Both the position numbers and the translations under genes were made by a program. From Thermoclostridium caenicola (lineage in GTDB: Bacteria > Bacillota > Clostridia > DSM-8532): DNA of 32,904 nucleotides. Shown one piece after another: positions 1 to 32,904 of the stretch; position 1 is the first letter of the stretch, and each line of letters begins with the position of its first letter. Location: positions 1 to 32,904 of the forward strand of contig NZ_FQZP01000030.1 in NCBI RefSeq assembly GCF_900142095.1. The letters are read 5' to 3'. A model generated the notes under the pieces. That model did not search any database and was not told the DNA's origin. It saw nothing but the letters and a program-made list of their open reading frames with translations.

Positions 1-877
1 AAACGTTAGGCAGGGTGATATAGCAGACATTGCCCTGAGTGGTTACAATTTCGCTCTCAACCTTGTCGGGACTTGTTCCGGCCCAGTACCTGCGCTCCGA
101 AATGTTCTTGCTTTCCTGGTCGGCCATCACCCAGTAGCTGTGGCTGGTGTCTATTTTGACGGTCACGCTTTCCGTCTTACCTGTTTCTATGGCTTTCTTG
201 TCGGCCTCAGCGGTCATGATGCATTCGATGGTTGGAATGGCCGGAATCCTTATCGTGTTCCAGTTGGTGTCGTTGTATCTTAACCGGATGTGGGCACTTC
301 CCGTATCGGGCGTGGTTAAAACCCAGGCCTTCCGGAAAATTTCCGAGTAGTCGGTGCTGCCTTCCGGAATCTTGAACAGCTTAAGCAAGTTAAGGCCAGT
401 ATCGGTTTTTCCTGCTGTAATATGGTCCTCGTCATAGAAGTTGGTGGTAAGCATGTAGTTGAGAAGGGCGGGATTTTTTCTTATATCATACCAAGAATTA
501 GGTGCTTCAGGTAATATATCCTGCCACACTACATTTTCATAATTTCTATCAAATACACTGCCTATTTTTTCAATACTTCGAAAATATTTATCATTGGTTA
601 TCGGCTGATCCTTATAGTTATAGCCAAGGTAGGCATATTCGCCTTTCTCTCCCTTTTCATTTATCATGCCGCCGTTTGGAACAACAATAAATCCTTTATT
701 TGGTAAATCATCACGGCCAAACGGCTCACCGAAAACTTCAGTTTTATATTTCAAAGAAATACCAATATTAAGTGGTCGCCTGGATTCTGAATAGGGATTA
801 AACGCTAATACAATATTATAAAATGTAGAAATCAATACTGCACAAATCAAAAATGTTGCTATTATAATCTTTTTCAT
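1..877 (-). CDS. Exported protein of unknown function, 3' end cut by window edge
   Basis: An open minus-strand frame runs from the ATG at 877 to the left edge (292 codons seen, no stop). The first 25 or so residues (MKKIIIATFLICAVLIS, then a short polar stretch) are a typical signal peptide, so the product is probably exported. The rest has no motif I can name with confidence; the segment with NKGFIVVPNGG and EYAYLGYNY faintly recalls clostridial DUF5704 proteins. The start codon overlaps the stop of the S-layer protein gene upstream (ATGA), and its GGAGG ribosome site lies inside that gene, so the two are translationally coupled and probably co-function at the cell surface. Codon use changes sharply near position 480: AT-rich in the N-terminal 130 residues, GC-rich afterwards, which hints at a mosaic gene. 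The ORF itself is well supported; function is unknown. Confidence 0.72.
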   Translation of the reverse strand, partial: MKKIIIATFLICAVLISTFYNIVLAFNPYSESRRPLNIGISLKYKTEVFGEPFGRDDLPNKGFIVVPNGGMINEKGEKGEYAYLGYNYKDQPITNDKYFRSIEKIGSVFDRNYENVVWQDILPEAPNSWYDIRKNPALLNYMLTTNFYDEDHITAGKTDTGLNLLKLFKIPEGSTDYSEIFRKAWVLTTPDTGSAHIRLRYNDTNWNTIRIPAIPTIECIMTAEADKKAIETGKTESVTVKIDTSHSYWVMADQESKNISERRYWAGTSPDKVESEIVTTQGNVCYITLPNV

Positions 878-2232
878 TTTCTAACCTCCGGTTTGGTGGT
901 CCAAAACCATTTATCCATAGCCTCTGGAACTTTAAAGTAATATGCAACTTCGATATTTGCATTCGGTACCTTGCCGATATATTTATCATCCTTACTGAAA
1001 TCTGTATAGTAAGCATGAAGCTGATGCTCAATCATGAAATCATAAAATGCTTTCCCCTGAGAGGGACCATAAACAATGTTGCTCAGATGGAGCAAGACCT
1101 TTGCATATTTGTCCTGTATCCATGAAAACTTCTTTCTGTCTTTATCCGGCTCCCATCCCTGTCCAAGTAAGTAATCGTCGTCATATAAGGCACTAAGAGT
1201 CCAAGAATATAAAGCAGGATTCTTTTGCTCCCCGGGCGCATATCTCTCGGCAACATAGTTCATTCGGGGTTCCGCATAAAACTCTATTTTGATGCTGGGA
1301 TGAGTCGTTTTATTGTCAACATAGTAATAAAGGATAGCTGAGCCACCAAAAAAATCACTATACGCAATGCTGAAGGCATTACCGTTCTTCTGGGCATAAT
1401 ACGCCATGGTCTTGGCACACTCATACAGAAGTTCATGAATATCCGGATTGTACTTGTCCGACAGTAGCGTGGGGGTAGGCTTATCTGCTGTTCGCAGGTA
1501 GATCTTTCTATCCTCTATTTTTGCAATAGCATAGAAGTCCTCCGCATTCTCCCTGATATATGCCTCAAACTCCTCATCGCTCCAAACTTCTTCGGGAGGC
1601 GTATAAATCGTCCTCAGGCCGGGTTCCAGCATCTTGTGGATGACCGCCGCTGCGGATGCTCGCGTCAGGTTGCCGTTGGGATTAAACTTCCCATCCGTTC
1701 CGCCTACAAGGATGCCGAGTTGATAGGCCTTGCAGACATATTCCCGAAGGTTTACAGGGATACCGTCGTAATCCGCTATCCGTGACCTTATCTCGTTTTC
1801 ATTGTAGGGTATATCTTTCTCTCCGGTTATCATGGGTAGAGAACGTATGATAATCCTGGCCATCTCGGCCCTTGTGATGGGTCGTTTGTAATCGGTAAAC
1901 TCTCCCGGCTGTACAAAGCCCAGTTCCAGACCAATGGACACATAGACGTCCCCCCAGTATTTATCTGAAGGAACAACCACACCCTTGCCGGCAGCCGCTA
2001 CGGCTATCTTGATAAACTGCTCCACCGTGAGGTTATCCAAGGGTCCGAAGTTTCCCGCGTATCCCACCATCAGTTCCCGCGGGTGGTTGGCCACATACTG
2101 GACATGCTCATAGTACCAGGCATCTCTGGGTACATCGTTGAAGCTCACCGCAGCATGTGACCGGCTCATACCCGAAGGCAAAACCGCCAGAACCATAATA
2201 ACTGTCGATAGGAAAGCGAGAAACTTTTTCAT
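874..2232 (-). CDS. S-layer homology (SLH) domain surface protein
   Basis: This 452-residue protein has an N-terminal signal peptide (residues 1-27, ending near SHAA) and three SLH modules, at about 31-83, 93-133 and 152-205, with the usual FxDV/AWYYEHV and ITRAEMARII-like signatures. SLH triplets bind pyruvylated secondary cell-wall polymer, so the protein is expected to be anchored outside the cell wall. The C-terminal 245 residues are aromatic and acidic and match no domain I recognise. The ATG at 2232 is chosen because AGGAGG lies just upstream and the signal peptide begins there; a sigma-A-type promoter lies at 2263-2292. The stop overlaps the start of the next exported protein gene. Base composition drifts from GC-rich (SLH part) to AT-rich (C-terminal part), as in its neighbour. 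The surface role is secure; the C-terminal function is not. Confidence 0.9.
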   Translation of the reverse strand: MKKFLAFLSTVIMVLAVLPSGMSRSHAAVSFNDVPRDAWYYEHVQYVANHPRELMVGYAGNFGPLDNLTVEQFIKIAVAAAGKGVVVPSDKYWGDVYVSIGLELGFVQPGEFTDYKRPITRAEMARIIIRSLPMITGEKDIPYNENEIRSRIADYDGIPVNLREYVCKAYQLGILVGGTDGKFNPNGNLTRASAAAVIHKMLEPGLRTIYTPPEEVWSDEEFEAYIRENAEDFYAIAKIEDRKIYLRTADKPTPTLLSDKYNPDIHELLYECAKTMAYYAQKNGNAFSIAYSDFFGGSAILYYYVDNKTTHPSIKIEFYAEPRMNYVAERYAPGEQKNPALYSWTLSALYDDDYLLGQGWEPDKDRKKFSWIQDKYAKVLLHLSNIVYGPSQGKAFYDFMIEHQLHAYYTDFSKDDKYIGKVPNANIEVAYYFKVPEAMDKWFWTTKPEVRK

Positions 2233-2262
2233 AACCCAACCTCCTAAAATCTGGTTAAGTTA

Positions 2263-2292
2263 ATCATATCATTATGTGTAATTAAATGTCAA
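2263..2292 (-). promoter_or_regulatory. Sigma-A-type promoter of the SLH gene pair
   Basis: On the minus strand TTGACA (2287-2292) and TATGAT (2263-2268) are separated by 18 bases. The start codon at 2232 follows 30 bases downstream with an AGGAGG site between. Both hexamers are near consensus. Confidence 0.75.
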
Positions 2293-2307
2293 TATTAGCA
2301 AAAATAA

Positions 2308-2347
2308 AACGCGACTGGATATATGGAATTCATTTTCCAGTCGCGTT
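2308..2347 (-). terminator. Rho-independent terminator after the VOC gene
   Basis: Perfect 12-bp stem (2308-2319 with 2336-2347) around a 16-base loop. On the minus strand it is followed by TTATTTTT, so it would end transcripts coming from the 2472-5669 gene run before the SLH promoter. Confidence 0.7.
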
Positions 2348-2471
2348 ATCTTCAAGGAGTTCTTCGTAGTAGGAGTATAATACCTATATATTATATCATC
2401 CTGTCATTGTGTTGTCATGACTTAGTATCGTTACGAATTGAAACTATATTGCATTTAATAAATCCCTGCAA

Positions 2472-2960
2472 TTAATCAGCCAACTTCCTGCGCACCTCCT
2501 GCACCATCTCAATAGGCTCTGAAGTCCTTTGGGCAACTTCCTGCTCACTCATCCCCGTTTTCAGAAGGCGCAGCACGACAGCCTCCATGGGCTGTGCAAT
2601 TTCCACCACATTGCGATCCGGATCGTATACTCTGAAAACCCGCTGTCCCCAGGGCTGCTCTATCGCTTCATGGAGGAACTCGACACCGGATACTTTAAGC
2701 GCTTTGAAAACTTCGTCAAGACTATCACTTTCAAAGTACATTTCCAATTGCTCGCAGCCTCGCTTCTCCGGTTGCGCACATGACTTGCCGAAAACCACGG
2801 AATAGGCATAATCGGCCTGCCATAAGCAAAATCTGCCTTTAAAGACGATGTGCAAGCCGTGGTCCACCTCAACTTCCTGCTTCAGGACCTTTTCATAGAA
2901 CCATCGCGATTTTTCAATGTCTTTGACCATCAGAACCGGTGAGTGATATTGGATATGCAT
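2472..2960 (-). CDS. VOC (glyoxalase/bleomycin-resistance fold) family protein
   Basis: The first 125 residues have the pattern of a vicinal-oxygen-chelate domain: start HSPVLMVKDIEKSRWFYEKVL, then a central QLEMYFESDSLDEVF strand-helix, then PWGQRVFRVYDPDRNVVEIAQ. Members bind a metal and act as glyoxalases, dioxygenases, isomerases or drug-binding proteins; the substrate cannot be read from the sequence. Unlike a minimal VOC protein, a 35-residue tail (LLKTGMSEQEVAQRTSEP and following) resembles a small helix-turn-helix segment, which appears in other Firmicutes VOC proteins. The start at 2960 has an AAGGAG site. It is the last gene of a same-strand run and is followed by a strong terminator. 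Confidence 0.85.
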   Translation of the reverse strand: MHIQYHSPVLMVKDIEKSRWFYEKVLKQEVEVDHGLHIVFKGRFCLWQADYAYSVVFGKSCAQPEKRGCEQLEMYFESDSLDEVFKALKVSGVEFLHEAIEQPWGQRVFRVYDPDRNVVEIAQPMEAVVLRLLKTGMSEQEVAQRTSEPIEMVQEVRRKLAD

Positions 2961-3008
2961 GTTCCTTCTCCTTTTTCAATATGCCGGGAAATCAACTGCG
3001 GTCTGCTA

Positions 3009-3686
3009 TTACCTCAGTTTCAGGACTCGGGCCAATTCCTTGCGTTCAACTGAATTGCTGATAGAAATACCAACGTCCAGGATGCGTGCAACAGCTTCCT
3101 CTCGTGATATCTTATCTGCTTTTGCAAGCCATGATTCAGGCGCCCAGTCGGTTACCTTCATGTAGGTATTGACCGCCCATCCGTAGGGCTCACCCCGACG
3201 GTTGAGCTTTCTCCTGTTTCCGGAGACCGTGATGTAAAAAGTTCTCTGGAGCTCCTTCATGGCAATGTCAACTTTATTTGCTCCCTGCTTTTTGGTAACG
3301 CCCATGAGCCTTCTTATTTCTCTGGTGTCCGGTTCTCCGTTCTGGCAGAAGATCTGCCATATCTGCCATTCCGTATAGCTAATCGCGCCTTCAGCCCACC
3401 GCTCTTCCATCGCTCCCCGGGGGTGGCATGCTGCATAAAAGTACGGGTACAGGCTTTCTGAAATAAAGCCTTTGTGGCCGCCAAGCAGGCACCCAAAAGC
3501 CAGTTTTCTTTCATTCGCCGCCCGATCCTTCCACTGCCAAGGATCGGTTTCGGGATCCCCGGTATGCCACTGCTCCGGCCTCGTCTCCCTATCCAGAGAG
3601 GGAAATCCGGGGAGCAAGTTTGAAAAAGACATATATCCAAGTTGGTTGACCCGTTCAATGAAATCCTCATATGTATTCAGGATCAT
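3009..3686 (-). CDS. AlkZ-like (winged-helix) protein, putative
   Basis: A 225-residue cytosolic protein rich in Trp and charged residues, without signal peptide or membrane segment. Its overall look (PSLDRETRPEQWHTGDPETDPWQWKDR near the N-terminus; EIRRLMGVTKKQGANKVDIAMKELQ in the middle) matches proteins that databases call AlkZ-related, small clostridial relatives of the winged-helix DNA glycosylase family AlkZ/YcaQ. The middle segment fits a winged helix. I do not see the catalytic QxQ motif of true AlkZ, so glycosylase activity is doubtful. The ATG at 3686 is 3 bases after the DUF3795 stop and has AGAGGGG upstream, so the two are co-translated. It could equally be a transcriptional regulator; the family call is from recall. 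Confidence 0.55.
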   Translation of the reverse strand: MILNTYEDFIERVNQLGYMSFSNLLPGFPSLDRETRPEQWHTGDPETDPWQWKDRAANERKLAFGCLLGGHKGFISESLYPYFYAACHPRGAMEERWAEGAISYTEWQIWQIFCQNGEPDTREIRRLMGVTKKQGANKVDIAMKELQRTFYITVSGNRRKLNRRGEPYGWAVNTYMKVTDWAPESWLAKADKISREEAVARILDVGISISNSVERKELARVLKLR

Positions 3687-3689
3687 GCT

Positions 3690-3965
3690 TCATTTCCCCT
3701 CTTTAAGCCATTTTTTCAGGTTTTCTATCCTTGCTCCCGGCGGATTGTCACCGTGCTCCTTGTCAAGATACGAATAGGCATACAGCGTTTCACAAGGCAT
3801 GCTCGGGCAATGACCGCAATGCTCGAAGCCCTTGCCCTGGCAACAAGCTGCAAGTTTACATGGCCCGTAAAAAGGATTGCCATTGGTCGCCACACAACCT
3901 CTGCATCCGGCAGACTCCCTGTATGAGCATTCGCTGCAAAGCAGGCCACATCTGGACTCCACCAT
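3690..3965 (-). CDS. DUF3795 cysteine-rich small protein
   Basis: A 91-residue protein with 12 cysteines arranged as CGLLCSECSYRESAGCRGC, then CKLAACCQGKGFEHCGHCPSMPC. This is the DUF3795 pattern of small, probably metal- or Fe-S-binding proteins common in anaerobes; function is unknown. I start at the ATG at 3965, because MVESRCGLLC is the usual beginning of the family and an AGGGGG stretch precedes it; a longer frame would begin at 4016, inside the end of the WYL regulator gene. It sits between the WYL regulator and the AlkZ-like gene with almost no spacing, which argues for one transcript. Confidence 0.82.
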   Translation of the reverse strand: MVESRCGLLCSECSYRESAGCRGCVATNGNPFYGPCKLAACCQGKGFEHCGHCPSMPCETLYAYSYLDKEHGDNPPGARIENLKKWLKEGK

Positions 3966-4006
3966 AACTCTAACCCCCTGTTTATGCTTTTGGGGATATC
4001 TTACCA

Positions 4007-4945
4007 TCACGAACATGACAACTGCTTGTCTTGTTCATAGCGCGTCAGCATTTTTTTCGCTTTTTCCCTGATTTCCTGCGCTATATCCTCTGGCTCCAGC
4101 ACCTGGGCTTTCTCTCCCATGCTCATGATCCAACTGACGATATAATCCCGGTTGGTGTAGGAGATGACGGCCCTGAGCCTGCCGTCCTCAAGCGTTTCAT
4201 AAAAATTCGGACCATATTCGTCCACCAGCAGGTATTCCAACTCCTTATCCACGAGCAGTGTTAATCGATGCTGATCATGCAGATGCCGGTCCAAATCCCT
4301 TTTTTCAGGAGGGATCTCCCGTCGCTGATAGGTGTTTGGCAACTTCTCCACATGCCACATGCGGTTGAGCTTGAACAGCCGAAAATCATTGCTTGTTCTG
4401 CAATAGCCAAACACATACCAGGAAGACCATTTGAATGCCAGATAATATGGCTCTATAGTACGCAGAGTTTTTCCCTTATCAGAGTAATAAGTGAAGGAAA
4501 TCAGTCGGCTCTCGGATATGGCAGACTTGATAAGGCTGATCTTCTCAGACAGACTGCCTTTATAATGGGAGGCAAGGTCAATGAGGATGCTTTCCTGCAT
4601 GGAAACCACCGCCTCACCACCTGGAGAAAGCCTGTGAATCAGCCTCTCGATTTGGGAAGCATGCGAAGTCTCGGATACGCTGCCCAGGCTTTTTAAGCCG
4701 GTGATGATCTGCTGCAGTTCCTCCACGGTCAGAACGCTTTTATCCAGCCTGAAGCCATCGGCTATCTGGATACCGCCACCGCCACCCTGGCGGGTAATGA
4801 TGGGGATTCCGGCCCGGCAGATGGCGTCGATATCCCGATGAATCGTCCTTCGGGAAACCTCAAGCTTTTCGGCCAGTTCCGGCGCCGTCACCTTATCCTT
4901 TTGAAGCAGAATGGTGATGATGCTCAGCATCCTGTCCAGCTTCAA
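4007..4945 (-). CDS. WYL-domain, DeoR-type helix-turn-helix transcriptional regulator
   Basis: The 312-residue protein begins with a DeoR/HTH_11 helix-turn-helix (residues 5-60; LAEKLEVSRRTIHRDIDAI) followed by a WYL domain (about 135-215, with ISFTYYSDKGKTLRTIEPYYLAFKWSSWYVFGYC) and the C-terminal WCX part. This is the YafY-like architecture; WYL domains sense ligands such as nucleotides or nucleic-acid ends, and several regulate DNA-damage or defence genes. The start is TTG at 4945, preceded by GGGGGTG at seven bases. It lies 31 bases after sfsA and before DUF3795/AlkZ-like/VOC genes, so it may regulate this run. The ligand and operator are not visible. Confidence 0.9.
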   Translation of the reverse strand: MKLDRMLSIITILLQKDKVTAPELAEKLEVSRRTIHRDIDAICRAGIPIITRQGGGGGIQIADGFRLDKSVLTVEELQQIITGLKSLGSVSETSHASQIERLIHRLSPGGEAVVSMQESILIDLASHYKGSLSEKISLIKSAISESRLISFTYYSDKGKTLRTIEPYYLAFKWSSWYVFGYCRTSNDFRLFKLNRMWHVEKLPNTYQRREIPPEKRDLDRHLHDQHRLTLLVDKELEYLLVDEYGPNFYETLEDGRLRAVISYTNRDYIVSWIMSMGEKAQVLEPEDIAQEIREKAKKMLTRYEQDKQLSCS

Positions 4946-4976
4946 CCGGGTTCACCCCCTTTACGACCAGAAAGAC

Positions 4977-5669
4977 TTATAGAATTACCTCAACCGGATC
5001 CGCAATCCTTAAGCTGTCCGGCTCAACATGGCAATCATAGGCCAAGACATGCACACCCTTTGAGGCGGCAAGTCTTAAAGCCTCTCCGAAAGCCCGATGG
5101 GTCTCATCGTTGGGCATAAAGCAGCGGACACCCTTCATCTGTATGACAAACAGGATATAAGCCTCATAACCTTTTTCAGCAGCAGCGATGAGCTCATGGA
5201 TATGCCTTGCACCGCGCTCGGTGGGAGCATCCGGAAACATCGCAACGCCATCCTTCTCCAGGGTAACACCCTTTACCTCTAGAAACGCCTTTCGGCCTCC
5301 GCCTTCCAGGTACAGGTCGAAACGGGACTGCCCGTATTTCTGCTCAGATTTGATGAGATCAAATCCTGACATGCCCGGAAGCTTTATCATTCCTGCCTTA
5401 AGCGTTTCCAGGGCAACCTGGTTCGGGATATTGCTGTCGATGTTCACAAGACGCCCCGCTTTTTCAACGGTAACCAACGAATAGCGGGTCTTGCGGTTCG
5501 GTTTATCGGAGAACTCCAAAAAGACAGGCGCTCCAGGAACAAGGAGTTCCTTCAGCCTTCCGGTGTTCTTCACATGAACAGTCTCTATGGTGCCATTAAT
5601 CTCGCATCTTGCGATAAAACGATTGGGCCGGGACAGGAACCGGCCCGGAATGACTTTCTCGTATCTCAA
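4977..5669 (-). CDS. sfsA: SfsA family protein (sugar fermentation stimulation protein)
   Basis: The 230-residue sequence matches SfsA end to end and in length (family about 230-240). Diagnostic parts are FLSRPNRFIARCEINGT near the N-terminus, HVKNTGRLKELLVPGAPVFL, IPNQV, QSRFDLYLEGGGRKAFLEVKGVTLE and the FPDAPTERGARHIHEL block. The EVKG core resembles the PD-(D/E)XK nuclease fold, and the E. coli protein binds DNA; the true physiological role is not settled. The start is TTG at 5669, with AAAGGGAG six bases upstream. It heads the minus-strand run with the WYL regulator. Confidence 0.95.
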   Translation of the reverse strand: MRYEKVIPGRFLSRPNRFIARCEINGTIETVHVKNTGRLKELLVPGAPVFLEFSDKPNRKTRYSLVTVEKAGRLVNIDSNIPNQVALETLKAGMIKLPGMSGFDLIKSEQKYGQSRFDLYLEGGGRKAFLEVKGVTLEKDGVAMFPDAPTERGARHIHELIAAAEKGYEAYILFVIQMKGVRCFMPNDETHRAFGEALRLAASKGVHVLAYDCHVEPDSLRIADPVEVIL

Positions 5670-5698
5670 ATCTATCTCCCTTTGTTTAGTTTCTTCTA

Positions 5699-6022
5699 TT
5701 ATCCACTTTGTTCGGTCTTCTTTTCAACCCCTTTGCCCCTCAGCATGAGAAATGTGGAAATGGATATCAGCATCAGGGCCAGAACCGCTATAACGGCAAA
5801 GGCCGTCTTAAAACCCCGGTACTCCGATATGGCCCCAACAGCCGGGAAGAAGGTGATCATCATGATACTGAAGAACATGGACTGGAAGGACAGGATGGTC
5901 GCCCGCTGCCGGGATGGGATCTGCTTGTTGATATAGTCCGAGAATACAACAAAGAGTATCGCTTCCATGCCCGACAATAAAATATCTCCTGCTTGCTCCG
6001 GACTTCCATTTTCATGTTGCAT
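5699..6022 (-). pseudogene. Remnant of a major facilitator (MFS) transporter, C-terminal end only
   Basis: The frame codes for the last three membrane segments of an MFS exporter: GMEAILFVVFSDYINKQIPSRQRATILS, then FFSIMMITFFPAVGAISEYRGF, then FAVIAVLALMLISISTFLML and a charged tail. A full transporter has about 400 residues; the remaining two thirds are absent, and the first dozen residues (MQHENGSPEQAG) do not look transporter-like. The break point falls near 5985-6020, next to a block of palindromic REP-like repeats, so deletion or element insertion is a likely cause. There is no good ribosome site. I regard it as non-functional. Confidence 0.75.
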
Positions 6023-6052
6023 TCCTCCTAATGTTCCTGAGTATGTCGGCCG

Positions 6053-6207
6053 GTAGATTGCCGCGCTGCGCTCGCTATGACAGTTCGGGAATTACACTGC
6101 GGGTGTCAGGCGACTGCCGCGCTCTGTTTCCCTTCGCTCGCAAAAACACTTCATTCCTCTAACTTCCAGTTTGTCGTTGCGAGGAGCGTAGCGACGAAGC
6201 AATCTCA
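6053..6207. repeat. REP-like GC-rich palindromic repeat cluster
   Basis: Three related segments lie here: 6053-6083 (contains AGATTGCCGCGCTGCGCTCG), about 6111-6141 (ACTGCCGCGC then TTCGCTCGC) and, in opposite orientation, 6173-6207 (GTCGTTGCGAGGAGCGTAGC then GACGAAGCAATCTC). The last segment folds back on itself (GTCGTTGCG with CGTAGCGAC, allowing G-U pairs). This is the pattern of dispersed extragenic palindromic elements found in many bacteria. No coding function is visible. Confidence 0.65.
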
Positions 6208-6238
6208 TTGTTGCTTAATCACATCAACACCGAAAAAA

Positions 6239-6263
6239 AGGACTTGAGTAAGCCTCAAGTCCT
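6239..6263 (-). terminator. Rho-independent terminator (distal of two)
   Basis: 10-bp stem AGGACTTGAG / CTCAAGTCCT with a five-base loop; on the minus strand it is followed by TTTTTTT. It lies about 115 bases beyond the first terminator downstream of the CRISPR array and small ORF. Confidence 0.88.
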
Positions 6264-6378
6264 GTCCGCAGTGGTTCTGTGTGACATACCCGAATTGTCA
6301 TTGAACCAGGTTCCTTCGCCAAATATCGGCCAACAATCACCAACACGGTGTTCCGGAACCTTTTGATCAAAACAAAAA

Positions 6379-6400
6379 ACCCGGGCAAGCCTACCCGGGT
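6379..6400 (-). terminator. Rho-independent terminator after the CRISPR array and small ORF
   Basis: Seven-bp GC-rich stem ACCCGGG / CCCGGGT with an eight-base loop, followed on the minus strand by TTTTTTGTTTTG. It is positioned to stop both the array transcript and the short transcript started at 6565-6593. Confidence 0.88.
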
Positions 6401-6442
6401 ACAACACATTATTGGTGCGGCTTACTTAAATTACCACTCTAT

Positions 6443-6538
6443 TCACATAGCATGCCTGTAAGCCGCTGTATCATGTACGATATCGGACATGGAAGCCAGC
6501 ATAGTATGCAAATAGAAGGCTTTAAGCAAGCTGTTCAT
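6443..6538 (-). CDS. Small ORF (31 codons) between CRISPR array end and terminators
   Basis: Minus-strand ATG at 6538 to TGA at 6443; product begins MNSLLKAFYLHTML and ends AAYRHAM. I do not recognise it. Support for reality is contextual: a near-consensus promoter (6565-6593) places the start of transcription near 6558, AGAGG lies six bases before the ATG, and a strong terminator follows the stop by 43 bases, so it is a self-contained transcription unit. The peptide has a short amphipathic, weakly hydrophobic N-terminal half, no cysteines, and is too short for a domain. Instead of a peptide, the unit may produce a small RNA of about 180 bases. Which of the two is unresolved. Confidence 0.45.
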   Translation of the reverse strand: MNSLLKAFYLHTMLASMSDIVHDTAAYRHAM

Positions 6539-6564
6539 GTCGTCCTCTTTATTATCCTTGTTTT

Positions 6565-6593
6565 AGTATACATTACAAAAAGTATTCATGCAA
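6565..6593 (-). promoter_or_regulatory. Promoter abutting the last, decayed CRISPR repeat
   Basis: TTGCAT (6588-6593) and TATACT (6565-6570), spacing exactly 17, reading away from the array. The -35 box ends one base from the degenerate terminal repeat (6595-6627). Confidence 0.65.
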
Positions 6594-6594
6594 A

Positions 6595-7918
6595 TGCTTT
6601 GTCCCCTTGCGGAGCGTAGATTGCAACAGGTTGTCCAAAACGACAAGGATGTATATACCTTGTATTCGTCCCCTCACGGAGCGCTAATTGCAACCCGGTC
6701 AAGTTGACGTTGCAAACACTCTATTTCTCGTTTTCGTCCCCCTCACGGAGCGCTAATTGCAACCATGGAATTGCTGAGCACATTCACTGATGAGCAAATG
6801 TTTTCGTCCCCTCACGGAGCGCTAATTGCAACTTATCATGGTGTACCTCTCTGATGATGATGGACGTTTTCGTCCCCTCACGGAGCGCTAATTGCAACTC
6901 GTAAATCACATACGGAAACAGCTCGGCTGGGAAGTTTTCGTCCCCTCACGGAGCGCTAATTGCAACTGGAATAACAAGTCTACGCGCAAAAAAAATCAAG
7001 GTTTTCGTCCCCTCACGGAGCGCTAATTGCAACCTGAATTATGCAAAATAAAACATCAAGCAATTGATGTTTTCGTCCCCTCACGGAGCGCTAATTGCAA
7101 CGAAGGAAAAACTATGATTAACAACAACACCACAAGTTTTCGTCCCCTCACGGAGCGCTAATTGCAACATACTTTCTGCGCCGTATATTCTTGTTGTCGT
7201 CCGTTTTCGTCCCCTCACGGAGCGCTAATTGCAACAACACAACTTCAATTCTGCTGTTGCGCTGGAAGCCAAAGTTTTCGTCCCCTCACGGAGCGCTAAT
7301 TGCAACTTTTGTGGTGTCATAAACTTTAATGACCTCGCCAGTTTTCGTCCCCTCACGGAGCGCTAATTGCAACCTGCGATGGCCAGCATATCATCCAGGA
7401 CACCTTCACGTTTTCGTCCCCTCACGGAGCGCTAATTGCAACAATACTACCTCGGGCCTAACGCAGATACAGCATTGTTTTCGTCCCCTCACGGAGCGCT
7501 AATTGCAACGCCCTTCAAGTATCACCTGACCTTCCCCCTTAATGTTTTCGTCCCCTCACGGAGCGCTAATTGCAACGAAATATGCTGCGTATTGTGGAGC
7601 CAGCACCACAGGTTTTCGTCCCCTCACGGAGCGCTAATTGCAACCTTTTATCGAGGGAATATCACTCTCAAGAATGTTGGTTTTCGTCCCCTCACGGAGC
7701 GCTAATTGCAACATGGATGTTTTCATGGAATTGCTTCAGGCTATGCAGGTTTTCGTCCCCTCACGGAGCGCTAATTGCAACGCGCATCTATCCCATACAC
7801 CTATGAGGACGCAAAGCAGTTTTCGTCCCCTCACGGAGCGCTAATTGCAACACTTAAGGCGTGTAAAAAATCGTGTAACGGAGTGGTTTTCGTCCCCTCA
7901 CGGAGCGCTAATTGCAAC
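6595..7918 (-). CRISPR. Type III-A CRISPR array, 20 repeats and 19 spacers
   Basis: Repeats are 33 bp. Seventeen (from 6800 to 7918) are identical; 6730-6763 has one extra C, 6662-6694 has one substitution, and 6595-6627 is degenerate (9 of 33 differ). Spacers are 33-38 bp. I assign transcription to the minus strand: read that way the repeat starts GTTGCAATTAGCGC and ends GAGGGGACGAAAAC, so crRNAs would carry the 8-base tag ACGAAAAC, like the ACGAGAAC and ACGGAAAC tags of staphylococcal, streptococcal and mycobacterial III-A systems. The decayed repeat is then at the leader-distal end, as usual, and the leader lies between array and cas6. The array is codirectional with the csm genes. Confidence 0.98.
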
Positions 7919-8035
7919 GGCTTGAAGATAAAACCAGCATCATAAAATAGTTTCAAACCTCAAAAGTGCGAATGATAATTTATCACTGAAAATGTATCCG
8001 GACTACTCCATGAAAAACACACAAACCCCTTTATT
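7919..8035 (-). promoter_or_regulatory. CRISPR leader
   Basis: The 117 bases between the cas6 stop and the first intact repeat are AT-rich, non-coding and on the leader side of the array. On the minus strand a weak promoter-like pair TTCGCA and TATTTT with 17 bases between is visible about 45 bases from the repeat. The leader is short; the array could also be transcribed by read-through from the cas operon, as no terminator separates cas6 from it. Confidence 0.6.
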
Positions 8036-8842
8036 TCAGCCCGGTGCGAATCCCTCCGTTTTCTCCTGTTCACTTGATATCCGCACTGTTTTCTTAACAT
8101 AATCATTGGTACGGACGCTTCCCATGCCCAGTGATGTTTTTATGCCGACTCCGCAGTATGACGAGAAGAACAGTAGCAGATGCCAGATCTCCTGCAGGGG
8201 GGCCGGCAGCTTGGAGTTCAGAACAACGTGCCCGATGAAGCCTGGTATGACTGCGCCCTTAAGGTGATAATAACTGCTCTTTAGCCTGTATGAATCTATT
8301 TTTATGCCGTCTATTAGAAACCTCTGCGCATCGCTGTCCTCAATCTTGATATATCCCGAATACATGTTCCACTTGTTTATCAGGCTTCCTACGATATGCT
8401 CCACCGATGGGAAAAGCATATAAGTCTCTTTGCTTTTAAAGGAGGTTGGAGTTAAAAAGCTCATAAGCGTTCTGTTGCTGTGATAAGCTTCTGAAGCGGA
8501 TTTTATGATGTCCTGAACGGTGGATAACCCCGTGCACTCCTTCGATACGATGCGTATATCCAGCTCATTGTTCGTCATGGTCATGCTTTCAAGCTGATCC
8601 AGGACAGGTGCCGCTTTGTCTATCGCCTCTTCCCCGAGTATGTTGACTGTCCATACAGCCTCTTCCCCGTTTTTCACAGGAACCAGAGACTGGTTTATCG
8701 GGGTCAACTGTTCGGCATGTAGCCTTGCGACATATTCAGGCTCCAGCTTCTCCATGAGCATGCCGTAAAACTGATACCCCATGGCGTATGTAAACCTTTG
8801 CCCGGATCCGTTGGTGACATTCATCCTGAACTGCTTAATCAT
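8036..8842 (-). CDS. cas6: Cas6 pre-crRNA endoribonuclease
   Basis: A 268-residue Cas6: cleaves the array transcript inside each repeat to release crRNAs with the 8-base 5' tag. The sequence shows the usual N-terminal ferredoxin-like half with LHAEQLTPINQSLVP, the central LMSFLTPTSFKSK stretch, and a C-terminal half ending in the glycine-rich loop GVGIKTSLGMGSV, which is the hallmark of the family. Length is normal. A His in the N-terminal half (LHAEQ) is the likely general base, by analogy. The ATG at 8842 has GGAG eight bases upstream. It is the last cas gene, 40 bases after csm5, and lies next to the leader. Confidence 0.93.
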   Translation of the reverse strand: MIKQFRMNVTNGSGQRFTYAMGYQFYGMLMEKLEPEYVARLHAEQLTPINQSLVPVKNGEEAVWTVNILGEEAIDKAAPVLDQLESMTMTNNELDIRIVSKECTGLSTVQDIIKSASEAYHSNRTLMSFLTPTSFKSKETYMLFPSVEHIVGSLINKWNMYSGYIKIEDSDAQRFLIDGIKIDSYRLKSSYYHLKGAVIPGFIGHVVLNSKLPAPLQEIWHLLLFFSSYCGVGIKTSLGMGSVRTNDYVKKTVRISSEQEKTEGFAPG

Positions 8843-8882
8843 TGGCCTAACTCCAATCCTGTCAATCGCTTCATCTTGCCAT

Positions 8883-9959
8883 TCATGATATCTCGAGAAC
8901 CTTGCAAACGCCGAAATGATAACTGTGCCCGTGATAGTTCGTATGCTTCAGGCGATGGGGCGAAGCTCCCAGCTTAACATCTTCATGGTGTTTATGGTTT
9001 CTGAACGTTTGTGTCATGAACTCGGATACAAGCCTGAGCCCCTCCTGCTTTCCGCACAACGGGTAAATGATGTTCTTGGCAAAGTATCCGCTTCCCCCGC
9101 CCAAAACCAGACAATCCGAGAAGTCCTCCTGGACGGCGTTTTGAGGCAGCCTAAACATGGGGATATAGGTTTCCCTGTAAAACCGGCCAAACTGTGATAT
9201 GGCATCGCGGATATCATCAATATCGATAGCTTTCAAGACGGAAGTATCAAGCGTGAGCTTAAAATGCAACTTGACCCCCGGTTTCACCGATTCCCTTATC
9301 ATATTGATGGATTTTCGCACACCTGAAACGGACAGATCATCTTTTCTGGTCAGGACCATATCTGAACGGTCAATGGGGAGACTGTCGGAAATCATAATCC
9401 CGCGCATCACGCTGTTGACAGCATTCCTGGTTTTTTGCGTCAGTCCAAGTGTATGCAGATACCTGGTTTCAATGGAATCCGCATCATGCCTTCTTATGCT
9501 GGTGACCGTCGGTTTGTCCTGATCCTGCAGGATCATTTTTATCAGAAGAGCGGTCCTCAAAGCTCCTTTTAATGAACTGCCTGGGACATAAGGTCGATTC
9601 TGGGCGTCATGAACAAATTCCTGAATCTCCATCAGCGATCTGTTTTCAACCAGCGCATCACCCACATAGGTCTCATAAAGTTTCATCTTTTCCAAATCGG
9701 CATCGGAAAAGCCGCATTCACGGATAAAATCATGCAGATAGGCCGAATCCCTGAAAAGCATGAAATGCTCATACTGGTCCATCAGGCCGTACTCAACAAC
9801 TTTGTTCATGAACTTTTCCATGTCCAGAAAAATCGCCTTTTTAGTGGACGGATCAAAACAATATTCCTTTTTTGTGTATCTCCTGCCGCTGCCGATAAAC
9901 AACGGACCCTTCGTTTCCAGGAGCATGTCATATACTTTCAGATGTCCTTTTTGAATCAT
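8883..9959 (-). CDS. csm5: Csm5, type III-A effector subunit (RAMP)
   Basis: A 358-residue RAMP protein that caps the 3' end of the crRNA in the Csm complex and helps its maturation. Visible features are the N-terminal KGPLFIGSGRRYTKKEY strand-loop and the RAMP glycine motif VPGSSLKGALRTALL near residue 130; the C-terminal part has a GGGSGYF glycine loop. The start I prefer is the ATG at 9959, which overlaps the csm4 stop as ATGA and has GGGGG seven bases upstream; an ATG two codons earlier sits too close to that site. The gene lies in the canonical csm order before cas6. Confidence 0.93.
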   Translation of the reverse strand: MIQKGHLKVYDMLLETKGPLFIGSGRRYTKKEYCFDPSTKKAIFLDMEKFMNKVVEYGLMDQYEHFMLFRDSAYLHDFIRECGFSDADLEKMKLYETYVGDALVENRSLMEIQEFVHDAQNRPYVPGSSLKGALRTALLIKMILQDQDKPTVTSIRRHDADSIETRYLHTLGLTQKTRNAVNSVMRGIMISDSLPIDRSDMVLTRKDDLSVSGVRKSINMIRESVKPGVKLHFKLTLDTSVLKAIDIDDIRDAISQFGRFYRETYIPMFRLPQNAVQEDFSDCLVLGGGSGYFAKNIIYPLCGKQEGLRLVSEFMTQTFRNHKHHEDVKLGASPHRLKHTNYHGHSYHFGVCKVLEIS

Positions 9960-10942
9960 AGGCATACCCCCAAAAAGACAGGCTTCCCATACCGGTACAC
10001 GGGATGTTTTCCCCTGTTGCCGGATACATCAAAAATGCCTCCCCGGTACGGGTACTGGAACATGGAGCCTGAATCGAAGAAATACTGCGTTTGCTTTTTC
10101 AACGGCGTATCAGCATAGGTTTCAGACTGCACAAACCCTCCCCGCCGGACAAGACCGTATGTACTGTTTTCAACTGCATCATGCATTTCCTGGTCCATGG
10201 GCAACGAAGTGGTGAGGGTGATATAGCGATTTGCTTCACCCACAGTAGCCTTCTGTAGATAGCCTGCAAGAAGCAGCTCGTCTTCATTTTCGGCAGCCTC
10301 AAGGTCAATGCATGCCTTCACCCTGAACTTCCCATAACCCGAGCTGACCTTTCCGCCGATACCTTCAACGCCCAAAAGCCGGATCAGCTTTTGCAGATCC
10401 GGCACCAGGCTTTTATCCGCGCATCCGGCGATGAAATACAGTCCGGCATCATCATGAAATGTAAAGACGCCGACGGAATAGGGCCGTGGCACTTCCTGAG
10501 CCGTGATCGACACTTTATCAACGATGCCGTACACGCCAAAATCGGTGTCCACCCCGGCGGCATCAAACACCATTTTACCCTGCAGCGAAGCAATAAAGTC
10601 CGGAAGAAGGCCTATCGGCAAATAAGAAAGCTTTTTCATAGCTTTCCGAAGTTCCGGCGGTATTTCAAGCCGTACACTTGCCGTTGCATAAGGCTTTGGC
10701 ACATACAGCGTTTCGCCTTTATACGGGAAAGCGTCGCTGAACCTGAGTTCATCATTTTGGGCCAGGTTCACCCATCGTTCGATGCCCTGCACGCCTTCCG
10801 CTTTCAGCGCCATATGGCAGAGAGCTGAAAAAAGCGTATCCGCACAGAAATTCATCCGGCCTGTATCCAGAGAATCGCCTGCGTCGCTCTCTCCCACATG
10901 CAGTGAAGTCGTAAACTCCAGCTTAAACAGAAAGTAATTCAT
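9956..10942 (-). CDS. csm4: Csm4, type III-A effector subunit (RAMP)
   Basis: A 328-residue Cas5-like RAMP that binds the 5' tag of the crRNA and contacts Cas10 in the Csm complex. Evidence is the N-terminal FKLEFTTSLHVGESDAG, the ADTLFSALCHMAL segment typical of Csm4, the glycine-rich VEGIGGKVSSGYGKF in the middle, and the C-terminal end RYGKPVFLGV. The start is placed at the ATG at 10942 (MNYFLFKLEF); an in-frame TTG six codons upstream is possible. The start overlaps the csm3 coding end by 20 bases and its stop overlaps the csm5 start, so subunits are translationally coupled. Confidence 0.93.
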   Translation of the reverse strand: MNYFLFKLEFTTSLHVGESDAGDSLDTGRMNFCADTLFSALCHMALKAEGVQGIERWVNLAQNDELRFSDAFPYKGETLYVPKPYATASVRLEIPPELRKAMKKLSYLPIGLLPDFIASLQGKMVFDAAGVDTDFGVYGIVDKVSITAQEVPRPYSVGVFTFHDDAGLYFIAGCADKSLVPDLQKLIRLLGVEGIGGKVSSGYGKFRVKACIDLEAAENEDELLLAGYLQKATVGEANRYITLTTSLPMDQEMHDAVENSTYGLVRRGGFVQSETYADTPLKKQTQYFFDSGSMFQYPYRGGIFDVSGNRGKHPVYRYGKPVFLGVCL

Positions 10943-11597
10943 ACGACTCAACTTCCTCAAAAATGGATTTCAGTTCGTCCAGGTTGAGGTCATAGCCTTC
11001 TTCAGCCGGGATGATCTCAATCTTCTCAAAGCTGACGCGTCCGCTGCCCCTGGTTCCGTGGCCTCCGAGATAGTCCAGCTGGAGCAGTTTCATCGCCCTT
11101 GCCAGATTCGAAAGATCATCCTTCACCTCTTCTTTGCACTCCAAATCGTAAACAATATTTACGGCAAACCTGACGCCGCTGACGACCCGTTCAATCTGGC
11201 GCGGATTGGCCATCGAGGTTCCCCGGTCAATGGTGTTCTCAAACTTGATCTCTGTGAGCCCTACGGACTGGAACTCTTCGCTGTTGCATACATAGGCATC
11301 GGCAAACTGCAGCCTGCCTTTTATGATGGGTTTGCCGCTGGAGCCAAACAGTCTTCGGATCTCAATCGGATCGTCATTGGGATCGGGCAATTTGTGAATA
11401 TCCTCGGCATAGCTCCTGGCCAGCAACGTTCTGAGTTTTCCCTTCAGGCTGCTGCCCGGAACGATGGGCATGTTCGTCCTGGTATCCTTTATAACCGGGC
11501 TGTCAACCGAGCCTATCGCGGCAAATATGTTGGACCCGCCTATATGCAATCCTGTCAGAACTTTCAGTTCGGATTTGATTATGAGTTTTCCGTACAC
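10923..11597 (-). CDS. csm3: Csm3, backbone RNase subunit of the type III-A complex
   Basis: A 224-residue RAMP that forms the helical backbone of the Csm complex and cuts bound target RNA every six bases. The N-terminus MYGKLIIKSELKVLTGLHIGG is diagnostic; the catalytic aspartate (D33 of the Streptococcus thermophilus protein, in the AIDSPVIKD segment) is kept as D32 here in SVDSPVIKD, so target cleavage should be active. The glycine motif PGSSLKGKLRTLLA follows, and GGHGTRGSGRV near the C-terminus. I choose GTG at 11597, because GAGGAGG lies eight bases upstream and family members begin here; a longer frame to 11645 would overlap csm2. Several copies per complex are expected. Confidence 0.95.
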   Translation of the reverse strand: MYGKLIIKSELKVLTGLHIGGSNIFAAIGSVDSPVIKDTRTNMPIVPGSSLKGKLRTLLARSYAEDIHKLPDPNDDPIEIRRLFGSSGKPIIKGRLQFADAYVCNSEEFQSVGLTEIKFENTIDRGTSMANPRQIERVVSGVRFAVNIVYDLECKEEVKDDLSNLARAMKLLQLDYLGGHGTRGSGRVSFEKIEIIPAEEGYDLNLDELKSIFEEVESYELLSV

Positions 11598-11610
11598 GAC
11601 CCTAACCTCC

Positions 11611-12150
11611 TCAGTCATCACCGTCGTAGAAGCGATGATAAGCAACCAACGCTTCCATATAATGCATGAAATTGATGAATTTCTCCCGGCTGTCGCCGAT
11701 GCCGTTCAGGTATTCCAGCAGTTTGCTCTTTTCCACGAAAGGCAAGACAGCCTTTTTGTCACGACCGGCTTCGTAGAGAATTCTCACGCGCAGCAGCTGA
11801 ATCTTCTTCATGCTCTCGGGCAAGAGTTTCTCGTCGGTTCTCAATCGCTCCACATTGAAAATCTCCAGTATCTGGCTCAGAATCTTTCTGATTTTTGATG
11901 TCGTGATCTTGTTGTCCTGCCCCTTTTTCTGGCTCTGTTCCCCGATTAATTCCAGGATCACCTGTTCGGCTTTATCCACATAGTCTTCCGGGAGATCCAG
12001 CTTTCCTATTTCCTTCTTTCTCACGTGTTCATGCTGGCGGCCGCCGCCGGTATAAGCGCCTCCTGTTTTGGATTGCGTGGCTCTTGCCGATGGCGCGGGC
12101 ATATTATGCCTTGCCGCCCATTTTTCAATTCCGTCCTGTAACGTACCCAT
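11611..12150 (-). CDS. csm2: Csm2, small subunit of the type III-A complex, with N-terminal extension
   Basis: The C-terminal 125 residues (from about YVDKAEQVILELIGEQ onward; ITTSKIRKILSQILEIF, then PFVEKSKLLEYLNGIG and FMHYMEALVAYHRFYDG) match the all-helical Csm2/Cas11 small subunit that lines the target RNA. At 179 residues it is longer than most Csm2 proteins (about 120-140): the first 50 residues are low-complexity, rich in Gly, Ala, Gln and Lys (GGAYTGGGRQHEH), and look disordered. The ATG at 12150 is chosen because AAGGAG lies eight bases upstream; a GTG three codons earlier has no spacing to it. It sits between cas10 and csm3 as expected. Confidence 0.9.
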   Translation of the reverse strand: MGTLQDGIEKWAARHNMPAPSARATQSKTGGAYTGGGRQHEHVRKKEIGKLDLPEDYVDKAEQVILELIGEQSQKKGQDNKITTSKIRKILSQILEIFNVERLRTDEKLLPESMKKIQLLRVRILYEAGRDKKAVLPFVEKSKLLEYLNGIGDSREKFINFMHYMEALVAYHRFYDGDD

Positions 12151-12206
12151 ACCTTTCACTCCTTTATGGCTATTCCGATTCCTGATCAGCTTTCAAGGCC
12201 GTTGAT

Positions 12207-14624
12207 TCAGTTTTTGGCTTCCTGCAAAGCGTCATATTTTGCTCTTGTCAGGTAAATATAGATATAAATGGCGCATATCAGTTCTTTCAGATCGCGGTTA
12301 TCCATTATCCATCGATACATGTGTGTTGAGAATTCGCGATAGGCGGACCTGTACCGTGCCGAAGCGCTGCCGGATGGCCTCATCCTTGCCAACAGATAAG
12401 CGTATCTTGCGATATTGATTTTATCGCCCGTAAGATACTGGCTTCTCAGGAATGTAAGCAAACGGTACAGGAAAGCACTTCCACGCCCTTGCTCATTGGC
12501 GTAGAAATCAAAGAACTCCTGTATCTGGTGTAACTTCTCTCCAATAACCCGATTCAAGAAATCATCCCATTTGAAAGTGAGGCTGTCGTCGGCTTCAAAC
12601 AGCGTGATGCCGCACTTGCCGTCAAGCTTTTTTGCCGCATCCTCCAGCTCACCGGCTTCATTGGCCGCTTTATGGATGGGATATTTCTGAGCATGGATGC
12701 ATATGCCGCCTGAAAGCGTCAATGTGCCGGCCGTATAACGGCGGAATGCCCGATAGATATCTGCGGCGGCTTCAATAACGTTAGCCCACTGGCCTGCCAT
12801 GAAGATATCGTCGCCGCCTGAATAAATGATGATGACTTTCCTTCCCCGCTCATCCTCCGGCTTGCCCCTGAGTCTGAACCGGCCAACCTGCGGATTGCCC
12901 CTTAGAATGGAGTTGATATAATACTTGAAAAACATGGTCATCCGCCTGGAAAATGACGCTGTCCTCGTCAAGGAGACATACCTGTATCTTTCCGCAGGAT
13001 CATCGGTTTTCCGTTCAAATCCGGACGTAAACGTGCTGCCAAGGTTATCGACATCTGCCCTGAAATAGCCTATCTGTTTTATCCCCTCCGAATCATCAAG
13101 CAGTTCTTCCAGCAGGCTGTTGTGGCAGTAATCGCCCATAAAGAGGGTGGTGCTGCGCTCCAGATCCGGATATACTTTGTTTTTGGCATAGATACGGAGT
13201 ATATCGGTTCCCTTGCTCAGCTCTTCCCTGACCCGATCTTCGTTGGTCAGATGCAGGTACGCTTCGCCCTCCGACCGCGGGAGTTCAATGTATGGCAAAT
13301 CAGCAATGGGCCTTGGGGTTACCATAATAAGCAGTTCCTCTTTGCGCAGCAAACCGGATATGTTGCGGAAAACACTGCACCAGCGGCAGATATCCTCATC
13401 GGGCAACAGCCTGTCCATGGCTCCGCAGGTTTTGCATTCCCTTTCACCGCTCAAAAGAGGCTGTTGATTCATTTCCAGTATTTCATCAGCCGTATAGCGG
13501 TGCAGCTTGTTGTCGGCCAGCGCATGGCTCAGCCTCATGAAGATGTTTTTATACGGATGATCACCTTCAGGAATATTCATCAGGTCGTTGGCGCTGCATT
13601 CGGTATACGCTGCCGACAGGTATAGCCTGATGCCGAAGTTTTGACGGAGCCATTGGTTGAATCTTGCGGATATAGCATCGACCTTATTTCTAACCTCCTG
13701 CGTATTGGGAAGCAGGATATAACAATGACCTCCGCCGGTGTAAATAAGATTTGTACGGGAAAGGCCGCATTCGGTCAGCAACTCATCGCACAGATGCTCC
13801 ATGAGAAGCTCCAGCATGAAAGAACGGCTACGAAGCGTTTTCAATGCGCCTTTTGAACTGATATTATATATAAACTTCTGAATCCCTGAATAATCGGCCG
13901 AGAACATCAGGAATGCCTGCTCCTGGCAGAACGCTTCTTCCCTGCCCCATATCTCATCGCGAAAACCTGGACGGTTGTTTGCCGTCAGGTATTCGCTGAC
14001 GCACGCGCCAACCGCGGCAGTCATTTTCAGATGATCAAACATGGAGATGTCCGAGGCATCTTTGTTACCGACACTGGAAGGCACAAAGGACAGGCATCTT
14101 TCCAATGCCGAAAGAAGGACGTTGATGTACGTCTCTGCGGGTTGAACGTTTTTTAAATGCTCTCTCACCTCATGAAGGATCTGAAGATATTGGCCTGAGC
14201 TTATTTCATTTTTGCCGCCGTTATCCGGGAAAGGAATGCGTTCATCATCATAATAAGCCGTTCCATAGCTGTAGTCGAGCGTATTGCCATGCAGCAGGTT
14301 GAATACGGACCTAAGGGGCACATGAATATAATCCTGCTCCTCTTCTTCCCGCTTGCTGCTCCCCCTGACTTTTCCCTCAACGATACTGTTCGCTATGTAG
14401 GCCACATAGGCAGGAGATTCGTTCGGTAAGTCCGCATGCAGCAGATCAGCTTTATGGTGGAAACGCACGCAATCAAGGACATCAGGCTGCGGGAAGCATT
14501 CTTTAAGGAATGCCTGGCCCAGAACGCCATGATTGGTACCTTCTGCCGAACCTGAGCGATAAACAAGCTTCCCCACATCGTGAAGCAGACAACCCAATAT
14601 TGCTTGAAGCGTTTTCTCTCTCAT
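12207..14624 (-). CDS. cas10: Cas10/Csm1, type III-A signature subunit with HD nuclease and GGDD cyclase motifs
   Basis: An 805-residue Cas10. Residues 13-19 are LLHDVGK, the HD motif for single-stranded DNA cutting, followed by RFHHKAD. A zinc-ribbon-like segment CKTCGAMDRLLPDEDICRWC lies in the middle. The second palm domain carries SGGDDIF with G603-G604-D605-D606, the active site that turns ATP into cyclic oligoadenylates when target RNA is bound. Both activities therefore look intact. I choose the ATG at 14624 (MREKTLQ) with AAGGA nine bases upstream; an ATG at 14648 overlaps the csm6 stop but lacks a good ribosome site. It follows csm6 and precedes csm2. Confidence 0.96.
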   Translation of the reverse strand: MREKTLQAILGCLLHDVGKLVYRSGSAEGTNHGVLGQAFLKECFPQPDVLDCVRFHHKADLLHADLPNESPAYVAYIANSIVEGKVRGSSKREEEEQDYIHVPLRSVFNLLHGNTLDYSYGTAYYDDERIPFPDNGGKNEISSGQYLQILHEVREHLKNVQPAETYINVLLSALERCLSFVPSSVGNKDASDISMFDHLKMTAAVGACVSEYLTANNRPGFRDEIWGREEAFCQEQAFLMFSADYSGIQKFIYNISSKGALKTLRSRSFMLELLMEHLCDELLTECGLSRTNLIYTGGGHCYILLPNTQEVRNKVDAISARFNQWLRQNFGIRLYLSAAYTECSANDLMNIPEGDHPYKNIFMRLSHALADNKLHRYTADEILEMNQQPLLSGERECKTCGAMDRLLPDEDICRWCSVFRNISGLLRKEELLIMVTPRPIADLPYIELPRSEGEAYLHLTNEDRVREELSKGTDILRIYAKNKVYPDLERSTTLFMGDYCHNSLLEELLDDSEGIKQIGYFRADVDNLGSTFTSGFERKTDDPAERYRYVSLTRTASFSRRMTMFFKYYINSILRGNPQVGRFRLRGKPEDERGRKVIIIYSGGDDIFMAGQWANVIEAAADIYRAFRRYTAGTLTLSGGICIHAQKYPIHKAANEAGELEDAAKKLDGKCGITLFEADDSLTFKWDDFLNRVIGEKLHQIQEFFDFYANEQGRGSAFLYRLLTFLRSQYLTGDKINIARYAYLLARMRPSGSASARYRSAYREFSTHMYRWIMDNRDLKELICAIYIYIYLTRAKYDALQEAKN

Positions 14625-14644
14625 TCCATCATATCCTTCCCGAT

Positions 14645-15991
14645 TCATGATTTTTCTTTGACAGGAAGCATGACCAGCGTTTTTATGCGCTCATTCATCT
14701 CGCGATACGAGTTCCAATACGAGGGTTTGATCTTCATGCCGGATTTTTCGGCTACGGATCTGATAAGCGACATGATGCCGTCCGCCGTTTTACCGCATCT
14801 TTTGAGCAGCCATGAATCCGTCACCGACACTATTTCATGGGCCGCCAGGTTGCGTGACATCTCCTCAATGTCGCGCAGTTCTCTTACCTTCTCCGCCAGG
14901 CCCCTATCCGAAAGGAATTCATCCAATACGGGTGCCAGTTGTGCGGATGTATAAACGGAATCTTTATAGCATGAAAACTCTCCATCGAGGATCGCCAGCA
15001 TTTTTGCGCCTGTCTCGTTTTTGCTCAGCATCTCTCTGGTCAGCCAGTACTTCACGGTACCTTTTCTCTCCTTCGCAAGGCAATAATCCTTGATCCTTAT
15101 GCCGCAATACGCCAAAAGAATTGACTCAAACAGATCGAGCACCACCGGGGTAATGCCTCTGATGAAATCCGCATACTCCTGCCTTTCGGCTTTCACCTGA
15201 AGCCAGAGCAAATATTCGAAAACGGCAATCTCATCGCTTTGCTTTATGGGAAAAACATCGTAATGACAGTCCTTCAAAGCCCTTTGGACACCCGGAATGT
15301 CCAGAAGCAATCTGCACTTCGCGGCTTCCAAAAGCTTAATGGCTTCGGGGCAAATCTGCTGCCTGATATCGTTCGCCACAGAGAGAGCCGCGTTATAATC
15401 GTAGACATCCACATGCTTGCAGACAATTGCCTTTTTTATCCTTGCATTGAGGTTCAGGTATGACGAAACGGAGGTACGGTCGACAAAATCTTCCCTGTTG
15501 TCCTCATTGAGCTCCCATAAAGCATCAAAATCATCTACATGTTCGCGGGCAGGGTTGCTTTTTCCTTCCGGCGTGCTCACCTGTATTGGAAGATAGTTTC
15601 TCTCATTAAGCGCCGCAATGGTTTGCAGCGCGCTTTTCATGGCCGGAGTCCCTGAAGAGACATTGACCAATATCTGATGCCCCGGATTTTCTTCTTCCAG
15701 CCGTTTCAGAATGGTTTCAAATTCATTGTAGAAATCATCAAAACGGTGGACTTCAGTGAGATTCCTGTTGATCAACAACTCGACTTGAATATGTATGCCC
15801 AGCAGTTCGCAGAGTTTGGAAATGGAATGACGATAGCGATCATCTTTATCATGGATTTCTGATATTTCCTTGGACAAATAGAGAAGAACTTTTTCCGGAC
15901 GGTATTTTCTGCAAATGTGAAGCATCGCGCCATCATGAAAGTGCGAAATTGGATCCGTCATGCCCACTGGTGAAAACAGGATGTATTTCAT
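14645..15991 (-). CDS. csm6: Csm6, CARF-HEPN ancillary ribonuclease activated by cyclic oligoadenylate
   Basis: A 448-residue Csm6. The N-terminal CARF domain begins MKYILFSPVG and contains VNVSSGTPAMKS (S112-S113-G114-T115), the nucleotide-binding loop. The C-terminal HEPN domain has RNLAAH (R380 to H385), the R-X4-H catalytic pair of HEPN RNases. It is expected to be a cytosolic dimer that degrades RNA non-specifically when Cas10 makes cyclic oligoadenylate, causing dormancy or abortive defence. The ATG at 15991 has AGAGGGG seven bases upstream; the longer frame to 16027 has none. Placing csm6 first in the operon rather than after csm5 is a less common order. A promoter lies at 16069-16096. 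Confidence 0.93.
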   Translation of the reverse strand: MKYILFSPVGMTDPISHFHDGAMLHICRKYRPEKVLLYLSKEISEIHDKDDRYRHSISKLCELLGIHIQVELLINRNLTEVHRFDDFYNEFETILKRLEEENPGHQILVNVSSGTPAMKSALQTIAALNERNYLPIQVSTPEGKSNPAREHVDDFDALWELNEDNREDFVDRTSVSSYLNLNARIKKAIVCKHVDVYDYNAALSVANDIRQQICPEAIKLLEAAKCRLLLDIPGVQRALKDCHYDVFPIKQSDEIAVFEYLLWLQVKAERQEYADFIRGITPVVLDLFESILLAYCGIRIKDYCLAKERKGTVKYWLTREMLSKNETGAKMLAILDGEFSCYKDSVYTSAQLAPVLDEFLSDRGLAEKVRELRDIEEMSRNLAAHEIVSVTDSWLLKRCGKTADGIMSLIRSVAEKSGMKIKPSYWNSYREMNERIKTLVMLPVKEKS

Positions 15992-16068
15992 TACAATACC
16001 CCTCTTTTCCATGAGTTCATGCATCAAAGTATTGAAAGCGATGTTTTGAAATGTGAATACTACACTTG

Positions 16069-16096
16069 TTTATATCCCCAGACTCACGATTTTCAA
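16069..16096 (-). promoter_or_regulatory. Probable promoter of the csm operon
   Basis: TTGAAA (16091-16096) and TATAAA (16069-16074) with 16 bases between, about 70 bases before csm6. Between it and the terminator at 16281 lie roughly 180 bases in which I see no gene and no clear regulatory palindrome. Confidence 0.5.
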
Positions 16097-16280
16097 ACAT
16101 TGACTTTATTCTTATAGTTGCCGTTGTTTATTGCATTCTTTTATAGTTGGTAGGATTCTGGGGTATGAAGTAAGTACATTAAACCTATTCAAAGCTTCAA
16201 CTCTTAAATTCATTTTTCCTTGTGCCATGCCAATCAATTAGCTGAGTTTCGCCTTAAACGGTAAGTTGCGTTATATGCAA

Positions 16281-16306
16281 AAGGAACCGCTTTCTGGCGG
16301 TTCCTT
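16281..16306 (-). terminator. Rho-independent terminator of the lacI-cellobiose phosphorylase operon
   Basis: 10-bp stem AAGGAACCGC / GCGGTTCCTT with a six-base loop, followed on the minus strand by TTTTGC. It lies 60 bases after the phosphorylase stop and separates it from the csm promoter. Confidence 0.8.
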
Positions 16307-16366
16307 TCGTATGTAATGGAATGCATCATATCTTTACTTAGAAGGGATTGGACTTCAACTTCACGC

Positions 16367-18802
16367 TTAGCCCATAACAACCTGGACATCATGCTCCTTG
16401 CCGTCGTTGAAGACAGGCAGGATGTTGCCGGAAATCTCCTTGCCGTCCACGGTGATGGACTTGACGCCCTTCTCCACGTGGTTGGGATTGGAGATGGTGA
16501 TGTTGTAGGTTGCTCCCCTGAACTTGCGCCTTACGGTGTAGCCCTTCCAGTCGGCAGGTATGCAGGGGTTAATCCTCAGTCCGTTGTAATCGGGCTGAAT
16601 ACCCAGAATCCACTGGGAGATGGCGGTGAATGTCCAGGCGGCTGTACCCGTCAGCCAGGAGTTCTTGGCCTCGCCCGGACGTGCGGCAGCCTTACCCGCT
16701 ACCATCTGGGAGTATACGTAGGGCTCCGTCTTATGCAGATCGCTGATGTCCTGCAGGTAGGACGGCGTGATCTTCTTATACAGCTCGAAGGCCCTTGTAC
16801 CACGGCCAACCACGGTTTCCGCACAGATGATCCACGGGTTGTTGTGGCAGAACACGCCTGCGTTTTCCTTGTATCCGGGCGGATAGGAGGTGATTTCACC
16901 CTTGCTCTTGTCATAGCGCTGGTACGGCGGATCGTTCAGCACGATACCGTACGGAGTTTCCAGCCTTTCCTTTACGGCATCCAGCGCCTTGATGGCATAG
17001 CCGTTCTCTACGCCGATACCGGCCATGACGCACATACCCTGGGGCTCGATGAAGATCTGCCCTTCCTCGTTCTCCTTGCTGCCTATCTTCCGACCGAAAG
17101 CGTCGTAGGCTCTCAGGAACCACTCGCCGTCGTAGCCATGCTCATAGATCTTCTGTTTCATCTCTTCAATCAGCTTATCGGCCTTGTCGGCTTCCTCATT
17201 CCTGCCCTTGTACCTGAGCAGCGCCGAGTACTCGGGACCGATGAACACGAACATCCCCGCGATGAATATGGATTCAGCCACACGACCGTTGGGATCGCCA
17301 TAGGTCTGGAAGGACTCGTCGGGCGTGGTGGAGAAGCAGTTCAGGTTGAGGCAGTCATTCCAGTCGGCGCGTCCGATAAGCGGCAGCCCGTGAGGTCCGA
17401 GATTATTGACCACATGGTAGAAGGAACGGGTCAGGTGCTCCAAAAGGGTTGCCGTGTTATTGGGATTGCAGTCGAAGGGAACCTGTTCATCCAGAATGGA
17501 ATAATCCCCGGTCTCCTTTATATAAGCCGCAGTAGCCAGGATCAGCCACAGGGGATCGTCGTTGAAGCCACCGCCAATATCATGGTTACCCTTCTTAGTG
17601 AGGGGCTGGTACTGGTGATAGCAGCCGCCGTCCTCGAACTGGGTGGCAGCGATGTCCAGAATACGCTCCCTGGCCCTTTCCGGGATCTGATGGACGAATC
17701 CGAGAAGGTCCTGATTGGAATCGCGGAATCCCATGCCCCTGCCGATACCCGATTCAAAGTAAGAAGCACTGCGGGACATGTTGAAGGTCACCATGCACTG
17801 ATAGGGATTCCAGATGTTCACCATGCGGTTCAGCTTGTCGTCATCGCTCTTGAGGACATAGACCGAGAGCAGTTCATCCCAGTATGCCCTAAGTTCCTGC
17901 ATGGCCTTGTCCACCTGATCCGGTGACTTAAATTGCTCCTGCATGGCCTTTGCGCGCTTCTTGTTGATCACATTGAGGCTTTCCCACTTCTCTTCTTCCG
18001 GGTTCTCCACATAACCCAGCACGAAGATGATGGTCTTCTCCTCCCCAGCCTTGAGGGTGAGGTCGAAATAGTGGGATGCGATGGGCTGCCAGCCGTGAGC
18101 GATGGAGTTGGTCGCCTGGCCAGCGAGAACCGCCTGCGGGCAGTCAAACCCGTTATACAGGCCGATGAACGCTTCACGGTCGGTATCAAAGCCATCCACA
18201 GGGGTGTTTGCCCAATAGAAGGCATAATGGTTTCTGCGCTCACGGTACTCGGTCTTGTGGTAGATGGCCGAACCTTCCACTTCCACTTCACCGGTTGAGA
18301 AATTGCGCTGGAAATTGGTCATATCGTCCCATGCGTTCCACAGGCACCATTCAATAAAGGAGAACAGCTTGAAATGCTTTTCCCCGTTGCTCTTATTCTT
18401 GATGGTCAGCTGATGCACCTCCCCGTCAAACTTGAGGGGTACGAAAGAAAGCTGGCTAACCGACAGCCCGTTCCTCTCGCCGCGTATCTTGGTATAGCCC
18501 AGTCCGTGCCTGCATTCATAGGCATCCAGGTCTTTTCTGACCGGCATCCAACCCGGTGTCCAGACATCACCGTTATCATTGATGTAGAAATAGCGTCCGC
18601 CATTGTCTACCGGTATATTGTTGTAACGGTATCTGGTCACGCGTCTCAGGCGGGCATCCTTATAGAAACAGTATCCGCCTGAAGTGTTGGATATGAGGCC
18701 AAAGAAGCTCTCATTCCCCAGATAGTTGATCCATGGATAGGGCGTTTTGGGGGTCTCGATGACATACTCTCTGTTTGCATCATCGAAATAGCCGAATCTC
18801 AT
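16367..18802 (-). CDS. cepA: Cellobiose phosphorylase (glycoside hydrolase family 94)
   Basis: The 811-residue protein agrees with clostridial cellobiose phosphorylases in length and throughout the sequence: start [36 protein letters not shown], then the core [37 protein letters not shown] and [14 protein letters not shown], and the end NILPVFNDG. It splits intracellular cellobiose with phosphate into glucose-1-phosphate and glucose, saving ATP in cellulose users. The general-acid aspartate lies in DWND (residues 480-483). The ATG at 18802 has AGGAGG seven bases upstream, and that site overlaps the stop region of the lacI-type gene, so the two are coupled. Longer cellodextrin phosphorylases are less similar. 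Symbol cepA follows Clostridium stercorarium usage. Confidence 0.95.
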
Positions 18803-18814
18803 AAGTTAACCTCC

Positions 18815-19867
18815 TCATGTATTTATCGTAGTGCAGGATTCACGGACAACCAATCCTACATCGGCGTTATAAACCATAAACCTTGGTTTATCGGATTCAA
18901 TCAGCTCTTCCAGCATCTCCAGGGCCTTCTTCGCCATATCAAAGAAGGGTATCCTCACCGTCGTCAGAGCTGGTTTAACAATGGAAGATGCAAGGGCATC
19001 ATCATACCCAACGATGGATATATCTTCAGGAACCCTGATGCCATGCCGCTTAAAGGCCTCCATGGCCGCCAGCGCCATTTCGTCATTGGATGCTATCATG
19101 GCGGTGGGAAGTTTACCGCTGGCAATCAGGCTTTCAACCTCAGAGACCGTCGACCTGCCGGTAAAATCCCCTTTCAGCATATAGCGCTCATCCAGGGTCA
19201 AACCATGGCTTTCAAGCCTTTTTACAAAGCTTTCGCGTCTTTTCAGACCTGAATAGGTGGTCGTTCTTCCCGTGATCATGCCGATCTCTCGATGTCCCAG
19301 TTCAACCAGGTAGTCCACCGCCGCATGGATGCCTTGCTCATCATCGGAGTTGATCACCGCAATCCTGGCCTTTGGATTGGCGATCTTCCGAATCTCTTCC
19401 GGATCGCAGTCCATCAGCACGATGGGGTGAGAAATCTTGCTCAGGATGGATTCTATCTCCTGGCTCTTTTCCGTACCGATGATGATACCGCCGTCGATCC
19501 GCTTTTGTGAGAAGGTCTGGCGGATGCGCCAGCTCTCATCGGGATTGTATACGGTGTGAACCAGCATGTAATAGCCCATGGAGTTTCCGATATCCACAAA
19601 AGCGTCCACCAGCGGCGCAAAATAGCTGTTGCCATAGATTCGGTACGGGCTCTGGATGTCATATATGCTGTATAAAAACAGCCCAATGGTGTTGGTCCTT
19701 TTTCCAGCAAGTACACGGGCTGAAAGATTGGGCTCATAATTATACTCCCTGATGACCTTCATGACCCGTTCCCGCGTCTTCTCAGGCACATTGGGGTAGT
19801 TGTTGATCACTCTGGATACGGTGCTTCTGGACACTCCAGCGAGCCTTGCTATTTCTTCACTCTTCAT
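18815..19867 (-). CDS. LacI-family transcriptional repressor
   Basis: A 350-residue LacI-type repressor. Residues 3-22 are the helix-turn-helix (EEIARLAGVSRSTVSRVINN), followed by the hinge helix (LSARVLAGKRTNTIGL) and a periplasmic-binding-protein-like sugar-sensing domain (IDGGIIIGTE, VVDYLVELGHREIGMI-like segment, AMIASNDEMALAAMEA, VPEDISIVGYDD). It lies 12 bases before the cellobiose phosphorylase gene on the same transcript, and a palindromic operator lies between its promoter and start, so it is likely an autoregulated repressor relieved by cellobiose or a derived sugar; the inducer is inferred, not seen. ATG at 19867 with GGTGG upstream. Confidence 0.93.
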   Translation of the reverse strand: MKSEEIARLAGVSRSTVSRVINNYPNVPEKTRERVMKVIREYNYEPNLSARVLAGKRTNTIGLFLYSIYDIQSPYRIYGNSYFAPLVDAFVDIGNSMGYYMLVHTVYNPDESWRIRQTFSQKRIDGGIIIGTEKSQEIESILSKISHPIVLMDCDPEEIRKIANPKARIAVINSDDEQGIHAAVDYLVELGHREIGMITGRTTTYSGLKRRESFVKRLESHGLTLDERYMLKGDFTGRSTVSEVESLIASGKLPTAMIASNDEMALAAMEAFKRHGIRVPEDISIVGYDDALASSIVKPALTTVRIPFFDMAKKALEMLEELIESDKPRFMVYNADVGLVVRESCTTINT

Positions 19868-19881
19868 GGAACCACCGTGGG

Positions 19882-19899
19882 AATAAACGCGCGTTCATT
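19882..19899 (-). promoter_or_regulatory. LacI-type operator of the lacI-cepA operon
   Basis: An 18-bp palindrome with nine-base half sites differing at one base (AATGAACGC and GCGTTTATT on the minus strand), centred on a CpG-type step as in LacI/GalR operators. It lies just downstream of the -10 box, where a bound repressor would block transcription. Confidence 0.65.
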
Positions 19900-19906
19900 G
19901 CCAATA

Positions 19907-19935
19907 ATTATATAATAAAGATACAATAAATTCAA
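19907..19935 (-). promoter_or_regulatory. Sigma-A-type promoter of the lacI-cepA operon
   Basis: TTGAAT (19930-19935) and a perfect TATAAT (19907-19912) with 17 bases between, about 40 bases before the lacI start. Confidence 0.8.
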
Positions 19936-20059
19936 GGTTAAATACAATTCTTATGCTTTTTAGCCAGCAACCTGACGGTTAAGTCAAATCATCCCTCCCG
20001 GCATTTTTTCCGGAAGACCTGTCATTCACACATCAAACGATTTTATACATGAGCGTAAG

Positions 20060-20087
20060 AAGGCCCATCCATCAAGGAATGGGCCTT
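20060..20087 (-). terminator. Terminator after the MATE exporter gene
   Basis: Nine-bp stem AAGGCCCAT / ATGGGCCTT. The T tract is better on the plus strand (CCTTTTTC) than on the minus (CCTTCTTAC), but only the MATE gene, on the minus strand, ends here. Confidence 0.65.
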
Positions 20088-20091
20088 TTTC

Positions 20092-21492
20092 TTAAGCGTT
20101 ATCGGCAGAAACGGCAACTTCCTCATCCCGCGGCAGATCGTGGACCAGGTTGTGCAGCCACTTGTTTGAGAGCAACCGTATAATTCCGAAGATGCACTTT
20201 GCCACCTCTTCCAGATTGATCATGGCCATGACCAGGAATACCGGAAGGGCAAAGACCTCCACCCCCAGATAAGCCATGGGAAGTCCGATGAGCCAGGGAG
20301 CCCCCACATCCACAAACATGGCAAACAACGTATCGCCACCACCCCGGCATACGCCTATAATCATGACGATGTTGATAACCTTGGGGATGGTATAGGCCGC
20401 ATAAACATATACCGCCTTCCTGCAGATCTCCAGGGTTTCGGCGCTGATATTGAAAAGGCCTAAGAACAGCGGCATAACAGCTATCATGAGAAGCCCTGTC
20501 ACAACGCCAAACCCTACGCTCACAACCACCGAGCGTTTGGCATAAACCCTTGCCGTGTCGTCCTCGTTGGCACCAATCATGTTGCCGACAATGGCCCCGC
20601 AGGCGTTGCCCAGGCCGGCAAACAAAGAGAAGAATATACTGTTAACGACTTCCATGATCTGGACAGTCGCCACAGCCTCGGTACCAAGCTTACCGTAGAA
20701 ATAGGTATACCCGGTAACGCCGATGGCCCAAAGCAACTCATTGGTGATAACAGGTGATACGGACCGGGCAAAGCGTTTCAGGAACTGGGCGGAATAACCT
20801 CTGAACTCGGAGAGTTTAGCAGCCAGCTCAAACTTGTTCTTATAGATCAACCTCAACAGGATCACGCATTCAATTAAGCGGGCTCCCAAGGTGGCCACCG
20901 CTGCTCCGGCAATGCCCATCCTGGGCATCCCCAGTTTGCCATATACCAGGAGGTAGGTAAACACGGTATTAAAGGTAAGCGCCGTAGCGCTGGCAACCAG
21001 CGGAATCCTGGTACGTCCCACGCCCCTCGACTGCATACCGTAGGATGAGGTAACCGCGCTTATGGGAAAGGATACAGCGGCTATCCTGAGATAAACTGCG
21101 CCCAGGCTGATCACCAACGGATCATTGGAAAACAATGCAATAAACCATTCCGGGAACAAGAGTCCTACCAGGGTGAACGGAACAGCCACCGTTATACCGA
21201 TTATAAGGCTCAGGCCCAAAACCTTCCGGACACTCTGCAGGTCTTTTTTACCCCAGAACTGTGCACTGAAGATATTGGCACCGCTGTTGATGCCAAACAG
21301 GAACAGGTTGAAAACAAAGCTCAGCTTATTGGCTATGCCCACAGCCGCGATATTGGCTTCACCAAGGCCTCCGATCACGATGTTATCCACCATGTTGAGG
21401 CCGTTGAAGATCAGGTTTTGAAGGGCTATGGGCAGGCCGATGGCAATCATCAGGTTCCAGAATCTTCTGTCCTTTAAATCTAATACTTTCAT
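20092..21492 (-). CDS. MATE family efflux transporter
   Basis: A 466-residue membrane protein with about twelve hydrophobic helices and the two-fold repeat of MATE exporters: LMIAIGLPIALQNLIFNGLNMVDNIVIGGLG at the N-terminus and RFARSVSPVITNELLWAIGVTGYTYFYGKLG at the start of the second half, plus the GINSGANIFSAQFWG loop. Such proteins export drugs or metabolites using a Na+ or H+ gradient; the substrate is unknown. The ATG at 21492 (MKVLDLKDRRF) has GGAGG five bases upstream; a longer frame to 21525 lacks a site. It is flanked by terminators on both sides, so it is probably monocistronic. Confidence 0.92.
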   Translation of the reverse strand: MKVLDLKDRRFWNLMIAIGLPIALQNLIFNGLNMVDNIVIGGLGEANIAAVGIANKLSFVFNLFLFGINSGANIFSAQFWGKKDLQSVRKVLGLSLIIGITVAVPFTLVGLLFPEWFIALFSNDPLVISLGAVYLRIAAVSFPISAVTSSYGMQSRGVGRTRIPLVASATALTFNTVFTYLLVYGKLGMPRMGIAGAAVATLGARLIECVILLRLIYKNKFELAAKLSEFRGYSAQFLKRFARSVSPVITNELLWAIGVTGYTYFYGKLGTEAVATVQIMEVVNSIFFSLFAGLGNACGAIVGNMIGANEDDTARVYAKRSVVVSVGFGVVTGLLMIAVMPLFLGLFNISAETLEICRKAVYVYAAYTIPKVINIVMIIGVCRGGGDTLFAMFVDVGAPWLIGLPMAYLGVEVFALPVFLVMAMINLEEVAKCIFGIIRLLSNKWLHNLVHDLPRDEEVAVSADNA

Positions 21493-21558
21493 AGGTTCCT
21501 CCGGAATGTCCCGCGTTTCCTGCATCAGTTAAATTTTATCGGATTATAAAGACAAAAA

Positions 21559-21578
21559 CCCTGTCGCTGGCAACAGGG
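21559..21578 (-). terminator. Rho-independent terminator after dpaB
   Basis: Six-bp stem CCCTGT / ACAGGG with an eight-base loop, followed on the minus strand by TTTTTGTCTTT. It lies 104 bases after the dpaB stop and before the MATE gene. Confidence 0.75.
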
Positions 21579-21682
21579 ATGTCTATACAGTATTGCACGA
21601 TTGGAACCGGGTTGTCAAGATGATTTTCCTGACGATTCTCTGTATCGTTCAGATGATCTTAATGCCTTACCATCTGACGGGA

Positions 21683-22261
21683 TCATACCAGGATGGGCTG
21701 GATTTGCCTGCCTTCCAGGGCCTGTTCAACGGTGGGCACTATCATCCCGAACTTGGCGATCAGGGAGTTGCTCTTCTTCTCCGGATCGTCCTGCCCAAAA
21801 GGTACAAAATAGATGTTTTTCGTGTTCAGGAGAATGCCCAGGTTCTTGGCGTTGGCTCCGAGCCCGTCGTTGGTGGCAATGGCCAGAACGACCGGCTTCT
21901 GGTTCCGCAGCTGGGCTTTAACGGCCATGGTGACCGGCGTATCGGTAATGCCGTTGGCAATTTTGCTCAGCGTGTTGCCGGTGCATGGAGCAACAACAAT
22001 CAAATCCAACAGCTTTTTCGGGCCTATTGGTTCAGCTTCCGTGATGGTATCGATACAGTCCTTGCCCGTAACCAGTTCAATGCGTCTCCGGAATTCATCG
22101 GCGCGGCCGAACCGGGTATTGGTGGTAGCTACCGTGGTGGACAGGATGGGAAAAACCTCCGCTCCCAGAAAAACAAGCCTTTCCAGCTCAATCAAGACTT
22201 CGGAAAGGGTGCAGAAGGATCCCGTAACCGCAAAACCTATGCGTTTTCCGCTCAGCGTCAT
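21683..22261 (-). CDS. dpaB: Dipicolinate synthase subunit B
   Basis: A 192-residue flavoprotein-fold subunit (SpoVFB) that with DpaA makes dipicolinic acid, the spore-core chelate, from dihydrodipicolinate in the mother cell during sporulation. The start LSGKRIGFAVTGSFCT, the middle LLDLIVVAPCTGNTLSKIANGITD and the later IATNDGLGANAKN are characteristic; length fits. The ATG overlaps the dpaA stop as ATGA, with GGAGGTG seven bases upstream. Confidence 0.95.
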   Translation of the reverse strand: MTLSGKRIGFAVTGSFCTLSEVLIELERLVFLGAEVFPILSTTVATTNTRFGRADEFRRRIELVTGKDCIDTITEAEPIGPKKLLDLIVVAPCTGNTLSKIANGITDTPVTMAVKAQLRNQKPVVLAIATNDGLGANAKNLGILLNTKNIYFVPFGQDDPEKKSNSLIAKFGMIVPTVEQALEGRQIQPILV

Positions 22262-23136
22262 GACAGAACACCTCCCTCTTCCTCAAGGATGTTGTAAATC
22301 GTACGCCTGATGATATCGCCGGCAGTCATGGGGGCAACCTTTCCGGGCAGCGAAAGGGCCCATCTGACCTTGAGGCCAATCGCCTCGGCTGCCTTAAAGT
22401 CAATTCCGCCGGGTGCTGAGGCCAAATCCAGTAAGAAGCAATCGTTGCGTACCTTTTCGAGGATATCCTTCGTTATGACGAGGGCCGGTACTGTATTGAC
22501 GATGGCGTCCATATCCGACACAAAGCGCGCCAGATGGTGTATGGGCACGGGCTTGTATCCATGGGCTTCAATCCAGGCGATATCGGCATATTGCCTGGCT
22601 GCGGCCCAGACTTCGGCGCCAAAACCATGGAGCAGCCTTGCCAGGTTCTTGCCAATCCGGCCATAACCCACGATGAGTATACGGCTGCCCAGAAGGGTAA
22701 TGGGCATTTCCTGCAACAGGATGCCGACCGCTCCCTCCGCCGTGGCAGCGGCGTTCAGAACGGCCATCTCCTCCCGATCCAACAGATCGGTGTATCTCAC
22801 CTTTTTTTGCTCCAGCTGTTCCTTAACCTGCTGTGTTAGCCTTCCTGCGATCAGATGAGCGCCCTCGGGGATCTTTTCAAGGAACTCGCTGAAGCAGAGT
22901 TTTTCTTTTGCCAAAGGCATGTTTAAGAAACCGTTATCACTCAACAGAGGAATCCCTCCTACCACCACGCGGGAGCCCTCCAGGACAAAATCCAGCGGTG
23001 AACTCTTCAGTGCCCATGGTTTGCCGCTCTTTTCAAATCCATATATCTCAACATACTGGTAATCCTTTTTCAGGAGATCGGCAAGATAGACATTCCGCAT
23101 ATCACCGCCAATGATTGCGAACTTTTTTCTGAGCAA
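22258..23136 (-). CDS. dpaA: Dipicolinate synthase subunit A
   Basis: A 292-residue subunit (SpoVFA) with an N-terminal domain (FAIIGGDMRNVYLADLL) and a C-terminal NAD-binding Rossmann domain (GSRILIVGYGRIGKNLARLL, GxGxxG kept). It is the oxidoreductase partner of DpaB in dipicolinate synthesis. The frame is open to 23235, but I start at TTG 23136 (MLRKKFAIIGG), because GGGGAGG lies eight bases upstream and family members begin here. A late-sporulation sigma-K-like promoter is possible upstream (AC, 17 bases, CATAAACT), but the consensus is too loose to be sure. Presence of dpaAB indicates a spore former. Confidence 0.94.
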   Translation of the reverse strand: MLRKKFAIIGGDMRNVYLADLLKKDYQYVEIYGFEKSGKPWALKSSPLDFVLEGSRVVVGGIPLLSDNGFLNMPLAKEKLCFSEFLEKIPEGAHLIAGRLTQQVKEQLEQKKVRYTDLLDREEMAVLNAAATAEGAVGILLQEMPITLLGSRILIVGYGRIGKNLARLLHGFGAEVWAAARQYADIAWIEAHGYKPVPIHHLARFVSDMDAIVNTVPALVITKDILEKVRNDCFLLDLASAPGGIDFKAAEAIGLKVRWALSLPGKVAPMTAGDIIRRTIYNILEEEGGVLS

Positions 23137-23219
23137 AGCCTTACCCTCCCCTTTAGGTGGCCTGATATTACAGTTTATGAAAAGGGGATGTTTCTGGTGT
23201 ATGCCGTAAAAACGCAATA

Positions 23220-23241
23220 AAGCCGGTTTTGGCACCGGCTT
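23220..23241 (-). terminator. Rho-independent terminator after nrdG
   Basis: Eight-bp stem AAGCCGGT / ACCGGCTT with a six-base loop; on the minus strand TTTATTGCGTTTTT follows. It separates the nrd operon from dpaAB. Confidence 0.78.
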
Positions 23242-23309
23242 AAGAATCTCTGAAGCATGTCTATAAAGGAATCTTCATCATCGAATGGAAATGTGCTTTG
23301 AGAACCTTT

Positions 23310-24008
23310 TCACACCAGCAGGAATTCGCCTCTTAGCTGCATATGGGCAACCTTGTCCGCGATATGGGTACGAACAGAACTGGACAGGCTCCGCTTTTCA
23401 ACACGGCCTGTATATCGCCCGCTGGACGGATCCACCTCACGGTACTGCTGGAGGACATACTTTCTCGCTCCCCTGATGAGCGCCGCAATATCCAACAGAT
23501 CCCCCTGCTCCAGTTGCGGTGTGTAAGTTGTGCGGAATTCGTAGTCCACGCTGCCCCTTTGCAGAATCTCAATGCTGTGCTGAAGATCTTCCACATTGAC
23601 CGGCGAACAGCAAACCTGGCGGTATTTGCAGAACGGCGCCTTGATGTCCATGGCCACATAATCCAGCAGTTTGTCCTGGATAAGGGTCTCTAAAACATCA
23701 GGGTTTGTGCCGTTGGTGTCAAGCTTGATGAGAAAGCCCATATCCCTGGCGCGCCGGACGAAACGATGCAGATCCTTTTGCAATGTGGGTTCGCCACCCG
23801 ATATGACCACCGCGTCCAGAAGACCGCGGCGCCTTTCAAGGAAGGCAAACACTTCCTCCTCGGAGATGCCCCCGCTTTCCCCGGAACCTATGAGGCAGCG
23901 GTTATGGCAATAGCCGCAGTTCATATTGCAGCCCTGCGTGAATACAACGGCTGCCAGCTTTTCGGGATAATCCACCAGAGAGTTTTTCTGAAGTCCGGCA
24001 ATTTTCAT
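23310..24008 (-). CDS. nrdG: Anaerobic ribonucleotide reductase activating protein
   Basis: A 232-residue radical-SAM enzyme that installs the glycyl radical on NrdD. The CX3CX2C cluster is C27-NMN-C31-GY-C34 (GCNMNCGYCHN), followed by VVISGGEPTLQ, the SAM-binding glycine stretch, and KLDTNGTNP. The N-terminus MKIAGLQKNSLVDYPEKLA is typical of this subgroup. I start at ATG 24008 although the best ribosome site (GGAGG) is 14 bases away; an upstream frame to 24086 has no family similarity. It follows nrdD by 107 bases. Confidence 0.93.
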   Translation of the reverse strand: MKIAGLQKNSLVDYPEKLAAVVFTQGCNMNCGYCHNRCLIGSGESGGISEEEVFAFLERRRGLLDAVVISGGEPTLQKDLHRFVRRARDMGFLIKLDTNGTNPDVLETLIQDKLLDYVAMDIKAPFCKYRQVCCSPVNVEDLQHSIEILQRGSVDYEFRTTYTPQLEQGDLLDIAALIRGARKYVLQQYREVDPSSGRYTGRVEKRSLSSSVRTHIADKVAHMQLRGEFLLV

Positions 24009-24115
24009 CGCTGGGAAACCTACCTCCAACAAAGATGCGAAGCCCGTGGTCCTGAATGAGAAAGATTCAGCCAATTGGGACATCAATCATATTTGCTTTC
24101 CCGGAAAGCACATCA

Positions 24116-26206
24116 TCAGGACGCCTGGGTCTTCAGCACGAACTTCTTCCTGTTGGCGTATTCCTCTTTCTTGCCTTTATTGTAATTGGCCACAGGCCGC
24201 AAATAGCCTGTCACCCTTGACCATACTTCGGTTTCCTGCCCGCACTCGGGACAGGTGAAATGCTCCCCGGAGATGTAGCCATGGGTGTTGCAGATTGAGA
24301 ATGTGGGCGTAATGGAGATATAGGGCATCTTGTAGTTCTCAAAGATCCTTCTTATCAGGTTCTTGCAGACATTCACATCGCTGATGCTCTCACCCAGGTA
24401 AAGATGTTGTACCGTACCCCCGGTATAAAGGGACTGAAGCTCGTCCTGGAGGTCAAGACATTCAAAGATGTCGTCGGTGAACCCAACGGGCAATTGCGTG
24501 GAGTTGGTATAATAGCAAACATCCCTGCCCGCTGTGATGATGTCGGGATAACGCTCCTTATCCAGTTTGGCAAGCCTGTAGGACGCGCCTTCGGCAGGCG
24601 TGGCCTCCAGGTTGTAGAAATTGCCGGTCTCCTTTTGGAATTCAACCATGATATCCCGTAAAAAGTTCATGATTTCTATGGCAAATTCCTGTCCTTCAGG
24701 GGTTGTGATGTCTTTCCCCATGAAATTGAGCAGAGCTTCGTTCATGCCGACGATGCCTATGGTGGAGAAATGGTTGTACCAATAGCTTCCCGTCCGCATC
24801 TTGATGTTCCTGAGGTAATGGCAGGAATACGGATAAAGCCCTCTTTCAGACTGCTGCTCTATGATTTTTCTCTTGATCTCAAGTGAGGTTTTGCCTATCT
24901 GGGCTATCTTATAGAGACGTTCTTTGAATTCTTCCTTTGTGCTGCTCAGGTATCCGATTCTCGGCAGGTTGATGGTGAACACACCGATGGAACCCGTCAT
25001 GGGATTACTGCCGAACAATCCGCCGCCCCTTTTGCGAAGCTCGCTGGTATCCAGGCGCAGTCTGCAGCACATGGAAACGGCATCTTCAGGAGACAAGTCG
25101 GAATTGACGTAGTTGGCGAAATAGGGTATGCCATACTTGCAGGTGATTTTCATGAAGCCTTCCACAGCCGGGCTGTCCCAGTCAAAATCCCGTGTGATGT
25201 TGAGGGTCGGAATCGGGAAGGTGAATACCCTGCCCTTGGCGTCGCCTTCAAGCATCACCTCGCAGAACGCCCGGTTCAGCATATCCATCTCCGCCTGGAA
25301 GTCACCGTACTTGTCGTTGGTGTATTGTCCGCCAATGATGACATGTTCATCTTTCAGGGTGTTGGGAACCTTAATATCAAAAGTCAGGTTGGAAAAGGGA
25401 CACTGAAAACCAACACGGGTTGGAACATTGATGTTGAAGATGAACTCCTGGATGCACTGTTTGACCTGTTCATAGCTTAAGTTGTCGTATCGGATGAACG
25501 GCGCGCAGTAAGTATCAAAGCTCGACCAGGCCTGTGCGCCGGCCAATTCTCCCTGGGTTGTGAAGGTTGAATTGACGATTTGCCCCAGGAAGCTTCGCAG
25601 GTGTTTAGCCGGCTTGCTTTCCACCTTTCCGGGCACACCGCCGAATCCGTCCAGCAAAAGCTGCCGCAGATCCCAGCCGGCACAGTAGGCGCCGAAGAAG
25701 CCCAGATCGTGGATATGACAGTCTCCACTCTCATGGGCTTCCCGCACCTCTGTGGGATAAATTTCATGAAGCCAATAATTCTTGGTAAAGATTTCTCTTA
25801 TGTAATTATTAAGGCCGTTGACGCTCTTTTGTGCATTGGCGTTTTCCTGCACTTTCCAGTCCTTGTCGCCCAGATAATCGCCAAACATGTTGATAGTGGC
25901 CCCTATCAGGGCGTTCAGTTCCCGTGCGCTCTTTCGTTTCTCGCGGTAGAGGATGTAAGCCTTAGCCGTTTTGGCATGACCGTTTTCGATGAGTACATAT
26001 TCCACGAGATCCTGTATCTGCTCGACCTCGGGGATTTTTCCCTGGTACCTCACCTCAGCCAGCTCGACAACCTTATCGCAAAGGCGTTGAGCAAGGGCAA
26101 GATCACTTCCTCCGCAAGCAGCTGCTGCCTTGAAGATGGCAGATGTGATTTTTTCGGGAGCAAATTTCTCGACGCGACCGTCTCTCTTCCGTATCTTCTC
26201 AATCAT
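24116..26206 (-). CDS. nrdD: Anaerobic (class III) ribonucleoside-triphosphate reductase
   Basis: A 696-residue enzyme making dNTPs from NTPs without oxygen. Residues 1-92 are an ATP-cone (MIEKIRKRDGRVEKF, ENGHAKTAKAYILYRE). The barrel holds HIHDLGF and CPFSNLTFD. Near the C-terminus a zinc site C639-X2-H642, C652-X2-C655 (CNTHG, CPECG) precedes the glycyl-radical motif RVTGYL with G667. All expected parts are present. The ATG at 26206 has AGGAGG eight bases upstream; a frame to 26230 begins too early for the site. The promoter carries NrdR boxes. Confidence 0.96.
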   Translation of the reverse strand: MIEKIRKRDGRVEKFAPEKITSAIFKAAAACGGSDLALAQRLCDKVVELAEVRYQGKIPEVEQIQDLVEYVLIENGHAKTAKAYILYREKRKSARELNALIGATINMFGDYLGDKDWKVQENANAQKSVNGLNNYIREIFTKNYWLHEIYPTEVREAHESGDCHIHDLGFFGAYCAGWDLRQLLLDGFGGVPGKVESKPAKHLRSFLGQIVNSTFTTQGELAGAQAWSSFDTYCAPFIRYDNLSYEQVKQCIQEFIFNINVPTRVGFQCPFSNLTFDIKVPNTLKDEHVIIGGQYTNDKYGDFQAEMDMLNRAFCEVMLEGDAKGRVFTFPIPTLNITRDFDWDSPAVEGFMKITCKYGIPYFANYVNSDLSPEDAVSMCCRLRLDTSELRKRGGGLFGSNPMTGSIGVFTINLPRIGYLSSTKEEFKERLYKIAQIGKTSLEIKRKIIEQQSERGLYPYSCHYLRNIKMRTGSYWYNHFSTIGIVGMNEALLNFMGKDITTPEGQEFAIEIMNFLRDIMVEFQKETGNFYNLEATPAEGASYRLAKLDKERYPDIITAGRDVCYYTNSTQLPVGFTDDIFECLDLQDELQSLYTGGTVQHLYLGESISDVNVCKNLIRRIFENYKMPYISITPTFSICNTHGYISGEHFTCPECGQETEVWSRVTGYLRPVANYNKGKKEEYANRKKFVLKTQAS

Positions 26207-26259
26207 GACGATTGCCTCCTGCTTTTGCATGGCGGCATCAAGTTTTGCTCTGCCGCGAA

Positions 26260-26307
26260 AAACAATATTTCGGTCGCGTTCAGTTTATCATACACAATAT
26301 ATAGTGT
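26260..26307 (-). promoter_or_regulatory. NrdR box pair upstream of nrdD
   Basis: 26292-26307 is ACACAATATATAGTGT, a near-perfect match to the NrdR box. A weaker match (10 of 16) begins at 26260, exactly 32 bp away, the three-helical-turn spacing of known NrdR site pairs. NrdR is an ATP-cone repressor that senses dATP; its gene is not in this window. Confidence 0.8.
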
Positions 26308-26310
26308 CAA
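26282..26310 (-). promoter_or_regulatory. Promoter of the nrdD-nrdG operon
   Basis: TTGACA (26305-26310) and TAAACT (26282-26287) with 17 bases between on the minus strand. The strong NrdR box fills the spacer and touches the -35 box. Confidence 0.75.
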
Positions 26311-26598
26311 TCCTGTTTCGGTCTGATTTTTTGTGCAAAATGACGAAAAGCCCATGTATCAAGGCTTTCATGAGGATGATTTTTTTCGACAAGCATCCAG
26401 ATTTTGTATGGTTGTCATGACAATAGTACGACATATTGTGATTTTGAGAGGCCGTCAGATTACACAAGAACCTGCTTGAGAGAACGTTTTCAGCGATCGC
26501 CCTTTTCGGGCGGAATGTTGCGACAGAATTTTCCTGAAAAATGTTACAACCGACGAAATCCATTGCATTATTTTTTCGTCAGTTTGCCCAATACGGAA

Positions 26599-27297
26599 CT
26601 AGAATTGGTGCGCGATGGACTCAATGAGCCCCTGCTCGGCAAAGCTGGTGTAGTTTTGACCGGCCACAATGATGTGGTCAACCACATTGATGGAGATGGA
26701 CTTCAGTGCCGCATAGATCTTTTTGGTTACTTCTATGTCTGCAACCGAAGGCTTCAGGCTCCCGCCGGGATGGTTATGGGCCAGGATGACGCTGCTGGCT
26801 TTATGCCGCAGGGCTGTTTCCACAATCAGTCTGGGATAGACCGGCGCTTCGTTGATGGTTCCCTCGTGAACCAGGGCGGCATGGTTAACCCTGTTCTGGG
26901 AATCAAGGCAGATGGCAAAGAAAGCCTCGTAGATCCTGCCCGCAAACAGGGTCATGGCGTATTCCCCGGCCTTGAAGGAGGAATTGAGCACCGGCCTCTC
27001 CCCCCATTTCCCGTTCATGTAACGCCGTGCCAGCGGCACGCAGAGAGAGATGAGGGTGGCCGTATTGAGACTGACCTTGCAGCGCCTTGCGATATCCCTG
27101 GGATGGGCTTCCAGAAGGTCATGGAGCGTACCGTATTCCTTAAGCATCTTGTGGGCCAGCGCGTTGGTATCCCGCTGCCTGACGCAGTAATAGAGCAAAA
27201 GCTCCAGGATCTCATGGTCCTTGAAGCTGTCCAGCCCTTCTTCCATAAAGCGTTCCCGGACGCGTTCCCTGTGGCCTGCGTGAATGTTCTTTTCCAT
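26599..27297 (-). CDS. radC: RadC family JAB-domain protein
   Basis: A 232-residue RadC (UPF0758) protein. The N-terminal half is a helix-hairpin-helix-like region (HEILELLLYYCVRQRDTNALAHKML), and the C-terminal half is a JAB/MPN+ metalloprotease-like domain with H174-N-H176, S184 and D187 (AHNHPGGSLKPSVAD). Despite the name, a DNA-repair role is not established; the biochemical substrate is unknown. ATG at 27297 with GAGGTAGG upstream. It is not adjacent to its frequent partner genes (maf, mreB). The 288 bases after it hold the nrd promoter region and no clear terminator; a weak seven-bp hairpin is seen at 26551-26579. Confidence 0.93.
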   Translation of the reverse strand: MEKNIHAGHRERVRERFMEEGLDSFKDHEILELLLYYCVRQRDTNALAHKMLKEYGTLHDLLEAHPRDIARRCKVSLNTATLISLCVPLARRYMNGKWGERPVLNSSFKAGEYAMTLFAGRIYEAFFAICLDSQNRVNHAALVHEGTINEAPVYPRLIVETALRHKASSVILAHNHPGGSLKPSVADIEVTKKIYAALKSISINVVDHIIVAGQNYTSFAEQGLIESIAHQF

Positions 27298-27379
27298 GGT
27301 TCCTACCTCACTTTTTGGTTCTGCCTGAGTTCAGGCATCACCCTGCATGACCCTCGCTATCTGATTATGTTTATTATGC

Positions 27380-27457
27380 CAAAATTTTACTGATATTAGC
27401 TTATCATATATCCTTACATCCCCGCAAGCGTTCAAACAGCCATGCAGTAAAATTTTG
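27380..27457. repeat. 13-bp inverted repeat between radC and the DUF2975 operon
   Basis: CAAAATTTTACTG (27380-27392) and CAGTAAAATTTTG (27445-27457) are exact inverted copies separated by 52 bases in the divergent intergenic region. Each arm has an AAAATTTT centre, so each may be a protein site by itself. No known regulator consensus is recognised. Confidence 0.6.
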
Positions 27458-27474
27458 CTGGTAGAATCAAGAAA

Positions 27475-27537
27475 TAATTATTGAAAAACAATAATTACCA
27501 TGCTATGATGAAAGAAAAATTATTGTTTTACAATAAT
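27475..27537 (+). promoter_or_regulatory. Promoter with twin ATTATTG-N5-CAATAAT operators
   Basis: TTGAAA (27481-27486) and TATGAT (27504-27509) with 17 bases between. One palindrome (27477-27495, extendable to 27475-27497) covers the -35 box; a second (27519-27537) lies just after the transcription start, next to the GAGGGAG ribosome site. Centres are 42 bp apart, four helical turns. The small HTH protein of the same operon is the likely ligand. Confidence 0.8.
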
Positions 27538-27548
27538 CGAGGGAGATT

Positions 27549-28505
27549 ATGAAACGAACCATGTTACTCTTTTTCCTGTCATGCGAAGCGATCCTCTGCT
27601 TGCTGGCGGCCTTTTTCCGGGAGTTCATTCCCGGCGTATTCACATCCATGATGGCCTTTCCCTTCGAGCAGATCGCGCTGGGCTTAAGAGCCCTTTCCCT
27701 GTCCGGACAACTCGGCAACGCCATGGCCATTCTCATCTATGCTGTTTTCTGCCTTTTACCGGTAACGCTGTTGCCCATTATAAGGAGAAAGCGCAGGCTG
27801 GTCCTGGAAGACGCGCTGCTGCCCCTGTTGAGCCTGGTGCTCTTTGCCGTGGTTTACCTCATGATCAACCCCGGCTTCATCCGAACCCCGGCCAGTATTG
27901 CCGCTGTTAAATCCTTTCTGGGTACGGTAGCATGGTCGGTGATCGCAAAATACTTCCTTCTGCGCGTTTTGCGCCTGTTCTATACCGCAGATGTCCCAAG
28001 ACTCCAGAAGTACATGACCGTCCTGCTCCACGGCCTTGCTGTCCTTTTCGTATCAATTGCCTTCGGCGTTTGCTTTGGCGATTTCCTGAATGCCATCGGA
28101 GCGCTTCGCGCCGGAAACACCGGGAGCGAGGACGGTCTTTGGGTCAGTTATATTTTCCTCGGACTCCAGTATCTTGTTAACGCTTTACCCTATGTCCTTG
28201 ACGCATGGGTGGTGTTTGCCGGGATAAGGCTCTTGACGGAGCTTCAGGCCAACCGTTATTCCCAGGCCGCGGTGGATGCGGCGCAAAACCTCTCGCAGCG
28301 GTGTTGCAAGGCCCTTATCATTATTGTGGTCACAAGCGTGGGTTTCAACCTGCTTCAACTGGCCTTTGTGAACAGCCTCAGGGTGATCAGCGCCACAGTA
28401 CAGGTACCCATTCCGTCCATTGCCTTCCTGCTGGCCGTACTTCTCCTGGCGCAATACATCGGGGAAAATAAGCAGCTTAAGGAAGACAACGACTTGATCG
28501 TCTGA
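27549..28505 (+). CDS. DUF2975 family membrane protein
   Basis: A 318-residue protein with about eight hydrophobic segments (for example 5-25, 62-80, 92-108, 118-140, 156-178, 195-220, 256-275, 280-302) and the DUF2975 ending LLLAQYIGENKQLKEDNDLIV. Members are usually encoded immediately before a small XRE-type regulator, as here (14-base gap), and the pair is thought to form a membrane-linked regulatory unit; the mechanism is unknown. Usual DUF2975 proteins are shorter (about 150-200 residues), so this one is a long variant, possibly with a duplicated membrane part. ATG at 27549 follows GAGGGAG. Confidence 0.75.
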   Translation: MKRTMLLFFLSCEAILCLLAAFFREFIPGVFTSMMAFPFEQIALGLRALSLSGQLGNAMAILIYAVFCLLPVTLLPIIRRKRRLVLEDALLPLLSLVLFAVVYLMINPGFIRTPASIAAVKSFLGTVAWSVIAKYFLLRVLRLFYTADVPRLQKYMTVLLHGLAVLFVSIAFGVCFGDFLNAIGALRAGNTGSEDGLWVSYIFLGLQYLVNALPYVLDAWVVFAGIRLLTELQANRYSQAAVDAAQNLSQRCCKALIIIVVTSVGFNLLQLAFVNSLRVISATVQVPIPSIAFLLAVLLLAQYIGENKQLKEDNDLIV

Positions 28506-28519
28506 GGAGGCTTGGACAG

Positions 28520-28747
28520 ATGGCCATTAGGGTACACCTGGAAGAGGTACTGAAGAAAAAGGGCATGACATCAAAAGAGCTGTGCGCGCTAATCGGCATC
28601 ACCGAGGCAAACCTTTCCATCCTGCGCAGCGGAAAAGCCAGGGGCATTCGGTTCAGCACCATGAACAAGATTTGCTACTATCTTGGCTGCGATGTGGGAG
28701 ATATCCTGAAATTCGACGGAAACCTGGAGGATAAGGACGATGAATAG
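28520..28747 (+). CDS. Small XRE/YozG-type helix-turn-helix regulator
   Basis: A 75-residue Cro/C1-type DNA-binding protein: residues 4-66 form the five-helix HTH (LEEVLKKKGMTSKELCALIG, ITEANLSILRSGKARGIRF, STMNKICYYLGCDVGDIL), followed by an acidic tail. This HTH_26 family accompanies DUF2975 genes. ATG at 28520 with GAGGAGG upstream. It likely binds the twin palindromes at the head of the operon, an inference from context. Its 3' end overlaps the start of the lipoprotein gene by eight bases. Confidence 0.9.
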   Translation: MAIRVHLEEVLKKKGMTSKELCALIGITEANLSILRSGKARGIRFSTMNKICYYLGCDVGDILKFDGNLEDKDDE

Positions 28748-29787
28748 AAAAGCGATTGCATTGCTGTTTGCCTTTTTTACATGCTTTTTTGCTTCGGGCT
28801 GCCAGCTCGCCCGGGAGGATTTGGCAGAAACGTTGCCAAACGGTATACACTCCCCCTGCTCCGGGCTGCCAGCTCGCCCGGGAGGATTTGGCAGAAACCC
28901 GGGGCAGCGACCGGCTGATCGGGGTGTTCATCACCAGGGAGCACCTGGACCTTTTCGATATGGAACGGTACCTCAATGATAATATCCATAAGATTGCAAA
29001 AGGCGGTTCAATCGCCATCGATGGTGATATCAGCAAGTATGAGGGACGCCTTTATGCTGAAATTGTCACGCGCACGCTTACAAACCCGGAAACAGGTAAA
29101 TCGTTTGAAATCACGGAGTTCTCCTTTGAAGGCATTGACGGCATTCCCTATTTTTGTGCGACCAAACCACCCAATGGCTATGAAAACGATTTTACCATAA
29201 ACGGTTCCGATGAGGCCATCAGTGATGGTTTCTCCAGGACTCTCTTTAATGATGAGGAAGACAGGATTGAACTTGAAGGCACTATCTATTTTTGGGCATT
29301 CCGCAACAGCCGCACATCCTTTTTTATGAATCCGATATACCAGGGCCAGGATGGCAGGATATACGTTGTTTCAAATACAGGAACCATACTGGCAGGTGAC
29401 CAAAGCGAAGGTACGGCTTTTACCCAAACCATTGAGTCTACCACAACCGTCACCGAGAACGAAAAAAGCAAAACGCATCATGCCTTAATCAGGATGTCCT
29501 TTGTCGCGGTTAATCCGCCAAGACAAGTCATCGTCCTGCAAATGGATGAGGACAGCAATATCCTGTCCCGGGAAGCGTACACACCAGGCCAGATGCCGGG
29601 TACGATGACACCGGAAAGCAATGCGGCCTACCTCATCGTTGAAACTCATAAGCAGGACCAGGATGGAAACCGTGTTGTATCCCGCGCTTTGTATGATGAA
29701 AGCCACAAGCATCTGGAAACCTTATATTGCAGACCCGACGGCATTTGCGTCAAGCAGTTTACTGAGCTGAACTGGAACAGGCCCTGA
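28740..29787 (+). pseudogene. Lipoprotein of unknown function, frame broken by a repeat-plus-linker insertion
   Basis: The gene starts at ATG 28740 (MNRKAIALLFAFFTCFFASGCQ: signal peptide and lipobox ASGC) with GGAGG nine bases upstream, overlapping the regulator gene. The frame then leaves after LAREDLAET, because a 42-bp segment is present twice (28790-28831 and 28857-28898) with a 25-base linker; 67 bases is one more than a multiple of three. From the second copy the frame is open to 29787: LAREDLAETRGSDRLIGVFIT and a beta-rich domain of about 290 residues ending TELNWNRP. Removing one copy and the linker would restore one lipoprotein of about 325 residues. A frame to 28756 begins at TTG without a ribosome site and is unlikely to be used. 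The domain is not recognised. Confidence 0.8.
28790..28898 (+). repeat. 42-bp direct repeat pair inside the lipoprotein gene
   Basis: Copies at 28790-28831 and 28857-28898 differ at one base (28794 T, 28861 C). The 25-base linker between them matches neither flank, so this is not a plain tandem duplication. TTTGGCA near the end of copy 1 pairs with TGCCAAA at the beginning of the linker, giving a hairpin at the junction. Confidence 0.92.
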
Positions 29788-29807
29788 CAGCCAAGCCTAA
29801 GGATATG

Positions 29808-29837
29808 AAAAGGCATGACCCGAAAGTCATGCCTTTT
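29808..29837. terminator. Bidirectional terminator between the lipoprotein gene and prsA
   Basis: 12-bp stem (29808-29819 with 29826-29837) with a six-base loop and T tracts on both strands, between two convergent genes. Confidence 0.9.
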
Positions 29838-29904
29838 TTCACTGCTCCTTGCCCCGCTCCTTCCCCGGAGCGCAAGGTCTTATGTTCAATAGCCTTTTAA
29901 CCGG

Positions 29905-30834
29905 TTATTTGGCAAGGGTATTGACCACGTTGTATTCCGTTTTCTTTTCATTAAGCCAGGTTGCATATTCCGTGTTGAGCTTCTGTCCTTTGAGGATCTC
30001 CTTGATCTCTTCCCGGCTGTCTTCCAGATTGGCCGCTTTGGCTTCCTTACGATCGGTTACCTTGATGATATGGTAGCCAAATTTGGTCTTAACCGGATCG
30101 CTGATTTCGCCGACCTTCATGGAGAAGGCCGCTTCTTCAAACTCTTCCACCATTTCTCCCCTGCCGAAGTACCCAAGTTCTCCGCCATACTGGGCGTTAC
30201 CGGTGTCCTTGGAATACTCTGCAGCAAGCTGTGCAAAGTCTGCGCCTTCATCCAGCTTCCGCTTTACTTCTTTTGCTGTTTCCTCTTCATACACAAGGAT
30301 ATGGCTTGCTTCCACCTGCTCGGGCTGGTCGAAGTACGATTTATTCGCCTCAAAGTATGCCACAATCTCTTCCTCGGTGGCGGTCAGCCTGGGCTCAAGC
30401 AGCTTCATCACCTTCAGATAGGACAGGACATCCTCTTTCAAATCTTCCAGCGTAAGGCCCTGCATCGCCAGGTACGTGTTGACGTAATCCACACCGCCGT
30501 AGGATTCGATCACTTCGTTCATTTCTTTCTGGAGTTCTTCATCGGTGACGGTGATATTGGCCTTCTTCAGTTCCATGTCCACGATCTTTTCGGCGATCAG
30601 GGAATCCAGCACCGATTCGCCATAATACTCCACAAGCTTGTTGTAGAGTTCTTCCTTGGTAATCTTCTCTCCGCCTACCTTGGCCACTACTTCACCTGAG
30701 CCGAAACCTATGAGCAACACCGCTGCGATTGCGATGACCGCGATAATACCAACCACCATGTAGACCAGGCCCTTGCCGGAAGTCTTCGAGGCGGCTGCGT
30801 CCATTTTTTCGTTATCCATTCTCTCAGTATCCAT
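29905..30834 (-). CDS. PrsA/SurA-like peptidyl-prolyl isomerase (parvulin foldase)
   Basis: A 309-residue membrane-anchored foldase: residues 1-22 cytosolic, a single membrane helix (LVYMVVGIIAVIAIAAVLLIG, about 23-43), a SurA N-like helical region, and a parvulin domain (about 172-265: VEASHILVYEEETAKEVKRK, FAQLAAEYSKDTGNAQYGGELGYFGRGEM, VKTKFGYHIIKVTDR). It helps folding of exported proteins outside the membrane. True PrsA is a lipoprotein; here the anchor is an uncleaved helix, common in clostridia. ATG at 30834 with AAGGAG six bases upstream; a TATAAT -10 box lies about 90 bases before it, without a good -35. Confidence 0.9.
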   Translation of the reverse strand: MDTERMDNEKMDAAASKTSGKGLVYMVVGIIAVIAIAAVLLIGFGSGEVVAKVGGEKITKEELYNKLVEYYGESVLDSLIAEKIVDMELKKANITVTDEELQKEMNEVIESYGGVDYVNTYLAMQGLTLEDLKEDVLSYLKVMKLLEPRLTATEEEIVAYFEANKSYFDQPEQVEASHILVYEEETAKEVKRKLDEGADFAQLAAEYSKDTGNAQYGGELGYFGRGEMVEEFEEAAFSMKVGEISDPVKTKFGYHIIKVTDRKEAKAANLEDSREEIKEILKGQKLNTEYATWLNEKKTEYNVVNTLAK

Positions 30835-30970
30835 CTTTTTCTCCTTGTTCCCAATAGATTATCCCGCCTGCAGAAAGCCAATGTCAGGATTTCTGAAAGC
30901 ATAAGACTTTCCTATTATACAGCAAAATTATGATCAAAATATGAATATTTCAAAAAAAGATCAACCCATG

Positions 30971-31465
30971 TTAAGAAACAAGCTCCATGATGTATGAGCT
31001 CACTTCTTCGGGCGGGATGCTCAGGGCAACGGCAAACTCCTCGTACAGGTTTTTCTCCGCAATTTTCATGATCTCTTCATCGGCCTTGGTGAGCTTCTTT
31101 CCGATGGCTTTTTTCTCCTGCTCCTTCATATGAATGGTCTTGATCAGCTTTACCCAATTCCTGCTGTCGCCGGTTTTCAGCACAGCCTTAAACATCTCTT
31201 TTCTCTGTCTGTCATTATCAATCCAGATGGTTTCCTGCTCATGCATGGATTCGATGAGCGAAAGCACTTCTTCTTTGCTGAGAACTTTTCTCATCAAGGT
31301 TTTGTTGTTATCGACGGGTGTCTTGATGGTCAGGTTATTGCCGTAGACGGGTTTAAGAATATAATACTGTGTTTCCGATCCGCTGATATCCTGTTCTCGC
31401 CTGATGTCAACAACCTTGTACACGCCCATCGCGTTGTAGATCACACAATCGTCGATCTGGAACAT
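30971..31465 (-). CDS. CarD/CdnL-family RNA polymerase-binding regulator
   Basis: A 164-residue protein. Residues 1-60 are the TRCF-like RNA-polymerase-interaction domain (FQIDDCVIYNAMGVYKVVDI, YYILKPVYGNNLTIKTPVDN), and residues 70-160 the helical DNA-binding part (LSKEEVLSLIESM, RNWVKLIKTI, ADEEIMKIAEKNLYEEFAVAL). CarD proteins bind the beta subunit and stabilise or adjust open complexes at many promoters, rRNA among them. ATG at 31465 has GGGGGAGG upstream. The 224 bases before it hold the end of the next gene's transcript and a CCGG-flanked hairpin, no gene. Confidence 0.93.
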   Translation of the reverse strand: MFQIDDCVIYNAMGVYKVVDIRREQDISGSETQYYILKPVYGNNLTIKTPVDNNKTLMRKVLSKEEVLSLIESMHEQETIWIDNDRQRKEMFKAVLKTGDSRNWVKLIKTIHMKEQEKKAIGKKLTKADEEIMKIAEKNLYEEFAVALSIPPEEVSSYIMELVS

Positions 31466-31689
31466 AATATCCTCCCCCGGCTCGGTATTATGTTGGAAAA
31501 GAAAAGAGACACGGCACCGGAAAAGCTTTTATACCGGCACCATATCTCATTGTACTACAAATGGCATTTTTTCTGTTATGTGCGATTTAACAAGATTTAA
31601 CTGTCCCATCCCCGAATTTTTTTGCGTATTGTTTGTCCCGTTGGACACTCAACGGAAACTGCCGTCCGATAAATCGCATCAGGCCTTTA

Positions 31690-32601
31690 TTACTCCAGTT
31701 GAACAAGCTCCACAATGAGTTCATCGGACAGTTTGAAGCCTCCGGTTGCCGGATCGAATTCCAGGGGTGAACGTAAGTCGCCGAGATAACTGGCATGCAT
31801 GGGCAAAATGGGTATGCCGCCTGAAACAACCAGGCACTGCCTTTCCAGATCGACTTCAAATGAATAGTGGCCGGTGAAGCTTTCAGGATCATAGAAATAT
31901 TGCGAGATATCATTATCATCTCCTGACAACCCTGTGTAGCCAAAATGGACATTGCCTTTGAAATCCTTGACCTTGCATTTGAGATAATTGCTTTTCACGA
32001 TCTCCACGGGCTCAACCGTAATACGGGAGCCGAGTTCCTTGAGAATCTTGCTTTCATCGAGCGCATATTCACGGAATGTTTCCAGATCAAAGACATCGCA
32101 GGTGCTTTCCCATACGCCGGTACCGCCAGCGCCATGCGTAATAATCAGTTCATCCTTCCCGTCATTGGTCACATCCAGTACATCAAAGGCCGTGGAGGCC
32201 GGGGTTCCTCCCAGCACAAGCATCATACGATATTCCATGGACTTTCCGTTATGATAGATCACGGCATTCTCCCGTGTTTTATCAACCAGTATCCTGACAT
32301 CCTTTTCTTCGTTCAAAAGCTGGTAATAGGGCTCCTCGTCAATCCATTCCTCCGAAATGATGAATTCGCCGAAAAAGGCGTACTCATTGTACCTTTCAAA
32401 CTGGTCATAGAACTCAAGATGTTCGATAGCTTCATCCGGACTCTCCACGCCTTCGGGCATGGTCTCCCAGGACGATTCATTGAGGTTCAGGATCAGCTTC
32501 TGCTCTGACGGTTGTGCAACTTCCTTGCTTGGTTCGCTTGAGGAACAGCCCGAAGCAATGAATAACCCGAAAACAAGCACAAAAGCCATGCATTTCTTCA
32601 T
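31690..32601 (-). CDS. Lipoprotein of unknown function with a VCBS/FG-GAP-like motif
   Basis: A 303-residue exported lipoprotein. The start at 32601 (MKKCMAFVLVFGLFIASGCSSS) gives a signal peptide with lipobox IASGC; a longer frame to 32634 is less likely, since GGGGG lies nine bases before 32601. The mature part is acidic. FDVLDVTNDGKDELIITHG (about 145-163) resembles the calcium-binding DxxxDGxxE loop of FG-GAP/VCBS-type repeats, present once. No enzyme motif is seen. It stands alone: own promoter at 32663-32691, and terminators beyond. Confidence 0.8.
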   Translation of the reverse strand: MKKCMAFVLVFGLFIASGCSSSEPSKEVAQPSEQKLILNLNESSWETMPEGVESPDEAIEHLEFYDQFERYNEYAFFGEFIISEEWIDEEPYYQLLNEEKDVRILVDKTRENAVIYHNGKSMEYRMMLVLGGTPASTAFDVLDVTNDGKDELIITHGAGGTGVWESTCDVFDLETFREYALDESKILKELGSRITVEPVEIVKSNYLKCKVKDFKGNVHFGYTGLSGDDNDISQYFYDPESFTGHYSFEVDLERQCLVVSGGIPILPMHASYLGDLRSPLEFDPATGGFKLSDELIVELVQLE

Positions 32602-32662
32602 GTTGGATGACCCCCGCAAAATGTCTCTTGGCAAATCATAATTTGCAGAATTCGACTTTTAT

Positions 32663-32691
32663 ATTGTATACCGTATGTGACTTGTTTGCAA
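32663..32691 (-). promoter_or_regulatory. Promoter of the lipoprotein gene at 31690
   Basis: TTGCAA (32686-32691) and TACAAT (32663-32668) with 17 bases between, about 60 bases before the start. Confidence 0.65.
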
Positions 32692-32786
32692 AATCAGAAA
32701 TATGGGGTGCGACTTTTAAATGCTTAATTTCGTTTTTTCCGCTCGACGACAACTGGTAGTACAAGCGCTTTTATCCATAAAAATAA

Positions 32787-32809
32787 GGTGAAGGACTCCT
32801 TCCTTCACC
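32787..32809 (-). terminator. Terminator for a gene beyond the right edge
   Basis: Nine-bp stem GGTGAAGGA / TCCTTCACC, with TTATTTTTATGG following on the minus strand. No gene in the window ends here. Confidence 0.75.
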
Positions 32810-32821
32810 CCAGATTGTCGA

Positions 32822-32859
32822 AAAACAGGCATTTTCACGTGGGTGAGAATGCCTGTTTT
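32822..32859. terminator. Second terminator near the right edge, T tracts on both strands
   Basis: 12-bp stem AAAACAGGCATT / AATGCCTGTTTT (32822-32833 with 32848-32859). With the previous hairpin it forms a tandem terminator for a minus-strand gene outside the window. The stretch 32700-32904 otherwise shows nothing. Confidence 0.8.
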
Positions 32860-32904
32860 CTTTGAAATATCAAAAATATAGCCCAAAATCGATAAAATAA
32901 AGGG

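Follow-up and report, generated by a model that had tools for sequence, protein, structure and literature searches.

A phage-derived spacer, very probably integrated off target, splits a lipoprotein gene in Thermoclostridium caenicola

Within the window, a 32,904-nucleotide stretch of the Thermoclostridium caenicola genome (contig NZ_FQZP01000030.1), a lipoprotein gene is interrupted by 34 nt of phage DNA lying between two identical 33-nt copies of host sequence. In the donor phage the inserted segment abuts the trinucleotide TTC, and the host encodes a complete type I-C adaptation operon. A second CRISPR array of the genome links host and phage, and the insert is absent from relatives. We conclude with high confidence that off-target spacer integration by Cas1-Cas2, possibly together with Cas4 (a 'neo-CRISPR' event), truncated the gene. 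The coordinates of the features are collected in Table 1.

Table 1. Features of the split lipoprotein gene and of the type III-A locus in the window.
Feature	Position	Strand	Basis
HTH_26 (Cro/C1) regulator, upstream neighbour, overlaps the lipoprotein start	28520..28747	+	
Lipoprotein gene, 5' part: signal peptide and lipobox (FASGC)	28740..28979	+	By-eye comparison with 17 related loci
First copy of the duplicated target, 33 nt (as long as the I-C and III-A CRISPR repeats)	28799..28831	+	
Putative misplaced spacer, 34 nt	28832..28865	-	34/34 identical to phage contig IMGVR_UViG_3300010277_000144
Lipoprotein gene, 3' part, open, no longer in the frame of the signal peptide	28861..29787	+	Homologous to 17 related loci
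Target-site duplication, copy 2	28866..28898	+	Identical to copy 1
Type III-A array: 18 copies of a 33-nt repeat, most often spaced 67 nt apart (7/17 intervals)	6662..7918	+	
III-A cas genes: cas6, csm5-like RAMP, csm4, csm3-like RAMP, csm2, cas10/csm1, csm6	8036..16027	-	

The reading frame that opens with ATG 28740 runs into the insert, loses its register there and ends at a stop codon (28977-28979) after 79 amino acids. Relatives of the gene were found in 12 of the 60 other genomes searched, and five loci from genome_contigs brought the total to 17. At every one of them the N-terminal and downstream parts lie in a single frame, and the lipobox cysteine is kept in 15 (it is absent in L011 and L017). 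The 67-base duplication-plus-insert was absent from all 17 loci, which belong to related species. No Pfam or NCBIfam family was found for the 3' part. The original prediction, that a frame-shifting event of 67 bases had split the gene, is borne out by the two copies 67 nt apart and by the single frame of the relatives. As 67 leaves a remainder of one when divided by three, the gain displaces the reading frame and cuts the lipoprotein short, and the shortened product is presumably non-functional. The downstream frame is intact and the break therefore looks recent.

The duplication had been described as 42-bp repeats separated by a 25-base linker. A 42-nt segment does occur twice (28790-28831 and 28857-28898, 67 nt from start to start) with one mismatch, and 37 nt of it, starting at 28795, are repeated without a mismatch. 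The division that carries meaning, however, is a 33-nt duplication and a 34-nt insert, rather than 42 and 25. The left junction (28831/28832) is set by the phage match, and the right junction is ambiguous over CGGG (28862-28865). Because these last four bases of the insert also precede the target, five registers are possible for the right boundary, with duplication lengths of 33-37 nt. Taking the insert as 34 nt gives a host duplication of 33 nt, and this is the only register in which TTC adjoins the protospacer; the remaining four have CCG, CCC, CCC and TCC there. The apparent 42-bp repeat is thus explained by the 33-bp duplication together with the resemblance between the end of the spacer and the host flank, which have 8 of 9 nt in common (TGCTYCGGG; 0.0003 in a simulation, 0.0085 for the four exact bases). 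This homology could be due to chance, could have aided site choice or could be a mark of template switching.

To set a background we scanned 856,304 of the 2,890,486 bases of the genome (~30%) for exact direct repeats of at least 20 nt at offsets of 30-150, after masking the arrays of types I-C and III-A. Only the lipoprotein repeat and 23 pairs belonging to the third CRISPR array were returned. Since no other non-CRISPR repeat pair was present in the scanned part, the lipoprotein duplication exceeds what chance would produce.

The origin of the linker, previously left unexplained, can now be assigned: it is phage DNA. When two overlapping parts of it were searched in 2.9 million viral contigs, both matched one single contig, IMGVR_UViG_3300010277_000144. 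The identity covers all 34 nt of 28832-28865 and ends sharply on either side. The contig is uncultured and carries terminase, portal, neck and primase genes, as expected for a phage, and the 34-mer sits within the intact open reading frame of the primase. Allowing up to three mismatches, the 34-mer was present in one of 391 genomes of the class, namely this genome, once. The phage terminase had no match in the host assembly. A 41-nt query of the named phage and plasmid collections returned short chance matches only. Viral contigs L029, L030 and L032 encode terminases 93-100% identical to that of this phage and may represent the same phage or its close kin in other samples.

Other sources of the linker were rejected. 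No other copy with three or fewer mismatches exists in the host assembly, and the best matches to existing I-C or III-A spacers covered 13 of 25 positions, which is the chance level. A tandem duplication with filler sequence was dropped once the phage origin of the linker was recognized. The hairpin formed by linker and repeat end, which had been offered as a clue, spans the host/phage junction and is not supported as one.

On the phage strand corresponding to the crRNA sense, which is the minus strand of the window, TTC lies immediately 5' of the 34-mer. It thus adjoins the protospacer in the orientation correct for a type I-C PAM; the identity of the PAM comes from the literature and not from this array, TTC being given as the canonical I-C motif in excerpts of PMC8482600 and PMC8406640. 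Attempts to derive the PAM from the array's own spacers yielded nothing usable, either when 64 viral loci were searched by BLAST with 113 spacers (97 from the I-C array and 16 from the III-A array, whose 138-nt interval was left out of 17) or when stretches of the I-C array were compared with a phage collection, and four viral scans for I-C spacers showed no usable protospacer. Spacer matches at E >= 0.004 were taken as chance. Three records labelled 'Bacteriophage sp.' from human faeces (MT837669.1, MT839601.1 and MT838487.1) match the I-C array piecewise at many places, which would fit CRISPR arrays within these records.

Including the array linked to Cas13a, 124 spacers were compared with four phage loci at a threshold of at least 80% identity over the spacer length. 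One of them matched this phage: spacer 5 of the Cas13a-linked array, at 34 of 34 positions and 1.4 kb from the first protospacer. The TTC that flanks the spacer-5 protospacer lies on the side opposite to that expected for I-C and so gives no confirmation of the PAM. Among the 97 I-C and 16 III-A spacers tested there was no match to the phage, which leaves the misplaced unit as the sole I-C-type record of it that we saw.

The genome carries machinery suited to such an event. The I-C array (contig C12; L022 16161 to L023 3723) consists of 98 repeats of 33 nt, 97 of them exact, at spacings of 65-70 nt, with 67 in 40 of 97 intervals; its spacers measure 32-37 nt, with a mode of 34 (40/97). Next to it stands the operon cas3-cas5-cas8-cas7-cas4-cas1-cas2, in which Cas1, Cas2 and Cas4 score above the NCBIfam cut-offs. 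This cas1 is the only one detected in the genome, and the III-A cas gene cluster contains none. A Cas13a gene adjoins an array of 12 repeats of 32 nt (contig C23; L111 15674-16435 and 16590-20000). The genome therefore carries systems of types I-C, III-A and VI-A, with one detected cas1. All 98, 18 and 12 repeats found lie elsewhere, so that the misplaced unit is outside every array.

Several irregularities were seen in the arrays themselves. In the I-C array one spacer is present twice, two adjacent repeat-spacer units (L023 2144-2275) are identical over 66 nt, some spacers look like variants directed at one target (spacer 5 with spacer 20, and spacer 16 with one in L023), and degenerate repeats follow the array. 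The 138-nt interval of the III-A array conceals a repeat that has diverged, and at 6598 there is a degenerate one.

The target sequence was also compared with the normal integration site. The new 'repeat' equals the I-C repeat at 12 of 33 (minus) or 15 of 33 (plus) positions. Against the III-A repeat the figure is 15 of 33, a value that 0.8% of genomic 33-mers reach and that is the best of several comparisons. The likeness between the target and the CRISPR repeats of the host is weak and, given several comparisons, does not convince. At its end the I-C leader carries TTTTTGCT; this 8-mer is found again ending 5 nt short of the left junction (chance ~0.0015, noted post hoc).

Cas1-Cas2 attaches both 3' ends of a processed prespacer at the edges of the first repeat, one to each strand, and gap repair then doubles the repeat, as described in passages of PMC6519985 and PMC6895254. 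Such integrases are also active in vitro at sites outside CRISPR loci (excerpts of PMC6895254) and, when overexpressed, in chromosomes (Nivala 2018, as cited in part of PMC11788318). The duplication length, the insert length and the PAM at the lipoprotein gene all agree with the I-C adaptation complex, and Cas1-Cas2 was presumably the agent. In the sequence of events that we propose, a phage of the IMGVR_UViG_3300010277_000144 type would have infected a cell in which the Cas4-Cas1-Cas2 of contig C12 was active. The complex would have excised the 34-nt prespacer adjoining the TTC PAM, which would then have gone into the lipoprotein gene instead of the leader end of the I-C array. Two strand transfers staggered by 33 bp, a spacing dictated by the normal repeat, would be followed by gap repair that copied those 33 bp onto both sides of the spacer. 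Insertional inactivation would result from the 67-nt gain, which would shift the frame and cut the lipoprotein to 79 amino acids.

Some points weigh against integration. The spacers of the I-C array gave no confirmation of TTC as its PAM, the target is only weakly like the CRISPR repeats, and the process does not itself predict the 8-of-9 homology between spacer end and host flank. This homology, with its low chance expectation, is what favours replicative, microhomology-mediated template switching, in which the copying strand would have departed from the host gene at 28831, taken up 34 nt from the phage and re-entered the gene 33 nt upstream by way of TGCTYCGGG. Such a process would account for both the capture of phage DNA and the duplication without Cas1. 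However, the outgoing junction is devoid of microhomology (phage G versus host C), and the 33-nt duplication, the 34-nt insert and the TTC would all become coincidences. We consider template switching very unlikely.

Equally improbable is a functional minimal CRISPR unit, in which the spacer integrated by Cas1-Cas2 would also be transcribed and confer immunity from its new place. Spacer anatomy and PAM are correct for it, and on the minus strand the new 'repeat' can form a stem of -10.3 kcal/mol, which 6% of genomic 33-mers equal or better. In contrast, the low agreement with the I-C repeat noted above speaks against this kind of unit, as does the crRNA-sense strand being antisense to the lipoprotein gene. 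Because of this orientation and because its 'repeats' are unlike those of the host, a useful crRNA is unlikely, and the misplaced unit probably yields none.

It had further been suggested that the break was recent or kept switchable. The first part stands, and the event was probably recent. As for the second, a maintained switch of lipoprotein expression through recombination between the copies would be compatible with the 37-nt perfect direct repeat and the undamaged downstream frame, and the exact repeat means that recombination could in principle reverse the break, as had been proposed. Against it, the element is absent at all 17 related loci, no one-copy form was seen in the genome, and the insert is phage DNA rather than a conserved cassette, which leaves such a switch with minimal probability. 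An assembly artefact, in which a mis-closed gap gave a false duplicate with a linker, might be entertained for a draft genome of 125 contigs, yet it has next to no credibility because the insert has the exact length of a spacer, a phage donor, an adjacent PAM and a duplicated 33-nt target on its two sides, and because the 856 kb scanned outside the CRISPR arrays hold no similar structure.

Off-target spacer integration thus remains the preferred explanation, and as a kind of event it is not new. Nivala and colleagues are said to have noted natural neo-CRISPR examples in Yersinia pestis and Sulfolobus islandicus. As far as excerpts relay it, the study of Nivala, Shipman and Church (2018, Nat Microbiol 3:310; via PMC11788318 and PMC9456107) likewise concerns spacers outside an array with a repeat-length target duplicated. 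By comparison with the neo-CRISPR loci presented in those excerpts, ours is a wild event in a type I-C host with Cas4, with a phage donor and its PAM, a frameshifted protein gene and a second array of the genome that targets the same phage. Ectopic acquisition in the arrays of Streptococcus thermophilus and S. mutans (passages of PMC8047081) shares Cas1-Cas2 insertion away from the leader end, but stays within the array and duplicates a true repeat, whereas the present unit lies outside every array. The I-C Cas4-Cas1-Cas2 of Bacillus halodurans, according to excerpts of PMC6519985, has the same gene set and PAM-side processing; its repeat is 32 bp instead of 33, and its normal target is the leader-proximal repeat instead of a lipoprotein gene. 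A natural I-C case with donor phage, PAM, machinery and broken gene was not found in a literature search at the level of abstracts and passages, and we make no claim of priority. Off-target integration being already known (Nivala 2018), the identification of donor phage, PAM and broken gene in a wild case is what makes this locus notable.

A more speculative extension is that the insertion hit a surface gene that the same phage needs as a receptor or entry factor, so that loss of the lipoprotein gave resistance and was selected, with the TGCTYCGGG end homology having helped the choice of site. We regard this as unlikely. If true, CRISPR adaptation would act as a phage-triggered insertional mutagen whose effect could later be reversed by recombination between the duplicated 33-37 bp.

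At this one locus the donor phage, the PAM, the target duplication and the damaged gene are recorded together, very probably a case of CRISPR adaptation making a mutation in nature, and an uncultured phage is linked to its host. The signature, phage DNA of spacer length that was next to a PAM and is bracketed by a duplication as long as the repeat, can be searched for across genomes. The finding lends support to the view that off-target integration truly generates insertional mutations, and possibly new CRISPR loci, in wild bacteria.
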